A stretch of 64,000 nucleotides of DNA from Frondihabitans sucicola (GTDB lineage: Bacteria > Actinomycetota > Actinomycetes > Actinomycetales > Microbacteriaceae): contig NZ_AP027732.1 in the NCBI RefSeq assembly GCF_030296615.1, positions 3,415,042 through 3,479,041 of the forward strand. The letters run 5' to 3'. Below are positions 1-64,000 of this stretch, piece after piece; positions within the stretch are counted from its first letter, which is position 1, and the number at the start of each line of letters is the position of its first letter. The notes beneath the pieces are model-generated. The model was not told where the DNA came from. It saw only the letters and a list, made by a program, of their open reading frames with translations, and did no database searches. The translations under genes were made by a program, and so were the position numbers.

Positions 1-59
1 ACTACAAGTCGATCCGGGACATCTGCACGCAGGTTCCCGCCGCCGAGTGCGCCTCCTGA
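1..59 (+). CDS. phnD: C-terminal end of a phosphonate ABC transporter substrate-binding protein (partial)
   Basis: Only the last 18 codons are present. They read in frame to a TGA at 57-59 (…VPAAECAS stop). The call rests on position: it lies 34 bases upstream of phnC and a phnE pair, the usual phnD-phnC-phnE order, and the residues are compatible with a PhnD C terminus. In this family the protein is an exported solute-binding lipoprotein that delivers phosphonate or phosphate esters to the permease. The 5' part lies outside the window, so signal peptide and binding residues cannot be judged. Confidence 0.6.
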   Translation, partial: YKSIRDICTQVPAAECAS

Positions 60-93
60 CCGCCTCGAGCATCGACGAGAGAGCAGAGCACCG

Positions 94-930
94 ATGAACG
101 GCACGGCGACCGCCCCCATCGTCACCATCTCGGGTCTGACCAAGAGGTTCGGCTCCAACAGGGCCCTCCACGACGTCGACCTGACGGTGGCGCGCGGGGA
201 GGTCGTCGTGCTGCTCGGCCTGTCCGGCTCGGGAAAATCGACGCTCCTGCGGCACATCGACGGGCTCGAATCACCCAGCGAAGGCTCCCTCGACGTCCTC
301 GGCGAGCGCGTCGAGACGCTGTCCCAGAAGTCGCTGCGCTCCCTCCGGAGCCGCGTCGCGATGATCTTCCAGCAGTTCGAGTTGGTCCCGTCTCTGACCG
401 TCCTCGAGAACGTCCTGACCGGGGCGCTCTCGCGCCTGTCCGGCCCCCGCCTCGGAGTCTGGACCTACCCTCGGGCTCTTCGACGCCAGGCCCTCGGCCA
501 TCTGGATCGGGTGGGCCTTCTCGAGAAGGCCTACGAGCGGTCCGAACTCCTGTCCGGCGGTCAGCAGCAGCGGGTGGCCATCGCCAGGGCGTTGATGCAG
601 GAGCCGCAGATCCTGCTCGCCGATGAGCCCGTCGCCTCGCTCGATCCGGAGTCCAGCGAGCAGGTGATGCGGCTCATCCGGGAGATCGCGGCCGACGACG
701 GCCTCACCGTGATCTGCAGCCTCCATCAGGTCGATCTCGCACTGGGCTGGGGCGACCGCATCGTCGGTCTGCGGCACGGCGAGGTCGTCCTCGACACACC
801 GACCGACGGCCTGACGAAATCCCAGGTGATGGAGGTCTACGGGCGCGTGACCCCGACGGCGGAACTCCGGGCCATCGAGACCGAGCTCGCGACCGAGAGC
901 CTCCTTCTGACCCGGGGCGCCGAGGCGTGA
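94..930 (+). CDS. phnC: Phosphonate ABC transporter ATP-binding protein PhnC
   Basis: This 278-aa cytoplasmic ATPase powers phosphonate import through PhnE. It shows Walker A GLSGSGKST (residues 42-50), the Q-loop (IFQQFELVP), the ABC signature LSGGQQQR (153-160), Walker B ILLADEP (173-179), a D-loop (SLDP) and the switch histidine at about 211. The FQQF-LVP stretch and the length are typical of PhnC rather than of other ABC ATPases. The start ATG follows a purine-rich stretch (gacgagagagcag). The stop overlaps the next start (GTGA at 927-930), so phnC and phnE are translationally coupled in a phnD-phnC-phnE operon. Confidence 0.93.
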   Translation: MNGTATAPIVTISGLTKRFGSNRALHDVDLTVARGEVVVLLGLSGSGKSTLLRHIDGLESPSEGSLDVLGERVETLSQKSLRSLRSRVAMIFQQFELVPSLTVLENVLTGALSRLSGPRLGVWTYPRALRRQALGHLDRVGLLEKAYERSELLSGGQQQRVAIARALMQEPQILLADEPVASLDPESSEQVMRLIREIAADDGLTVICSLHQVDLALGWGDRIVGLRHGEVVLDTPTDGLTKSQVMEVYGRVTPTAELRAIETELATESLLLTRGAEA

Positions 931-2677
931 CGACACTCGAGGCGCCGCCAGCCACCGACCTGCCTCGCGCCGAGGCGCCGGCTCCGCCCCGCCTCATCCG
1001 TCCGTCCCGCCTCGCGGCGCTCCTCGTGCTCGTCGCGATGCTCGCCTTCTCGATCTACGCGCTCTCGACGCTCGACTTCACCTGGAGCAACGTCCTCGGG
1101 AGCGTTGCCAACGCCGTGAAGGTGTTCCAGGAGATGGATCCGATCAGCCTTCCCGGCCCGGCCGACCTCGCCTACCTCATCGGACTCACACTCGGCATCG
1201 TGATCCTCGGAACCGTCGTCGCCGCGCTCATCTCCGTGCCCGTCGCCTGGCTGGCCGCCGAGAACACGACGCCGGCCGCTGGACTCCGATGGCTGGGCCG
1301 CGCCGTCGGCGTCGTCACCCGGGCCGTGCCCGACGTCGTCCTCGCCCTCGCGTTCTCCCTCACCTTCGCTCTCGGGAGCCCCCTGCCCGGGATCTTCGCG
1401 ATCGGAATCCACTCCGTCGGGATGATCTCCAAGCTCTTCGCCGATGCGATCGAGCACAGCGACGACGGTCCGCGACTCGCCATCCGAGCCGCCGGAGGCT
1501 CGCGGTCCCAGGAGTTCTGGGGCGGAGTCTTCCCGCAGGTGCTGCCATCGTGGATCGCGACGGCTCTGCACCGTTTCGACATCAACCTGCGGGGCTCGGC
1601 GATCCTGGGATACGCCGGCGTGGGGGCCTCGGGTACGCCATGCGCATCTCCTTCGAGCACTTCCCCGAGGGCTACGGCCGCGGCCTCGGGATCGCGGCCG
1701 TGATCTTCGTCCTCTGCGTCGTCCTCGAGATCGTCTCGTCGACCATCCGCCGGAGCCTGCTCGGAGTCGAACCCGTCGGGGAGACGCTCGGTGACCGGCT
1801 GGTTCGCGTGACACGGCGCCGGAGCCGCTCCGAGGCCGACGCGGCTGCCGCGGCCGACGCTTCGATGCCGTCGCGCTCGGGTGCGACCGTCGAGTCCATG
1901 CTGCGTCGCCCCTGGACCGCCACGCGCGTCCGGAACACCGTCTGGCTGGTCGTCGCCGTGGGTCTCGTCATCGCGAGCTACTGGCTGGCGCGGGTCGACT
2001 TCGACGACATCACCTGGAGCTACGTCGTCCCCACGCTGCAGAGCTTCTGGCCTCCGAATTTCGGCAGCCACACGCTCGCCGACTTCGGTCAGGCGCTCCT
2101 CGTCACGGTCGAGGTCGCGTTCGCAGCGGCCTTCCTCTCCCTTGTGATCTCCCTCGTGTTCGGCTCGCTCGCAGCCCGCACCGTCGCACCGAACGCGGGC
2201 GTCCGGAGCGTCTTCCGCGTGCTCCTAGTCGTCTTCCGCGGAGTCCCGGAGCTCGTCCTGGCGATCTTCCTCATCATGGTGACCGGGCTCGGCAACCAGG
2301 CCGGAGTCGTCGCCCTGGCGTTCGGCGGCATCGGCCTCCTCGGGAAGCTGATCGCCGACTCCTTCGAAGAGCTCCCACCCGGTCCGGACAGGGCCCTGAC
2401 GGCTGTCGGCGCCACCCGCACCCAGCGGTACTTCGCCGCGACCTGGCCCCGCGGCCTCCGGTCGCTCATCGGCAATTCGTTCTACCTCGTCGACACGAAC
2501 ATCCGGTCAGCCACCCTCCTCGGCATCGTCGGCGGCAGCGGGGTCGGCTTCTACCTCACCAACGCCTCGTCCGTCCTGACGCTGCACGGCCAGGTCACCA
2601 CGCTCGTCACCCTCGTCCTCGTCACGGTCCTCGCCGTCGAGGGCATCGCCGCCTGGATGCGGCACGTCTTCAAGTAG
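927..2677 (+). CDS. phnE: Phosphonate ABC transporter permease, two PhnE domains fused (reading frame broken once)
   Basis: Two BPD_transp_1-type permease halves lie in one gene of about 583 aa. The first half starts at GTG 927 (…LAYLIGLTLGIVILG…FAIGIHSVGMISKLF…). The second half runs from about 1900 to the TAG at 2675-2677 (…LVTVEVAFAAAFLSL…GLLGKLIADSFEE…). Each half carries its own EAA-loop-like segment (RAAGGSRSQEFWGGVFPQ; TAVGATRTQRYFAATWP). In most bacteria PhnE is a single-domain homodimer or two separate genes; here they are joined by a linker of about 40 residues. The frame breaks in a G5 run at 1622-1626. Adding one G restores GYAGVGGLGYAMRI, the conserved end of the first domain, so a sequencing deletion is likely. 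Confidence 0.88.
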
Positions 2678-2999
2678 GGGCCCGTCGCTCACGGCTTCCC
2701 GCGCACCTGCCCTCGGCTTGGTCCATGCCGTTGCACTCCGGCACCCCTGCAGCGAATTGATCGCCGGCCCTCGGTCGCGGCGAGGTCGAACCACGGCCCC
2801 GACCGTTAGGGCGCTCGGTGCCACACGGCCAGCAGTGGGCCGGAGAACTCAGCGAAAATAGTTCGTGACAAGGGGGTAACTATATGGTTACATCACCAGT
2901 GGCGAGAGGACGACCGATCGTCCGGAAGTGTCGAGGGCTCTGTTTCTGACGAGTGTCGGCCGCTTCCGTCCGTGACTTTCAACGACGAAAGCAGGCACC
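2678..2999 (+). promoter_or_regulatory. Intergenic control region upstream of the MFS/CoA-transferase island, with a palindromic operator at 2876-2891
   Basis: This 322-base gap separates the phosphonate operon from the MFS gene and holds no convincing gene. It contains a 16-base near-perfect palindrome, GTAACTATATGGTTAC (2876-2891, 14 of 16 positions symmetric), in a locally AT-rich patch, as expected for a dimeric repressor site overlapping a promoter. A second inverted repeat, GGACGA-ccga-TCGTCC (2908-2923), lies in the presumed 5' leader. The TetR gene at the far end of the island is the obvious candidate regulator, which is inference. Confidence 0.5.
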
Positions 3000-4379
3000 A
3001 TGAGTCTCGACATCCGTGTCTCGAAACCCTCCATCGGGGAGGTGATGGACAACCTCACCCTCGGCAGGGCGCACTTCTGGGCGATCCTCGCGACGATCTT
3101 CGGCTTCTTCTTCGACGCGTTCGACACGACGATCCTGTCGCTGGCGCTGCCGTCCATCGTCGCCGAGTGGCATCTCGACGGAGCCACCGCCGGTGTCATC
3201 GGCAGCGCGATCTTCTGGGGCATGATCGTCGGCGCCCTCGGGCTCGGGTTCTTGAGCGACCTGCTGGGGCGCCGCATGGTGATGGTCATCACCGTCATCG
3301 GCATGGCGCTCTTCACCTGCCTCGGCGGTCTGGCGCAGGACGTGCCGACGTTCATCGCTCTGCGGGTCCTCGTCGGCATCTTCGCCGGCGCCATGATCCC
3401 GGTCGACCTCGCCTACCTCGCCGAGATCGCTCCGGCGAAACGACGTGGATTCCTCATGGGGATGATCGGCGTGAGTTGGCCCCTCGGGGCACTTCTCGCC
3501 ACGATCGTGGGCGGAGCCGTGCTCCCTGTAGGCGGCTGGCGCACGCTGTTCTTCCTCGCGATCATTCCCGCCGTCCTGGCGCTGGCGGTTCGATGGCTCG
3601 TCCCCGAATCTCCACGGTGGCTCGCCAAACGCGGCCGGTTCGCCGAGGCGATCGCGTCGGCCAATCGCCTGGGAGCGAGCCTCACCTCGGCAGACGATCT
3701 CGACACCGAGGCCGACTCGGTCGAAGAGGCTGCGGAGCGGAGCATCTGGGCAAACCTGCGGGAGCTGTTCCAGCGCCGCTATACGATCCGCACGATCGGG
3801 GCCTGTCTCATCTACCTGCTGACGATCGGCCCGAGCTACGGGTGGACGGTATTCGTGCCGACGATCATCATGTCGGTCTTCGGCTATCCCTTACAGAAGA
3901 CGATCCTCGCTGTCGTCCTGCTGAATGCGGCCTCCATTCTCGGGCGTCTGACCATCGCGCTGACCGCCGACAGGATTCCGCGGGTGGCCGCGATGCTGGG
4001 ATCCATGGCGCTGTATTTCGCCACCGCCCTCACGATGGCGTTCGTGATCGGCCTGGGTGCAGGATTCGCCGGGCTCATCCTGACGCTCATGGCCGTCTAC
4101 CAGTACTCCGCTGACACAGCCAACCTCTTCCAGCAGTGGATACCCGAACTGTTCCCCAGCGAGATCCGCGCCTTCAGCGCCTCGTTCGCAAGTGCCTGGG
4201 GGCGGCTCGCAGCAGGCATCGTGCCGATCGTCTTCGGCGCGTTGCTCGGCGGCGGCAATACGCAGGCGGTGTTCTACCTCATTGCCGGCTTCGCGGTCGC
4301 CATCGCTCTGACCGTGATCATCTTCCTCCGGAAGTCGGAGACGTCTGGTCGCACGCTTTCCGCGACGAAGTCGGCGTAG
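3000..4379 (+). CDS. MFS transporter, AAHS/sugar-porter-like 12-TM carrier
   Basis: This 459-aa integral membrane protein has about twelve hydrophobic helices and a central cytoplasmic loop (residues about 215-255, charged). It shows MFS hallmarks: the loop 2-3 motif GFLSDLLGRRMVM (about 83-95) and a domain-linker motif VPESPRWLAKRGR (about 201-213). The FGFFFDAFDTTILSLALPSI stretch in TM1 resembles aromatic-acid:proton symporters and related carboxylate carriers. It is the first gene of an island with a phosphotriesterase-like hydrolase, CoA-transferase, thiolase-like protein and DUF35 protein, so it probably imports their organic-acid or ester substrate. The substrate cannot be read from the sequence. 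The ATG follows AAAGCAGG. Confidence 0.85.
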   Translation: MSLDIRVSKPSIGEVMDNLTLGRAHFWAILATIFGFFFDAFDTTILSLALPSIVAEWHLDGATAGVIGSAIFWGMIVGALGLGFLSDLLGRRMVMVITVIGMALFTCLGGLAQDVPTFIALRVLVGIFAGAMIPVDLAYLAEIAPAKRRGFLMGMIGVSWPLGALLATIVGGAVLPVGGWRTLFFLAIIPAVLALAVRWLVPESPRWLAKRGRFAEAIASANRLGASLTSADDLDTEADSVEEAAERSIWANLRELFQRRYTIRTIGACLIYLLTIGPSYGWTVFVPTIIMSVFGYPLQKTILAVVLLNAASILGRLTIALTADRIPRVAAMLGSMALYFATALTMAFVIGLGAGFAGLILTLMAVYQYSADTANLFQQWIPELFPSEIRAFSASFASAWGRLAAGIVPIVFGALLGGGNTQAVFYLIAGFAVAIALTVIIFLRKSETSGRTLSATKSA

Positions 4380-4391
4380 GGAGAGACGATC

Positions 4392-5369
4392 ATGGCACCT
4401 TTGTCAACACCGTCCTCGGCCCGGTCGACGCCGACTCGCTCGGGCATACGCTCATGCACGAGCACGTCTTCACCCTCAACGCCGAGATCCGCGACGAGTA
4501 CCCCTGGGACGAGGACGCCGTCGTCGCTCAAGCCGTCGGCGAACTCGACGAGCTGAAGGCGAGCGGCATCGACACGATCCTCGACCTCACCGTCTTCGGC
4601 CTCGGCCGCAACATCCGCCGCATCAAGCGCATCGCCGAGAAGACGAGCCTGCGCATCATCGCGGCAACCGGCATCTACACATATCGAGATCTGCCGACCT
4701 TTTTCTCGTCAACGAAGCGCGCACACCGGGCTTCATCGAACGATTCCTCACCCGAGAGATCGAGGAGGGGATCGACGACACCGGCATCCGGCCGGCCGCC
4801 TTGAAGGTCGCGACCGACAGCTTCGGCGTCACTGACGACCTCGATCTCCTCCTGCGTGCCACCGCTCGCGTGCATCGGCGAACGGGAGTGCCGATCTCGA
4901 CACACGCGGCGGCGCACAGCGAGCAGGGTCTCGCGCAGCAGAGGATCTTCCGTGAGGAAGGCGTCGATCTTTCGCGGGTGATCATCGGCCACGTCGGCGA
5001 CCTCGTCGATCTGTCGTACGCCGAGCGACTGATCGAAGCCGGCTCCACCGTCGGTCTCGACCGCCTCGGCATCGGCGAGGCGGTCGGGGAGGAAGCATCA
5101 CCCTCGGGCAGCGCATAGACGTGATCATCGAGCTCTGCAAGCGAGGGCACGCAGACCGAGTGGTGCTCGGCCACGACACCCACGTTCGGTCCGACAGCAT
5201 CACGCGCGAGCAGCGTCAGGCCGATCCGAGTCGAGCCACCTGGCACTACACGTATCTCAGCGAAGAGGTGCTGCCGCGGCTTTACGACGCAGGAGTGCCG
5301 CAGAAGGACATCGATCAGATGCTCATCGACAACCCACGTCGTGTGTTCACGCAGCACGAGCCTTACTAG
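4392..5369 (+). CDS. Phosphotriesterase-family metal-dependent hydrolase/lactonase (three apparent single-base losses)
   Basis: After repair this is a TIM-barrel hydrolase of about 326 aa in the phosphotriesterase/PLL family. The binuclear metal ligands are visible: HEH in TLMHEHVF (H23, H25), the bridging lysine in ALKVATD, histidines in STHAAAH and IIGHVGD, and the aspartate in VVLGHDTH. The frame breaks at T3 (4400-4402), T5 (4700-4704) and near 5093-5099. One base at each site restores MAPFVNTVLGP, DLPTFFLVNEARTPGF and EEAITLGQRID. Three lesions would normally suggest a pseudogene, but the same error type hits essential genes here. Members hydrolyse lactones or phosphotriesters; the role here, perhaps opening a lactone or ester before CoA activation, is inference. 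Confidence 0.75.
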
Positions 5370-5454
5370 CGGGCCGGATCTCGACAGACCTGATCGCCGC
5401 AGACCGACGCCGAACGCTAGTCGCCAGGCCGTACAACCAACCAGGAAGGCCCTT

Positions 5455-8048
5455 GTGAGCCATACCGAACCGGCGGAGGACGCCGCCACCAAAAAACCCG
5501 TGTTCGACGGTCTTCGAGTCATCGAGATCGCCGACGTCACCGCTGAATACGTCGGCTTGCAGCTTGCCGGCCTCGGCGCCGAGGTCGTCAAGGTCGAGCC
5601 GCCCGAGGGCCAGGCGACCCGGCGCATGGCACCGCACGTCGCCGACGAGGAGGGCCCGGACTCGTCCTTGCACTTCTGGCACTACAACCGCGGCAAGAAG
5701 TCGGTGGTTCTCGACCTGACCACCCCCTCCGGGCGCGAGTCGCTCTACGGCCTGCTCGAATCGGCCGACGTGCTCCTCCAGTCCGTCTCGCGCGACAGCC
5801 CCGACGTGTTGGAATTGAGTCCGGAGGAAGTGCGGGCTAGGTGGCCCCGGCTCGTCCACGCCCGGGTGACGCCCTTCGGCGACGACGGTCCCTGGTCCGA
5901 CCACCTGGGCTCCGATCTCGTCCACCTCGCCCTCGGCGGTGTCGCCATGTGCTGCGGCTACGACCCACAACCGGGTCTTCACTACGACCTGCCGCCGGTG
6001 GTGCCGCAACTCTTGCACGCGTACCACATCACCGGAGAGCAGCTTCTCTACGGAATCGAGGTCGCCCTCATCCACCGCCTTCGCAGTGGCGACGGCCAGA
6101 CGATCTCGATCGCCATCCACGAAGCGGTGTCGAAGAGCACCGAGATCGACGTCATGGAATGGGCGATGAGACGAGTCGAGATCCACCGGCAGACCTGCAG
6201 GCACGCGGCGGCGGCGCCCGACTACCGCAAGACGATCGCTCAGACGAAAGACGGTCGCTGGGTCGCCACCTTTTCGGTGAACCCGAAGGACGCGGAGAAG
6301 ACCATCGACTTCGCTCACAAGTACGGCATGGCCACAGCCCCGATCCCGGAGTCGCCCGACGAGGACATGTCGGCGACGGGACGTCCTATCCCCGGCGCCT
6401 TCGCGGCGAATCCGAAGGCGATCGCCGGTCAGGACGCCGCGCGCCGGATGGTCGAGGCGTTCACCTACGCCGACCTGCCCTGGCGCGAGGCGCAGGCCGA
6501 AGGGCTCATGTGGGTGCCGCTGCGTCGTCCGCACGAGAACGCCTACGACGAACACTGGCAGAAGCGCGGAACGTTCGACCGGGTCGAGCATCCCGAGCTC
6601 GGAAGACAACTTCTCTACCCCGTGAGCAAATGGCGCTCCAGCGAGAATCCGTGGCGAGCCGGATCCCGCGCCCCGCACCTCGGCCAGCACACCGAGCAGA
6701 TCCTCTCGACGCCGCACACGCCGGCACCCTCGACTGTTCACACGAGGCCGAGACTGCTCGACTCGCCCCACGCCAAGCCCTTCGCGCTCAGCGACATCCG
6801 GATCCTGGACTTCGCCTGGTTCCTCGCCTCGGCCGGCGGAACCCGCATCCTCACCTCCTTCGGAGCGGAGACGCTGAAGGTCGAGTGGTACACGCACCCC
6901 GACACGCGGCTGGGTGCCATGTCCCCGGTCGGCGGTCGTGACGCACGCGATCGGGCGACAGGGCCCCTGCCGCCCGTGACCGACCCCGACAAGGGCGGCC
7001 AGTTCAACAACAAGAACCCGGGCAAGCTCGGCCTGTCGCTCAACGTGACTCACCCCGAGGGGCTCGAGATCGCGCGCGAGCTCGTGCGCCGAAGCGACGT
7101 CGTGACCGAGGGTTTCTCGCCCGGAGTCCTCGACAAATGGGGCCTCGGCTACGACCGCCTGCGCGAGCTGAACGACGACATCATCTACGTGCAGCAGTCG
7201 GGCATGGGCAGCTACGGCACGTACGGCCGATTCCGCACCGTCGGCCCGGTCGCTGCGGCGTTCGCCGGGATGTCGGAGATGAGCGGGCTCCCGGAGCCGT
7301 TCGCCCCGGCGGGCTGGGGCTATTCGTTCCTCGACTGGATCGGCGCCTACGGCTACGCTCAGGCCATCCTCGCCGCGCTGTACCACCGTGAAGTCACGGG
7401 GAAGGGGCAGCACATCGACGCCTCGCAGGTGGAGGCCGGTATCTCGCTCATCGGGCCGACCCTGCTGGACTGGCAGGTCAACGGCCGAGAGTTCCGTCGC
7501 CAAGGAAACGTCTCGCCCTTTGCATCGACGGCCGGCCCTCACGCCCTGTACCCGTGTCGCGGTGACGACCGCTGGATCGCGATCAGCGTCTTCACTCAGG
7601 AGGAGTGGGAGCGGTTGGCCCATGTCGCCGGGCACGGCGACTGGCTCGACGACGCACGGTTCACATCCCCCGAGACGCGCGCTGCGAATCGAGCGGCTCT
7701 CGACCAGCTCGTCGGGGAGTGGACGGCCGGATACGACGCCGCCGAGCTCATGGCGACCCTGCAGGCGTCCGACATCCGAGCCGGAGTGGCACAGAATGCC
7801 GAGGACCGGTACGACCACGACCCCCAGCTGAAGCACTTGGACTGGTTGACCGAGGTCACCGGCACCAAGATCGGCCGCTGGCCGGTCTACGAGTCCCCGG
7901 TGAAAATGAGCGCCACGCCACCGTATGCAGGCGGCCGCACGAACCGCGGGGCGCCAGGGTACGGCGAAGACAACGAGGCCATCCTCGGGGAATCCTCGGG
8001 CTCACGTCGACCGAGATCGCAAAACTGAAGAAAGAGGGAGTCATCTGA
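5455..8048 (+). CDS. Tandem-domain CaiB/BaiF family (class III) CoA-transferase
   Basis: Two CaiB/BaiF modules are fused in one polypeptide of about 864 aa (residues about 16-430 and about 445-860). The start is GTG 5455 behind AGGAAGG. The second module has the family's catalytic aspartate in GQHIDASQVEA (about D655). The equivalent site of the first module reads GQTISIAIHEA with Ser218, so the N-terminal half is probably not catalytic. The raw frame ends at 8028, but one missing A near 7990 restores the standard ending LGEILGLTSTEIAKLKKEGVI and a stop at 8046-8048 overlapping the next ATG. The family moves CoA between acyl-CoA donors and carboxylic acids; the substrate is unknown. Confidence 0.85.
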
Positions 8049-9175
8049 TGACAGCACCAGGACGCCGTCTGGCAATCGTCGCCACGGGCCAGACGATGCA
8101 GGGCGAACACCCGGGCCGATCCGCCGCCAGTCTCGCTGTCGAGGCGCTGGGAAACGCGATCGACAGCATCGGCATCACCAAAGACCGCATCAACGGCCTG
8201 ATCAGCTGCAAGCAGCTTCACGGCGACGGCATGGACAGCGAGGTGGCACCTCTGGCGGGGCTCCAGCTCGACTACTCGACCTCGTTGCACTACGGCACCT
8301 GCAACTTCTCGCTGCACCAGGCGCAGTTCGTGCTCGACGCCGGCCTCGCCGACGTCGTGGCTCTGACCTACGGCACGAACCAGCGCACCAATCGGTATCC
8401 GTTCGGCAACATGGCCCTCGGAGCCAGCGCCTTCACAACGCCCTACGGGTTCACCCACATCGCGGGAGAAGCGGGAATGGCCTTCCAGCGGTGGCGACAC
8501 CTCTACGGGACCACCGAGGAGCAGCTGGCGCACATCGCCGTCTCACAGCGAGCCTGGGCTCAGAAGAATCCGATCTCGATCTTCACACAGCCGCTGACGC
8601 ACGACGACTACATGGCGCAGCCCTACCTGGTCGAACCGCTACGACGAGCCGACATCACGATGATCTCCGACGGAGGAGTGGCCTACATCGTGACGACGGA
8701 GGAGAAGGCGTACGAGTTCACCGACAAGCCTGTCATTTTGGCGGGCATGGCCGAGAGCGGTGCCAGCCCGGACTACTACGGTGACAACTTCCTTCGCCCC
8801 TGGATCGCGCCTGTCGGGCAGCGCATCTGGGAGAACGCCGGCATCGATCGCTCGGAGGTCGACGCCGTCTACGTGCAGGATCCGACGGCCGTGTGGCCGT
8901 TGCAGATGCTGTCGTACTACGGCTTCGCCCATCCCGGTGACATCGGCGACTGGCTCGATGAAAAGCACACCTATCCTGGAGGCGATCTCCCCGTGAACAC
9001 GAACGGCGGACAGCTGTCTGAGGCGTACATGTGGGGCTGGCTCCACATCGTCGAGGCCGTGCGGCAATTGCGCGGCGAGGCCGGCGAGCGGCAGATCGAC
9101 AATGCCCGAGTCGCCCTCTACGCGTCGACTCAGGCTTTCGTGAAGGCGGCGTCGTCGATCCTGGTGCGTGCCTGA
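8048..9175 (+). CDS. Thiolase-fold (SCP2/Ltp-like) acyl-CoA enzyme with non-canonical active site
   Basis: This 375-aa protein has the thiolase fold: N-terminal AIVATGQT, a middle VDAVYVQD, and a C-terminal LPVNTNGGQLSEAYMWGWLHIVEAVRQLRGE-type region (from about 314). At the position of the catalytic cysteine the ungapped alignment gives Tyr82 (HYGTCNFS, with Cys85 three residues later). The usual GHP of the C-terminal motif is AYM (Tyr327). Such changes occur in Ltp2-type retro-aldolases that pair with DUF35 partners. A DUF35 gene follows immediately, with overlapping TGATG signals at both ends, so a heteromeric carbon-carbon-cleaving or -forming enzyme is a reasonable inference. GAGGGAG precedes the ATG. 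Confidence 0.82.
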   Translation: MTAPGRRLAIVATGQTMQGEHPGRSAASLAVEALGNAIDSIGITKDRINGLISCKQLHGDGMDSEVAPLAGLQLDYSTSLHYGTCNFSLHQAQFVLDAGLADVVALTYGTNQRTNRYPFGNMALGASAFTTPYGFTHIAGEAGMAFQRWRHLYGTTEEQLAHIAVSQRAWAQKNPISIFTQPLTHDDYMAQPYLVEPLRRADITMISDGGVAYIVTTEEKAYEFTDKPVILAGMAESGASPDYYGDNFLRPWIAPVGQRIWENAGIDRSEVDAVYVQDPTAVWPLQMLSYYGFAHPGDIGDWLDEKHTYPGGDLPVNTNGGQLSEAYMWGWLHIVEAVRQLRGEAGERQIDNARVALYASTQAFVKAASSILVRA

Positions 9176-9579
9176 TGGCCGTCGCGACGAACGCCCTGCC
9201 TGACGTCACCGATGCCCTGGCGGCACCCTACTGGGCGGCCGCGCGCGAGCATCGGCTGTCGATGCAGCAATGTGCCGACTGCGGGTTCATCAGGTGGGCT
9301 CCCGCCGAGCAGTGCCCCCGCTGCCTCTCGCTCGCATCGACGTGGGTCGATCTCTCGGGCGACGGAACCATCTACAGTTACGTCGTCTACCGCAGGTCGC
9401 TGAATCCGAACTTTCCCGACGTTCCGTTCACCGTCGTGCAGGTGGCTCTCGAGGAAGGTCCGATCATGATCACGCGCCTCGTCGACGAACCCGAAGCCGC
9501 GAGAGTCGGAGCAGCCGTGCACGTCGTCTTCACCTACGTGACCGAGGAGGTGACGCTGCCGAACTTCGCTCTCTCGTGA
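9175..9579 (+). CDS. DUF35 zinc-ribbon/OB-fold protein (acyl-CoA-binding partner)
   Basis: This 134-aa protein has a rubredoxin-like zinc ribbon C33-x2-C36…C47-x2-C50 (QQCADCGFIRWAPAEQCPRC) followed by an OB-fold (GTIYSYVVYRR…VVQVALEEGPIMITRLV). DUF35 proteins form complexes with thiolase-fold enzymes, for example in steroid side-chain retro-aldol cleavage and HMG-CoA-synthase-associated systems, and bind acyl-CoA in the OB-fold. The start overlaps the stop of the thiolase-like gene (TGATG at 9173-9177), supporting a stoichiometric complex. It ends close to the convergent tetR. Confidence 0.87.
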   Translation: MAVATNALPDVTDALAAPYWAAAREHRLSMQQCADCGFIRWAPAEQCPRCLSLASTWVDLSGDGTIYSYVVYRRSLNPNFPDVPFTVVQVALEEGPIMITRLVDEPEAARVGAAVHVVFTYVTEEVTLPNFALS

Positions 9580-9582
9580 CGC

Positions 9583-10235
9583 CTAGGACTCGGAGGGGGC
9601 TCTGCGACGTCGGGCGCCGGGCCTACCGCGCTCAAGAGTTCCTTCACGAACTCGAACCAGTCGACGACGTCCTGATGCGTCGCGGCCTCCTTGTCGAGCA
9701 GCGCCGCGAAAACCGAGGGAGTGGCGAACGGCAGGTGATCGGCCGCGATCACGAGCGCGACGAGAAGGTGCGCGGGAAATCTCGTCAGCGCCGCCTGAGC
9801 TCTCGGATCGGACCGCAGCTCTCGCGCCTGGATGGCGTAGTTCTCGCGAAGCATCGTGAGCAGTCCGGTGTCGCGAGTCGACGGAGCCAAGCCTTCCCAC
9901 GTCAACAGTCTCGTCCACGTCGTCTGCGCCATGTTTTCATCGGGCTCCTCGCCCTCGGCCGGCACGAACCAGTCGGTGTAGGGCACACCGGCTTTGCTGG
10001 CGCGCGTGCCGAAATCGCGCAGTTGAGCGGTCAGGTGGCTGAAGACGGCGTCGTAAAGCTTCTCTTTGCTGCCGAAGTGGCGGTACACGAGCTGCTTGTT
10101 GGCTTCGGCGGCCTCCGCAATACGGTCGACACGGGCACCGGCGTAGCCGTACGTCTCGAATTCGCGGATGGCGGCGCGCAGGATCCGCTGCTTGCTGGCG
10201 CCCTCGGCCGGGCGTGGTGGGGTCTCGTCCTGCAC
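9583..10235 (-). CDS. TetR family transcriptional regulator
   Basis: About 217 aa with an N-terminal helix-turn-helix (SKQRILRAAIREFETYGYAGARVDRIAEAA…QLVYRHFGSKEKLYDAV, residues about 14-66) and a ligand-binding domain. The uncorrected frame runs on to 9534, 46 bases into the convergent DUF35 gene. One extra C in the C-rich stretch near 9593-9597 would give …EPPSES and a stop at 9583, just clear of it, so the shorter end is preferred (inference). It is placed at the end of the CoA-transferase/thiolase island and probably represses that island, perhaps via the 2876-2891 palindrome. A CoA-thioester effector would be typical but is not shown. Confidence 0.85.
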
Positions 10236-10544
10236 CCGTTCAGCCTAACCACCGCCCTGGGCCGGCCGGCACGGTCTCGCTGAGAAGAATCACGGTTGCA
10301 CCCTGGTGAAGGCCAGGCGGACCCATGCAGCTCCTGCAGGACGGTCCTCGCCGTTGTTCGGGCCTCTGGGCTCGCCGGCCGACCTAACCCGGTTATGCCT
10401 CACATCCTGGACGGGAGTCGAAGCGGGTGCGAGCAACCGTCGCCGTTCTGGACAGTGGGCCAAGCGGTGAGGTCGAGGGGATGCGTGGGTGGAAGGGTGA
10501 TGTCCTCGGGGCGGATGTGGCGTTCTTTGGCAGGGCTCTCCTCG
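10236..10544. other. 309-base gap between tetR and the sigma-factor-linked membrane gene
   Basis: I see no supported gene here. The left end must contain the tetR promoter (minus strand). A stretch around 10390-10430 with GGGAGTCGAAG superficially recalls a tRNA T-arm but cannot form the stems. Several short ORFs exist on both strands but none has a ribosome binding site together with convincing composition. Confidence 0.4.
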
Positions 10545-11333
10545 TTAGTTCTCGGGGGTCGGTGTGGCGATGTCGGTCGGGAACAGCCGGGGGTCGAGGG
10601 GGACGCTGGCGCCCGCGCCTGTGCCGACTTCGACTGAGGTGTGGCCGATGACCGTTTTCCCGTCGGACTCGTAGACGTCGAAGGTGGTCGTCTTCTCCGC
10701 CCCCATCGACTCCTGCCAGAACACGTACCCCTTCTTGCCGTTGTCCGCGGTGGCGGGCACGAGGTCGGGGTGACCGTGCTGGTTCTCTACGCCGTAGGTC
10801 TGCCCACTCGCGTTGACGCCCCAAGGGCTAGTTGCGGAGCTGGCGTACTGGGCTGTGACTTTCCACTTGGTCGTGGGCGATGACGCGATGCCGATCTCCG
10901 TGCTGCCGGCGGCGGGCAGTTGAGCGTCTCGAACCTTGATGGGACGGCCCCGGCCGCCTGCGCAGGCGACGCCCTCGCCACCGCCCGGCGTTGTGGTTGC
11001 GACGATGACTGTTCCGACGTCGTTGAGACAGGTAATGGTGACCATGACGGAGCCGGCCTGCTTAGGGACCGGCCCCAGGTCGACGAAGGCGGGGCCGGTT
11101 CCGGTGGCATTGGTGACTGTTCCGAGAGGCGCGGTCGTGGTGCTGCCGGGAAGGTTAATTGCGGCGATCGCAGCTCCAGTCGTCGCGCCAGCGATCACGA
11201 CGAGGCCGGCCAGCGCGACGACCGCGCGGCCCCTGCGCTGACGGCGCTGAAGGTAGCTGCCTTTGGTGCCGATGGCGGACAGCTCAGCACGGATGGCATC
11301 GGCGGCCGAGGGGTTCATGTCGGAGTTCTGCAT
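10545..11333 (-). CDS. Membrane-anchored protein of unknown function, coupled to an ECF sigma factor
   Basis: A 262-aa protein with a cytoplasmic N terminus (about 35 residues, ending in a basic RRQRRGR patch), one transmembrane helix (AVVALAGLVVIAGATTGAAIAAI, about 37-59) and an outside domain of about 200 residues with two cysteines (TCLND and GVACAGG). Its ATG overlaps the TGA of the sigma-factor gene (TGATG on the minus strand), so the two are co-translated. Topology and coupling suggest an anti-sigma or sensor partner, but it lacks the HxxxCxxC zinc anti-sigma motif and no domain was recognised. Function is therefore inferred only from position. Confidence 0.7.
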   Translation of the reverse strand: MQNSDMNPSAADAIRAELSAIGTKGSYLQRRQRRGRAVVALAGLVVIAGATTGAAIAAINLPGSTTTAPLGTVTNATGTGPAFVDLGPVPKQAGSVMVTITCLNDVGTVIVATTTPGGGEGVACAGGRGRPIKVRDAQLPAAGSTEIGIASSPTTKWKVTAQYASSATSPWGVNASGQTYGVENQHGHPDLVPATADNGKKGYVFWQESMGAEKTTTFDVYESDGKTVIGHTSVEVGTGAGASVPLDPRLFPTDIATPTPEN

Positions 11334-11911
11334 CAGAGTGCCCCTTCAGTGGTAGCGCGAATCGTGGGGTTGAGGTCGTGGAGGTCGTCGCGGAGGCGTA
11401 CTCGAGCGCGGTGCAACCGAACGCGGGCGGTCGCGGGTTTCAGGCCGACCGTTTCGGCGGCCTGCCAGATCGGGACGTCCTCGAGAGCGGTGAGGACGAA
11501 CAGGGCGCCGTCGACGACGGAGAGTCGTTGCAGTGACGCGGCCAGGCGTTGCCTGGTTTCGAGGTCTTCGACGTCAGTGCCGAGGCTTGCTTGTTCGTCG
11601 CGTGGCAACGATCCGAGGAAGCGCCTGTAGCGGGCGGCGGAACGGTTGATGTTCCGGCAAGAATTGATCGTGGTGACGAGGAGCCACGGAAGAACCGAGC
11701 CAGCGACGAGGTTGACGTTCCGACGTTTTCGCCACAGCTCGAAAAATGCCGACGCGGTCGCGTCTTCGGCGTCGTGCGTGTTTCCGACGAGGCCGTAGGC
11801 CCGTCGGTAAACGCGGCCGTGGTGCAAGTCGAACAACAGGCTAAACGCGTTGCCGTCGTTGGCCTTCGCTCGGCCCCACAGGGCTGTTTCGTCGTCTTCA
11901 CTTTGCTTCAC
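11333..11911 (-). CDS. ECF-type RNA polymerase sigma-70 family factor
   Basis: A 192-aa protein with sigma region 2 (FSLLFDLHHGRVYRRAYGLVGNTHDAEDATASAFFELWR, residues about 23-61) and region 4 (LQRLSVVDGALFVLTALEDVPIWQAAETVGLKPATARVRLHRARVRLRDDL, about 127-177). It directs RNA polymerase to a dedicated promoter set. The AEDATASAFFELWRKRRNV stretch is characteristic of actinobacterial SigE-like/ECF factors paired with a membrane protein. The downstream gene starts within its stop codon. Target promoters are not apparent; the 163-base region 11912-12074 before lacI probably holds its own promoter. Confidence 0.88.
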   Translation of the reverse strand: MKQSEDDETALWGRAKANDGNAFSLLFDLHHGRVYRRAYGLVGNTHDAEDATASAFFELWRKRRNVNLVAGSVLPWLLVTTINSCRNINRSAARYRRFLGSLPRDEQASLGTDVEDLETRQRLAASLQRLSVVDGALFVLTALEDVPIWQAAETVGLKPATARVRLHRARVRLRDDLHDLNPTIRATTEGAL

Positions 11912-12074
11912 ACTTGAGAATGTCCGCTGGACCTCCAGGCGTTACGTCCGACAGGCAAGTCACCCGAGATCTCCCGTCGTCCGCTCCTGTGCCGGAATCG
12001 GCGTTCGTTCGGGCTCGTGCGAAGGCCCGTGAAGGCGGGCTGCGAGAGCGACAGGGTGAATTCCTCGACCTCGT

Positions 12075-13133
12075 CTAGGAGAGGGACGCGACGGAATCCC
12101 TGCGCACGAGCTCGGGCTGGAACATCTCGGTCTCGGGGAGACTCGATGGATCGGCCGTGATGGCCATCTCGGCGGCGCGTTTGCCCAGCTCGTATGGCAG
12201 TTGCCGAACGGTGGTCAGCGCGGGAGACAGCAGTGAGGAGAAGCTGCTGTCGTCGAAGCCGACGATCGAGAGGTCGGCCGGAACATGGACGCCCCGGTTG
12301 GTGAGCTCCTTGAGGACACCCAGCGCTACGACGTCGTTGACGCAGAAGATCGCGGAGGGCCGCGCGGAGAGCGCGAGAAGCTGCTCGACGGCCGGCTCGG
12401 CGTCCTGTGCCGTCATGGTGTCGATGGTGAGCTCGGTGAGGACAGCGGCAGGGTCCAGCCCCGCTTCGGTCAAGCCTTCGATGAAACCCTCCGAGCGCGC
12501 GAGGCACCACGGCACGGAATGCGGACCGTTGATGAAAGCAAAACTACGGTGGCCCTGCTCGACCAGGTGGGTCGCGACCATGTGTGCTCCGCGAAGGTGG
12601 TCGAACGCGACACCGGAGTAGGTCGAGTTCGGCCCGTTCTGGTCGAGAAGGACGATCTTCGTGCCGCGCTCGACGAGCGCGCTGATGGCCTCCGACCCGG
12701 CATCGACACTCGAGACGAGGATTCCCTCCACCCGGTGCTCTTCGAAGAGCTGAAGAAGCTCGCGCTCTTTCTCGCGTCGCTCGCCCGAGGCTCCGATGAG
12801 GACGGAATAGTGGTGCTCGCTCGCCGCCGCCTCGATGCCCTTGGTGACCTCTCCCCAGAACGGGTTGGACAGGTCCAGGACGATGACGCCCAGCGTCTTC
12901 GCCCGGCCCATTCGGAGCCCGCGCGCGAACGAGTTGACGACGAAACCGGTCTTCCGCATCACCGCCTCGATGCGCTCCAACGTTGCAGGAGCGACGAGGT
13001 CCGGACGGTTGAGGGCGTTCGAAACAGTGGCCTGTGAGACGCCCGCTGCTGCCGCGATGTCGCGCGTGGTGACGTGACTCTTGTCGGGGACGACAACGGC
13101 GCCCGCCTCGGGGACCGAGTCGTCGTTCTTCAC
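12075..13133 (-). CDS. LacI family transcriptional regulator of the oligosaccharide locus
   Basis: A 352-aa repressor with an N-terminal LacI helix-turn-helix (TTRDIAAAAGVSQATVSNAL, residues 22-41), a hinge helix (…VNSFARGLRMGRA) and a periplasmic-binding-protein-like effector domain (LGVIVLDLSNPFWGEV…SIVGFDDSSFSSLLSPALTTV). The GTG start at 13133 is preferred over a longer frame because it follows a strong GGGAGAGGGG and leaves the usual short N terminus. It lies beside the phosphomannose-isomerase-like cupin and the divergent ABC/glycosidase operon. A matching CG-centred palindrome sits at 14591-14600 in the divergent promoter, so it most likely represses the locus until a sugar binds. Confidence 0.9.
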   Translation of the reverse strand: MKNDDSVPEAGAVVVPDKSHVTTRDIAAAAGVSQATVSNALNRPDLVAPATLERIEAVMRKTGFVVNSFARGLRMGRAKTLGVIVLDLSNPFWGEVTKGIEAAASEHHYSVLIGASGERREKERELLQLFEEHRVEGILVSSVDAGSEAISALVERGTKIVLLDQNGPNSTYSGVAFDHLRGAHMVATHLVEQGHRSFAFINGPHSVPWCLARSEGFIEGLTEAGLDPAAVLTELTIDTMTAQDAEPAVEQLLALSARPSAIFCVNDVVALGVLKELTNRGVHVPADLSIVGFDDSSFSSLLSPALTTVRQLPYELGKRAAEMAITADPSSLPETEMFQPELVRRDSVASLS

Positions 13134-13233
13134 GGACGCCCCTCTCCCTGCGCGTGGTCTTCCGGACGCGATCTTATCCTCGGCGATCGTAGCCGGGCGG
13201 CGCCCGTCGGAGTCGGCAAGCGCTCGCTCCCGA

Positions 13234-14445
13234 TCAGGCGCGTTCGAGCGTTCCATGGCTCACCGTGCCCGGCCGTGGCGCGTCCGGATTGATGTCCGGG
13301 CCGAAGAACTTGATGATCGTGAGGTCGGTCTCTCCCGTGTTGGCATAGGTGATCGGTTCGACAGCCCGGTCGTGAACCACGAGGAGTTCGTCGTGATCCG
13401 GTCGACCTCCCGTCACGGGCATGCCTCCCACGGTTCCCGTTCCACGCCAGGCGAGCAGGCTGAAGACGCCGCGTTCCGCAGTCGTCACGCTGCCGCCGGG
13501 CCGCACGACGAGTCTCTTGCCGCTGAATTTCGGCGACCCGTAGAGGATCCAGGCCTCCTCGAACTCGTCCGATTCCGCAAAGACGACCGGCGAGATGTGA
13601 TGCCTGCTGTAGAAGTAAGGATCGAGGTTGGCCTCCCAATCGACCCACTCCAGAATCGCCTTCGGCCCGTGCGCATCGCGATCCGCGTCGCTGACGTCCT
13701 TGTACAGAAGTCGTTTGTCGACGAGCCGGCCGTCGTTCACGCCCTGGAGCATCGCCATGGTGTCGGAGTCCTCCTGGATCTCGATGGTCAGTGCCGTGCC
13801 GGGGGCATGGAGGAGACCCGAAGGGACGTAGAAGCCGTCCTCGGGCTGATTGAGGAAGGCCTGGGATTGCGCCAGGATCCGGTCGGAGTCCCACGACTCC
13901 AGTTCGTCGGTCAGCTCTGCCATGACCTCGGTGCGGCTCGAGCCGGGATGCAGGCCGAGGAAACTCTCGGGATGCGGACCGAGCGGAACCCCCGAGGGGA
14001 AGTAGCACGCTTCATCCTTCGAGTTCCGCCCCACGCGCTGCGCGATCTCGAGCGGCGGATGGATGTGGAACGGAATTCGAGAGTCGAAATCGTAGATCTT
14101 GGCGAGACGGCCGAGACCCGAGTGTGTGCGGGCGTAGTCGGTGCCGAGGAGACGGTCGGGAGCCGCTTCGACTGCTTCCGCGAGACTGATCCTGTGGCCG
14201 GAGCCGGTTCGGATCGAACTGATGCCTTCGTCAGCGGGACCGGTGGCGTTGTCGGCGTGCGTCGTCGACGCCAACCAGCGTTCCGAGATCATGCCACGCT
14301 CCCCGACGTCGTACTGCTCGTCTGGCAGCCCCAGGCGCTTGCCGCCTGCGATCCAATCGCGGGCGACCAGGGCGGCGTCGAGCGCGAGGATCCCACCGGC
14401 CTCGTCGACCGCCGCCGAGAGAGCGGCTCGTGTTTCGTTGTTCAT
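13234..14445 (-). CDS. Class I mannose-6-phosphate-isomerase-like cupin protein
   Basis: A 403-aa double-cupin protein resembling type I phosphomannose isomerase. The metal-binding segment IPFHIHPPLEIAQR gives H127 and H129, with E145 in KDEACYF, followed by GPHPESFLGLHP. It has a second sugar-enzyme-like half (PSGLLHAPGTALTIEIQE). It is distinct from the housekeeping manA at 59461-60638. ATG 14445 follows GGGAGAAACC, which fixes the start inside a longer open frame. Divergent from the ABC importer and beside lacI, it probably isomerises an imported sugar or its phosphate; the true substrate is not known, and paralogues of this kind are often catabolic sugar isomerases. Confidence 0.75.
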   Translation of the reverse strand: MNNETRAALSAAVDEAGGILALDAALVARDWIAGGKRLGLPDEQYDVGERGMISERWLASTTHADNATGPADEGISSIRTGSGHRISLAEAVEAAPDRLLGTDYARTHSGLGRLAKIYDFDSRIPFHIHPPLEIAQRVGRNSKDEACYFPSGVPLGPHPESFLGLHPGSSRTEVMAELTDELESWDSDRILAQSQAFLNQPEDGFYVPSGLLHAPGTALTIEIQEDSDTMAMLQGVNDGRLVDKRLLYKDVSDADRDAHGPKAILEWVDWEANLDPYFYSRHHISPVVFAESDEFEEAWILYGSPKFSGKRLVVRPGGSVTTAERGVFSLLAWRGTGTVGGMPVTGGRPDHDELLVVHDRAVEPITYANTGETDLTIIKFFGPDINPDAPRPGTVSHGTLERA

Positions 14446-14570
14446 GGTTTCTCCCGTTCGCGGCGGGACGCGTTCGTGATCTCGCATCCGCCAGCACCGT
14501 TGCTTCGTGTCGGACACCGTCCGACGTCGAGGTCATTGACGGGAGCCTAGGGGAAAAACGGCAGATTTGG

Positions 14571-14600
14571 TACGTATAAAAAAATGTCTTGATACGTATC
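14571..14600. promoter_or_regulatory. Pair of LacI-type operator palindromes in the divergent promoter
   Basis: GATACGTATC at 14591-14600 is a perfect 10-base palindrome with the central CG typical of LacI-family operators. A second partial copy, TACGTA, is at 14571-14576 in GGTACGTATAAA. The centres are about 22 bases apart, two helical turns, allowing two dimers on one face. The local sequence is AT-rich compared with its surroundings and lies between the minus-strand cupin gene and the plus-strand substrate-binding protein. A TTGATA at 14589-14594 could be a -35 element that the operator would cover. Confidence 0.65.
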
Positions 14601-14685
14601 GATCTCGGTGCTAGCTTGACCACTCATGGGTCCCGTGGCCCATGAGCGACAGCGAAGTTGCATCAAGCGAAGAGGATGAAAACTC

Positions 14686-16008
14686 ATGCAAAGACGCAAG
14701 AGGTACCTGGCACTGGCCCTCGCAGCCGTGCTCCCGATAGCTTTGCTCAGCGCCTGTTCGAGTTCATCGAATCAGGCCGGCGGCAAGGTCCAGATCTCGA
14801 TGGTCGGCGACTCCGGCCCCGCCAACCAGATCACGCAGAAGAAGATCATCGCGCTCTTCGAGAAGGCACACCCGAACATCACTGTGAAGTTCGAGCCGGC
14901 CACCGGCGACAATGCCGAGCAGGGATCGATCCTGCGACTCGGCCAGGGTGACCCTTCGCTCGACGTCGTCACCACCGAGGTCGGGTACGAGTACCAGTGG
15001 TACAAGCAGGGCTGGATCAGTTCCCTGAGCCCGTACTTCTCGAAGTCCGACCTGGCCAAGGTCGATCCGCACCTCGTCGCCAACGAGACGACGTCGGACG
15101 GCCAGTTCCTGGCGATCCCGATGGACAACTCGACCATGTACCTCGCCGTCAATCTCGACCTCCTCAAGAAAGCGGGTGTCACGCCACCGCCCACGCTCAA
15201 AGCAGACGGGCTGTCGGCGACGACGAGCGGCGTCTGGACCTGGGAGGACGTTCTCGCAGCGGCGAAGAAAGTCCACGCGACGACCGGCGAGACGGGCCTG
15301 CTCTTCCCGGCCGACGAGGCTTGGCCGGACGTGCCGATGGCTCAGCAACTCGGAGGCAAGGCGAGCAGCCCGGACGGCCTCAAGGTCAAGGGGTACCTCG
15401 ACCAGAAGCCGTGGGTCGACCTGATGACGAAGTGGAAGGCGTTCTTCGCCGACGACGTGTCGCAGATCACGAATCCGACCTGGACGAACGACCAGTTCCA
15501 GGCCGGGAAATCGGCCTTCGCGCTGACCCACATCGGTGGCTACAACGTCTGCGCGCAGGTGAAGTTCAGCTGCGACGCTGCTGCCGAGCCGTCCTTCGCG
15601 GGAGGCAAGAAGGTCGTCCAGTCGACAGGAATCGCGTGGGCCCTCAACGCCAAGTCACAGCACAAGAAGGAGGCGGCCGAGTTCCTCAAGTTCGCGCTGA
15701 CGAATCCAACCGCGCAGGACACGCTGATCAACGGCGACTACTTCGCCGCGATCCCGATCCTCAAGACCCAGCTCGCTGCCATGTCGACGTCGCCGAAGTA
15801 CAAGACGTTCCCCGAGTCGGTGAAAGTGCTCGGCGCCTGGCAGGAGCAGCACTGGCCGCAGAAGCCCATGATCAGCCCGTCGAACGCGACCGAGTTCACG
15901 GCTATATCCGATGCGCTCAAGAACGTTCGCGTCGGAGCGGAGACGCCGCAGCAGGCCGTGACCTCGATGACGTCGACCGTGGACCGCGACCTCAAGCAGT
16001 TCCAGTAG
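14686..16008 (+). CDS. ABC transporter extracellular sugar-binding lipoprotein
   Basis: A 440-aa family 1 solute-binding protein. The N terminus is a lipoprotein signal peptide (MQRRKRYLALALAAVLPIAL) with lipobox LLSAC and lipidated Cys24. The mature part begins with VQISMVGDSGPANQITQKKI and shows the family pattern …LDVVTTEVGYEYQWYKQGW…AIPMDNSTMYLAVNLDLLKKAG…. It is the first gene of an operon with two permeases and a glycosidase-like enzyme, so it should capture an oligosaccharide. No ATPase gene is nearby, so, as in many actinobacteria, a shared MsiK-type ATPase elsewhere probably energises it (inference). Confidence 0.92.
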   Translation: MQRRKRYLALALAAVLPIALLSACSSSSNQAGGKVQISMVGDSGPANQITQKKIIALFEKAHPNITVKFEPATGDNAEQGSILRLGQGDPSLDVVTTEVGYEYQWYKQGWISSLSPYFSKSDLAKVDPHLVANETTSDGQFLAIPMDNSTMYLAVNLDLLKKAGVTPPPTLKADGLSATTSGVWTWEDVLAAAKKVHATTGETGLLFPADEAWPDVPMAQQLGGKASSPDGLKVKGYLDQKPWVDLMTKWKAFFADDVSQITNPTWTNDQFQAGKSAFALTHIGGYNVCAQVKFSCDAAAEPSFAGGKKVVQSTGIAWALNAKSQHKKEAAEFLKFALTNPTAQDTLINGDYFAAIPILKTQLAAMSTSPKYKTFPESVKVLGAWQEQHWPQKPMISPSNATEFTAISDALKNVRVGAETPQQAVTSMTSTVDRDLKQFQ

Positions 16009-16015
16009 CGACCGA

Positions 16016-16044
16016 GGTGGTCCGCGCCTGATCCGCGGACCACC
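16016..16044 (+). terminator. Perfect intercistronic hairpin after the binding-protein gene
   Basis: GGTGGTCCGCG (16016-16026) and CGCGGACCACC (16034-16044) form an 11-bp perfect stem with a 7-base loop, starting 8 bases after the lipoprotein stop codon and ending 35 bases before the next start. There is no T-tract, so it is more likely a partial terminator or an mRNA-stabilising hairpin that keeps binding-protein mRNA in excess over permease mRNA, a common design in binding-protein operons. Confidence 0.6.
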
Positions 16045-16078
16045 CCGGCAGCCCCCGCGCGCAACGAAGGAGATTCCC

Positions 16079-17043
16079 ATGACCACGACCGTGACACGGC
16101 GGGCTGACCCGCCCGCTCCACCGCAGGCCGCGCCTGCGACCAAGCACAGCCGGATCCACCTGTCCGAGAACGGGCCTGCCCTCCGCCACGGGAGCGTGCC
16201 GTACTGGCTGATCCTGCCCGTGGGTCTCTTCCTCGCCGTGTTCTCCCTTCTCCCGTTCGTCTGGGCGGTCCTGATCAGTCTTCAGCCACCGCTGCTCGCG
16301 TCGAGCGGTCAGATCACGTCGTTCTCCCTCCGGAACTTCGAGAACGTCCTGACTGATCCGGCCACGCTGAAGTCGCTGGTCGTGACCATCTGGTACGCGT
16401 TCCTGTCCACGGTGCTGATCATCGCGGTCAGCGTCGCCACGGCCCTGGCCCTCAAAGCGGTGCGTCACGGTGCGGGCGCCTATCAGCTGGTCCTGATCAT
16501 CCCGCTGACGCTTGCTCCCCCGGTGGTGGTCATCCTCTGGCAGGCGTTGTTCGACCCGTCGAGCGGAGCCGTCGACGGCATCTTCAAGCAGATCGGTCTC
16601 CCCAACCAGGGGTTCTATGAGAGCACGCACCAGGCCCTCTACGTCCTCGTTGCCATGGCGGTCTGGTCCAACGCGGGTTTTGGACCCTCGTCTTCCTGTC
16701 TTCCCTCCGTTCTTTCAGCACCGAGGTGTTCGAGGCGGCCGCCATCGACGGCGCCGGGCCGTTCCGCACCTTCTGGTCGATCACCATGCCCCTCATGAAG
16801 AGGACCCTGCTTCTCGCAAGCGTGGTGCTCTCGACTGCCGGTCTCGTCGTCTTCGTGCCGGCGCAGCTGCTCACCCAGGGCGGACCCGGCAGCGCCACCA
16901 ACTTCCTGATGTACCAGGCGGCGCAGGATGTCCTGCGCTACGGCCAGCCGGGGAACGCGAACGCCATCGTCGTCATCCTCCTCGCGCTCATCGCCGTCGT
17001 GGCCGCCGTTCAGTTCCGACTCATGAGGAGTGACAATGCGTAG
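16079..17043 (+). CDS. Sugar ABC transporter permease, MalF/UgpA type (frame broken once)
   Basis: After repair, about 321 aa. It has a soluble N-terminal tail of about 40 residues, then six transmembrane helices (first at PYWLILPVGLFLAVFSLLPFVW) and the EAA loop EVFEAAAIDGAGPFRTFWSITMPLMK. The frame breaks in GGGTTTT at 16676-16683. One extra base restores WSNAGFWTLVFLSSLRSFSTEVFEAAAIDGAG. The ATG 16079 follows AAGGAG. The stop overlaps the next gene (ATGCGTAG, 17036-17043). Together with the following permease it forms the membrane channel of the oligosaccharide importer. Confidence 0.9.
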
Positions 17044-17884
17044 ACGCAGCACCCAGATCGCCGCACACACGTGGTTGGTCCTGCTGGTCCTCGTGTACGT
17101 GATCCCCATCTGGCTGATGATCGTCACCTCGTTCCGAAGCCCGACAGGCGGTGGGGTGTTCCGCGACTGGAGTCCCTTCGCTCTCAAGGCGTTCATCCCC
17201 TACAACCCCGACTGGAGCGGCTACAAGACGCTTTTCGCGGCCGGCTCGTACTTTCCGCAAGCCCTGATCAACACCCTCATCGTGTGCGCGGTCACGCTCG
17301 TTGTGGGCACGATCATCAACCTGCTGGCCGGATTCACGTTCGCGTACTTCGACTTCCCGGGTTCGAACGTCATCTTCACGCTGACGCTGATCACCTTCAT
17401 GGTGCCGTTCGAGGCGATCGTCATCCCGATCCTCTCCATCGTCCAGAAGCTGAATCTCGTCGACACCCTAGCGGCCGTCATCCTGCCCACCGTCGCGAAC
17501 GGATTCATCGTCTTCATGTTCCGGCAGTTCTATCGAGGCATTCCGAAGGACCTCCGTGAAGCGGCGATGCTCGACGGGGCCGGGCTCGGCACGATCCTGC
17601 TTCGGATCTACCTGCCCCTGTCCCGTCCGCTCATGGTCACTTCCGCGATCGTGCTCTTCATCTCGCAGTGGCAGTCGCTCTTCCTGCCTCTTGCCGTCCT
17701 GCGGAGTCCATCGAACTGGGTCCTGCAGCTCTCCCTCTCCTCCCTGCAGGGGACGGTGCAGCTGCCCAGCTGGGGCCCTGTGCTCGCTGCCGGTGTCATC
17801 ACCCTCGTGATCCCCGTCGTCCTCGTCGCGCCCTTCATGCGCTACTTCAAACTCTCGCTCCTCGATGGCGCGACCCGCGGCTGA
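17036..17884 (+). CDS. Sugar ABC transporter permease, MalG/UgpE type
   Basis: A 282-aa permease with six helices beginning at LVLLVLVYVIPIWLMIVTSFRS and the EAA motif LREAAMLDGAGLGTILLRIYLPLSRP (about residues 177-202), which contacts the ATPase. ATG 17036 is chosen over GTG 17030 because GAGGAG (17025-17030) sits 5 bases upstream. It overlaps the previous gene by 8 bases, indicating coupled translation. The periplasmic loop with PTGGGVFRDWSPFALKAFIPYNPDWSGYKTLF is unusually long for MalG-type permeases. Confidence 0.92.
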   Translation: MRRRSTQIAAHTWLVLLVLVYVIPIWLMIVTSFRSPTGGGVFRDWSPFALKAFIPYNPDWSGYKTLFAAGSYFPQALINTLIVCAVTLVVGTIINLLAGFTFAYFDFPGSNVIFTLTLITFMVPFEAIVIPILSIVQKLNLVDTLAAVILPTVANGFIVFMFRQFYRGIPKDLREAAMLDGAGLGTILLRIYLPLSRPLMVTSAIVLFISQWQSLFLPLAVLRSPSNWVLQLSLSSLQGTVQLPSWGPVLAAGVITLVIPVVLVAPFMRYFKLSLLDGATRG

Positions 17885-17932
17885 GCTGCGAGCGAGACCT
17901 TCTCACCACTTCTCTCAGAACGGAAAACATCG

Positions 17933-20061
17933 ATGACGATGGAACGCGGCGTCTACGCACAGGGCTGGTTCTCGCGCGGGCACAACTACCACCCGAGCCT
18001 CCCGCCACGACGCCTGAAAATGGTCGAGGACTTCGCTGAATATCGGGCGACGCTCATCACGTGGCCGTCGCTCGGCGGCGGCCCGATCTCTCTCGCATAT
18101 CTCGAGGACGAAGCCTCGGCGCCGATCCCGGCCCGCTACCGCCAGTACGGATTCCTCAAGGACTCGGAGTTCCTCGACGAGTGCCGCAAGCGCGGAGTCA
18201 AAGCATTCAGTGTGATTTTCTCCACGCAGGGATGGGAATTCCCCGTCGAACTGAACGACGCCGAGGACGAGATCCTCGCCATGAACGAGCTTCGCGGAGT
18301 GGGCAAGCCGGGGTGGCTCGGCCTGCGAGAGTTCACGCAGAACCGCTACCCGAAACTTTGGGCTCCCTTCGAGAAGTACTTCCCGGAGGGCCTGACGAAC
18401 AGTCGCGGCGAGAGGGTCACCGACCTCTGGGAGGAGTGCGCATCACGCGACATCCACGGGAACGCACAACACGCGACCTGGCTCGAAGTGCCCGAACTCG
18501 AGCAGCAGTGCCACTACATGGACATCGGCAATCCGGTCTGGCGCGAGTACCTGAAGGCGATCGTCCGGATCCATGTCGACGCGGGAGTCGACGGCATCCA
18601 ATTCGACGAGCCGGACAGCCCGCTGGCAGCCCTCGCCTACGGCGGGTCCTTCAGCTACGACAACGTCACCGGATTCACCGCGTATCTCGCAGCCCTCGAC
18701 CCCTCCTCCGTTCCAGCCTCCGTCGGCGACCTCGGATCGTTCCACTACGGCGAGTGGCTCCTCGCGCGCGGTGTCGACTGGGTCAACCTCAAAGCCGAGG
18801 GCGACGAAGGAGTGGTCGCGCGCCTCTACATGCGATTCATGCAGAAGCAGCAGGCGTCGAACTTCAAGGAGCTCTCCGACTACGTCCGCGACTACGCCGC
18901 GAGCAAGGGCCGCACGGTTCTCGTCTCGTCGAACCTCTACGACGGTGCGACCTGGCACGATCCGCTGGCCGAGATGGTCGACATCCTGGTTCCGGAGCAG
19001 CGCCACACGTTGTATTCGCAACCCGCCTGGATGCGGTACATCGCGGCGTTCGGCGGCGACAAGCCGGTCGCCATCAGCACAAATCCCTACGACGGCGTCA
19101 TGCCCGAGCTTCTTCCCCGGATGAACCGAGGCAAAGACTTCGACCGGTTCCGCGTCATGCTCTACGAGGCTGCCGCTCTGGGGGTGAACATGTCGGTGCC
19201 CTACGGGGCGTGGATGGGCAGCGTCATCAAGGATGCCGTTTGGGCACCCCACGAGGAGACGGTCGAGATCCAGAACTTCCTGGCCGACCACGAGGACCTC
19301 TTTGCCCGTCGCACTGCCAACACGACCCTGATCGTCTACTCGACCGACAGCAATTTCATCGAGAACGTGTGGCAGGTCCAGGGCGCCCCCACGGCAGTAA
19401 GGACAACTACCCGGAAGTCGGTGAGACAGGTCCCCAGGCGCTCCCCTTTCAGCGAGTCGCCAGTGCCATCGCACTGTCCCAGCGCCCGTTCGACGTGGCC
19501 GTCTTCCACGACGGCGTCCTTCGCGAAGACGACGTCTCGGCGGCCCGTCTCGCGCGGTACTCCGAGATCGTCCTCCCCGGCTGCAGTTCGCTGACGGCCG
19601 TGCAGGTGAAGGCACTGGTGGACTACGCCGACGACGGCGGGCGACTCGTCGTGGTCGGCGAGATCGGCGGACCGGGCGCGGACGACATCACGAACCACGA
19701 GAACACTGTCTCCGTAAAGAATCTGGAGCGGGGCGCATCGATCGATGAGCTCCGGTTGGCACCGCCGCAGGTGACGCTGACGACGCTTCCCCACGGAGCG
19801 GTCAATCTTCAGCATCCCGCGGACGACGTCGTGACGCTGCACATCGTCAACTACGACTACGACGTCGAAGCGGGCATCACGCCATCGGCCCTCGACGTGA
19901 GGGTCGAGGTCGCGCTCCCTTCTGCTCCGACTCGGGCGGCACTCTACGCCCCGGGCCAGGCGACGCCGCTCGAGCTGGAGATCACTGCCTCGGAGTCTGG
20001 GGAGACATCCGTCGTCATCCCGTCGATCGGCACCTACGTCATCGTCGAGTTCCGGCGGTAG
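17933..20061 (+). CDS. Putative intracellular glycoside hydrolase: TIM-barrel plus GH42-like trimerisation domain (frame broken once)
   Basis: About 709 aa after repair, with no signal peptide. Residues about 1-480 look like a glycosidase TIM barrel (YAQGWFSRGHNYHP…; VDAGVDGIQFDEPDSPL with D225/E226 as possible catalytic or binding acids; …VSSNLYDGATWHDPLAEMVDILVPEQRHTLYSQPAW…). Residues about 490-600 resemble the Rossmann-like beta-galactosidase trimerisation (GATase-like) domain (PFDVAVFHDGVL…YSEIVLPGCSSLTAVQVKALVDYADDGGRLVVVGE), followed by a beta-sandwich tail. The frame breaks in C5 at 19386-19390; one C restores GAPHGSKDNYPEVGE. Family assignment to GH42-like is by architecture only. 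It should cleave the sugar imported by the upstream transporter. Confidence 0.7.
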
Positions 20062-20357
20062 ATCTCACCCATCAGCGACGGGGCCGCCCTTGTCGGCGAC
20101 GACGGCAAGCACAAAATCGACACGCGCCATGAGGATGCCCGCAGGCGGACGTCTGCCGGCCGTGATTCCATCACCAGGTTGTCGCCCGAACCGACCCGTG
20201 GAGGTGGGCTGCCCCGAGCCCCTCCGTCTCGAGGCGTTCTCTTCGCAGGTCCGCGGGCTGCCCCTCACGGAACGGCGCGCGAACCGGCAGCTGAGCTCGG
20301 CGTCCGCGAACGCCGACTCGAAGCAGGTCTTCACCTGTTCCTGCCGGGCGAGAAAAA
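20062..20357. other. 296-base gap between the glycosidase gene and arsR
   Basis: No gene is supported. On the minus strand a short run (MARVDFVLAVVADKGGPVADG, ending near 20065, and the upstream RQEQVKTCFESAFADAEL) has protein-like composition but no family resemblance, no good start and no ribosome binding site. It could be a decayed gene end. No clear terminator is visible for the sugar operon. Confidence 0.35.
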
Positions 20358-20708
20358 TCAGACGGTCGCGAAGACAGCGGCAACGGCGTCGAGTGCTCCG
20401 GGGACGAGGGCGTAGTAGGCCCAAACACCTCGCTTGTCGCGGCTCAGGAGCCCCGCGTCGACGAGGATTTTGAGGTGATGTGAGACCGTCGGCTGGCTGA
20501 GGCCGAGTGGTTCGATGAGATCGCAGACGCAGGCTTCGTGCCCGTCATGCGCGGCGACCATCGAGATCAGGCGTAGCCGGGCGGGATCGGCGAGAGCCTT
20601 CAGGGTCTTCGCGAGCGCTTCGGCGTCGGCGGCACCGAGCGGCTCTCTGGTGAGGGGCGCACAGCAGGCCGTGACATCGGTGAGAGGAAGCAGTTCGGTG
20701 ACCGGCAT
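20358..20708 (-). CDS. arsR: Arsenic-responsive ArsR/SmtB repressor
   Basis: A 116-aa winged-helix repressor (LAKTLKALADPARLRLISMV; HTH PLGLSQPTVSHHLKILVDAGLL). Cysteines are C15-C16 (TACCAPL) and C60/C62 (EACVCDL). This resembles the Corynebacterium ArsR As(III) site, built from Cys15, Cys16 and a Cys near 55, rather than the E. coli site made only of the CVCDL helix. The ATG at 20708 is preferred over the longer open frame for homology and length. It is divergent from arsC, with two operator-like inverted repeats between them; arsenite binding should release it. Confidence 0.93.
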   Translation of the reverse strand: MPVTELLPLTDVTACCAPLTREPLGAADAEALAKTLKALADPARLRLISMVAAHDGHEACVCDLIEPLGLSQPTVSHHLKILVDAGLLSRDKRGVWAYYALVPGALDAVAAVFATV

Positions 20709-20724
20709 GACACCAGTCTCCCCA

Positions 20725-20784
20725 GACATTGACAGTTGTCGATGTCTTGATCCACACTCAAGGCATCGATGTTCGTCAATGCCT
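20725..20784. promoter_or_regulatory. arsR: ArsR operator pair in the arsR-arsC divergent region
   Basis: GACATTGAC (20725-20733) and GTCGATGTC (20738-20746) form an inverted repeat with one mismatch in nine and a 4-base spacer. A second, weaker repeat lies at 20761-20784 (AGGCAT…ATGCCT, inner CATCGA…TCAATG), just before the arsC start. Both match the CATyGAC half-site layout of ArsR-family operators. Their positions would let ArsR block transcription in both directions. Confidence 0.65.
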
Positions 20785-20793
20785 GGAGTGGTG

Positions 20794-21219
20794 ATGACCA
20801 AGAAGCCGACAGTGCTTTTCGTGTGTGTTCATAACGCCGGCCGGTCCCAGATGGCCGCCGGATTCATGAAAGGACTTTCCGGGGGCCGAGTCGACGTGAT
20901 GTCCGGCGGGTCCGAGCCCGGCAGCGCGATCAATCCCGTCGCGGTCGCCGTCATGGCCGAGGAAGGGATCGACATCACCGGCAACGTGCCCCAGCTGTTG
21001 ACGACAGACCAGGTCCGTGAGTCCGACGTGGTGATCACGATGGGCTGCGGCGACGCGTGTCCCGTCTTCCCCGGGACGAGATACGAGGACTGGGAACTGG
21101 TCGACCCGGCCGGTAAGACCCTCGACGAGGTGCGGCCGATCCGCGACGACATCCGAGGCCGCGTCCAGGCGCTCCTGGCAGAACTTCTTCCGGCCGAGGC
21201 CGACGAGGTGCTGTCGTGA
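20794..21219 (+). CDS. arsC: Arsenate reductase, LMW-phosphatase type (mycothiol/mycoredoxin or thioredoxin dependent)
   Basis: A 141-aa enzyme with the CX5R phosphate/arsenate loop at the N terminus (FVCVHNAGRSQMA, C11 to R17) and further cysteines in TMGCGDACPVFPG. The sequence AAGFMKGLSGGRVDVMSGGSEPG followed by ELVDPAGKTLDEVRPIRDDI is typical of actinobacterial ArsC proteins that use mycothiol and mycoredoxin. It reduces arsenate to arsenite in the cytoplasm. TGGAG precedes ATG 20794. The stop overlaps the next GTG (GTGA 21216-21219). Confidence 0.92.
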   Translation: MTKKPTVLFVCVHNAGRSQMAAGFMKGLSGGRVDVMSGGSEPGSAINPVAVAVMAEEGIDITGNVPQLLTTDQVRESDVVITMGCGDACPVFPGTRYEDWELVDPAGKTLDEVRPIRDDIRGRVQALLAELLPAEADEVLS

Positions 21220-22517
21220 CGATGACACTGACGGTGCCTGCACGGCACGATGCATCCCGCCTGGTCGGCCTCCCGGTCGCCGTGATCGGTGCCGGACCCG
21301 TCGGCCTTGCCGCGGCGGCACATCTCCTCGAGAGGGGTCTGGACGTCCTGGTCCTGGAATCCGGCGAAACCGCCGGCAGCGGGGTGTCGTCGTGGGGCCA
21401 CGTGCGCCTGTTCTCGCCCTGGGCCGAAGTCGTCGACCCGGCCGCGGGTCGACTCCTTGATGCGGTCGGCTGGGACGCTCCCGGGGCCACGATCCTGCCG
21501 TTGGGTTCTGACGTCGTCACGGAGTACCTGCTCCCCCTCGCCCAGACCCCGGCTCTCTCGGCTGTGATCCGCTATTCGTCGAAGGTCGACGCGGTGTCCC
21601 GGCAGGGAATGGACAAAACCCGCTCCCAGGGCCGCGCCGACGTCCCGTTCCTCCTCCGAGTCTCGACGCCGACCGGCCCCGAGTCCCTTCTCGCCCGTGC
21701 CGTCATCGACACCTCCGGAACCCTCTCGGAAGCGAACGGGCTCCTCTCCTCCGGCTGGAACGCGGACGCGGATGACGCGAGCTGGCTGGCGAATGCGATG
21801 CCAGATGTTCTCGGTGCCGAGCGCGACCGATTCGCAGGCCACCGCGTCATCGTCGTCGGCGCCGGTCACTCGGCCGCGAACACGCTCCTCGCCCTGGCGA
21901 AGGTGAAAGACACGGAGCCGGCGACGGAGATCGTCTGGGTGGTTCGCAACGCCAACCCGGTCCGGGTCTTCGGCGACGGTGCCGATGGTCTGGAGGCGCG
22001 CGGACGACTGGGCACTACCACTCAGGACCTCGTTCGCCACGGCGTCGTGGAGCTGGTCGACTCCTTCGAGATCGACGATGCACGGCCCGACGGCGACGGT
22101 GCCCTGCTGACGGGCCGTCGCGACGGGGAGCCGTTCGAGCTGCGCGGCGACGTCGTCGTGGCCGCGACGGGCTTCCGCCCCGACCTCTCGATCCTGCGGG
22201 AGATCCGCCTGTCGCTGGATGACATCGTGGAAGCGCCTCGAGCGTTGGCGCCGCTGATCGACCCGAACGTTCACTCCTGCGGAACCGTGCCTCCCCATGG
22301 CGTCGCGGAGTTGACGCAACCGGAACCGAACTTCTTCATCGCCGGGATGAAGTCCTATGGCCGAGCCCCGACGTTCCTCATGCTCACCGGCTATGAGCAG
22401 GTGCGCTCCCTTGCTGACGAACTCGCCGGCAACCACGACTCCGCCCGCATCGTGCAGCTCACCCTCCCCGAAACCGGCGTCTGCTCCTCCGGAAGCGGAT
22501 CTTCCTGCTGCTCGTGA
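21216..22517 (+). CDS. FAD/NAD(P)-binding flavoprotein of the ars operon (ArsO-like)
   Basis: A 433-aa two-dinucleotide-fold flavoprotein. The FAD motif is VAVIGAGPVGLAAAAHL (residues about 21-37), the NAD(P) motif VIVVGAGHSAANTLLAL lies near residue 210, and VVVAATGFRPDLS is the monooxygenase/oxidoreductase ATG motif. Flavin monooxygenase-like genes (arsO) occur in Streptomyces ars clusters; a role in modifying arsenicals is inference. The last residues are unusual, with C423 and a terminal SCCS (C431, C432), a possible metalloid-binding tail. It is translationally coupled at both ends (GTGA overlaps with arsC and the GNAT gene). Confidence 0.8.
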   Translation: MTMTLTVPARHDASRLVGLPVAVIGAGPVGLAAAAHLLERGLDVLVLESGETAGSGVSSWGHVRLFSPWAEVVDPAAGRLLDAVGWDAPGATILPLGSDVVTEYLLPLAQTPALSAVIRYSSKVDAVSRQGMDKTRSQGRADVPFLLRVSTPTGPESLLARAVIDTSGTLSEANGLLSSGWNADADDASWLANAMPDVLGAERDRFAGHRVIVVGAGHSAANTLLALAKVKDTEPATEIVWVVRNANPVRVFGDGADGLEARGRLGTTTQDLVRHGVVELVDSFEIDDARPDGDGALLTGRRDGEPFELRGDVVVAATGFRPDLSILREIRLSLDDIVEAPRALAPLIDPNVHSCGTVPPHGVAELTQPEPNFFIAGMKSYGRAPTFLMLTGYEQVRSLADELAGNHDSARIVQLTLPETGVCSSGSGSSCCS

Positions 22518-23035
22518 GAGAAACCATCCACACCAGGGCCATGACCGCGGCCGACTGGCCGGCCGTCGAAGGCATCTATGCCGAGGGGATCGCAACCGGC
22601 AACGCGACCTTCCAGGACAGGGCCCCCTCCTGGGCCGAGTTCGACAGCGGCAAGATCCCCGACCTCCGCCTCGTCGCCACCGATGCAAAAGGCGAGCTCA
22701 TCGGGTGGGTCGCGGCCCCGCAGACGTCGTCTCGACCGGTGTATCGGGGTGTCATCGAGCACTCCGTCTATGTCGCCGAGGCCGCCCGCGGTTCCGGAGT
22801 GGGGCACCTGCTCCTGGCGGACTTCGTCACCGCATCGGAAGCGGCCGGAGTATGGATGATCCAATCCGCGATCTTCCCTGAGAACCTCGCGAGCCTCGCT
22901 CTTCATGCCGCTCACGGGTTCCGAGAAGTCGGCATCCGGGAACGCATCGGCCGGATGAGCTTCGGCCCGTGGGCGGGGCAGTGGCGGGACAACATCTTCG
23001 TCGAGCGACGCAGCGACGTTGCTGGAACCACGTAG
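22514..23035 (+). CDS. GNAT N-acetyltransferase, ArsN1/phosphinothricin-acetyltransferase-like
   Basis: A 173-aa GNAT enzyme of the phosphinothricin-acetyltransferase branch (R-x-M-x-x-x-D-x-x-x-V-x-x-I-Y near the N terminus; SVYVAEAARGSGVGHLLLADFV acetyl-CoA loop; PENLASLALHAAHGFREVGIRERIGR). In arsenic operons this branch (ArsN1) acetylates arsinothricin, an arsenic-containing glutamate-analogue antibiotic. The operon position makes that more likely than glufosinate resistance. The start codon overlaps the flavoprotein stop (GTGA). The last gene of the operon. Confidence 0.8.
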   Translation: MRETIHTRAMTAADWPAVEGIYAEGIATGNATFQDRAPSWAEFDSGKIPDLRLVATDAKGELIGWVAAPQTSSRPVYRGVIEHSVYVAEAARGSGVGHLLLADFVTASEAAGVWMIQSAIFPENLASLALHAAHGFREVGIRERIGRMSFGPWAGQWRDNIFVERRSDVAGTT

Positions 23036-23126
23036 GGGCCCAGCCGCTCCAGCACGGCAGCCATCGGGGCCTCAGAATCGATCCGCGGGGTTTCCCCTGG
23101 CCGAGAATCACGGCCGCGAGACGACG

Positions 23127-23155
23127 AAGGCCCGATCCGCACGGGATCGGGCCTT
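23127..23155 (-). terminator. Rho-independent-type hairpin downstream of tRNA-Lys (and of the ars operon)
   Basis: AAGGCCCGATCC (23127-23138) and GGATCGGGCCTT (23144-23155) form a 12-bp perfect stem with a 5-base loop, immediately 3' of the minus-strand tRNA. It would also serve transcripts arriving from the ars operon on the plus strand. Confidence 0.85.
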
Positions 23156-23159
23156 GCTG

Positions 23160-23231
<72 letters not shown>

Positions 23232-23324
23232 GTGGCCTGTGGAAACTCGAGTTCCGCAACCGAGGAACAACATTAGCATGAGATCTGACGCCTCTTGAAC
23301 GCGTCCCGGCACCGAAGGAGAACC

Positions 23325-23798
23325 ATGTCCGATCGCCTCGAGAAGGGTGCTTCCGCACCCGACTTCACCCTGCCCGACGAGACCGGCAAGGCGGTGTCGC
23401 TGAGTGATTACCGCGGCGAGAAGGTCATCGTGTACTTCTATCCGGCGGCGTCGACTCCGGGCTGCACCACCGAGGCGTGCGACTTCCGCGACAACATCAA
23501 CTCGCTGAAATCGGCTGGTTACCAGGTGCTGGGCGTCTCCAAAGACGAGGCCCCCGCGCTGCAGAAGTTCCGCGACGAACAGGGTCTGAATTTCCCGCTG
23601 CTGAGCGACCCCGACCTGACGGTTCACACCGAGTACGCGGCGTACGGCGAGAAGTCGCTCTACGGCAAGACGGTCACCGGCGTGATCCGCTCGACGATCG
23701 TCGTCGGCGAAGACGGCACGGTCGAGCTCCCGCTCTACAACGTGAAGGCCACGGGCCACGTCAAATCGCTCCGCAAGAAGCTGGGCCTCGACGCCTGA
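23325..23798 (+). CDS. bcp: Thioredoxin-dependent thiol peroxidase, Bcp/PrxQ
   Basis: A 157-aa peroxiredoxin: APDFTLPDETGKAVSLSDYRG then the peroxidatic motif PAASTPGCTTEACDFRD with C47 (peroxidatic) and C52 (resolving, five residues on, the atypical 2-Cys PrxQ arrangement). It reduces hydroperoxides in the cytoplasm using thioredoxin. ATG 23325 follows AAGGAG. A single gene between tRNA-Lys and a convergent membrane-protein gene. Confidence 0.94.
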   Translation: MSDRLEKGASAPDFTLPDETGKAVSLSDYRGEKVIVYFYPAASTPGCTTEACDFRDNINSLKSAGYQVLGVSKDEAPALQKFRDEQGLNFPLLSDPDLTVHTEYAAYGEKSLYGKTVTGVIRSTIVVGEDGTVELPLYNVKATGHVKSLRKKLGLDA

Positions 23799-23819
23799 GG
23801 GCGGCTCGAGAGTCTCGGG

Positions 23820-24263
23820 TCAGTCGCGGTTCGTCGTGGCGGTCACGACGGGCGGCGACACGAGCAGTACGACGATCAGCACGGCCGGCACCACCAGTGC
23901 CCAGCCCACGGCGGGGGTCGCGGTGAGGCCCTGGAAGCAGCCGATTCCGACAGCGAACATGAGCACCTGCCAGACGATCGAGGCTCCGCGCATCCAGGCC
24001 TTGCCGTTCCAGGCTGCGACCACGATGAAGCCGAGCCAGACCGTGGCGACGAGAGCGAGCACCAGGATCGCCAGCCCCGCGGCGAGAGAATCGGCGTGCG
24101 CCGTGAAGACCTGAGCGATCAAGGCGATCGAGACGACGACCATGAGCAAGAACTCGCCCGTCAGCAGCACAATCAGGAGCCAGAGCAGGCCTGGGCGTCG
24201 CCGCGACACCTGTCGCCCCGCTGCGTCGTCCGCTCGACCGCCCGTTGACTCCGACACGCTCAC
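23820..24263 (-). CDS. Small four-helix integral membrane protein of unknown function
   Basis: 147 aa with a basic N-terminal tail of about 25 residues and four hydrophobic segments (LLWLLIVLLTGEFLLMVVVSIALI; LAILVLALVATVWLGFIVVAAW; ASIVWQVLMFAVGIGCF; WALVVPAVLIVVLLVSP). A homologous layout is common beside whiB1 in Microbacteriaceae-like genomes, but I do not recognise a named family. It converges on bcp with 21 bases between the stops. Confidence 0.75.
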   Translation of the reverse strand: MSVSESTGGRADDAAGRQVSRRRPGLLWLLIVLLTGEFLLMVVVSIALIAQVFTAHADSLAAGLAILVLALVATVWLGFIVVAAWNGKAWMRGASIVWQVLMFAVGIGCFQGLTATPAVGWALVVPAVLIVVLLVSPPVVTATTNRD

Positions 24264-24423
24264 AGTCCTCCCTTAACCCTTGATTTGGTCACACCAGTAT
24301 GCGACCATATTCGAGGTCGAAGTGACGCGCACATTGCCGTGCGTGCCTCCCGAATTCTTTTCTTTCCCCCACCGGAACCCTGGCACTTTGCTGTGCGGTT
24401 CAGCATTTAAGGAGTACCCATAG

Positions 24424-24672
24424 ATGGATTGGCGTGACAAGGCCGCCTGCCTGACTGCAGACCCGGAGCTCTTCTTCCCTGTCGGGAACACCGGGCCGGC
24501 CGTCGATCAGATCGACAAGGCGAAGGCGGTTTGTGCACGCTGCACCGTCACCGAGACGTGCCTTCAGTACGCTCTCGAGACGTCGCAAGACTCCGGCGTC
24601 TGGGGTGGCCTCAGCGAAGACGAGCGCCGCGCCCTCAAGCGCCGCGCCGCTCGGGCCCGCCGCGCCAGCTAG
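24424..24672 (+). CDS. whiB1: WhiB1-type iron-sulfur transcription factor
   Basis: An 82-aa WhiB protein with the four cluster cysteines C9, C37, C40 and C46 (ACL…CARC…CLQ), the turn GVWGG (58-62) and a basic C-terminal tail (RRALKRRAARARR). The opening MDWRDKAACLT…ELFFPVGN matches the WhiB1 branch, and the divergent neighbour pdtaS gives the same pairing as Rv3219/Rv3220c. WhiB1 binds a nitric-oxide-sensitive 4Fe-4S cluster and the housekeeping sigma factor. The AAGGAG ribosome binding site lies 9 bases from the ATG. An upstream gap of 160 bases holds its promoter. Confidence 0.9.
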   Translation: MDWRDKAACLTADPELFFPVGNTGPAVDQIDKAKAVCARCTVTETCLQYALETSQDSGVWGGLSEDERRALKRRAARARRAS

Positions 24673-25041
24673 CTTCGGCTCCGGCAGACAGCTCCGCTCG
24701 ACAACTTCATACGATCACAGCGGCCCCTCGGGGCTTGCAGCGCCGGGGGCGCGTTCCGGCACGGGCGACCGTGCGGGGCGCGCCCTTCGTGTGTGCTGTG
24801 GACGTACCGGGGTGTCGGAGTGCGCCGTCGCCGGTCAGCGTGCGCATGGCGTCGAGGCGCCTGTCGCCGGCCCCGGTCTGTGGCCCCGTGCGCCGTCGAG
24901 CCGCTGAGCTCTGCCCGCAGCGCGATGCCGACGCGAACGCCGAGTGGGCCGAAATGCACGCGGCTGCCACCTGAGGCGGACAACTCGGCCCACTCGCCAA
25001 AACGCTGAAGGCCTGAAGCCGGAGGCCGACGGGCGAGTCCC
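24673..25041. other. 369-base gap with a long inverted repeat, between whiB1 and pdtaS 3' ends
   Basis: No gene is supported. CGAGTGGGCCGA (24941-24952) and TCGGCCCACTCG (24985-24996) are a perfect 12-bp inverted repeat with a 32-base loop, lying 46 bases beyond the pdtaS stop on its strand. It may act as a transcription end or be part of a small RNA. The rest is GC-rich with no clear pattern. Confidence 0.45.
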
Positions 25042-26536
25042 CTAGGCCGGCTGCTTCGCCCAGCGGAGCGGCACGTCGATCGTCACCTCGGTGCCCGACC
25101 CGACCAGCGTGTGCCAATCGATGGTGCCCGAGAGCTCGCCCTGGATGAGGGTGCGCACGATCTGCGTCCCGAGCCCGGAGCCGACTTTGCCCTCGGGCAG
25201 GCCGATCCCGTTGTCGCGCACCTTGACCGTGAGCTGCTCGTCGGTGCGCTCGGCGATGATGTCGACATCCCCGTCGCGGCCGTCGAGGCCGTGCTCGACC
25301 GCGTTCGTGACGAGTTCTGTCAGAGCGAGCGCGAGCGGCGTCGCGTACTCGCTGGGCAGCGTGCCGAAACTGCCGGTGAACTTCGGCCGCACCGTGGTGT
25401 TGTGCGACGACGCGACCTCCGCGATGAGCAGCAGGACCCGCTCGAAGACGGTGTCGAAGTCGACGTTCTGATTGAGGCCCTCCGACAGCGTGTCGTGCAC
25501 CACGGCGATCGACGCGACACGGCGCATGGCCTGGTTGAGGGCGTCGCGCGCCACGTCGGTCTGCGTGCGACGGGCCTGGATGCGCAGCAGGGACGCCACG
25601 GTCTGCAGGTTGTTCTTGACGCGGTGGTGGATCTCGCGGATCGTCGCGTCTTTCGTGATGAGCTCGCGCTCCTGGTGCCGGAGCTCGGTGACGTCGCGGC
25701 ACAGCACGATGGCGCCGACCCGCTCGCCTCGGTCGCGCAGCGGATCGCACGCAGTGACACGGTGACGCCCTTGGCCTCGACGTCGGTGCGCCACGGAGCA
25801 CGGCCCGTCACGACCAGCGGCAGCGACTCGTCGACGACCAGTTTGCCCGACAGGAGGTTCGTGGTGACCTCCGCGAGCGACTCCCCTCGAGCTCACCGAG
25901 GAACCCCATGCGGTTGAAGGCCGAGAGACCGTTGGGGCTGGCGAAGACGACCGTGCCGTCGACGTCGAGTCGCAGGAGGCCGTCGGAGGCGCGGGGAGCA
26001 CCGCGCCGCGGCCCGGTCGGGGCACCGAGGTCGGGGAAGTCGCCGGCCGCGATCATCGCGAACAAGTCGTTGGCGCACTGGTTGAAGGTCAGCTCCTGCC
26101 GGCTCGGAGTCCGCGCCTCGCTGAGGTTGGTGTGCCGCGTGATGACGGCGATCGGGTGCTCGCTGATGTCGGGTCGACTGGCACCGAGTCGGCGAAGAAC
26201 CGGGACGGCCCGGACGCGCGTGGGTGTCTCCTCGTACCAGTCGGGAGCCGCCGAGTCGACGATCTGGGCGGTGTCGAACGCCTGCCCGATCTGCGCACGC
26301 CACTCGGGACGCACCTCGTGCCCGACGAAGTCGCGGTAGAAAAGGGTGGCCGAGCTCGACGGGCGGGCGTGAGCCACGGCCACGAAACTGCCGGAGTCGG
26401 TGGGCACCCAGAGCACCATGTCGGCGAACGCGAGGTCGGCCAAGAGCTGCCAGTCGCCGACGAGGAGGTGCAGCCACTCGACATCGGCCTCACTGGAGCG
26501 GCCTTGGGCGAGAACGAGATCACTGAGCGTCGACAC
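25042..26536 (-). CDS. pdtaS: Cytosolic sensor histidine kinase PdtaS (GAF-PAS-HisKA_2-HATPase; frame broken twice)
   Basis: About 498 aa after repair. GTG 26536 opens VSTLSDLVLAQGRSS. An N-terminal GAF-like domain (about 1-150) and a PAS domain precede the HisKA_2 dimerisation helix with phospho-acceptor His (IREIHHRVKNNLQTVASLLRIQARR). The HATPase region follows (ELVTNAVEHGL, DNGIGLP, GLGTQIVRTL). It has no transmembrane helix. Breaks lie in C4 at 25883-25886 and GG at 25742-25743; one base each restores GELEGESLAEVTTN and SLRAIPLRDRGERV. The layout and divergence from whiB1 match Rv3220c. PdtaS phosphorylates the antiterminator PdtaR. Confidence 0.9.
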
Positions 26537-26618
26537 GTCGTTCAGCCTAACCGCCGCGCCCGGGGACTCGCGTCGCCGATACGGGACACCGCGCCGCGCC
26601 CGGGCCGATAATCGACGT

Positions 26619-26927
26619 ATGTCCCCCGCTCCCAGTGCGCCCCCGCCTCGACGGTTCCTGGTCGTCGCCGAGGTCGCCGCGATGCTGAGCCTCACCATCG
26701 AGGACGTCGAGTCGATGGTCGGCAGCGGCGAGCTCCCGGCCATCCGCGTCGGCCCCTACGACGAGTGGCGCGTCGAGCAGAGCGTGCTCGACGGGTTCCT
26801 CGAAGCGAAGTACGAGGAGTCCCGCCGCTCAGCCCTCTGGAACGGCTTCGACTTCGGCAGCATCACCGAGATCGATCCTCAAGGGCGCAGGATCCCACCT
26901 CCCGCTAACCAGCCGGACGTGGATTAG
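26619..26927 (+). CDS. Excisionase-type helix-turn-helix DNA-binding protein
   Basis: A 102-aa protein whose residues about 10-60 form a MerR/Xis-like winged helix (FLVVAEVAAMLSLTIEDVESMVGSGELPAIRVGPYDEWRVEQSVLDGFLEAKYEE). The rest is a short tail. The arrangement resembles the BldC/excisionase superfamily and small HTH proteins conserved beside the SecA-pdtaS block of actinobacteria. The ATG at 26619 has no obvious Shine-Dalgarno sequence; ATAATC at 26609-26614 could be the -10 of a leaderless or near-leaderless transcript. Target sites unknown. Confidence 0.8.
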   Translation: MSPAPSAPPPRRFLVVAEVAAMLSLTIEDVESMVGSGELPAIRVGPYDEWRVEQSVLDGFLEAKYEESRRSALWNGFDFGSITEIDPQGRRIPPPANQPDVD

Positions 26928-27071
26928 GGGCACTTGTCCACAGATCCGTCCGTATCCCGTGTGTCGCTGCTTCAGAATGTCATATGTTGATGCTAAGCCC
27001 CTTTGACATCGGCGCCTCGGGTGCCCGTCAGAACGGGACGCTCCTTCCGTACACGAGCGAGAGCAGTCGAC

Positions 27072-27563
27072 ATGACCCCGTCCTCCGCTGCGCCCAGGCG
27101 CATCGACACCTCCGTCCCTCCCCCGCGCGCAGAGTCGCCGCTACGAGCCGTGCCGCCGCCGGGCAGCACGACCGGGGTCGCCGCCGATCCCGGTCAGGCG
27201 CCCCGGGCAGATGCCGGGCGGGAGCTGCCGGATCCTGCGCCCCTCGCCACGAATCTCGCGCGCTGCGTCTTCGAGATCCTGGCCGGGGCCCGCGAGATCG
27301 AGCAGATCGCCCGCTGGGTCACCGACGACGTCTACCGCCACCTGCTCAAGCGAGTGGTTCTGGCGACTCGAGCGCGGAGCGCGCGGGGTGAGTCGCCGCA
27401 GCGCCCGTCGTTCACCGTCGGCACCGTACGGATCACCGAGCCCGACACGGGCGTCGCCGAGGCCGTCGTCGTGATCCACGGGCGCGCGCGCAGCCGCGCG
27501 GTCGCCCTGCGCCTCGAGTCGTTCGGCAGCCGCTGGCGCGCGACCGCGGTCCACGTGCTCTGA
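27072..27563 (+). CDS. Rv3235 family (DUF6459-like) protein
   Basis: A 163-aa protein with a low-complexity Pro/Ala/Arg-rich first half (residues 1-60) and a conserved alpha/beta second half (LATNLARCVFEILAGAREIEQIARWVTDDVYRHLLKRVVLATR…VGTVRITEPDTGVAEAVVVIHGRARSRAVALRLESFGSRWRATAVHVL). This pattern is the Rv3235-type family found next to secA in actinobacteria; its function is unknown. ATG 27072 is preferred to an upstream in-frame ATG at 27003. Confidence 0.75.
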   Translation: MTPSSAAPRRIDTSVPPPRAESPLRAVPPPGSTTGVAADPGQAPRADAGRELPDPAPLATNLARCVFEILAGAREIEQIARWVTDDVYRHLLKRVVLATRARSARGESPQRPSFTVGTVRITEPDTGVAEAVVVIHGRARSRAVALRLESFGSRWRATAVHVL

Positions 27564-27677
27564 GCCGCCGCTGCCGCGCGCGGTCTGTGGTGATCGGCCC
27601 GGGCGACACTCCCCACCCGGCGCCGCTCCCGTGCCGACACGGTCCGGTGTGCCGGGCTCGGCCGAACGGGGCGGCGC

Positions 27678-27728
27678 GCACGCGCCGGCACGCCGTCCGG
27701 GCACGCACGCGCCGGCACGCCGTCCGGG
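27678..27728 (+). repeat. Two tandem copies of a 24-base GC-rich direct repeat (period 27)
   Basis: The 24-base unit at 27678-27701 recurs identically at 27705-27728. Each contains CGCCGGCACGCCGTCCGGG. It sits in the 306-base intergenic region (27564-27869) between the Rv3235-like gene and secA, which otherwise holds a cruciform and a terminator and no gene. Confidence 0.7.
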
Positions 27729-27730
27729 CC

Positions 27731-27786
27731 CGAGGTCGCAGGTCGGCCTCCGCCTGGCCTCAGAGGCCGGCCGACCTGCGATCTCG
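27731..27786. repeat. Large cruciform-type inverted repeat
   Basis: Arms 27731-27748 and 27769-27786 (18 bases, 17 pairing; core GCAGGTCGGCC/GGCCGACCTGC) enclose an inner GGCCT-ca-GAGGCC hairpin. It lies just past the Rv3235-like gene and before the secA terminator. It may terminate the plus-strand transcript; no T-tract is present. Confidence 0.65.
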
Positions 27787-27811
27787 GCGAACACGCGCCC
27801 GGCCCACGGCC

Positions 27812-27858
27812 CACGCAAAGGCCCCGCCGCACACGAGGTGCGACGGGGCCTTTGCGTG
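27812..27858 (-). terminator. Strong bidirectional terminator after secA
   Basis: A near-perfect stem pairs CACGCAAAGGCCCCG and CGCAC (27812-27832, one unpaired base) with GTGCG and CGGGGCCTTTGCGTG (27838-27858), with a 5-base loop. The CAAAGG/CCTTTG flanks give T-rich ends on both strands. It begins just beyond the secA stop codon. Confidence 0.88.
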
Positions 27859-27869
27859 CTGCGGGGAAA

Positions 27870-30731
<2,862 letters not shown>

Positions 30732-30865
30732 CGGAACTCCCACTGTGTTTGGAACTGGTACTGGTGTTGCTGTTACCAGCCCGTGATTTTAGCAAGCCTA
30801 CTGGCCGACGCCCTGAGAGGCGGCCAAGCGAATGCCCGACTGCCTCCCAGGGCGTCTTCTCCGAC

Positions 30866-31564
30866 TCAGCTGACGAGGCCGCCCCGGATCGCCATCTCGG
30901 TCTCCTGGTGCACGGGGGCGGTGTCGTCCAGACCGATGACGCCGTAGTCCCAGCCCTTTCGCCGGTAGACGACGCTCGGGCGACCCGTCTCGGAGTCGGT
31001 GAACAGGTAGAAGTCGTGACCGACGAGCTCCATGTAATAGAGGGCGTCGTCGACGGTCATCGGGGTCGATGCGAAGACCTTCTTGCGGATGACCACCGGG
31101 CAGTAGGCGTCTTCGGCCTGCTCGCCGTCGGCCGTGACGACGCCGACGGCGCCGGTGCGCACCTGCTCGAGCGTCTCGGCGTCGGCGGGGACGATGCCGG
31201 TGCCGCGGAAGTCGTCGGCCGAGGCCTCGTGCAGCGACGTCGGCCGGTGCTGGCCGCGGTGCACCTTCGATCGATCTTTCGCTCGACGGACTCGCTCGAC
31301 GAGTCGCCCGATCGCCAGGTCGAAGGCGACGTACTTGTCGGATCCGCTCGACTCTGCGCGGACCAGCGGGCCGGGGCCGATCAGCGTAAGTTCGACCCGG
31401 TCGTCGCCGGATCCGCCCGCTGATTTCTCGTTGTGGCGCGAGACCTTGATCTCGAGCGCCAGAGCCCTGGTGGCGAGTGCGGCCACCTTGTCGGCTTTCT
31501 CGGTGGCATATTCGCGGAACCGATCGGTGATACCGACGTTTCGACCCGTTACGGAAATTTCCAT
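30866..31564 (-). CDS. hpf: Ribosome hibernation promoting factor, long form
   Basis: A 232-aa long HPF. The N-terminal S30AE domain (MEISVTGRNVGITDRFREYATEKADKVAAL…) binds the 30S subunit. The C-terminal domain (CPVVIRKKVFASTPMTVDDALYYMELVGHDFYLFTDSETGRPSVVYRRKGWDYGVIGL) dimerises to make 100S ribosomes. ATG 31564 follows GGGAG and fixes the start inside a longer open frame. Order comF-hpf-secA equals Rv3242c-Rv3241c-Rv3240c. Confidence 0.95.
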   Translation of the reverse strand: MEISVTGRNVGITDRFREYATEKADKVAALATRALALEIKVSRHNEKSAGGSGDDRVELTLIGPGPLVRAESSGSDKYVAFDLAIGRLVERVRRAKDRSKVHRGQHRPTSLHEASADDFRGTGIVPADAETLEQVRTGAVGVVTADGEQAEDAYCPVVIRKKVFASTPMTVDDALYYMELVGHDFYLFTDSETGRPSVVYRRKGWDYGVIGLDDTAPVHQETEMAIRGGLVS

Positions 31565-31732
31565 GACGTTCTCCCAGCCACTCCGGCGTGCCGCCATTCT
31601 GGTAGGCGGTATTGCTTTCACGCCCTGTGAGGCCACCGTAGCCACGTAGCGGAGGTCGTGTCACGTGATGTTCACCGATTGGACGCCTGCGCACCGGGCT
31701 CCCACCCGGCACCGTGCGGGCTCGCATGCGAA

Positions 31733-32563
31733 TCATGGCACTTTCGCAGACACGAGCGGCGTGGCTGCCAGACAGCACGCGGCGACGACGTCGGCACCGG
31801 CGGCACGTGCGGCGCGCACGGCCTCCCCCAGCGTCGCGCCCGAGGTGGCCACGTCGTCGACGACGACCACCCGCCGGCCTGCCCAGTACGCGGGACAGCG
31901 CATCGACCCGACACGTGCGGAGAACCGGGCGCTCCGGGTCCTCGACTTCTGCGATCCCGAACCCCGAAGAGCCGCAGAGCGCAGGATCGAGAGCCCCGGC
32001 CGCGCAGGGACGGCCCCCGCCGCCCGGACGAGGAGGTCGACGGGGTCGTAGCCGCGTCGCCTGCGGCCGGCGCGCGACGAGGGCACCGCCAGCACGGCGA
32101 TCGGCGACGGCCCGGGCGCATCGCCGACGCAGCCGGCGCTCGCCCCGGCGACGGCTCCCGCACCCGCGGCTCCGGCGACCGCGCGCACCTCCCCCAGCGC
32201 CGCCCCGAGGGCTGGCCCGAGCTCGCGGGCAAGCCGGTACCGCCCGGCCTGCTTGAAGGCGAGGACGACCTCGCGCACCGCGCCGTCGTACACCAGCGCC
32301 GACACGAGCGGTGTGCCGTCCGGGAGAGCGGTCACGACCGGCTCGCCCCGCAGCCGCTCGCGACAGACGCCGCAGAGTTCGAGGTCGGGCGCGCCGCAGC
32401 CGGCACAGTCGCACGGCGCGACCAGCGCGAGGGCGGAGCGCAGCGCGGAGAGGACGGCGGGTGGGAGACGCGAAGCCGACGCGCGGGAGGCCTGTGGAGT
32501 CGAGCGGGACATGCCCTCGATCGTGACGCGGGATGATCCTGCGTGGCCCTGGGAATCCGACAT
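31733..32563 (-). CDS. ComF-family phosphoribosyltransferase-like protein
   Basis: Up to 276 aa. A zinc-ribbon-like N terminus (CDCAGCGAPDLELCGVCRERL) is followed by the conserved VYDGAVREVVLAFKQAGRYRLARELGPAL and the PRPP-loop VVVVDDVATSGATLGEAVRAARAAGA. ComF proteins assist DNA uptake in competent bacteria; in actinobacteria the role is unproven. The start is uncertain: the ATG at 32563, the GTG at 32527 and the ATG at 32512 are all possible and none has an ideal ribosome binding site. The Ala/Gly-rich insert (residues about 115-145) is longer than usual. Confidence 0.85.
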   Translation of the reverse strand: MSDSQGHAGSSRVTIEGMSRSTPQASRASASRLPPAVLSALRSALALVAPCDCAGCGAPDLELCGVCRERLRGEPVVTALPDGTPLVSALVYDGAVREVVLAFKQAGRYRLARELGPALGAALGEVRAVAGAAGAGAVAGASAGCVGDAPGPSPIAVLAVPSSRAGRRRRGYDPVDLLVRAAGAVPARPGLSILRSAALRGSGSQKSRTRSARFSARVGSMRCPAYWAGRRVVVVDDVATSGATLGEAVRAARAAGADVVAACCLAATPLVSAKVP

Positions 32564-32593
32564 CTGTGGAGAACGAGACGTTCTCCACAGGTC

Positions 32594-34305
32594 TCACCGC
32601 TGTGTCGCGAGGAGGTCGGCCGAGACGCCGGTGTCCTCCCAGCCGTTTCCTCGGGGTTCGAGCAGGCTGCCGGTGGCGGTCAGAACGCGCACGCGGTCGG
32701 CCCCGTTGCCGCCGACGATGTCGACCCCGGTGCCGGTCGGCCGACCGAGGTCGGTGGTCTCACCGCCGACGTCCTGTTCGGCCACGAGCGAGTCGCCGGC
32801 GTCGTTGGTGGAGAGGGTCGCGACCGTCAGCTCGTCGACCCACGTCACCGCGACGGGGTTGCCGCTCGGCGGAGTGAGCTCGAGGGGGTCGCCGAGTTTG
32901 ACCGGCACGTGTTTGCTGTCGCGGATGACGGCGGCGACGAGCAGCTTGGTGGTGCCGTCGGCGTTGAGGAGGAGCACCACCCGCGTGCCGTCTCGCGACA
33001 CCTTGAACGCCACGAGACTCTCGTCGGCGGGAAGCGACGTAGTGAGGGGGTGGGCGACTCCGTCGAGGGTGAAAGCCGTGAGAGAGCGCGGCTGGTCGAC
33101 CTTGGCGCTCCAGACGTAGCCGAGGTCGTCGAGCGACGGGGCGGCCAGATCGGAGCGGGAGTCGACCTTGCGCGCGATGCCGTCGTCTTTGACCGCGTAG
33201 ACGCCGGCGGCCGTGCCGACGGCGGCGACGTTCTGCTTGGTGGAGAGCTCGACCGACGTGGGCTTGAGCGAGGTGACCGACTTGGTGAGGCCCGGGATCG
33301 GCGACACGGTCGTGGGGCTCGCGAAGCCGAACTGACCCTTCGCGATGACGAGCGGCCTCGCGTCGACCGTCGGATTGACGCTCGGCTGCGAGCCGGAGGG
33401 AATCGAGAGGGCGTTCCCCTCGACGTTGATGTCGACGGCGTTCACCGTCGCGACCGTGGAGAGGCTCGCCAGGAGTTGCGCGTGCATGCGGATCCGCGCG
33501 GTCGAGTCGGCCGACAGCGCGTCACCGCTCAGGTCGACCTTGGCCGTGCCGGACGCGACCGTCACCGAGTCGAGAGAGAGCTGCGTGCCCTCGGGGAACG
33601 CGGACACGACGGCACCGCGCAGCCAGGTGGAGGGGCCGGCCAGAAGAGCGGAGACGATCCTGGTCGTCGTCGACGTCCGCGCGAGGAACCAGCGTTGGTC
33701 GGGAACCAGGTAGGAGTAGGTCGGGTCGAAGAAGTACACGGCGTGCGGCCGGAAGACGAGATCGAAGTTCGCCGTCGAGAGCTGAATGCCGTCCGGCGCA
33801 TAGCTGAGTCGCCACTGGCCCGACTCCTTCACGAACTTGAAGCTCAGGTTCGTCGACGTCGAAGGCTGCGACTCGGTGTAGTGCCCCTCGGCGTCGACCG
33901 TCGCCGCGCTCTGCACCGTGAACGTCGCCTGGCTGTCGGACACCGACCGGAAGGTTCCCGACCCCTGCCGGACGATCACGCCGGCCCGGGGATTCCACTT
34001 CTTGGAGAACGACTTCGACAGGTACTCGCGCGCCACGGCGTAGTCGCTCTGGGAGCCGGTGCCGGCGGCGACGAAGCCGCGCAGGATCCGCTCCTGGTCG
34101 CTCCCGGCCACCGGTCCGGACGGAAGGTACTCGATGTCGCTCTGCACCTTGCTGGTGATCGGGTCACCGGTCTGGACGCCTCCGGTCGACGGGATGCTCG
34201 CGCACCCGACGAGCGCCACCGCGACCGCGGCGACGACGGCGACGGCCCGTACTCGCCGTAAAGGCAGGCGTCGAGAGCGGAGGCGCTCGGAGAGGGCACT
34301 CTCAT
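32594..34305 (-). CDS. lpqB: Lipoprotein LpqB, partner of MtrAB (frame break near the start)
   Basis: About 570 aa. A lipoprotein signal with lipobox ALVGC, a GerMN-like domain (about 190-330) and a C-terminal propeller-like domain. LpqB interacts with the MtrB sensor and modulates MtrA signalling. The open frame begins at GTG 34321 without a ribosome binding site. However, ATG 34305 overlaps the mtrB TGA (ATGA) and lies 6 bases after AAGGAGG. One extra C in the CCC at 34294-34296 joins it in frame as MRVPLSERLRSRRLPLRRVRAVAVV, so 34305 is taken as the true start (inference). Confidence 0.92.
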
Positions 34306-35893
34306 TCGTCGCCTCCTTCACGCTGGTCGACGGGGATGGGTGACGACGTGATGGTAGCTCCCCGGCGTCGGGGAAGGGTGACCACGAAGCGGGTGCCCAC
34401 GCCCGGCGACGACCACACCTCGAGGTGTCCGCCGTGCAGCGCGGCGTCTTCGCGGCTGATCGAGAGCCCGAGCCCCGTTCCCCCGATGGTCCGTTTGCGT
34501 GACGGGTCGGCGCGCCAGAATCGGTCGAACACGCGCTCGGCGTCCTGAGCCGTCATGCCCGCACCCTCGTCGTCGACGGCGATCGCCACCGCGGACGCGT
34601 TGCTGTCGATCACCACCCCGATCGGACGCCCCTCGCCGTGCTCGATCGCGTTGCCGAGAAGGTTCCGCAGGATCCTGCGCACCCGCCGAGGGTCGATGTC
34701 GGCCTCGAAGTACCCGCCTCGGGCGTCGACGGTGATCCTGCTGCCCGCTCCTCGGCGAGGGGATAGAACTCGTCGACGCTCTGCTCGACGAGCCGCACGA
34801 TCGGGACCGGCTCGGTCTCGAGCTCGACGGCGCCGGCGTCGAAACGGGAGATCTCGAGGAGATCGGCCAGCAGGAGCTCGAAGCGGTCGACCTGGGTGTG
34901 CAGCAGCTCGGCGGTGCGGGCGGCAGGTGCGTCGAAGGTCTCGCGGTTGTCGTAGAGCATGTCGCCGGCCAGCCGGATGGTCGTGAGCGGCGTCCGGAGC
35001 TCGTGCGAGACGTCCGAGACGAAGCGCTGCTGCATGCGCGACAGGTCGGCCAGCTGTTCGATCTGACGCTGCATGGCGTCGGCCATCCCGTTGAACGAGC
35101 GGCCGAGGGTCGCGATGACGTCGGCGCCCGCCTCGGGGATGCGCTCTTCGAGGTGGCCGGCGGCGATCTTCTGGCTCGTCTCCGCCGCAATCCGGATCGG
35201 ACCGACGACGAGCCTGACCACGACGTAGGTGATCACCGCGATGAGCAGGACGAGGGCTATGGAACCGATGGCGAGGGTCTGCTGCATGAAGTCGAGGGTC
35301 TTCTGCGCGTCGCTCAGGTCGTAGACGAGGTAGAGCTCGTACTGCCCGGCCGTCGGCACCTGCAGCGTCGACCCGACGGCGATCCCCGGCGAGCGCCCGC
35401 TGCTCGTCGTCAACGAGACCGCCTGCAGGTGCAGTTTCTCGGTCTCGGAGCCGACCGACGACCGCATCTCCTTCGAGATGACGGAGTTGGGGAAATCGGG
35501 GCTGGCGATGTTCTGGATGGTCTGCGCGGTGGTCTGGCCGGGGGTTCGCAGGATCGCGATGCTCGTTCCGCCCGGGCTCGACGTCGAGGAGAGGATCGCC
35601 GACTGCGCCTGGTTCTGGAGGGAGTCGAGCTCGACCTGGTTGTTGTCCTCGGTGGCGGTCGCGGAGTCGAAGATGTTCTGCGCCAACTGGGTGGCCCGCT
35701 GCGACTCCGATTCGATCTGCTGCCGACGCTGCTCGTACACGTTGTTGCCGATGCTGATCGAGATCGACGCGCCGATGACCGTCACGGCGATCGACGACAG
35801 GATCACCGTGATGGCGATCGTGCGGAACTCCAGCGACGAACGCCACAGGCCGAGGAGGCGCCTCAGCCAGATTCGCCACGGGATCGGGCGCAC
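34302..35893 (-). CDS. mtrB: Two-component sensor histidine kinase MtrB (frame broken once)
   Basis: About 530 aa after repair. TM1 (TIAITVILSSIAVTVIGASISISI), an extracytoplasmic sensor region (about 50-225), TM2 (LAIGSIALVLLIAVITYVVVRLV), HAMP, the phospho-acceptor site VSHELRTPLTTIRLAGDML, and a HATPase domain (LRNLLGNAIEHG, DEGAGM, GGTGLGLSISRED). The break is in CCC at 34744-34746; one base restores AEERGSRITVDARGG. The GTG start at 35893 is 6 bases after mtrA. MtrB signals to MtrA in control of cell wall and division genes. Confidence 0.95.
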
Positions 35894-35899
35894 GGGAAG

Positions 35900-36580
35900 C
35901 TAGACGCTCGCGCCGGCTCGGTAGCCGACTCCGCGCACGGTGCTGACGATGCGCGGGTTGTCCGGATCGTGCTCCACCTTGGCGCGCAGACGCTGCACGT
36001 GCACGTTGACCAGGCGGGTGTCTGCCTTGTAGTGGTAGCCCCAGACCTGCTCGAGAAGCATCTCGCGCGTGAAGACCTGCTGCGGTTTCGACGCGAGGGC
36101 GAGCAGGAGCTCGAACTCGAGCGGGGTCAGGTTGATGACGTCGTCACCTCGCCGGACCTCGTGGGCGGCCACGTCGAGGGTGAGGTCGCCGACGGTGAGC
36201 GCGTCGCTCGTCGACTCGGACGACGGGCGGAGGCGGGTGCGGATCCTGGCCACGAGCTCTTTGGGGTTGAACGGCTTGACGACGTAGTCGTCGGCGCCCG
36301 ACTCGAGGCCTCGCACCACGTCGGTGGTGTCGCTCTTGGCGGTCAGCATGATGATGGGCACACCGCTCTCGGCGCGCACGAGACGGCAGACCTCGATGCC
36401 GTCGAGGCCCGGGAGCATGAGGTCGAGCAGGACGAGATCGGGTTGGGTTTCGTGGAAGGCGTCGAGTGCCGCGGCTCCGTCGCCACAGAAGGACGGCTCG
36501 AAGCCGTCGGCGCGAAGCACGATGCCGATCATCTCGGCAAGGGCAGGATCGTCGTCTACCACCAGGATGCGCGGGGTCAT
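35900..36580 (-). CDS. mtrA: OmpR-family response regulator MtrA
   Basis: 226 aa. Receiver domain with acidic pocket VVDDD (about 8-11), phosphorylated D53 (LLDLMLPG), T/K switch residues (MLTAKSD; VVKPFNPKEL), and a winged-helix effector domain (INLTPLEFELLLALASKPQQVFTREMLLEQVWGY…DTRLVNVHVQRLRAKVE…STVRGVGYR). ATG 36580 (MTPRIL) after GGAG is preferred to the in-frame GTG at 36589. First gene of mtrA-mtrB-lpqB. MtrA is essential in mycobacteria and binds upstream of oriC-, wall- and division-related genes. Confidence 0.97.
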   Translation of the reverse strand: MTPRILVVDDDPALAEMIGIVLRADGFEPSFCGDGAAALDAFHETQPDLVLLDLMLPGLDGIEVCRLVRAESGVPIIMLTAKSDTTDVVRGLESGADDYVVKPFNPKELVARIRTRLRPSSESTSDALTVGDLTLDVAAHEVRRGDDVINLTPLEFELLLALASKPQQVFTREMLLEQVWGYHYKADTRLVNVHVQRLRAKVEHDPDNPRIVSTVRGVGYRAGASV

Positions 36581-36747
36581 GGTCTCCACAGGTAAGCACC
36601 CGCACCGGGCGGCGCGGGTCTCCTCACACTAGCGAACACGCCTCCGAAATCCGCGCCCCGCTTTCGCGGGTGGCCTGGCGCGGGGCTCATGTGGAACACT
36701 GAAATGTCCTGTTCGGGACGCACGCGACGATGAACGCCGGGGGAAGC

Positions 36748-38163
36748 ATGACCGACAGGCCATCGAACGACCGGCCCTCGAACGACCGACCCTCGGGTGG
36801 CGGCGGCTCGACCGGCGCCGGCGCAGGATGGGCTGCTCCGGGCGGAGCCGTTCCCGGCAGCGAGCCATCGGGGCCACACGCGTCTCCCCCGCGCTCCGCA
36901 CAGACACCGCCGCCCGTCGCGCCGCCGTTCGGCGGTCCTCTTTGCAGGACGGCGCCCCGCAGCAGCCGTGGGGCGCGGGCGCTCCCGGCTGGGCTCCGCC
37001 GCCGAAACCCGGGCTGGTCCCGCTGCGGCCACTCACGCTCGGCGACATCCTCGGGGCCGCCTTCCGCGTCTTCCGCCGCAACCCCCGCACCACCCTCGGC
37101 ACGTCGCTGCTGTTCAACCTCGCCTCCTTCCTCGTCACGGCCGGCATCACCGCCGGTGCCGCCTTCTTCGCCTACAGCCGAATCTCCGGGGCCCTTCCGC
37201 AGGATCGCGACGCGATCGTTCCCGGGACGATCGCGGGCGCCGGAGCCCTCCTGATCGTTCCGCTGTTCCTGTCCATCGCGGTCCAGGCGATCCTGCAGGG
37301 CGTCTTCGTCCTCGAGACGTCGCACCAGGTCGTGGGCGAGAAGATGCGCCTGCGCGGTCTCCTGCGTCAGGCACGCGGCCGGATCTGGGCCTTGATCGGC
37401 TGGGTGCTGCTGCTTCTGGCCGCTGGGATCGTGGGTGTCGGCGTGCTCGGCGGTGTGATCACGCTCCTGGTCGTCCTCGGCGGGCGAGCGGGCACGGTCA
37501 TCGGCGTCCTGATCGGCGTCGTCGGATTCTTCGGCATCATCGTCGTCGCCGTGTGGATCGGCACCAAGACGGCCCTCGTGCCGAGCATCCTCCTTCTCGA
37601 GCGGTCGACCGTGCGGCGGGCCATCGCGCGATCCTGGCATCTCACGACGTTCAGTTTCTGGCGTGTCTTCGGCATCATCGCCCTGGTCGCCGTGATCGTG
37701 TCGACCGCGTCGAACGTGGCCAGCGCCCCCGTGTCGTTCATCGCCCAGATCGGCGGCGGACTCCTGCAGCCGAACGGGTCGGTGTCGGACACCGGCCAGA
37801 TCGTGACGTTCGTGGTCGTCACCCTGATCGGCAACCTGATCACCGTCCTCATCTCGGCCATCGGCGCGGTGATCCAGTCGTCGACGGTCGCGCTGCTCTA
37901 CATCGACCTGCGGATCCGGCGCGAAGGGCTCGACCTCGAACTGCTCCGCTACGTGGAGCTGCGTTCGGCCGGGGTCACGCCGCTGCCCGACCCGTACCGC
38001 ACTCCCGAGCCGTTCGTGGCGGGCCCCGGCGGGGGCCCGGCCCGTCGCAGCCCGGCGGTGGCCCCGGTCCCGGATATCCGCCTCCCGGCTTCCCCCGGGC
38101 CCCGGCTATCCGCCTCCCGGCCACCGGACGCCGCCGCCCACCGACGGATCACCGCGCCCGTGA
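36748..38163 (+). CDS. Multi-pass membrane protein (glycerophosphoryl-diester-phosphodiesterase membrane-domain-like), three frame breaks
   Basis: About 472 aa after repair. The first 90 residues are disordered, rich in Gly/Pro/Ser with a DRPSN-type repeat, then LRPLTLGDILGAAFRVFRRNPRTTLGTSLLF opens a domain of six or more helices ending near DLRIRREGLDLELLRYVE, and a Gly-Pro-Tyr-rich tail follows. This pattern matches actinobacterial membrane proteins beside DUF4129 genes. Frame breaks are at TTT 36941-36943, GG/CCC 38039-38043 and C5 38092-38096; single bases restore FGGPLLQDGAPQQPW, GGPGPSQPGG and GFPPGPGYPPPG, and give a TGA at 38161-38163 overlapping the next GTG. Confidence 0.75.
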
Positions 38164-38803
38164 GCGCCCCCTTCACCCGTCCGCGGACCAGGCCAGGCGC
38201 TGGCTCGTCGACGAGCTCGCCAAGGGCGAGTACCAGTCGTCCAAGCCCGGCTTCTTCGACCGTCTCGCCCAGGGCTTCTGGGACTGGGTCTCCTCGCTGA
38301 CGTTCGGAAACGTGTCCGGCACTCCGGCCATCGCCCTCATCGTCCTGCTGGTCGTCGTGGTCGCCGTGATCGTCGTCGTCTTCGTCGTCTACGGCGTCCC
38401 GCGCCTGAACCGGCGCGGTGCCGCCGAGACCGCCCTGTTCGGCGACGACGACTCGCGACCGGCCCGAGACCTCCGAGCTTCGGCGGCGCGCGCCGCGGCC
38501 GGAGGCGACTACGCCACGGCCATCGTCGAGACGTATCGGGCGCTGGCTCGCTCGCTCTCCGAGCGCGGACTCGTCCAGACGGCGCCCGGCACCACAGCGC
38601 ACGCGTTCGCCGTGCGGGCCGCAGCGGTCTTCGATCGGCAGGGGGCGCGGATCCTGCTCGCCTCCGAGGCCTTCGATGCGGTCCGGTACCTCGAGCGCCC
38701 CGGCAGCGGGGCCGAGTTCGAGCGCGTGCGCGACCTCGACCGCGAGCTCGAGGGCACCGCCGCGAATTCGTCCGAGAGCCTCGTGTCGGGTGCGTCCGCA
38801 TGA
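38160..38803 (+). CDS. DUF4129 domain membrane protein (frame broken near the start)
   Basis: About 214 aa. GTG 38160 overlaps the previous stop (GTGA). One C added to C5 at 38167-38171 gives MSAPLHPSADQARRWLVDELAKGEYQ. One transmembrane helix (PAIALIVLLVVVVAVIVVVFVVYGV) precedes the cytoplasmic DUF4129 domain (AARAAAGGDYATAIVETYRALARSLSERGLVQTAPGTTAHAFA…AFDAVRYL). The same domain ends some transglutaminase-like membrane proteins; it is a standard part of the MoxR-DUF58-DUF4350 cluster. Function unknown. Confidence 0.82.
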
Positions 38804-40010
38804 CGGTCGACACGCGCGAGCGTCCGGCGAAGACCGGGCCCACGGCAGCCGAGCGCCTGGCGCGCTCGCTCGCCAGCGGCCGCTTCTGGATCGTCATCGG
38901 GGTGATAGCGGTCGTCGTCCTGGTGGCCGGGCTGGCTCTCGCCGGGCTCGCGGGGCGTGGCGGCAGCGCCCTCGGGCCGACGAGCACGGCGCAGAGCGGG
39001 GCGAAGGCCGTGGTGACCGTGCTCCGACAGCACGGCATTCGCGTCGTCACCACGACGACGCTGGCCGAGACACGGCGGGCGGCCGCTGCGAATCCTGCCG
39101 GCACAACCGTCGTCGCCTACGACGCCGGGCCGTATCTCACCGGCGGTCAGTGGAAGCGGTTGGCTGCGGCGTCGACGCACACCGTCGTCGTCCAGCCCGA
39201 CCAAACGGCTCTCGATGCCCTGGCCCCCGGCGTCACTCTCGGCTCGGCCGGGCTCGACGGCTCGCTCGCGCCGCGCTGCGACCTCCCGCTCTCGCGCAGT
39301 CGAGCAGGATCACGGGTGACGGATCCCGCTACACCACGACCTCCCCGCGCGCCGTGCGCTGTCTGCCTGCCACGTCGGGCGGCGGCTTCGGCCTGGTGCA
39401 GATCGCGCCGGACGACGGCGACCACACGACGACCGTCGTCGGAACCTCGACGGCCCTGACCAACGGCGGCATCGCCGACGACGACAACGCCGCCTTCGCG
39501 CTCGCCCTGCTCGGCGACCACCCGACGCTGGTCTGGTATCTCCCGTCGATCGACGACCTCCCCAAGGGCTCCGGGACTTTGGCCTCCCTGACGCCCGGCT
39601 GGGTGACTCCGTCGATCGCGCTCCTCGCGGCGGCGGCCGTGGCGGCAGCCGTCTGGCGAGGACGTCGCCTCGGCCCTCTCGTCGTCGAGAACCTCCCGGT
39701 CGTCGTGCGCTCCACCGAGACGATGGAAGGGCGCGCCCGCCTCTACGAACGCGGGGCCAGCAGGATGCACGCCCTCGACCAGGTGCGGATCGGCACGCTC
39801 GGCCGACTGGCCGGAGCACTCGGGTTGAGTCGCGGAGCCGGAGTCGACGAGGTCGTGTTCCGCACCGCCGACCTGCTCGGGGTCGATCCGCGCGAGCTCC
39901 GGCACGTGCTGGTCGACGCCGATCCGCAGGATGACCGCCACCTGCTCGCGCTGAGCGACAGCCTCCGCGACCTTGAGGCAGCCGTCGGTCGAGCGTCGAA
40001 GCCCCGATGA
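38800..40010 (+). CDS. DUF4350 domain-containing membrane protein (frame broken once)
   Basis: About 403 aa. N-terminal helix (FWIVIGVIAVVVLVAGLALAGLAG), an extracytoplasmic DUF4350 domain (GAKAVVTVLRQHGIRVVTTTTLAET…; GGGFGLVQIAPDD…TNGGIADDDNAAFALALLG), a second helix (VTPSIALLAAAAVAAAVWRG) and a helical cytoplasmic tail (MEGRARLYERGASRMHALDQVRIGTLGRLAGALGL). The frame breaks around 39292-39297; one base restores SAQSSRITGDGSRYTTTS. It is ATGA-coupled to DUF4129. Co-occurs with MoxR and DUF58; function unknown. Confidence 0.82.
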
Positions 40011-40036
40011 CCACCCCCTACAACGGAGAACCATCC

Positions 40037-40989
40037 ATGACAACAGATCTTCAGCTGTCGTTCTCGCGAGTCCGCGACGAGGTCGGCAAGGCCGTCGTCG
40101 GGCAGGACAGCGCCGTGTCCGGCCTGATCGTCACCCTCCTGGCCGGCGGACACGCGCTCCTCGAGGGCGTGCCGGGTGTGGCGAAGACCCTTCTCGTGCG
40201 CGCCCTGAGCCACGCTCTCAGCCTCGAGACGACCCGCGTTCAGTTCACGCCCGATCTGATGCCGGGCGACATCACGGGCTCGCTCGTCTACGACTCGAAG
40301 GCGGGCGAGTTCGAGTTCCGCGAGGGGCCGGTGTTCACGAACATCCTGCTGGCCGACGAGATCAACCGGACTCCCCGAAGACGCAGTCGGCGCTCCTCGA
40401 AGCCATGGAGGAGCGCCAGGTCTCGGTCGACGGAGTCTCCAGGCGCCTTCCGGTGCCGTTCCTCGTGGCAGCCACCATGAACCCGGTCGAATACGAGGGC
40501 ACCTACACGCTTCCCGAGGCCCAGCTCGACCGTTTCCTGATGAAGCTGACCCTCGAGCTGCCCGAACGCGCCGCCGAGATCGAGGTCCTCCGTCGGCACG
40601 CTGCCGGATTCTCGCCCCGCGACCTCACGGCGGCCGGCGTGACGCCCGTGCTCGGCGCTGCCGAGCTCGCCGAGGCGCAGGCCGCCGTCCAGCGGGTCGG
40701 AGTCGGGCCGGACGTCCTGGCGTACCTCGTCGACCTGTCCCGCGCCACGCGCGAGAGCCCCTCCGTCAAGATCGGGGTCAGCCCCCGCGGATCCACCGCT
40801 CTCCTCGCGGCCTCGAAGGCGTGGGCGTGGCTCACCGGACAGGACCACATCACTCCCGACCACGTTCAGGCGATGGCGCTTCCCGTGCTGCGGCACCGCC
40901 TGCAGCTCCGCCCGGAGGCCGAGCTCGAAGGGGTCGACGCCGACGGGATCCTGCGCTCGGTCCTGCAGCAGGTCAGAGTGCCGATCTGA
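40037..40989 (+). CDS. MoxR-family AAA+ ATPase (frame broken once)
   Basis: About 317 aa. Walker A GVPGVAKT, Walker B [24 protein letters not shown], sensor 1 AATMNPVEYEGTY, arginine finger/sensor 2 in PEAQLDRFLMKL and SPRGSTALL. The break is in C4 at 40373-40376; one C restores [12 protein letters not shown] exactly. ATG 40037 follows GGAGAA; ATG 40007, overlapping the previous stop, is an alternative. MoxR ATPases act with DUF58/VWA proteins as chaperones or in metal-cofactor insertion; here the partner is the next gene. Confidence 0.93.
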
Positions 40990-40991
40990 CG

Positions 40992-42283
40992 ATGGTCGTC
41001 ACCGGATGGTTCGTGCTGCTCGTCGCCGTCGGCGTCGTGCCGATCGTCGCGACCTCGAACCCGCTCGTTCTGGCCGGCTGGCTCCTGCTCTGCCTGCTCC
41101 TCCTCGTCACCGACGCCCTCCTCGCCGCGTCGCCGCGGGCCGTGCGCCTCTCGCGTGAGCTGCCGGCCGCGATCCGACTCGGCGAGTCCGCCGAGGCACG
41201 CCTCACGCTGGCCAACACCGGAAGGCGCAGGATGCACGGGGTCGCTCGCGACGCCTGGCAGCCGTCGGCCGGAGCCTCGCCCCGGCGGTTCCGCGTGTCC
41301 GTCGCGCCAGGTCGCCAGTCGGTCACCTCCACCACCCTCACCCCGTTCCGTCGCGGTGAGCGAACCGCGTCCGCCGTCACCGTCCGCGCCTACGGCCCGC
41401 TGCGACTCGGCGGCCGGCAGGCGACGCATCCACTGCCCGGCGCCGTGCGGGTGCTGCCCCGGTTCTCGTCGCGTAAGCACCTCCCGTCGCGACTCGCTCG
41501 TCTGCGCGAGCTGGACGGGCGCACGAGCGTCATGATCCGCGGTCAGGGCACCGAGTTCGACAGTCTGCGCGAGTACGTCCGCGGCGACGACGTCCGGTCC
41601 ATCGACTGGCGGGCGACGGCTCGCCGCCAAGACCTCGTCGTCCGGACCTGGCGCCCCGAACGCGACCGGCGGGTCGTCGTCGTCATCGACTCCGGGCGGA
41701 CCTCCGCCGCGAGGATCGGCGACGAACCCCGCCTCGACACCGCCTTCGAATCGGCCCTGCTCCTGGGGGCGCTGGCGTCTCGGGCGGGCGACCGGGTCGA
41801 CCTGGCCATCGTCGACCGGCGCGTGCGCGGGAGGGTGCAGGGCGCGAGCGGGGCGGCCCTGCTGTCGTCGATGGTGACCACGATGGCGCCGATCGACCCC
41901 GACCTGGTCGAGACGGACTGGACCGCCGTGCCCGCCCTGGTGAGGGCGATCACCACGCAGCGCTCCCTGATCGTCCTGGCCACCACTCTCGACGCACCCG
42001 GCGCGGCCCGCAACCTGCTCGCTGCCGTGCCCCAGCTGACGGCTCGCCACCTCGTCGTGGTCGCGAGCGTCGTCGATCCTGCCCTCTCCGAAGCGGCCCA
42101 CGAGCGGTCGTCACGCGAGCAGGTCTATCGGGCCGCCTCGGCGGAACGCGCGTTGCTCGACATCGCGCGCGTGTCGGCGGCTCTGCGGCAGCTCGGCGCC
42201 GACGTCGTGACGGGCTCCCCGCCGACCTGCCGCCCACCCTGGCCGACCACTACCTCGCCCTCAAGGCCGCGGGCCGCCTGTAG
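40992..42283 (+). CDS. DUF58 (VWA-like) membrane-anchored protein (frame broken at the 3' end)
   Basis: About 430 aa. Two N-terminal helices (TGWFVLLVAVGVVPIVAT; LAGWLLLCLLLLVTDALLA), then the DUF58 core: GTEFDSLREYVRGDDVRSIDWRATARRQDLVVRTWRPERDRRVVVVIDSGRTS, with a VWA-like DSGRTS metal site. The break is in C4 at 42217-42220; one C restores GSPADLPPTLADHYLALKAAGRL and a TAG at 42281-42283. It starts one base after the moxR stop region, so the two genes are coupled. Partner of the MoxR ATPase. Confidence 0.9.
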
Positions 42284-42367
42284 TCGCCCGTCTCGGCCCC
42301 GGTTGCCGCGAGGACGCGGATCGGGCGTCCCTGCTGCTGTCGCCCGCGCACGGCGAAGACGTCGGGG

Positions 42368-43363
42368 TCAGCCGGCGACGAGCTGCCGGGATCCCGCCTC
42401 GAATTCGTCGAGGTCGCCGGTCTGCCCGGCCCGGAACGCCCGCCCGCCGATCACCCACTGGTAGAAGACGAACGCGGCCAGGGCCACCGTCCCGATGCCG
42501 ATCTTGATCGGCCACGGCCACGGCTGCCGCGTGACGAACCCCTCGATGACGCCCGACACGAGAAGCGACACGACGAGCCCGACCGCGATGCTGATCAGCG
42601 CGCGGCCGTCTTCGGCCAGGGCCTGTCCGCGAGTGCGGGCGCCGGGCGCGATCCACGCCCAGAAGATCATCAGGCCCGCGGCCATGCTGACGAAGAGGCT
42701 GTAGAGCTCGAGCTGCCCGTGCGGCGCGATGTAGAGGAAGAAGTACGGAAGGCGCCCCTCGTCGGCCAGCACTCCCGCGCTCATGCCCACGTTCTGGGCG
42801 TTGGTGAGGAGCAGGTAGGCCGGGTAGACGCCCGTGATGCCGAAGGCGACGCTCTGCGCCGCGATGAATGCGTTGTTCGTCCAGACCTGGCCGGTGAACG
42901 ACGACGGCGCGTTGTCCGAGTAGTAGTCGACGAAATCGTGCGTGGCGAACTGCTTGCGGAACTCGGGGCTGCCGAAGTTCGCGAGAACGGCAGGACTCGA
43001 GGCGGCCCAGACCGCGAACAGGATCGCGACGATGGCCGTCACCGCGGCGACCGCGAGCGACAGCCAGCGCACGCGGTAGAGCGCCGCCGGGAGCTGGGCC
43101 GCGAAGAAGGCGGGAATCTGGCCGGCGAGGTTGCGACCGGCTCCCGTGAATCGGAGCCGCGCCCTCGAGAGGGAGAGGCTGAGACGCTCGCCCGTGGCGC
43201 TCGATCCTGCCGTCGATTTGATGGCCGAGAGCTGGGCTGCGCCGGACTGGTAGAGCTCGACGAGGCGATCGGCCTCGGGGCCGGAGTAACGGCGACGCTT
43301 CGAGAGCGCGTCGAGCTCGCCCCAGTCGGCGGAGTGGGCTTGCGTGTAGGCGTCGAGGTCCAT
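42368..43363 (-). CDS. Stage II sporulation protein M family membrane protein
   Basis: A 331-aa SpoIIM-like protein. A cytoplasmic helical N terminus (LDALSKRRRYSGPEADRLVELYQSGAAQLSAIKS) precedes about seven helices including the conserved NNAFIAAQSVAFGITGVYPAYLLLTNAQNVG and PHGQLELYSLFVSMAAGLMIFWAWIAPG. In non-sporulating actinobacteria its role is unknown, but it consistently adjoins an RDD protein and the MoxR-DUF58 cluster. Divergent from the RDD gene with only 17 bases between start codons. Confidence 0.88.
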   Translation of the reverse strand: MDLDAYTQAHSADWGELDALSKRRRYSGPEADRLVELYQSGAAQLSAIKSTAGSSATGERLSLSLSRARLRFTGAGRNLAGQIPAFFAAQLPAALYRVRWLSLAVAAVTAIVAILFAVWAASSPAVLANFGSPEFRKQFATHDFVDYYSDNAPSSFTGQVWTNNAFIAAQSVAFGITGVYPAYLLLTNAQNVGMSAGVLADEGRLPYFFLYIAPHGQLELYSLFVSMAAGLMIFWAWIAPGARTRGQALAEDGRALISIAVGLVVSLLVSGVIEGFVTRQPWPWPIKIGIGTVALAAFVFYQWVIGGRAFRAGQTGDLDEFEAGSRQLVAG

Positions 43364-43380
43364 TCTGCTTAGATACTGTC
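43364..43380. promoter_or_regulatory. 17-base divergent start region between spoIIM-like and RDD genes
   Basis: Two start codons face away across 17 bases with no ribosome binding site on either side. TAGATA (about 43370-43375) would be a -10 for the plus strand 6-7 bases before the RDD ATG, which points to a leaderless transcript. The overlapping TATCTA on the other strand could serve the opposite gene. Both promoters must extend into the neighbouring coding regions. Confidence 0.45.
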
Positions 43381-44250
43381 ATGCCGGATCATCGCGCGCT
43401 CCGAGAAGCACCGCCCGCGTTCGACGCGTTCGTGGCCGACGACGACGAGCTCGTCACCGGCGAGGCCGTGGGGCTCGACGTGAGGCCGGCGAGCTTCGTG
43501 CTGCGCCTCGCCGGAGTCGTCATCGACTACGTGGTGTACTTCCTCGGTCTCATCGGACTCCTGATCGTCGTGTCGCTGGCGGCGTCCCGCGGAATCGTCG
43601 ACGGCTCGACCGCCACGGCGCTCGTCGTCGCCGTCATCGTCCTCTGCCTGATCGTGGCTCCCACGGCGATCGAGACCGCCACGCAGGGCAAGTCGCTCGG
43701 CAAGCTGGCGGTCGGCGCGCGCGTCGTCCGCCTCGACGGCGGAGCCATCGGGTTCCGGCACGCGTTCACCCGCGCCCTGGTCGGGCTGCTCGAGATCGTG
43801 ATGACCACGGGCGGAATCGCCGTCGTGGTCGCGCTGCTGAACGGTCGATCGAGGCGCCTCGGCGATCTGATGGCCGGCACCTACGCGCTCAACGAGCGCG
43901 CCCCCAAAGAGAGCCGTGCCGTCTACGGAGTGCCGGTGGCCCTGGCACGCTGGTCGGAGGTCGCCGATGTCGCCCGACTCCCGGACTCTCTGGCGCGCAG
44001 GCTCTCGGCCTTCCTCCAGCAGGCACCACGGCTGACGCCGGAGAGCAGGATGCGCGTGGCGGCCGGGCTCGCCGCGGAGGCCTCGCGCTACGTGTCACCG
44101 CTTCCGGCGTCCGATCCCGAGACCTTCGTCGCCGCGGTGTCGGCGGTGCGCCGCGACCGCGAACTGCGGGCGCTCCAGGGCGAGGCCGCTGTTCTCGCCC
44201 GGCTGGAGCCCGCCCTGCACGGACTCCCGCAGGGGTTTCCCCGCCGCTGA
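43381..44250 (+). CDS. RDD family membrane protein
   Basis: 289 aa. The RDD domain (residues about 35-165) has the arginine and two aspartates of the family (PASFVLRLAGVVIDYVVYFLGLIGLL…TQGKSLGKLAVGARVVRLDGGAIGFRHAFTRALVGL…SRRLGDLMAGTYAL) and three or four helices. A cytoplasmic helical C terminus follows (LSAFLQQAPRLTPESRMRVAAGLAAEASRYVSPLP). Function unknown; its constant partner is the divergent SpoIIM-like gene. Confidence 0.9.
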   Translation: MPDHRALREAPPAFDAFVADDDELVTGEAVGLDVRPASFVLRLAGVVIDYVVYFLGLIGLLIVVSLAASRGIVDGSTATALVVAVIVLCLIVAPTAIETATQGKSLGKLAVGARVVRLDGGAIGFRHAFTRALVGLLEIVMTTGGIAVVVALLNGRSRRLGDLMAGTYALNERAPKESRAVYGVPVALARWSEVADVARLPDSLARRLSAFLQQAPRLTPESRMRVAAGLAAEASRYVSPLPASDPETFVAAVSAVRRDRELRALQGEAAVLARLEPALHGLPQGFPRR

Positions 44251-44302
44251 TCGCATCGAGCCGTCCGACGCGGAGAGACGACTCACGGACGGCACGGCGA
44301 GG

Positions 44303-44680
44303 TCAGCCGGCGAACCACACCTTGCGCAGGGGCTCCTCGATGGTCCAGATCGTCCGGGATCCTGCGGCCAGGCGCGCAATCGTTCCCGGTTCGAGCAGGA
44401 TCACGGTGGCCGGCTCGTCGGCCGACCCTGCGATCTCCACGCGCCCGCGCCCTGACACGACCACGAAGACCTCGTCGGCTTCGACGTCGGTCGACACCCC
44501 CGCGGTGTGCTCCCACAGCCCGAAGGAGACCCCGCCCACGGCGCCGAGTTCGACGACGCCGGTCTTGACGTCGCCGGCGTCGACGAGGCCGGCCAGCAGC
44601 TGTGCAGAGGGCAGCGGCTCGAGCGAGAGAGCGAGGGCGGTCGCCGAGAACCCGGCGGACGGCGGCAGCAGTTCGGTCAC
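44303..44680 (-). CDS. Small single-domain cupin protein
   Basis: A 125-aa cupin (DUF861-like): AGVSTDVEADEVFVVVSGRGRVEIAG…VILLEPGTIARLAAGSRTIWTIEEPLRKVWFA. The metal-site histidines of classical cupins are largely missing (EHTAG…EADEVFVV), as in the DUF861 branch. The final KVWFAG and TIW motifs fit that branch. Its function is unknown; it sits alone between the RDD gene and ahcY. Confidence 0.8.
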   Translation of the reverse strand: MTELLPPSAGFSATALALSLEPLPSAQLLAGLVDAGDVKTGVVELGAVGGVSFGLWEHTAGVSTDVEADEVFVVVSGRGRVEIAGSADEPATVILLEPGTIARLAAGSRTIWTIEEPLRKVWFAG

Positions 44681-44788
44681 GCAACGACCCTAGGGCATGC
44701 CCTTCGGCCTGCCCTGGGCCGACCGCGCCGGCCGGAGACCCGTCGGCACCAGCACCGCGCGGCGCAGCAGGGCGCCGCGTGGCGAGGG

Positions 44789-46267
44789 TCAGTACCGGTA
44801 GTGATCGAGCTTGTAGGGCCCCTCGACCGGAACCCCGATGTAGGCGGCCTGCTCGGGAGTCAGCGTGGTGAGCTCGACCCCGAGGGCGTCGAGGTGGAGG
44901 CGGGCGACCTTCTCGTCGAGGTGTTTCGGCAGGACGTAGACGCCGGTCGGGTACTCGGACTGCTTCGTGAACAGTTCGATCTGCGCCAGCACCTGGTTCG
45001 TGAACGAGTTGCTCATGACGAACGAAGGGTGGCCGGTGGCGTTGCCGAGGTTCATCAGCCGCCCCTCCGAGAGCACCAGGATGCTGCGGCCGGTGGGGAG
45101 CCGCCACTCGTGCACCTGAGGCTTGATCTCGATGCGCTCGGCGCCCTCGAGGGCCTCGAGGCCGGCCATGTCGATCTCGTTGTCGAAGTGGCCGACGTTC
45201 GCCACGATCGCCAGGTGCTTGAGACCCACCAGATCGTCGACCGTGACGACGTTGAGGTTGCCGGTACCCGTGACCAGGATGTCGATCTGGTCGACGACGC
45301 TCGACAGCGTGGCGACCTGGAACCCGTCCATCGCCGCCTGCAGCGCGTTGATCGGGTCGACCTCGCTCACGATGACGCGCGCGCCCTGGCCCTTGAGCGC
45401 CTCCGCGGCGCCCTTTCCGACATCGCCGTAGCCGGCCACGAAGCAGACCTTGCCGCCGATCAGGACGTCGGTGGCGCGGTTGAGCCCGTCGGGCAGGGAG
45501 TGACGAATGCCGTACTTGTTGTCGAACTTCGACTTGGTGACGGAGTCGTTGACGTTGATCGCCGGAAAGAGCAGGGCGTTGTCGCGGGCGAGCTCGTACA
45601 GGCGGTGGACGCCCGTGGTGGTCTCTTCGGTGACCCCGAGGATCTCGGAGCCGATGGTCGTGTACCGGTCGCTCGACTCGGCGAGGGAGGCGCGAAGCAG
45701 GTCGAGGATGACCTTGTACTCGTGGGAGTCGTCGCCGGAGTCGGCCGGAACGGCCCCGGCCTCTTCGAACTCGCGCCCCTTGTGGACGAGCATCGTGGCG
45801 TCGCCCCCGTCGTCGAGGATGAGGTTGGGGCCCGTGAAGTCGGCCCCGGTTGCTGCGGCCTCCGCACTCCAGTCGAAGATCTGGGCGGCGCACCACCAGT
45901 ACTCTTCGAGGGTTTCGCCCTTCCACGCGAAGACGGGAACGCCTGCGGGCGCCTCGGGCGTGCCGTTCGGCCCGACGACGACGGCGGCGGCCGCCTCGTC
46001 TTGGGTCGAGAAGATGTTGCAGCTCGCCCAGCGCACCTCGGCGCCGAGCGTCACGAGAGTCTCGATGAGCACGGCCGTCTGCACGGTCATGTGGAGGGAT
46101 CCTGCGATCCGCGCGCCCTTGAGAGGCTTCGACTCGCCGAACTCCGCGCGCAGGGCCATCAGCCCGGGCATCTCGTTCTCGGCCAGGCGCAACTGGTGAC
46201 GGCCGGACTCGGCGAGGGTGAGGTCTTTGACTCGAAAGGAGAAGGCTGCGGCGGTGGCGACTGACAT
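44789..46267 (-). CDS. ahcY: S-adenosyl-L-homocysteine hydrolase
   Basis: A 492-aa NAD-dependent enzyme that splits S-adenosylhomocysteine to adenosine and homocysteine. Signatures: [47 protein letters not shown] (substrate/lysine region), NAD-binding [17 protein letters not shown], and C-terminal YKLDHYRY, which contacts NAD of the neighbouring subunit. The insertion of about 40 residues ([24 protein letters not shown]…) typical of actinobacterial and eukaryotic forms is present. No SAH riboswitch was seen upstream. Confidence 0.97.
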
Positions 46268-46423
46268 GCCCTCATTCTCGCATCCCGTCCGGCCCGCCGG
46301 CCGTCCTCCCGGCCGTCGTGCGCAAATGACGACGATTGCCGAAGGTGAGCGGCATGTTGCGCACGACCACCGTGGGCGGGCGGGCCGGGCCGGAGGCGGG
46401 GGCGGGCCGGAGCCTGGGCGGGG

Positions 46424-48979
46424 TCAGGCCCTACGGAGGCGCAGGCTGTTGCCGACCACGATCAGGGACGAGAGCGCCATCGCCAGGCCGGACACCACGG
46501 GGTTCAGCAGGCCGAGGATCGCGATCGGCAGCGCGGCGACGTTGTAGGCGAAAGCCCAGAACAGGTTGCTCCGGATCACGCGCAGGGTGCGCTGCGACAG
46601 GGCCAGGGAGTCGGCCACGAGCCTGAGGTCGTCGCGCACCAGGGTGATGTCGCTCGCCTCGATGGCCGCATCCGTGCCGCCGCCGAGCGCGATGCCGAGG
46701 TCGGCTCCGGCGAGGGCGGCAGCGTCGTTGACCCCGTCACCGACCATGGCGACGACGTGACCGTCGCGTTGCAGCGCGCGGACCGCGTCGAGCTTGCCGC
46801 CCGGCAGCACACCGGCGATGACGCGCTCGATGCCGACGGCGGCCGCGACCCGGGCGGCCGCACCGTCGTTGTCCCCCGTCAGCAGCACCGGCGTGAGGCC
46901 GCGGGCCACGAGGCGGGCGACACCGTCCCTGCTGGTCGCACGCAGGGTGTCGCCGACCGCGACGACAGCGCGGGCCCGGCCGTCGATGACGACGACGACG
47001 GCCGTGGATCCTGCGCCCTCCGCCTCGTCGATCGCCGCCGCCAGGCCGCCGTCGAGGGCGATGCCCCAGGAGTCGGCGAGCCACGAGCGACGCCCCGCCA
47101 CGACGAGGCTTCCGTCGACGAGGCCGTGCACCCCGAGCCCCCGTGCGTCTCGAAGGCCCCGACCCGAAGGGCGGCCTCGGCGGCGGGAGCGACCGTCCGG
47201 GCGATGGCTCGCCCGACGGGGTGCTCCGAGAGCGATTCGAGAGCCGCAACGGAGGCGAGGACCGCCTCCCTCGACTCGCCAGGGGCCACGACGACGTCGG
47301 TGACGCGCATCTCGCCCGTCGTGAGCGTTCCCGTCTTGTCGAGCACGACGGTGTCGACTTTGCCGGCCTGCTCGAGCACTTGCGGCCCACGGATCAGGAT
47401 GCCGCGGGTCGCGCCCGCGCCCGTCCCGACGAGGAGGGCCGTCGGTGTGGCGAGCCCGAGTGCGCAGGGGCAGGCGATGATGACCGTGGCCACAGCGGCG
47501 GTGATAGCGAGCGTGAGCGAGTGCCCGGTCGCGAGCCAGCCGACGAAGGTCGCGACCGAGAGCAGGATCACGACGGGGACGAAGATCCCGGAGATCCGGT
47601 CGGCGAGACGCTGCACCTGAGCCTTGCCGGTCTGCGCCTCCTCGACGAGCCGGGCGATGTGCGACAGCTGCGTCTCGGAGCCGACCCTCGTGGCGCGCAC
47701 CGTCAGGTGGCCGCCGGCGTTCAGCGTGCCCCCGAGACGTCGTCGCCCTCGGATACCTCGATCGGCACCGACTCGCCGGTCAGCAGACTCGCGTCGACGG
47801 CGGCCGAGCCTCGCGTGACGACGCCGTCGGTCGCGATCTTCTCGCCCGGGCGTACGACGAACACGTCGCCCACCACCAGGGACGACACCGCTACGCGCTC
47901 CTCCCGACCGTCGCGGACGAGCGTGGCCTCGAGGGCGCCGAGCTCGAGGAGCGCGTGCAGAGCCGCACCGGAGCGCACCCTCGCCTTCGCCTCGAGGTAC
48001 CGCCCGGCGAGGAGGAACACCGTCACCGTGCTCGCCACCTCGAGGTAGACGTCCTGCGCCCCCGCGTCGGGTCGGCCGAACAGCTGCAGAGTCATGTGCA
48101 TGCCCGGCATTCCGGCACCGCCGAAGAACAGGGCGTAGATCGACCAGCCGTACGCGGCGATCACGCCGAGGCTGATCAGGGTGTCCATCCCGACACCGAG
48201 GTGACGCGCCTGGGTGACGGCCGTTCGGTGGAAAGGCCAGGCTCCCCAGACGGCGACCGGGCTCGCCAGAGCGAAGGCCAGCCACTGCCAGTTGGTGAAC
48301 TGGATCGCCGGGATCATCGACAGGGCGAACACGGGCACGGTCAGCACGGCCGACACGACGAGGCGCTGGCGGAGGCCGTCGGCGGAACCGTGGTCGTGCC
48401 CGGCGTGGTCGTCCGCGTGGTCGTGCGCGGCGTGGTCGTCCGCGTGGTCGTGCGCGGCGTGCCCGGTGTCGGCGTGTTCGTGGTCGGTGTGGTCGTGGTC
48501 GTGGTCGGTGTGGTCGTGGTCGTGGTCGACGTGGTCGTGGTCGGCGTGGTCGCGGTCGGCCAGGTCGCGCTGGGCCGGGTCGCGCAGCGCCGCGTCAGGC
48601 CGACCGGCGACCGGCGCGAGAGCGGGGCAGAAGTCGCTGCCCGCGCAGAGGCCGAGGACCGGGCCACAGGCCGCAAGGCCGCAGGCCCAGCGGGGGCCGA
48701 AGTCGCTGCCCGCGCAGAGGTCGCGGACCCGGCCACAGGCCGCACGGTCGCGCGGTAGCCCGCCGCCGAGACCGCGGCGAGGGCGAGCTCGTCGCCGGCG
48801 GAGGGCGGCAGTTCCACGCGGGCTCGCTCCGTCGCCAGGTTGACGGACGCCGTTGCCCCCGGGATCTTGTTGAGCTTCCGTTCGACGCGCTGGGCGCAGC
48901 TCGCGCAGGTCATCCCCTCGATGGTGAGATCGACGATCCTGCGCTCGTCGCCCCGACGCTCGTCGCTGACCGCGGTCAC
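46424..48979 (-). CDS. copA: Copper-exporting P1B-type ATPase CopA with a histidine-rich linker (frame broken three times)
   Basis: About 852 aa after repair. An N-terminal heavy-metal domain (IEGMTCASCAQRVERKL) is followed by an Ala-rich linker with a duplicated RAATSAP block, a His/Asp-rich stretch (HADHDHVDHDHDHTDH… to about 48370), eight helices, TGES phosphatase loop, the CPC ion site in ACPCALGLATP, DKTGTLT phosphorylation site and GDGVNDAAAL. Breaks lie in G4 48624-48627, C5 47729-47733 and C5 47138-47142; single bases restore SAPALAPVAG, DDVSGGTLNAGG and THGGLGVHGLVDG. Third gene of the csoR-copZ-copA operon; overlaps copZ by 4 bases. Confidence 0.93.
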
Positions 48980-49191
48980 GAGTGCACCGCGTAGCCGGCC
49001 TCGTCGACGGCCGCATCGACGAGGGCAGGATCGAGAGGCGCGACGCTGGTCACCGTGACAGCGCTCGAGGCCCCGGGTTTCAGATCGACGGCCACGCGTT
49101 CCACGCCGCCCAGCGCACCGAGCTCGGTGGTGACGGCGTTCACGCAGTGCTCGCAGGTCATTCCGTCGATGAGGTAGGTCGCAGTGGACAT
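48976..49191 (-). CDS. copZ: Copper chaperone CopZ (HMA domain)
   Basis: A 71-aa single heavy-metal-associated domain with the Cu(I) motif GMTCEHC (C13, C16) and the ferredoxin-like pattern (VERVAVDLKPGASSAVTVTS…AVDEAGYAV). It carries cytosolic Cu(I) to CopA. The TGA overlaps the copA ATG, giving a coupled operon csoR-copZ-copA. Confidence 0.93.
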   Translation of the reverse strand: MSTATYLIDGMTCEHCVNAVTTELGALGGVERVAVDLKPGASSAVTVTSVAPLDPALVDAAVDEAGYAVHS

Positions 49192-49237
49192 GGTGTGCCT
49201 TTCGTGGAGGTCGAGGGGCGGACGCGCGGCGCAGGAT

Positions 49238-49543
49238 CTAGGAGCGCACGAGGCGCGCGATCGCGGCAGAGGCCTCGCGGACCTTCTGCTCGGCGACGTC
49301 GCCGCCCTGCTGCGCCGCCTCGGTGACGCAGTGCGCCAGGTGGTCGTCGAGGAGCTGGAGGGCGACGGTCTCGAGCGCCTTCGTCGCGGCCGACACCTGG
49401 GTGAGGATGTCGATGCAGTAGGTGTCGTCTTCGACCATGCGCTGCAGGCCGCGAACCTGACCCTCGGCGCGTTTCAGCCGCTTGATGATCTGGTCTTTGT
49501 CGCCGGAGTAGCCGACGTGCGCCGCGTGGTCGTGCTGTTCCAT
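49238..49543 (-). CDS. csoR: Copper-sensing repressor CsoR
   Basis: A 101-aa four-helix repressor with the Cu(I) ligands C43, H68 and C72 (DTYCIDIL; DDHLAHCV), spaced 25 and 4 residues as in known CsoR proteins. The N terminus adds a MEQHDHAAH metal-binding-like tail. Apo-CsoR binds the GC-rich palindrome just upstream (49564-49578); Cu(I) releases it. First gene of the copper operon. Confidence 0.95.
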   Translation of the reverse strand: MEQHDHAAHVGYSGDKDQIIKRLKRAEGQVRGLQRMVEDDTYCIDILTQVSAATKALETVALQLLDDHLAHCVTEAAQQGGDVAEQKVREASAAIARLVRS

Positions 49544-49563
49544 GATCCTGCCGTCCTCTTGAA

Positions 49564-49578
49564 TACCCCCAGGGGGTA
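49564..49578. promoter_or_regulatory. csoR: CsoR operator
   Basis: TACCCCCAGGGGGTA is a perfect 15-base palindrome about a central A, 20 bases upstream of the csoR start codon. It matches the TACCCnnnnnGGGTA-type CsoR consensus. A further half-site (TATACCCCCA) follows at 49583-49592 and may extend the array. Confidence 0.85.
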
Positions 49579-49611
49579 ATGACTATACCCCCACCCCGTA
49601 TCCCACGCCAC

Positions 49612-49706
49612 CCCCTCCCGAAATCGAAGGGGATCCTCGCTTGCGGCGCAGGGTTATGGGGCAAAACGGGGTGCCGGCTGAAAATCCCCTTCGATTTCGG
49701 GAGGGG
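49612..49706 (-). repeat. Palindromic dispersed element, copy 1 (95 bp, minus orientation)
   Basis: The inverted ends are 23 bases (49612-49634 and 49684-49706) containing CCGAAATCGAAGGGGAT; the middle is 49 bases. Read on the minus strand it matches copy 2 at 59262-59344: both middles are exactly 49 bases, and 22 of the first 24 middle positions agree, including CACCCCGTTTTGCC. It lies between csoR and manB. It may be a REP/MITE-like element. Confidence 0.8.
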
Positions 49707-49812
49707 CGGGATCGGGCGGGGCGGGATCGGGAGGGGCGGGATCGGGCGGGGAGGGGCGGGATCGAGCGGGGCGGGGCTGGGAGGGACGGGGCGGACGGGC
49801 GGGGCTGGGCTG
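49700..49812 (+). repeat. G-rich degenerate tandem tract beside the palindromic element
   Basis: About 110 bases of GGGGCGGGATCGGG-like units with strong purine skew on the plus strand and many G-runs of three to four, so intramolecular G-quadruplexes are possible. A similar tract follows copy 2. No gene is present in 49544-49864. Confidence 0.7.
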
Positions 49813-49821
49813 GGCGCACGA

Positions 49822-49853
49822 CGAAGGCCCACCGTCGAGACGATGGGCCTTCG
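49822..49853 (-). terminator. Terminator hairpin of manB
   Basis: CGAAGGCCCA (49822-49831) pairs with TGGGCCTTCG (49844-49853), 10 bp perfect with a 12-base loop, starting 12 bases past the manB stop on the minus strand. Confidence 0.82.
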
Positions 49854-49864
49854 GTGAAGCAGGA

Positions 49865-51285
49865 CTACGCGCGGATGAGCTCCAGGACGGCGTCGCGGAC
49901 GCGCTGCATGCCGGCGGGAGTCGCGGCCTCGGCGTTCAACCGCAGCAGCGGCTCGGTGTTGGACGGCCGGACGTTGAACCACCAGAACGCGCCGTCGTCG
50001 CTCGTGCCCGACACGGTGAGCCCGTCGAGCTCGTCGAACTCACCCCGGCCGGTGTAGGCCTCGACGATGCGGGCGTAGGCGGCGGGGACGTCGGTGACGG
50101 TCGAGTTGATCTCGCCGGACGCCGAGTACGGCGTGTAGCGGTCGGTGAGCTCGGACAGGGGCGCGCTGCCGGAGCCGAACTCGGCGAGGACGTGCAGCGC
50201 CGCGAGCATGCCGTTGTCGGCACCCCAGAAGTCGCGGAAGTAGTAGTGCGCCGAGTGCTCGCCGCCGAAGATGGCGCCGGAGGCCTTCATCTCGTCTTTG
50301 ATCAGCGAGTGGCCGACGCGGGTACGGACGGGGGTGGCGCCGGCAGCCTCGATGGCCTCGGGGACGGACCGCGAGGTGATGAGATTGTGGATCACGTTGA
50401 TGTGCTCCTCGGGCGAGGCGGCTCGGACGCGCGCGATCTCGCGAACCGCGACGATGGCCGCGACGGCGGACGGCGTGACGGCGTCGCCCTTCTCGTCGAC
50501 CACGAAGCAGCGGTCGGCGTCGCCGTCGAAGGCGAGCCCGAGGTCGGCGCCGTGCTCGACGACGGCCTTCTGCAGATCGACGAGGTTCTTGGGCTCGAGC
50601 GGGTTCGCCTCGTGGTTGGGGAACGAGCCGTCGAGCTCGAAGTAGAGGGGATGATCTCGATAGGCAGCTCGGGCAGGCCGGCCGCGGTGCCGAGGACGGC
50701 GGGAACGGTCAGACCGCCCATGCCGTTGCCCGCGTCGACGACGATCGTGATCGGCCGGATCGCCGACAGGTCGACCAGGGAGCGCAGGTACGCCGCGTAC
50801 GACGGCAGCGCGTCGAAGGGAGTGACCTCACCGGATTCGTCGACGGCTGTGACGCCGTCGGTGAGGAAGGCCGAAGCTCGGTCGCGGATCGACGAGAGCC
50901 CCGTGTCGAGGCTGATGCCCTGCGCGCCCGCGCGGGAGAACTTGATGCCGTTGTAGGTGGCGGGGTTGTGGCTGGCGGTGAACATCGCGGCGGGTGCGTT
51001 GCGCGACCCGGACGCGAAGTAGGTCTCGTCGGTCGAGCACAGCCCCAGCAGGGTCACGTTCGTGCCGCGGGCGGTCACGCCGCGCGAGAAGGCTGCGGCG
51101 AACTCGGGTGAGGAGTCGCGCATGTCGTGACCGACGACGATCTCGGGAGCGGACGAGCCGATCTCGTCGGCGAACGCCGCTCCGAAGGCTTCGACGACCT
51201 CGGGCGTGAGCTGGGAGCCGACCAGACCTCGAACGTCGTACGTCTTGACGAAGGCGGTGAGGTCTACGGGCGAATCAGAAGTCAT
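49865..51285 (-). CDS. manB: Phosphomannomutase/phosphoglucomutase (frame broken once)
   Basis: About 473 aa. It interconverts mannose-6-phosphate and mannose-1-phosphate for GDP-mannose. Visible: substrate-entry FVKTYDVRGLVGSQL, the catalytic phosphoserine loop TASHNPATYNGIKF, the sugar-binding GEHSAHYYFRDFWGADNG and the phosphate-binding RPSNTEPLLRLNAEA. The metal loop DGDADR is out of the intact part but is present downstream of the break. The break is in G4 at 50647-50650; one base restores EIIPLYFELDGSFPNHEANPLEPKNL. Overlaps the DUF3499 gene by 11 bases. Orthologue of Rv3257c. Confidence 0.95.
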
Positions 51286-51487
51286 TCCCCAAAACTACAT
51301 GGCGAACGACCTGCCATCCCTGCGGAGCGGAGAGTCGCTCGGCGTGCCGCGCGCAGAGGTCGTACCCGTGCGGCTCGGCCGTGACGGCCAGCGGGCCCAC
51401 GACGGCCATCGAGTCGGCGTAGTCGTACGTCAGAGTGGCCACGGCCTCGTTCTGGCACGTGACCTTGCTGCAGGGTCGCCCGTTCAT
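51275..51487 (-). CDS. DUF3499 family protein
   Basis: A short 70-aa protein with paired cysteines (RPCSKVTCQNEAV; YDLCARHAERL), suggesting a small zinc-binding fold, and the family pattern ATLTYDYADSMAVVGPLA…HGYDLCARHAERLSAPQGWQVVR. It lies directly upstream of and overlapping manB, the Rv3258c position. Function unknown. The divergent Rv3259-like gene starts 108 bases away, so the promoter regions are shared. Confidence 0.88.
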   Translation of the reverse strand: MNGRPCSKVTCQNEAVATLTYDYADSMAVVGPLAVTAEPHGYDLCARHAERLSAPQGWQVVRHVVLGNDF

Positions 51488-51594
51488 CTCCGATGAGCCT
51501 AAGCCCGGCCGCGCGGGAATCCGGCACGCCGTACCGGCGACGGCGAGGTGGGGATCACGGGTCGTCGAGCTGTCGGGCCGACTACCATGAGCGC

Positions 51595-52044
51595 ATGGCC
51601 AGGTCTCCTCGAGTTCGCACCAGCGGTCGAGCGGGCTTCCGCGACCGGCACGGCCGAGGTCTGCGCTCGTCGGCGACGGGGCCGCACCTCCCGTTCCTCC
51701 GCACCCGCAGCGATCTCTTCGACGACATCGTGGCCGGTGCCGCCCAGTACCTCCGCGAGTTGTGGCCGGACGAACTCGACGACGTCGTCTTCGAGGTCGC
51801 AGGTCTCCCCCACGGGGCCGCCGACCGCACCTTCGAGCGGTGGCACGTCGACCCGGTGCGCCGCCGCATCGTGCTCTACCGACTGCCGATCGAGCGACTC
51901 GCGCGTCAGCACGAGTCCCGGCAGGCGGGCGACGCGGAGTGGCTGCATCGCGCGGCCGTCGAAGGGTACGTGTTCAGAGCGGTCGGAGACCTCCTCGGCA
52001 AGGACCCGTGGGATCTCGCGCCCGACAGGTACCGCGACCACTGA
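51595..52044 (+). CDS. Metallopeptidase-family (Rv3259-like, DUF1025-type) protein
   Basis: 149 aa with the actinobacterial opening GRAGFRDRHGRGLRS and RSDLFDDIVAGAAQYL…LDDVVFEVAGLP…RRRIVLYRLPIERLARQ. The HExxH zinc motif of canonical family members is absent (EWLHRAAVEGYVFRAVGDLLG), as in Rv3259, so peptidase activity is doubtful. ATG 51595 was chosen because conservation begins there; a longer frame starts at 51493. Position opposite DUF3499-manB matches Rv3259. Confidence 0.8.
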   Translation: MARSPRVRTSGRAGFRDRHGRGLRSSATGPHLPFLRTRSDLFDDIVAGAAQYLRELWPDELDDVVFEVAGLPHGAADRTFERWHVDPVRRRIVLYRLPIERLARQHESRQAGDAEWLHRAAVEGYVFRAVGDLLGKDPWDLAPDRYRDH

Positions 52045-52047
52045 AAA

Positions 52048-52123
52048 GCGCCGGCCACCCCGGCTCAGGCGCCGTCCACCCCGGTTCAGGCGCCGGCCAC
52101 CGCGGCTCGGGCGCCGTCCGACG
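52048..52123 (+). repeat. 21-base tandem repeat, about 3.6 copies
   Basis: Units GCGCCGGCCACCCCGGCTCA(g) at 52048-52068, 52069-52089 and 52090-52110 differ at only two to three positions, followed by a partial copy to about 52123. The array fills the gap between the convergent Rv3259-like and DUF5719 genes. Its period is a multiple of three but it lies outside both reading frames. Confidence 0.8.
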
Positions 52124-52129
52124 CGTAGG

Positions 52130-53548
52130 TCAGGGATAGACCTTCACCGGCGTCGACACGGCCGTCGGCGAGAAGAGCGCGTACGCCGCGATCCTGCCCG
52201 AGGCGCTGTAGCTGACTGCCGCCCTGAGCCCGTTCGCCTTCGTCAGCGTGCCCACGGACCCCGTGCTGAGCTTCTGGGTGAGCGAAGCCCCGGCCGGAAC
52301 GGTGAGCGTCGTCGGCGTGCCGCCGATGCTCTGCAAGCGGGCGGAGATGGCCTTGGTCGTCGGGTTCGCGAGCGTCAGGGTGGCGTCCGGCCCCTGGGCG
52401 ACGGCCAGCATCGTCGATCCGGCGAGTGCGGGGGCCGCTCCCACCCAGGCGAGGTCGATCGCGCCGCCCTTCGACACGCTCGACGATCGCACGCCCGCCA
52501 CCACCGGCACCGAAGCCGCGATCGTCGCCGTGTACTGCCCGTTCGGCAGACCGTCGAGGGGCACGTCGGTGACCTGCCCGGCCTGGGCAGTGACCGAGAA
52601 CGTGGCGCCGTTCCCGGTCGGCGTGCGGAGCTGGATGGTCAGGTCGGCGTTGCCCGTGCCCGGCACGAAAGCCCGCAGGATCGTGGTCAGGTCGTCGTAG
52701 CCGTCCTGGCCCGACTTGCTGGTGACCGCATCGCTGTCGCGCACGATGATGCCGGGAATCGTCTGGCGCTTCGAGGGCCCGGCCGCCGCGCTGACGGTGT
52801 CCGCACCGCCCGGCTCGAGGGTGCGGACGACACCGACCTGCAGATTGGCGGTGATCTGGCCGCCGCGGCTGGTGACGTGCACGACGGGCGAGGCGAGCCC
52901 GGTCGCGAACCCGGAGAGGGGGACCGCCTTCTCGCTGTTGGGTGCGACGACGATTCCTTCCAGCCCGGGTCCGTTGACCTTTCCGCTCTCGCCGTAGACG
53001 GCGAGGTCGACGGTCGAGTTGACGTCGGTCGGGTTGACCAGATCGATCAGGGTGGTGCGCCCGGTCTCGGTGGAACCGCCGACGAGCCAGCTCGAGCTCG
53101 TCGGCTCGGAGCACGGCGACGCCGCGAACCCGGTGAGGTCGGTGGACTGCGCGTCCTGGCTCTGAGCACCGGCGACGAGCGGCACGGTCGTGGACCCCTT
53201 CGCCGCGGCGGTGATCAGAAGGGGCTTCGAACGGGTTCCGCCCGGCCCCTTGAGCGTCGACACCTCGGGGGCGTCGCCGTCGCCGGCGCCGGTGACCGTC
53301 GACGCCGAGCCGGTCGCCGACACGCTGGTCGCTGAATCGCCGCTCTGCCCGGCGAGGCGGAGGAGGGACCCGGAGCAGACCCGCTGCTGGTCGAGTGCGA
53401 CCGGGGTGACGACCCGGCCGGCGGGCGTCTCGCTGAACGACGGGAGGGGAAGGGCCGTTGCGGCGGCGATCACGCCCGCCCCGATGGCGAGGGTCACGAC
53501 GCCGATCGCGGCGCGGACGCCGGTGCTGACGTATTTTCGCCTAGTCAT
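52130..53548 (-). CDS. DUF5719 family exported/membrane-anchored protein
   Basis: 472 aa. A signal anchor (AAIGVVTLAIGAGVIAAATALPL, about 13-35) and a large beta-rich extracytoplasmic region with DUF5719 features (RTTLIDLVNPTDVNSTVDLAVYGESGKVNGPGLEGIVVAPNSEKAVPLSGFA…LTLANPTTKAISARLQSIGG). The start overlaps the end of the glycosyltransferase gene by 8 bases, with GAGGAGCGAG as ribosome binding site. DUF5719 genes accompany this type of GT2 membrane fusion in actinobacteria, pointing to a cell-envelope role; the activity is unknown. Confidence 0.85.
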   Translation of the reverse strand: MTRRKYVSTGVRAAIGVVTLAIGAGVIAAATALPLPSFSETPAGRVVTPVALDQQRVCSGSLLRLAGQSGDSATSVSATGSASTVTGAGDGDAPEVSTLKGPGGTRSKPLLITAAAKGSTTVPLVAGAQSQDAQSTDLTGFAASPCSEPTSSSWLVGGSTETGRTTLIDLVNPTDVNSTVDLAVYGESGKVNGPGLEGIVVAPNSEKAVPLSGFATGLASPVVHVTSRGGQITANLQVGVVRTLEPGGADTVSAAAGPSKRQTIPGIIVRDSDAVTSKSGQDGYDDLTTILRAFVPGTGNADLTIQLRTPTGNGATFSVTAQAGQVTDVPLDGLPNGQYTATIAASVPVVAGVRSSSVSKGGAIDLAWVGAAPALAGSTMLAVAQGPDATLTLANPTTKAISARLQSIGGTPTTLTVPAGASLTQKLSTGSVGTLTKANGLRAAVSYSASGRIAAYALFSPTAVSTPVKVYP

Positions 53549-56374
53549 CTCGCTCCTCGTCGAAGGTCGTCGCCGGCTGCTCGGCCTCCGGCTTGCCCGG
53601 GCGGGCGCGGCGGCGGCGCGGTGTGGTCGGGATCGCCAGGAGGAGCGCGGATCCGAACACGATGGCCCAGGTGATCAGGATGATCGGGCGCAGGGCCCCC
53701 GGCAGGGTTCTGAGTCGTGCGCTCCTTGGCGTCGACGTAGCGCCAGAGCTGACCGCTCGTGGTCTTGCCGACGGGCAGGAACAGGGCGTTGCCGTCGAGG
53801 GCTCCGCTGGCGCGCTGCTCGAGGTCGCCGGCCGGACCGTCGTCTTTCGTCGACCCGAGCAGCACGAATCCGACCCCGAGCTCGGAGAGATCCCGCTTCG
53901 GATCGAATCCGCTTCGGCTGACCAGGTTGCCGGCGAGGACGGTGAGGTCACGAGTCGACGACGAGAGCTGCTGCTGGGTGGAATCGAGCGTGGACTGCTG
54001 GTCGAGCGTCTCCCCTGCCCTCGCTGGAGCGACACGGCGAGGCTGCCGTCGGGTTGCGGGGAGAGCACCAGCGTGCCGACGTCGGGTTTTGCAACGGCCT
54101 CGGCGGTGACGTACGCCGACAGGATCCTGCCGGACGACGGCACGATCGTCGCCGTCCCCATGAGCGTCGCGAGGATCAGCGGAACCGAGGCCGCGATGCC
54201 GACGACGCCGAGTAGGAAGCCGAACGGCGGCGTGAAGCGTGGGATGCGGTCGAGTGTGATGCTCGCGGCACCGATGAGGCCCGCGAAATAGAGGCTGAGG
54301 CCGCTTCCCGCCCAGACCCCCGTCGTGCTGCTGCCGACACCGGTGATCTCGAGGTGCGTGGCGCCCACCGCCGACGCGTAGCCGAGCAGAGCCACCGCCA
54401 GGCAGGCGACAGCCGCGCCGCGCGACGGGGCGAACACCGAGAGGGCGGCCAGGATCCCGAGAGGGAGCATGGCGAGGACGATCACGATCGCCATGGTCGA
54501 GCCGGTGATTCCGACGGTGGCCACGAGGTCGGTCCAGCCGTTGAGACCCGTCTCGGGCGAGCCGAGGGCGAGCTGCAGAGGCGAGGCGGCCGCGGAGCGC
54601 GTCGGAACGCCGGGATCGGCGAACACGGCCCACCAGGTGCCGCGCGAGATCTGGGCGATCGCCAGCGGGACGAACAGGGCGATCGCGGGCACGGGGATCC
54701 CGAGCATGCGGTGGGTTCCGCGAGGACGGGTCGCCATCGCGGCCAGCCAGCCGATCACGAGGGCCGGGATGAGCGACGGCGTCGCCGCGGCGACGACGGC
54801 GAACAGGATCGATGCCGTGGCGCCCGCCGCCCAGGAGCGGTGGGACGAGACCATGGCGAGGACGAGGAACGGCAGCGCCACGTGGGTGATGACGGCGCCG
54901 AGGTGTCCTGTCTGAAGGGCGGAGAGCACGGGCGGCGACACGGAGTAGACGAGCGCCGCGACGGCCGGAACCCAGTGCCGATTCGTGACGCGGCGCGCCG
55001 CCAGCCAGGCGCCGATCGCCGAGACGGGCAGAGCGACGAAGAAGAACAGGACGATCGCGGTGGACGGCGACCAGAAGGTGATCGACCCGAGGACGGCGAC
55101 GAGACCCGTGAACGGGTCCGATGGCCCGACGAAGCCGGTGCCGATGTCGTGCCAGCCGTACCCCACGGACTGCCAGAGAGAGCCGAGCGTCGTGCTGACC
55201 GGCAGCAGGCCGCCGCCGGTGACAACGGGCGAGTTCAGAAGGGGAAGAAGGCGACGATTCCGACGACGGCCGCGAGAAGCGTGATCCAGAGTCCCCCAGC
55301 GCCGATGAAGCTCGCCTTGGGCTCAGCGGTGTCCTCCACACCGGCCAGACGTGCGTCGCGCTCGTTGACCCGGCGTTCCCGAAGTTGGGCCCAGGTCGCG
55401 CGCAGCGGACGAACGACCCGCCAGCGCAGCTTCTTCGATCGTGCGAGGTTCACTCGGGCGGCCGAGACGTGCGATCGGCCGAACGCGACCGAGAACGCGG
55501 TGCGGAACTCACCGATCGCGGCACCTGGATTCTTGGCCAGGAGATGCCAGATGGAGCGCAGGATCGCGAGGGGCACGAGACTCAGCCAGTGGAACGGCAG
55601 CGCCGCAGCCGGCGCGTAGACGAGGCGACGGTGCAACTGCGCTGCCCGACGCAGCCTGGATCGGCGCGCGTGACCGCCCTCGGAACGGCCGAAGTCTTCG
55701 GGGTGTCCCTTGCTCAGCACGCGCGCGGACGGAACGAGGACGACTCGGTGCCCTGCTAGGCGGGCGCGCGTCGAGAAGTCGAGGGACGCATCGATGTGGG
55801 GCAGACCGGGATCGAAGCCGCCGAGCGACTGCCAGACGCTCCGCCGCACGAGCATTCCGCCGGCGGCGACACCCAGGACGTCCGCCTGCACGTCGTGCTG
55901 AGCCTGATCGAGTTCACCGGCGATCAGGGCGACCGAGGCACCGAAGCGGGTCATGGTCTCGCCGAACTCGGCGATGACGCCTGGGTCTTCCCAGCGCATC
56001 AGCTTGGGGCCGGCGATGGCGACCGACGGGGCCACCTCGACGGTGGCCATCAGTTCTTCGAGGGCGGCGTCCTCCGGGGCGTTGTCCTCACCCAGGATCC
56101 ACAGCCACTCGTCGTCCTCGGTACCGACGGCGGCGGGTCCGATGGCGCGCAGCGCGTGGGCGACGGCGGCGCCCAGGCCGGTGCCGGCGGGAGCCGAGAT
56201 CAGCTGCGCCGCACCGCTGAGCGAGAGGCGTCCCGCAGGCGAATCCGGCCCTCCGGTGTCGACGACGACCAGAGCCTCCGGGGGTCGCGTCTGGCGCGAC
56301 AGACCCTCGAGGGTTCTGTCGAGGGAGGCCGCCCCTCCCGGGGCGGCGAGGATCGCTGTGACTCTCGGCTGCAT
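53541..56374 (-). CDS. Large GT2 glycosyltransferase fused to a multi-pass membrane module (frame broken at least three times)
   Basis: About 944 aa after repair. Residues 1-300 are a GT-A family 2 domain (VTAILAAPGGAASLDRTLEGLSRQTRPPEALVVVDTGG…WILGEDNAPEDAAL…GGMLVRRSVWQSLGGFDPGL). A helical hairpin follows, then ten or more helices (…GYGWHDIGTGFVGPSDPFTGLVAVLGS…) and a C-terminal extracytoplasmic part ending in a last helix. Breaks: G4 55241-55244 (restores VAFFPLLNSPVVTGGG), C4 54012-54015 (RGQGETLDQQST) and near 53700-53715, where a net +1 is needed. Probable role: envelope polysaccharide or arabinogalactan-type glycosylation; the donor sugar is unknown. Confidence 0.85.
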
Positions 56375-56482
56375 GACGAGGGTGACTCTAAGCGCCCGCG
56401 GGAGGCGGAACGGGGATCAGCCCCGCGCGCCGCAGCGATTCATAGAAACGAATCGGGGTACGTCGACGTTCTGGCGGCAGGG

Positions 56483-56898
56483 CTACGCGCGCTTGCGGAG
56501 TTTGCGACGCTCGCGCTCGCTGAGCCCACCCCAGATGCCGAAGCGCTCGTCGTTCTGCAGCGCGTACTCGAGGCACTGCGCGCGGACGTCGCAGGATGCG
56601 CAGATCTTCTTGGCGTCGCGGGTCGAGCCTCCTTTTCGGGGAAGAACGCCTCGGGGTCGGTCTGGGCGCACAGTGAGTCGGCCTGCCAGGCGAGCTGGCT
56701 GTCTTCGTCTTCGACGACCTTCCGCACCCCGGGAACACCGAGGAGAACGGGATCGACGTGCCAGTCGTCGGGAACCCCGGCGCCGATGTGGCCTGCACGG
56801 CCGGCTCCAGAGCCGGCGTCGTAGAAGTCAGTGCCTTCGCCCGCCCCGAAGGTGTCGTGGGCTGGGTTCTCGTGGGCGCTGCGGTCTTGGATGGCCAA
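56483..56898 (-). CDS. whiB2: WhiB2-type iron-sulfur regulator of division (frame broken once; TTG start)
   Basis: About 138 aa. A disordered N terminus of about 75 residues precedes the WhiB core: SLCAQTDPEAFFPEKGGSTRDAKKICASCDVRAQCLEYALQNDERFGIWGGLSERERRKLRKRA, with four cluster cysteines. The PEKGGSTRxAKxIC string is diagnostic of WhiB2/WhiB. The break is in the AAAAGG tract (plus 56631-56636); one base restores PEKGGSTRD. TTG 56898 is taken as start, because GAGGGGAG lies 7 bases upstream, while the nearer ATG is out of frame and too close. WhiB orthologues control septation. Confidence 0.92.
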
Positions 56899-56949
56899 TG
56901 CGCATCTCCCCTCGTTGCAAGTCGCTCCCCCGGCGGTCGCGATACCTGT

Positions 56950-56965
56950 AATTACACCCGTGTAA
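56950..56965. promoter_or_regulatory. BldD-like palindrome upstream of whiB2
   Basis: TTACACCCGTGTAA (56951-56964) has 6-base arms around CC, about 52 bases upstream of the whiB2 start. The half-sites match the BldD consensus TnACnC/GnGTnA, except that the centre has two bases instead of one A/T. BldD represses whiB in Streptomyces, so the context fits. Confidence 0.5.
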
Positions 56966-57054
56966 CTACCGATACGTCAAGTCGGGCATCATAAAACCCT
57001 CGACCCCCGACTGAGGGTGATTTGCCGGTCGGGCGTGTCGGTCGGGGGACAAAA

Positions 57055-57082
57055 GGAGGACCGACGCATCGTTCGGTCCTCC
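57055..57082 (-). terminator. Rho-independent terminator of galE
   Basis: GGAGGACCGA (57055-57064) and TCGGTCCTCC (57073-57082) form a perfect 10-bp stem with an 8-base loop. On the minus strand it is followed by TTTTG, a classical terminator, 41 bases past the galE stop. Confidence 0.92.
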
Positions 57083-57122
57083 CTGGATGTGCTCGCCCGT
57101 GATCCTGCGCGGACGCCGCCGG

Positions 57123-58084
57123 TTACTCCGCGGCCCTGCGCGCCTCCCAGGCGCTGGACACCATCTCGAGCAGCGAGTGCCGCATCTTCCAGTCGAGATC
57201 GCGGCCCGCCAGGACGCCTTCGGCGACGATCCGCGCGGGATCCCCGGGCGTCGCGGCGCGACCTCGGGGGTGAACGCGATTCCCGTGGCGTCCGCCATGG
57301 CGTCCATGATCTGCTTCACCGAGACGCCTTCGCCGGAGCCGAGGTTGTAGGCGGTCTCGAGCGTGTCGCCGGCGTCGAGGCGCTTCGCAGCCGCGGCGTG
57401 CGAGACGGCGAGGTCGGCGACGTGGACGTAGTCGCGCACGCAGGTGCCGTCGGGGGTGTCGTAGTCGTCACCGTTGATCTTCGGCGTCCGGCCCTCGAGC
57501 AGCGCCTGGAAGACGAGCGGGAACAGGTTGTGCGGACTCGCGTCGTAGAGGTCGCTCTGGCCCGAGCCGACGACGTTGAAGTAACGGAGGCTCGTGTGAC
57601 GCAGCCCGACAGCGACTCCCTGATCGCGGAGCAGCCACTCGCCGATCAGTTTCGACTCTCCGTACGGAGACTCGGGGTTCTTCGGCGTGTCTTCCGTGAC
57701 CGTGGCCGTCGGCGGCGTGCCGTAGACGGCAGCGCTCGACGAGAACACGATCCGGTCGACGCCCCGATCCGCCATCGCCCCGAGCAGGACGCCCGTGCCC
57801 GTGACGTTCTGCTCGTAGGTGTGCAGAGGTCGCTGCACGGAGACGCCGGCGTACTTGTAGCCCGCGACGTGAACGACGCCGGTCACCCCGTGCTCGTCGA
57901 TCGCCCTTTCGACCAGGCCGGCGTCGAGGATCGTGCCGCGGACGAAGGGGACGCCCTCCGGCACGAACGACTCGAAACCCGACGACAGATCGTCGAGCAC
58001 GACCGGCTCCAGCCCCTCCTGAGCGAGTGCTCGAACCACGTGTGAACCGATGTACCCGGCGCCGCCGGTGACCAACCATGCCAT
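57123..58084 (-). CDS. galE: UDP-glucose 4-epimerase (frame broken once)
   Basis: About 320 aa SDR enzyme: NAD motif VTGGAGYIGSHVVRAL, catalytic Ser/Tyr/Lys in FSSSAAVYG and SPYGESK, sugar-binding GDDYDTPDGTCVRDYVHVADLA. It interconverts UDP-glucose and UDP-galactose for envelope sugars and the Leloir pathway. The break is in C4 at 57242-57245; one base restores RRPGDPARIVAEGVLAGRDLDWKMRHSLLEM and a stop at 57123. Confidence 0.94.
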
Positions 58085-58217
58085 GCAGCCAACCTAACGT
58101 GGTCCGGCGGATGATCTCCGTCGGGCCGCGGCCCTTGCGGAAGCCCTTGCGGGGCGGAGAACAACACTGGCAGTATCTGGATGCACGTCAAACAACCGCC
58201 AGCACGGAAGGACTCCC

Positions 58218-59171
58218 ATGCTGCACTCCGTCGCCGTCCTCGCCATCGAGGGCCTCCCGCCGTTCGAATTCGGGGTCGCCTGTGAGGTGTTCGGCATCGA
58301 CCGCCGCGACACGGGCGGGCCGGTCTTCGACTTCCGCGTCGTGACGGCGCACCCCGGCCCGGTCCGGACGAGCCTCGGTTTCGACATGGTGATCGACAAC
58401 GGTCTCGACGAGGCCGACGGGGTCGACCTGGTCGTCGTTCCCGCTCATGGCACGGGAGAGGTGGATCCTGCGTACCTCGAGTTCCTGCGACGGGCGCACG
58501 CGAACGGCGCGACGATCCTCAGCATCTGCAGCGGCGCGTTCGTCCTGGCGGCGACGGGGCTGCTCGACGGTCGCCGGGCGTCGACCCACTGGATGCATGC
58601 CGACGCCCTGAGACGACTCCACCCGGCCGTGACGGTCGACCCCGACGTGCTCTACGTCGACGAGGGGACCCTCGTGACGAGCGCAGGCACCTCGGCCGGG
58701 ATCGACGCATGCCTTCACCTCGTGCGCCGAGAGCTCGGAGTGGGCGCGGCGAACGCCATCGCCCGGCGCATGGTCATCCCGGCGCAGCGCGACGGCGGGC
58801 AGGCGCAGTTCATCGGTGCGCCCATCGCCGAGCGCTGCTCCGACTCGCTCGCGAGCGTCATGGACTGGATGATCGAGAACCTCGACCGCGACCTGACCGT
58901 CGACGAACTGGCCCGCCGAGCACTGATGTCGCCGCGGACCTTCGCCAGGCGGTTCCGTGCCGACGTCGGGACGACACCGGGGGCGTGGCTCAACCGCCAG
59001 CGACTGCTCCGCGCGCAGAACCTGCTCGAAGAGACCGACGACACGCTCGAGGCGATTGCAGCGGCCACCGGCTTCGGCTCGGCGGCGGTGCTGCGGCACC
59101 ACTTCTCGCGGGTGCTCCAGACCACTCCGACGGCGTACCGTCGGGCCTTCGGCGAGCGCCAGCTCGCCTAG
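58218..59171 (+). CDS. GlxA-type transcriptional regulator (DJ-1/PfpI domain plus AraC HTH)
   Basis: 317 aa. An N-terminal DJ-1/PfpI-like domain (VAVLAIEGLPPFEFGVACEVFGIDRR…ICSGAFVLAATGLLDGRRASTHW) and a C-terminal AraC double HTH (LTVDELARRALMSPRTFARRFRADVGTTPGAWLNRQRLLRAQNLLEETDDTLEAIAAATGFGSAAVLRHHFSRVLQTTP). The cysteine in SICSGAF is at the PfpI nucleophile position, but these regulators usually only sense. Metabolite and targets are unknown; it is divergent from galE, which could be a target. Confidence 0.92.
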   Translation: MLHSVAVLAIEGLPPFEFGVACEVFGIDRRDTGGPVFDFRVVTAHPGPVRTSLGFDMVIDNGLDEADGVDLVVVPAHGTGEVDPAYLEFLRRAHANGATILSICSGAFVLAATGLLDGRRASTHWMHADALRRLHPAVTVDPDVLYVDEGTLVTSAGTSAGIDACLHLVRRELGVGAANAIARRMVIPAQRDGGQAQFIGAPIAERCSDSLASVMDWMIENLDRDLTVDELARRALMSPRTFARRFRADVGTTPGAWLNRQRLLRAQNLLEETDDTLEAIAAATGFGSAAVLRHHFSRVLQTTPTAYRRAFGERQLA

Positions 59172-59261
59172 CGTCCCCGCCCGCTGCACTCGGCTCGCCT
59201 GCCGCCTCCCCCTCACGCTGCCCCCGACCCCGCCCCGCCCCCTCCCCTCTCCCTCCCCCGT

Positions 59262-59344
59262 CCGAAATCGAAGGGGATTTTCGGCCGACACCCCGTTTTG
59301 CCGCGTGAACCGTCGGCCCGCAGAAGAATCCCCTTCGATTTCGG
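59262..59344 (+). repeat. Palindromic dispersed element, copy 2 (plus orientation)
   Basis: Inverted ends CCGAAATCGAAGGGGAT (59262-59278) and its complement (59328-59344) enclose a 49-base middle. The first 24 bases of that middle match copy 1 (49612-49706, minus strand) at 22 positions. It lies between glxA-type and manA stops in a 289-base gap (59172-59460) without genes. The left flank is C-rich, the right flank G-rich. Confidence 0.8.
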
Positions 59345-59458
59345 GAGGGGCGGGCAGGGTGGGGCGGGCATGGTGGGGCGGGATTTCGGGAGCGGGCAAG
59401 GAGGGGCGGGCAGGGTGGGGTGGTGCGGGGCAGAGGACGGGGAGGGGCGGCGGCGGAG
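59340..59458 (+). repeat. G-rich degenerate tandem tract beside element copy 2
   Basis: About 115 bases of GGGCAGGGTGGGGCGGGC-like units, with a stray GCGGGATTTCGGGA at about 59377-59390 that repeats the element end. The skew and arrangement equal the tract beside copy 1. Confidence 0.65.
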
Positions 59459-59460
59459 AA

Positions 59461-60638
59461 CTAGGCGCTGGTCGCGACGAAGGCCTCGCCGGTGCCGGTG
59501 ACGGCCAGCCGCCATTCGTCGGGCGTGACGTAGACCGACTCTCCCTGCGAGAGCCGGATGTTGCCGTCTTGACCCTTGAGGTGCAGCTCGCCCTTCGTGA
59601 CGAGGACGATCGACGGGCCGCCGAGCGAGACGACGGCGCCCTGATCCCCCGGCACGACGTGCAACAGCGCGAAGCCGACGTCGTCGGGGTCGAACCGCTC
59701 GACGCCCGCGCCGGCGACGGTCGGCCGCAGGTACGGCAGGGGCAGCGGTTCGAAGTCGAGCACGCGAAGCAGTTCGGGGACGTCGACGTGCTTGGGCGTG
59801 AGACCACCGCGCAGGACGTTGTCGGACGGCGCCATGAGCTCGATGCCGAGGCCGCCGAGATAGGCGTGGATGTTTCCGGCGGGGAGGAAGAGCGCCTCGC
59901 CCTTCGCCAGGGTCACCCGGTTGAGGAGGAGCGCGATCACGACGCCCGGGTCGCCCGGATAGAGTTCGGCCAGTTGCTCGACGGTCGCGATGGTCGGCGA
60001 CACCTCGACGTCGGTCGCAGCGACGAGGGCCGTCGCCGAGCCGCTGACCGCTTCGATGGTCGCGGCCGCGTCGTCGCCCTCGAAGAGCCAGGCGACTGTG
60101 GCCTCGAGCGACTCGTCCAGGTGCTCGCGGAGGGCATCCAGGTGCCCCAAACCGTCGTCGAGGGCCGCGAGGTCGGCTCGCGTGTCGTCCAGCGGCCGGA
60201 AACCGCACAGGGCGTCGAAGGTGTCGCTCAGCGCGTAGATGATCTCGGGCTTCGGAAAAGGATCCTTGTAGTTGCGCTCGGTCGCCACGAGCGGGACGCC
60301 GGCGCGATTCTCGCGGTCGAAGCCTTCGCGGGCCTGCTGCGGCGTGGGGTGGGCCTGGATCGAGAGGGTGCCGCGGCGGCCAACACCTTCATCAGGAACG
60401 GCAGGTGACGCTTCCCCTGGCCGAGGGCGCGATCGGGCTGAGCGGCGATCCAGTCGGCGAGCGTGTCTGCGCCGTCGACGACGGCGGGATTGACGACGAC
60501 GCTGGGCGACCCCGGGTGGGCGCCGAGCCACAGCTCGGCCTCCGGGCGGCCCGACGGGGTTCGGCCGAGGAGGGTGGAGATCGCCTCCGTGGAACCCCAC
60601 GCGTAGTCGCGCGGAACGTTGGTGATGGCAAGGAACAT
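59461..60638 (-). CDS. manA: Mannose-6-phosphate isomerase, class I (frame broken once)
   Basis: About 392 aa: N-terminal MFLAITNVPRDYAWGSTEAI, ELWLGAHPGSPS, zinc-site LSIQAHPTPQQAREGFDRE, KPEIIYALSDTFDALCGF and the catalytic-arginine-region motif with RGGLTPKHVDVPELL, plus a C-terminal cupin. It converts fructose-6-phosphate to mannose-6-phosphate, feeding manB. The break is in GGG at 60366-60368; one base restores LAAAAPLSIQAHPTP. Distinct from the catabolic paralogue at 13234-14445. Confidence 0.96.
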
Positions 60639-60727
60639 GCCCCCAAGGTATCAACCGGCCGCTGGACCCGTACCGCTTCGCCTCGGGCGCGAGACTCCCT
60701 GGCACCTCCGTCGTCTAGCCTGGTCGC

Positions 60728-62098
60728 ATGTCCGTCGCCCGAGCCCTCCCCCGCGTCGACTCCGGGGCGAAGCGTCCGGCAACCGAGCGGACCACCTTCG
60801 CCACGTTCGTGTTCCTCGTGCTGTTCTTCGGCGACGCCCTACGGAATTCGATCGGCTGGTGGGGCTGGGGCGCGATCTGCCTCGCCATGGTGGCCTGGTC
60901 GGTCGTGCTCGTCGTGAGGCATCCGATCAAGGCGGGCCGTCTGCCGATCCTGCTCGGACTTCTCCTCGCCTGGATGATCGCTTCGCTGATCTGGTCCGAC
61001 TATCGCAGCGGGTCCCTCCTCGGGATCGGAACACAGCTCATGACGACCGTCGCCCCGGTCGCCATCGTGTCGACCGTGTCGTGGCCCGGCATCGTGAAGG
61101 CCCTCGGGCGTGCCCTGCGTTCCATCGTCGTGCTCTCGCTCCTGTTCGAGCTCGTCGTGTCGATCTTCGTGCGGCACCCGTTCTGCCCGGTCTACGTCGA
61201 CTGCTCGGCGAGCAGCTACCCGGCCGCGTTCAACTGGACCCGTGACAACCTCTTCACCGGGGGCCAGATCCAGGGCCTGCCCGGCAACAGCAACCTGCTG
61301 GCGATCTTCGCGCTGCTCGCCCTGATCGTCACGGCCGTGCAGGCGCACGCGCGGGTGATCTCGAGGCGCGAGGCGTGGCTCGGCCTCGTCGCGTCGATCC
61401 TGGCCCTGGGCCTCACCCGTTCGTCGACCGTCGTCGCCTGCCTCGTCGTCTGCGCCATCGTCTTCGGCTTCGCCGTCGCTGCGCGCAGGATCCCGCTCGG
61501 CCGCCGCTGGGTCGTGGCCGTCGGCGCCCTCGTGCTGGCCGCCCTGGTCGCCCTCGTGGTGACGGTCGGCCGCGGCACGATCCTGCACGTCCTCGGCAAG
61601 AGCGAAGACCTCACCGGTCGCGTGACGATCTGGAGGGACGTCGTGAGGCTCGCGGTCGAGCGGCCCGTGGTCGGCTGGGGCTGGACCGGCTGGTGGCAGC
61701 CGTACCTCTCGCCCTTCGCCGACCTCGCGCACCGCAAGGGCGTCGTCTACCTCCAGGCGCACAACGCCTACCTCGACGTGTGGTTCCAGCTCGGCTTCAT
61801 CGGCCTGGGGCTCTTCCTCGCGGTCCTCGTGACGACGGCCTCCCGGTCGTGGTGGTGGGCGACCGACCGTCGCATGCTCGGTGTCGGGCGACCGGCCCCG
61901 TGGAACTCGCTCGATCTGCTCCCTCTGCTGCTCCTCGCGACCCTGCTCGTGCACGGTCTCGCGGAGTCGAGGCTGAACGTGGAGTGGGGCTGGGCACTCC
62001 TGGTCACGATCTGCCTGTCGACGCGCGCCGACAACTTCCGGTGGTGGACCACACCCGAGGTCGCGCGCTCCGACGTGGCCGCCCCCGTCGCGCCTTAG
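60728..62098 (+). CDS. O-antigen ligase/polymerase-like membrane protein (Wzy_C)
   Basis: 456 aa with about twelve helices and the Wzy_C region: long extracytoplasmic loop (PFCPVYVDCSASSYPAAFNWTRDNLFTGG) and the conserved TGRVTIWRDVVRLAVERPVVGWGWTGWW…HNAYLDVWFQLGFIGLGLF. The WRD/R and HNxYLD residues are typical of ligases that polymerise or attach surface glycans. The start is ATG 60728. It faces a convergent membrane-protein gene whose stop overlaps by 4 bases. Confidence 0.88.
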   Translation: MSVARALPRVDSGAKRPATERTTFATFVFLVLFFGDALRNSIGWWGWGAICLAMVAWSVVLVVRHPIKAGRLPILLGLLLAWMIASLIWSDYRSGSLLGIGTQLMTTVAPVAIVSTVSWPGIVKALGRALRSIVVLSLLFELVVSIFVRHPFCPVYVDCSASSYPAAFNWTRDNLFTGGQIQGLPGNSNLLAIFALLALIVTAVQAHARVISRREAWLGLVASILALGLTRSSTVVACLVVCAIVFGFAVAARRIPLGRRWVVAVGALVLAALVALVVTVGRGTILHVLGKSEDLTGRVTIWRDVVRLAVERPVVGWGWTGWWQPYLSPFADLAHRKGVVYLQAHNAYLDVWFQLGFIGLGLFLAVLVTTASRSWWWATDRRMLGVGRPAPWNSLDLLPLLLLATLLVHGLAESRLNVEWGWALLVTICLSTRADNFRWWTTPEVARSDVAAPVAP

Positions 62099-63444
62099 CG
62101 GTCGAGGACCACCGCGCAGCTCAGATCGGTCTTCCAGGAGGGAGCCTCCGGGATCGAGGCGGCCTGCGCACCCGACTCGCAGCTCGTCGTCGCGGCGGCG
62201 ACGCCGGTGGTCCAGAGCGGGCCACCGTCCCGTCGGTGCGACTCGACGTGCACGTGCACGGCTTGAGCGCAGAACGTCAACGCGAGGGCGACCACCCCGA
62301 CGGTCACCGCGGCACGGCCCTTCGCCCGGAGCAGACGATCGGCCGCGAGCACGACGAGAGCGATCAGGAACATGGCCGGGACCACCCCGTAGCGGAGGAT
62401 TCGGCCGTGGAGCTCCTCCGCCGGCGTGTAGTGGTCGAACTGCACGTAGTGGTCGGCATTGACGAGCGCTCCGGCGACCCAGGGGACGGTCGCCCCCGCC
62501 GCGACCGCTCCGATCGCGACGAAGTCGAAACCGCGGGTGCGGAGCACCAGGATGACCGCCGCGACGAGGAACGGGATGAGGGCGAGCAGCCCGATCCACC
62601 AGCCGAACTGGGTGACCCTGGCCCCGACCCAGTTCGCGGAGGGGTTGGCGATCGGGAGGACGACGCTTTCGAGATAGCCGCGGATGACATCGAGCGCCGT
62701 CAACGGACTCCGCTCCGGCCTCGTGCGCGCATGAGTCGCCAGCGCCGCAATCTGGGCCGCCACACCGACGACGAGCGCCGCCGACACCGGCCACGATTTC
62801 GGACGGCGCAGGGAGAAGAGCACGAGCGGCAGGAACAGCGCCACCTGGATCTCCGACAGGGCGCAGGCCAGCAGGATCACGGCCACCACCCCGGACTGCC
62901 ACCACGCCCGCGGGCGGAAGAGCAGCAGCCAGGGCGTCAGCCAGAGGAGCAGCCAGTGGAAGTTGGCCATGTTGCCCAGCACCTCGATCGGCAGCGCCGG
63001 CACCAGAACCGTGATCGACGCGAGCGCGGCGCGAGACCACGGCGACGACACGACGTCGCGGCTGCACCAGAACACGAGGCAAGCGACGATCCCGGACGCC
63101 GTGCAGACCAGCGCGGTGACCGTCGTGGCGAAGTGGTCGAGAGGCGACACGGCGGTCGCGATGTCGGTGAGGATCCGGGGCACGAACTGCAAGTAGCCCT
63201 GATACGGGTGGAACAGGCTCCCGAAGACGCCGAGGTCGTAGCGTTCGTGAAGGAAGACTCGGCCGTCCTCGGCCCAGACCGTGGCCCGGACCTCGGGCGG
63301 AAGGCGCAGCCTCGCGACCAGGGCGAGCAGGATCGCGATCAGCACGCCGGCGAGGATCTCGCCACCTCTCGCGGTCGGCCGGCGGCGTCGCACCTCGGCC
63401 GCAGGCATGCGGGTTCGGGCGACGTCCGCGGGCAGGTAGGTCAT
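62095..63444 (-). CDS. Multi-pass membrane protein, probable envelope glycosyltransferase-like
   Basis: 449 aa from ATG 63444 (a longer frame opens with GTG 63516). It has about ten helices. The first loop has VWAEDGRVFLHERYDLGVFGSLFHPYQGYLQFVPRIL, in which the ED pair after TM1 resembles the loop-1 acidic motif of GT-C lipid-linked glycosyltransferases. The C-terminal outside part contains two cysteines (TTSCESG; DLSCAVV). No exact family is recognised. Its setting between surface-polymer genes supports envelope glycan assembly. Confidence 0.72.
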   Translation of the reverse strand: MTYLPADVARTRMPAAEVRRRRPTARGGEILAGVLIAILLALVARLRLPPEVRATVWAEDGRVFLHERYDLGVFGSLFHPYQGYLQFVPRILTDIATAVSPLDHFATTVTALVCTASGIVACLVFWCSRDVVSSPWSRAALASITVLVPALPIEVLGNMANFHWLLLWLTPWLLLFRPRAWWQSGVVAVILLACALSEIQVALFLPLVLFSLRRPKSWPVSAALVVGVAAQIAALATHARTRPERSPLTALDVIRGYLESVVLPIANPSANWVGARVTQFGWWIGLLALIPFLVAAVILVLRTRGFDFVAIGAVAAGATVPWVAGALVNADHYVQFDHYTPAEELHGRILRYGVVPAMFLIALVVLAADRLLRAKGRAAVTVGVVALALTFCAQAVHVHVESHRRDGGPLWTTGVAAATTSCESGAQAASIPEAPSWKTDLSCAVVLDR

Positions 63445-63531
63445 CCCGACAGGCTGCCACGACTCCGCTCGGACGCAGGCTTGCCGGGCGATGCGGCGTC
63501 TCCTTCGCCAGCTCACCTGTCACAATGAGGC

Positions 63532-64000
63532 GTGACGATTCCCGACGCGAGGCGTGATCCGCCGCGGCGGTACCTCTCGGCCTGGATCGGATTCTCGGCC
63601 GGCGGCACCTTCAGTCAGTCGCTCACCGTCGCGATCCTGCTCTACGCCCTCGGCATCCACACGGTGCGGGCCCTGATCGGCTGGCCCGGCTCGATCGCCG
63701 TCCTGGCCACCCTGGTGGTGCTCGCCTCGCTGTCGCTGCTCGGCGCACGACACCGGATCGAATGGCGAGGCATCCTGCCGATTTCGCTTCTGGGCCTGTT
63801 CGGGTTCCTCGGCGTCAGCGTCTTCTGGAGCCAGTACACCTGGGTCACCGTCGGCGGCGTCTTCTACGCTCTGGCGTTCGGGGCCCTCGGCATGTATCTC
63901 GCACTCGGGCGCGACCTGGTGCAGGTCATCCGGGCCACCGGCGACGCCCTGCGGATCCTGCTCACCATCTCGCTCTCGCTCGAGGTCCTCAGCGGCCTGC
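63532..64000 (+). CDS. N-terminal part of a multi-pass membrane protein (O-antigen polymerase-like), cut by the window end
   Basis: An open frame from GTG 63532 continues without stop to 64000 (156 codons): MTIPDARRDPPRRYLSAWIG, then at least four hydrophobic segments (SQSLTVAILLYALGIHTV; SIAVLATLVVLASLSLLG; ILPISLLGLFGFLGVSVFWSQYTW; VGGVFYALAFGALGMYLAL) and ALRILLTISLSLEVLSGL. The FWSQYTWVTVGGVFYALAF…SLEVLSGL pattern resembles the start of Wzy_C-type proteins, like its neighbour at 60728. There is no Shine-Dalgarno; CACAAT at 63521-63526 could be a -10 for leaderless translation. Confidence 0.75.
   Translation, partial: MTIPDARRDPPRRYLSAWIGFSAGGTFSQSLTVAILLYALGIHTVRALIGWPGSIAVLATLVVLASLSLLGARHRIEWRGILPISLLGLFGFLGVSVFWSQYTWVTVGGVFYALAFGALGMYLALGRDLVQVIRATGDALRILLTISLSLEVLSGL

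What the first reader, a model, noticed from the sequence alone, without database searches (positions are those of the whole stretch)
20358..23035. Arsenic operon with a flavoprotein and ArsN1-like acetyltransferase but no efflux pump
arsR is divergent from arsC-flavoprotein-GNAT, all with GTGA overlaps. No Acr3, ArsB or ArsA gene is present, although reduction by ArsC without export would raise arsenite toxicity. The cluster may handle organoarsenicals such as arsinothricin, or the pump lies elsewhere.
Basis: partly seen in the sequence, partly recalled or inferred. Interest (0 to 1): 0.5.

Follow-up and report, generated by a model that had tools for sequence, protein, structure and literature searches.

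The report
Pumpless arsenic operon with cysteine-tailed flavoprotein
A small bacterial arsenic-resistance operon really does lack an efflux pump; the same genome carries an arsenite-type channel on a separate, duplicated mobile island, and the operon's flavoprotein belongs to a widespread family whose tail carries paired cysteines of the kind that can grip arsenic or pass electrons to the arsenate reductase beside it.

Summary
In detail: divergent arsR and arsC-flavoprotein-GNAT, all intact, with two ArsR-type boxes in the gap. No pump lies in the operon, and no Acr3 or canonical ArsB was found in the genome. 'No exporter' is still wrong for the cell: an AqpS-like channel (Val in place of the pore arginine) lies with a second ars set on a 19.2-kb island present twice (C1, C2). 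Arsenite probably leaves by that channel. Of 398 family genomes, 162 carry the flavoprotein; 44 of these have neither Acr3, ArsB nor an AqpS-like channel, so exporter-free versions recur. The flavoprotein is the least ordinary part: 89 of 92 distinct relatives end in a vicinal-cysteine tail, against 0 of 378 other ars-linked proteins. By score it is not ArsO, and by motif neither a standard FMO, a thioredoxin reductase nor Bdr. In one relative it is fused to ArsC, so I take it as ArsC's partner; an organoarsenical oxidase is the main rival. The GNAT is ArsN1-like but below the ArsN1 cut-offs, with Ser for arsinothricin-binding Arg75 in 46 of 48. No substrate is shown. New variant of a known kind.

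The parts
20358..20708 (-). arsR, ArsR/SmtB repressor, 116 aa, with N-terminal CC (TACCAPLT) and CVC
   Evidence: best PDB relative 6j0e 'Arsenic responsive repressor ArsR' (E 9.7e-16), whose aligned part also has the N-terminal CC; a CC motif in 77 and a CVC motif in 78 of 85 arsR relatives of the fetched loci, duplicates included.
20728..20743 (.). ArsR-type box 1, ATTGACAGTTGTCGAT
   Evidence: Pattern ATYRAY-N4-RTYRAT, taken from this gap: 3 in the window against 0.10 expected. Independent test in the 80 named loci: 83 boxes in 18,090 bases at arsR starts against 13 in 1,524,076 bases elsewhere; 47 of 67 loci with arsR have one. Also two before the island flavoprotein.
20765..20780 (.). ArsR-type box 2, ATCGATGTTCGTCAAT
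   Evidence: As box 1.
20794..21219 (+). arsC, LMW-PTP-fold arsenate reductase (CVHNAGRSQ, MGCGDAC)
   Evidence: below the cut-offs of the glutaredoxin and thioredoxin equivalogs (93.9/157.6 and 83.3/174.3 bits).
21216..22517 (+). FAD/NAD(P) flavoprotein, 433 aa, two dinucleotide-binding motifs, C-terminal SSCCS
22482..22514 (+). flexible C-terminal tail with Cys423 and the Cys431-Cys432 pair
   Evidence: CC in the last 60 residues of 89 of 92 distinct relatives against 0 of 378 distinct other ars-linked ORFs; residues 419-433 have pLDDT under 50.
22514..23035 (+). GNAT acetyltransferase, ArsN1/PAT-like, 173 aa
   Evidence: catalytic Glu82 and Arg74 (equivalent of PpArsN1 Arg77) kept, Arg75 equivalent is Ser72.

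Best explanation
This is an ArsR-controlled arsenic module of actinobacterial type that has no exporter of its own. Shown by sequence: ArsR sits divergent over two palindromic boxes; ArsC belongs to the LMW-PTP arsenate reductases; the flavoprotein carries a flexible vicinal-cysteine tail and, in one relative, is fused to ArsC; the GNAT belongs to an ars-linked ArsN1-like subgroup. Inferred: an arsenical releases ArsR; ArsC reduces arsenate; the flavoprotein works with ArsC, most likely passing electrons from NAD(P)H through FAD to its cysteine tail and on to ArsC or its thiol partner, or taking over the arsenite that ArsC makes. The arsenite then leaves downhill through the AqpS-like channel encoded with a second ars set on a mobile island (two copies); relatives without it would need another exit. 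The GNAT most likely acetylates an amino-acid-like antibiotic, arsinothricin or a relative.
For: No Acr3 or SBF and no canonical ArsB in G000. AqpS-like MIP at C1:2557906-2558625 and C2:224003-224722, 67% identical to the arsR-linked MIPs of L011 and L022. V or I follows the second NPA in 31 of 31 distinct ars-locus MIPs that could be read, of 40 distinct MIP ORFs; two other MIPs of this genome have NPAR (a third, split over two frames, was not read). Fusion: in L061 (Salinibacterium sp. G-O1) flavoprotein and ArsC are one open frame of 598 codons, 1 of 121 loci scanned. arsC (over 60% identity) lies within 5 kb in 56 of 80 named loci, any ArsC match in 64, and within about 2 kb in 18 of 20 exporter-free loci fetched. 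Nearest fold is a disulfide reductase, Bdr/YpdA (Z 30.1). CC tail in 89 of 92 distinct flavoproteins against 0 of 378.
Against: No substrate or partner is shown for the flavoprotein or the GNAT. There is no CxxC and no GxGPC cysteine beside the flavin (0 of 97 distinct each), so the path from FAD to the tail is unclear. The fusion is a single case. 16 of 80 loci have no ArsC match within 5 kb, some of them with short flanks. Exporters go with the flavoprotein more often than not: 118 of 162 genomes with it against 82 of 236 without have one, so pumplessness is not its mark. The AqpS-like channel sits in another operon, divergent from an ArsR-ArsC fusion; co-regulation with the window operon is not shown. 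The GNAT lacks the Arg75 equivalent. A sub-cut-off ArsB-superfamily permease exists in the genome.
Confidence: 0.42

Rival explanations
1. The flavoprotein catches a trivalent organoarsenical such as methylarsenite with its cysteine tail and oxidises it to the less toxic pentavalent form, as ArsH and ArsV do; with the GNAT it forms an organoarsenical arm that needs no pump.
For: ArsH and ArsV are reported to oxidise methylarsenite (PMC10080717, passages). A GNAT lies within 3 kb in 41 of 80 loci. SMFMO-type monooxygenases are among the nearest folds (4a9w, Z 25.1) and ArsO is the best NCBIfam hit, though weak (51.9 bits). 44 of 162 genomes have none of the three exporters.
Against: FMO motif FxGx3Hx3[YFW] in 0 of 97 distinct sequences; a disulfide reductase fold scores higher; one relative is fused to ArsC, which is not expected for an organoarsenical oxidase.
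Confidence: 0.28
2. The ArsB-superfamily permease encoded about 186 kb away is the real pump of this strain.
For: PF02040 hit over the Pfam cut-off at C1:3248375-3249163 (45 bits against 22.2); similar permeases at 87-97 bits (TIGR00935) in G004, G137 and G083.
Against: 70 and 33 bits for its two pieces against a curated ArsB cut-off of 457, where Curtobacterium ArsB scores 623. 6 of the 14 locally pumpless genomes tested have no TIGR00935 match at E 0.001; the other 8 have one below the cut-off. No arsR-like ORF was found in the 14 kb round it. In this assembly it is split over two reading frames, by a real break or a sequencing error.
Confidence: 0.12
3. The operon is a remnant: an ordinary ars operon that lost its exporter and is on the way out.
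For: In many relatives a MIP gene follows arsR directly, and the window has none there.
Against: All four frames are open, both boxes are present, and the closest relative, G083, has the same arsR/arsC-flavoprotein order at 82-89% identity, again without an exporter over the thresholds used. The same four-gene order without local exporter occurs in L020 (short right flank), L036, G107, G158 and G201.
Confidence: 0.08

Closest known systems
S. meliloti-type ars operon with AqpS (channel export of ArsC-made arsenite)
   Same: ArsR, ArsC and a MIP channel in place of a pump (PMC6205960, PMC9454679, passages); here too the channel is ars-linked.
   Different: The channel is not in the window operon but in a second, mobile ars set; an FAD/NAD(P) flavoprotein and a GNAT are added.
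ArsO (NF040505; putative oxidoreductase/monooxygenase of Streptomyces and Rhodococcus ars clusters)
   Same: FAD/NAD(P) flavoprotein encoded in actinobacterial ars clusters (PMC6514093, passages).
   Different: 51.9 bits against a cut-off of 425; conserved KSYGRAPTFL, HSCG, TGVC and CC-tail signatures mark this group. Whether ArsO proteins have a CC tail was not tested.
ArsN1 (PpArsN1) and PAT acetyltransferases
   Same: GNAT fold and ars linkage; catalytic Glu and the Arg77 equivalent kept in 48 of 48 readable distinct sequences.
   Different: Below the cut-offs of ArsN1a, ArsN1b and PAT; Arg75 equivalent is Ser in 46 of 48.
Bdr/YpdA bacillithiol disulfide reductase and SMFMO-type flavoprotein monooxygenases
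   Same: Overall fold: Z 30.1, 2.8 A over 320 residues (7a76_C) and Z 25.1, 3.5 A over 310 residues (4a9w_A).
   Different: Neither the GxGPC cysteine of Bdr nor the FMO motif is present (0 of 97 distinct each).

Membership tests
ars operon (ArsR-controlled arsenic resistance) | ArsR/SmtB repressor with operator at the promoter | tested here: met
   NF033788 over cut-off; two palindromic boxes, the same pattern strongly enriched at arsR starts of relatives. Binding itself not tested.
ars operon (ArsR-controlled arsenic resistance) | arsenate reductase gene | tested here: met
   PF01451 over cut-off; PDB 3t38 E 4e-38.
ars operon (ArsR-controlled arsenic resistance) | dedicated exporter in the operon | tested here: not met
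   None in 20358-23035; no Acr3 or canonical ArsB found in the genome; AqpS-like channel elsewhere.
ArsN1 arsinothricin N-acetyltransferase | score over the curated ArsN1a or ArsN1b cut-off | tested here: not met
   115.5 against 170 and 67.9 against 210 bits.
ArsN1 arsinothricin N-acetyltransferase | Arg75 and Arg77 of the arsinothricin site (PMC6465285) | tested here: not met
   Arg77 equivalent kept, Arg75 equivalent is Ser; assigned by spacing to the catalytic acid, not by a direct alignment to PpArsN1.
ArsN1 arsinothricin N-acetyltransferase | acetylates arsinothricin | not testable with these tools
   Needs the enzyme assay.
ArsO flavin monooxygenase | score over the NF040505 cut-off (425) | tested here: not met
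   51.9 bits; the island copy 63.6 bits.
class B flavin monooxygenase (FMO) | FxGxxxHxxx[YFW] motif (recalled) | tested here: not met
   0 of 97 distinct flavoproteins.
thioredoxin reductase | CxxC redox motif (recalled) | tested here: not met
   0 of 97 distinct in the body of the protein.
Bdr/YpdA bacillithiol disulfide reductase | cysteine in the FAD motif (GGGPCG in the 7a76 alignment) and TIGR04018 cut-off | tested here: not met
   0 of 97 distinct with GxGPC; 44.6 against 339.9 bits.
ArsV methylarsenite oxidase | sequence similarity to ArsV | not testable with these tools
   The primary paper is not held and no ArsV sequence or model turned up.
AqpS-type arsenite channel (island gene) | ars-linked MIP with two NPA-type boxes and no arginine after the second | tested here: met
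   NPV and NPA boxes, Val after NPA; V or I in 31 of 31 distinct readable ars-locus MIPs. That S. meliloti AqpS has Val there is recalled. Arsenite conduction not tested.

The most novel reading that the evidence does not exclude
The cysteine-tailed flavoprotein is the founding member of a new class of arsenic oxidoreductase: a dedicated NAD(P)H-fed partner of ArsC whose flexible cysteine pair works like the C-terminal pair of mercuric reductase. ArsC plus flavoprotein would be a self-contained arsenate-processing unit, fused into one protein in Salinibacterium sp. G-O1. In about a quarter of the flavoprotein-bearing genomes of this family (44 of 162) it would work without Acr3, ArsB or an AqpS-like channel.
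Probability: 0.33. Interest if true: 0.68.

Novelty: new variant of a known kind. Interest (0 to 1): 0.47.

Why it matters
Arsenic resistance is usually described as reduce-and-pump. Here exporter types (ArsB, Acr3, MIP, MFS or none) swap round a steady core of arsR and a flavoprotein whose paired-cysteine tail is shared by 89 of 92 distinct relatives, yet in the 15 plasmid records listed it is called only 'FAD-dependent oxidoreductase', 'NAD(P)-binding protein' or 'putative Secreted protein', or left without a name. If it feeds ArsC, it fills a missing reductase; if it oxidises trivalent organoarsenicals, it adds a resistance determinant against arsenical antibiotics in soil and plant-associated actinobacteria.

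Tried and rejected
Rejected: (a) 'Acr3 or ArsB must be elsewhere': searched with PF01758, TIGR00832, PF02040 and TIGR00935 and not found as canonical members. (b) ArsB-like permease as the pump: far below the ArsB cut-off. (c) Flavoprotein as ArsO, FMO, thioredoxin reductase or Bdr: cut-offs and motifs not met. (d) MFS transporter found beside some relatives: no match in the window's genome at E 1e-15.

Exporters near them were counted above 50% identity (ArsB, Acr3) or 55% (MIP); a 35% Acr3 match in L080 and a 38% MIP match in L065 were not counted. The first look of the 398-genome searches scores few candidates per genome (for example 16(7)), so 'none' counts can be too high. In one search the cuts were E 1e-60 (Acr3, flavoprotein) and 1e-50 (ArsB, AqpS-like); groups I and II there are split by E-value only. 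For some searches I gave 14 loci picked as locally pumpless; four further 'none' loci (L030, L058, L066, L081) were not given, and L053 proved to have an MFS. In one search I fetched 20 of the 44 'none' genomes. Searches count some loci twice (for example L132 is L004 again); repeat them without duplicates, by slightly different rules (92 and 97 flavoproteins), and their numbers are the ones used. The flavoproteins without a CC in the last 60 residues are L061 (fused to ArsC; its pair stands at the joint), one copy of L069 and L071. L064 was dropped from alignment A1 because its reference holds a stop. The output was cut. The FMO and CxxC patterns were not run on a positive control. After the filing check I changed the leading reading from organoarsenical oxidase to ArsC partner because of the fusion found, and moved the odds accordingly. 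Paper searches for this flavoprotein or its tail listed nothing that I recognised as describing it; listings with titles and starts of abstracts were seen, and passages only of PMC6514093, PMC4435449, PMC6205960, PMC6465285, PMC9144182, PMC10080717 and PMC9454679. The ArsV/ArsW paper is not held.
Full report
WHAT IS THERE. The four genes are real and intact. arsR runs leftwards from ATG 20708 to 20358; arsC (ATG 20794 to 21219), a flavoprotein (21216-22517) and a GNAT (22514-23035) run rightwards, with GTGA overlaps at the last two junctions. The 85-bp gap between arsR and arsC holds two copies of ATYRAY-N4-RTYRAT, at 20728 and 20765; shuffles give 0.10 expected in the whole 64-kb window, where there are three. 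The pattern was read off this gap, so that number alone proves little. The independent test is in the 80 named relatives: 83 boxes in 18,090 bases at arsR starts against 13 in 1,524,076 bases elsewhere, and 47 of 67 loci with an arsR have one. Two boxes also precede the second flavoprotein of this genome. The operon lies between a gene on its left that ends at 20061 and a tRNA-Lys at 23159-23232.

WHO CARRIES IT. The genome has 4.68 Mb in two contigs and is listed as 92% complete. Its family is Microbacteriaceae by inference: family members G318 and G357 have contigs of exactly the lengths of named Curtobacterium contigs (73,480 and 131,918 bases). The genus was not named. Relatives of the flavoprotein also lie on 120 of 72,556 plasmid records, Streptomyces and Rhodococcus most often.

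IS THERE A PUMP ELSEWHERE? No SBF or Acr3 match was found, while the controls ring. One PF02040 match (45 bits) is an ArsB-superfamily permease split over two frames in this assembly; its pieces score 70 and 33 bits against a curated ArsB cut-off of 457, where the Curtobacterium ArsB of L002 scores 623. MIP channels are present, and one of them matters. At C1:2557906-2558625, and again at C2:224003-224722, lies a MIP 67% identical to the arsR-linked MIPs of L011 and L022. It sits in a second ars set with an ArsR, a second flavoprotein (48%), a second GNAT (76%), an ArsR-ArsC fusion, a CoA-disulfide-reductase-like flavoprotein and a further ArsC. The set lies on a 19.2-kb island that is 99.96% identical on C1 (2549639-2568866) and C2 (213762-232988), with 63-bp stretches near its ends that match each other inverted at 90%, and recombinase-like genes at its left end (the recombinase names rest on my reading of the sequences, not on a profile). 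After the second NPA box this MIP has Val; V or I stands there in 31 of 31 distinct ars-locus MIPs that could be read, while two other MIPs of this genome have NPAR. Loss of that pore arginine is, from memory, also a feature of S. meliloti AqpS, which lets ArsC-made arsenite out downhill (PMC6205960 and PMC9454679, passages). A survey of 685 ars operons found 18 MIPs, each the only transporter of its operon (PMC4435449, passages). So the likely exit in this strain is a channel.

HOW GENERAL IS PUMPLESSNESS? Around the flavoprotein in 80 named loci the exporter type changes: MIP in 32 (7 of them with an MFS), ArsB in 17 (3 with an MFS), Acr3 in 9, MFS alone in 5, none in 17, of which 6 have short flanks. 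One paper names acr3 as part of the actinobacterial core and found arsB in one genus only, Dermacoccus (PMC6514093, passages); the ArsB of Curtobacterium adds to that. I picked 14 loci without Acr3, ArsB or MIP nearby (one, L053, has an MFS) and searched their whole genomes: Acr3 over cut-off 0 of 14, canonical ArsB 0 of 14 (8 of 14 have a match below the cut-off), AqpS-like at 60% identity or more 2 of 14, the MFS in full in 2 of 14 and in part in one more; the positive controls L044 (Acr3) and L002 (ArsB) rang. In 398 genomes of the family, 162 have the flavoprotein, 72 Acr3, 13 ArsB and 122 the AqpS-like channel. Of the 162, 70 have the channel alone, 34 Acr3 alone, 6 both, 8 ArsB and 44 none of the three. 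The other side of the table matters too: 118 of 162 genomes with the flavoprotein have an exporter against 82 of 236 without, so the flavoprotein normally keeps company with one, and exporter-free genomes are commoner without it. Of 20 of the 44 loci fetched, 18 have an arsC within about 2 kb, 7 a GNAT, and one an MFS of the L053 kind. The window's nearest relative, G083 (82% in the flavoprotein, 85% in ArsC, 89% in ArsR), has arsR/arsC-flavoprotein, no GNAT, and no exporter over the thresholds used, though a 40% MIP and an 87-bit ArsB-superfamily permease exist. The same four-gene order without local exporter occurs in L020 (short right flank), L036, G107, G158 and G201.

THE FLAVOPROTEIN. 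It has two dinucleotide-binding motifs and a KSYGRAPTFL block that is invariant in the 33 aligned sequences. Its cysteines are 355, 423, 431 and 432; it ends SSCCS. HSCG occurs in 96 and TG[VA]C in 97 of 97 distinct sequences. A CC pair lies in the last 60 residues of 89 of 92 distinct relatives, while none of 378 distinct other ORFs matching ars-linked seeds in the same loci (Acr3, ArsB, MIP, CoADR-like, ArsC, GNAT, ArsR) has one. In Curtobacterium cysteines and cysteine pairs repeat along a longer tail. In L061 (Salinibacterium sp. G-O1) the frame runs on from TGVCC without a stop into a full ArsC: a flavoprotein-ArsC fusion of 598 codons, the only one in 121 loci scanned; an internal start for ArsC is not excluded. 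AlphaFold2 gives a confident body (mean pLDDT 82.9) and a disordered tail, residues 419-433. The nearest solved folds are Bdr/YpdA (Z 30.1) and, lower down, SMFMO (Z 25.1), but the FMO motif, CxxC and the GxGPC cysteine are absent from all 97, and scores are far below the ArsO and YpdA cut-offs. A paired-cysteine flexible tail recalls mercuric reductase and C-terminal-cysteine thioredoxin reductases (recalled). Two roles fit: partner of ArsC (electron donor, or acceptor of its arsenite), or capture and oxidation of a trivalent organoarsenical. The fusion, the nearness of arsC and the reductase fold favour the first; the GNAT company favours the second. arsR is the steadier neighbour (69 of 80 within 5 kb, against 64 for any ArsC match), which fits both.

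THE GNAT. It is ArsN1-like (115.5 bits against 170 for ArsN1a). In PpArsN1, Arg75 and Arg77 of the partner chain contact arsinothricin and Asp85 takes the place of the catalytic Glu (PMC6465285, passages). Counting from the catalytic acid, this subgroup keeps the Arg77 equivalent and the acid as Glu (48 of 48 readable of 49 distinct), but has Ser for Arg75 in 46 of 48. The PAT 9igk has both arginines in the alignment. Arsinothricin may still be the substrate, but it should not be assumed.

VERDICT. The sequence favours a channel elsewhere over a missing pump, shows that exporter-free versions recur in the family, and points to the cysteine-tailed flavoprotein as the part worth an experiment. 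New variant of a known kind.

Noticed in passing
L061:9905-11701: Flavoprotein and ArsC form one open frame of 598 codons in Salinibacterium sp. G-O1, with TGVCC at the joint; the only such case in 121 loci scanned.
   Followed up: partly
G000 C1:2549639-2568866 (L096, L092, L097) and C2:213762-232988 (L098, L093, L099): A 19.2-kb island with 63-bp inverted stretches near its ends, recombinase-like genes, ars genes and cation-efflux-like genes is present twice, 99.96% identical, in one genome.
   Followed up: partly
L092:6159-6833 and L092:7651-9032: ArsR-ArsC fusion protein, and a CoA-disulfide-reductase-like flavoprotein (TIGR03385 313 bits against 579) beside the AqpS-like channel; the latter kind also lies in Curtobacterium ArsB operons.
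   Followed up: partly
window 9336-9351: A third perfect ATYRAY-N4-RTYRAT box lies inside open reading frames, away from any ars gene seen.
   Followed up: no
G000 C1:3248369-3249494 (L001, L095): ArsB-superfamily permease split over two reading frames in this assembly; G004 and G137 match it in one open frame. A MIP at C1:645499-646187 is likewise reported as two pieces, so the assembly may hold indel errors.
   Followed up: partly
L053:11402-12613, L031, L043, L055, L057, L059, L068: An MFS transporter lies beside the flavoprotein or the arsR-MIP pair in a number of relatives and may be another ars exporter.
   Followed up: partly
L002-L010, L012, L015-L019: Curtobacterium and Tersicoccus flavoproteins carry cysteines and cysteine pairs repeated along a longer tail.
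   Followed up: no
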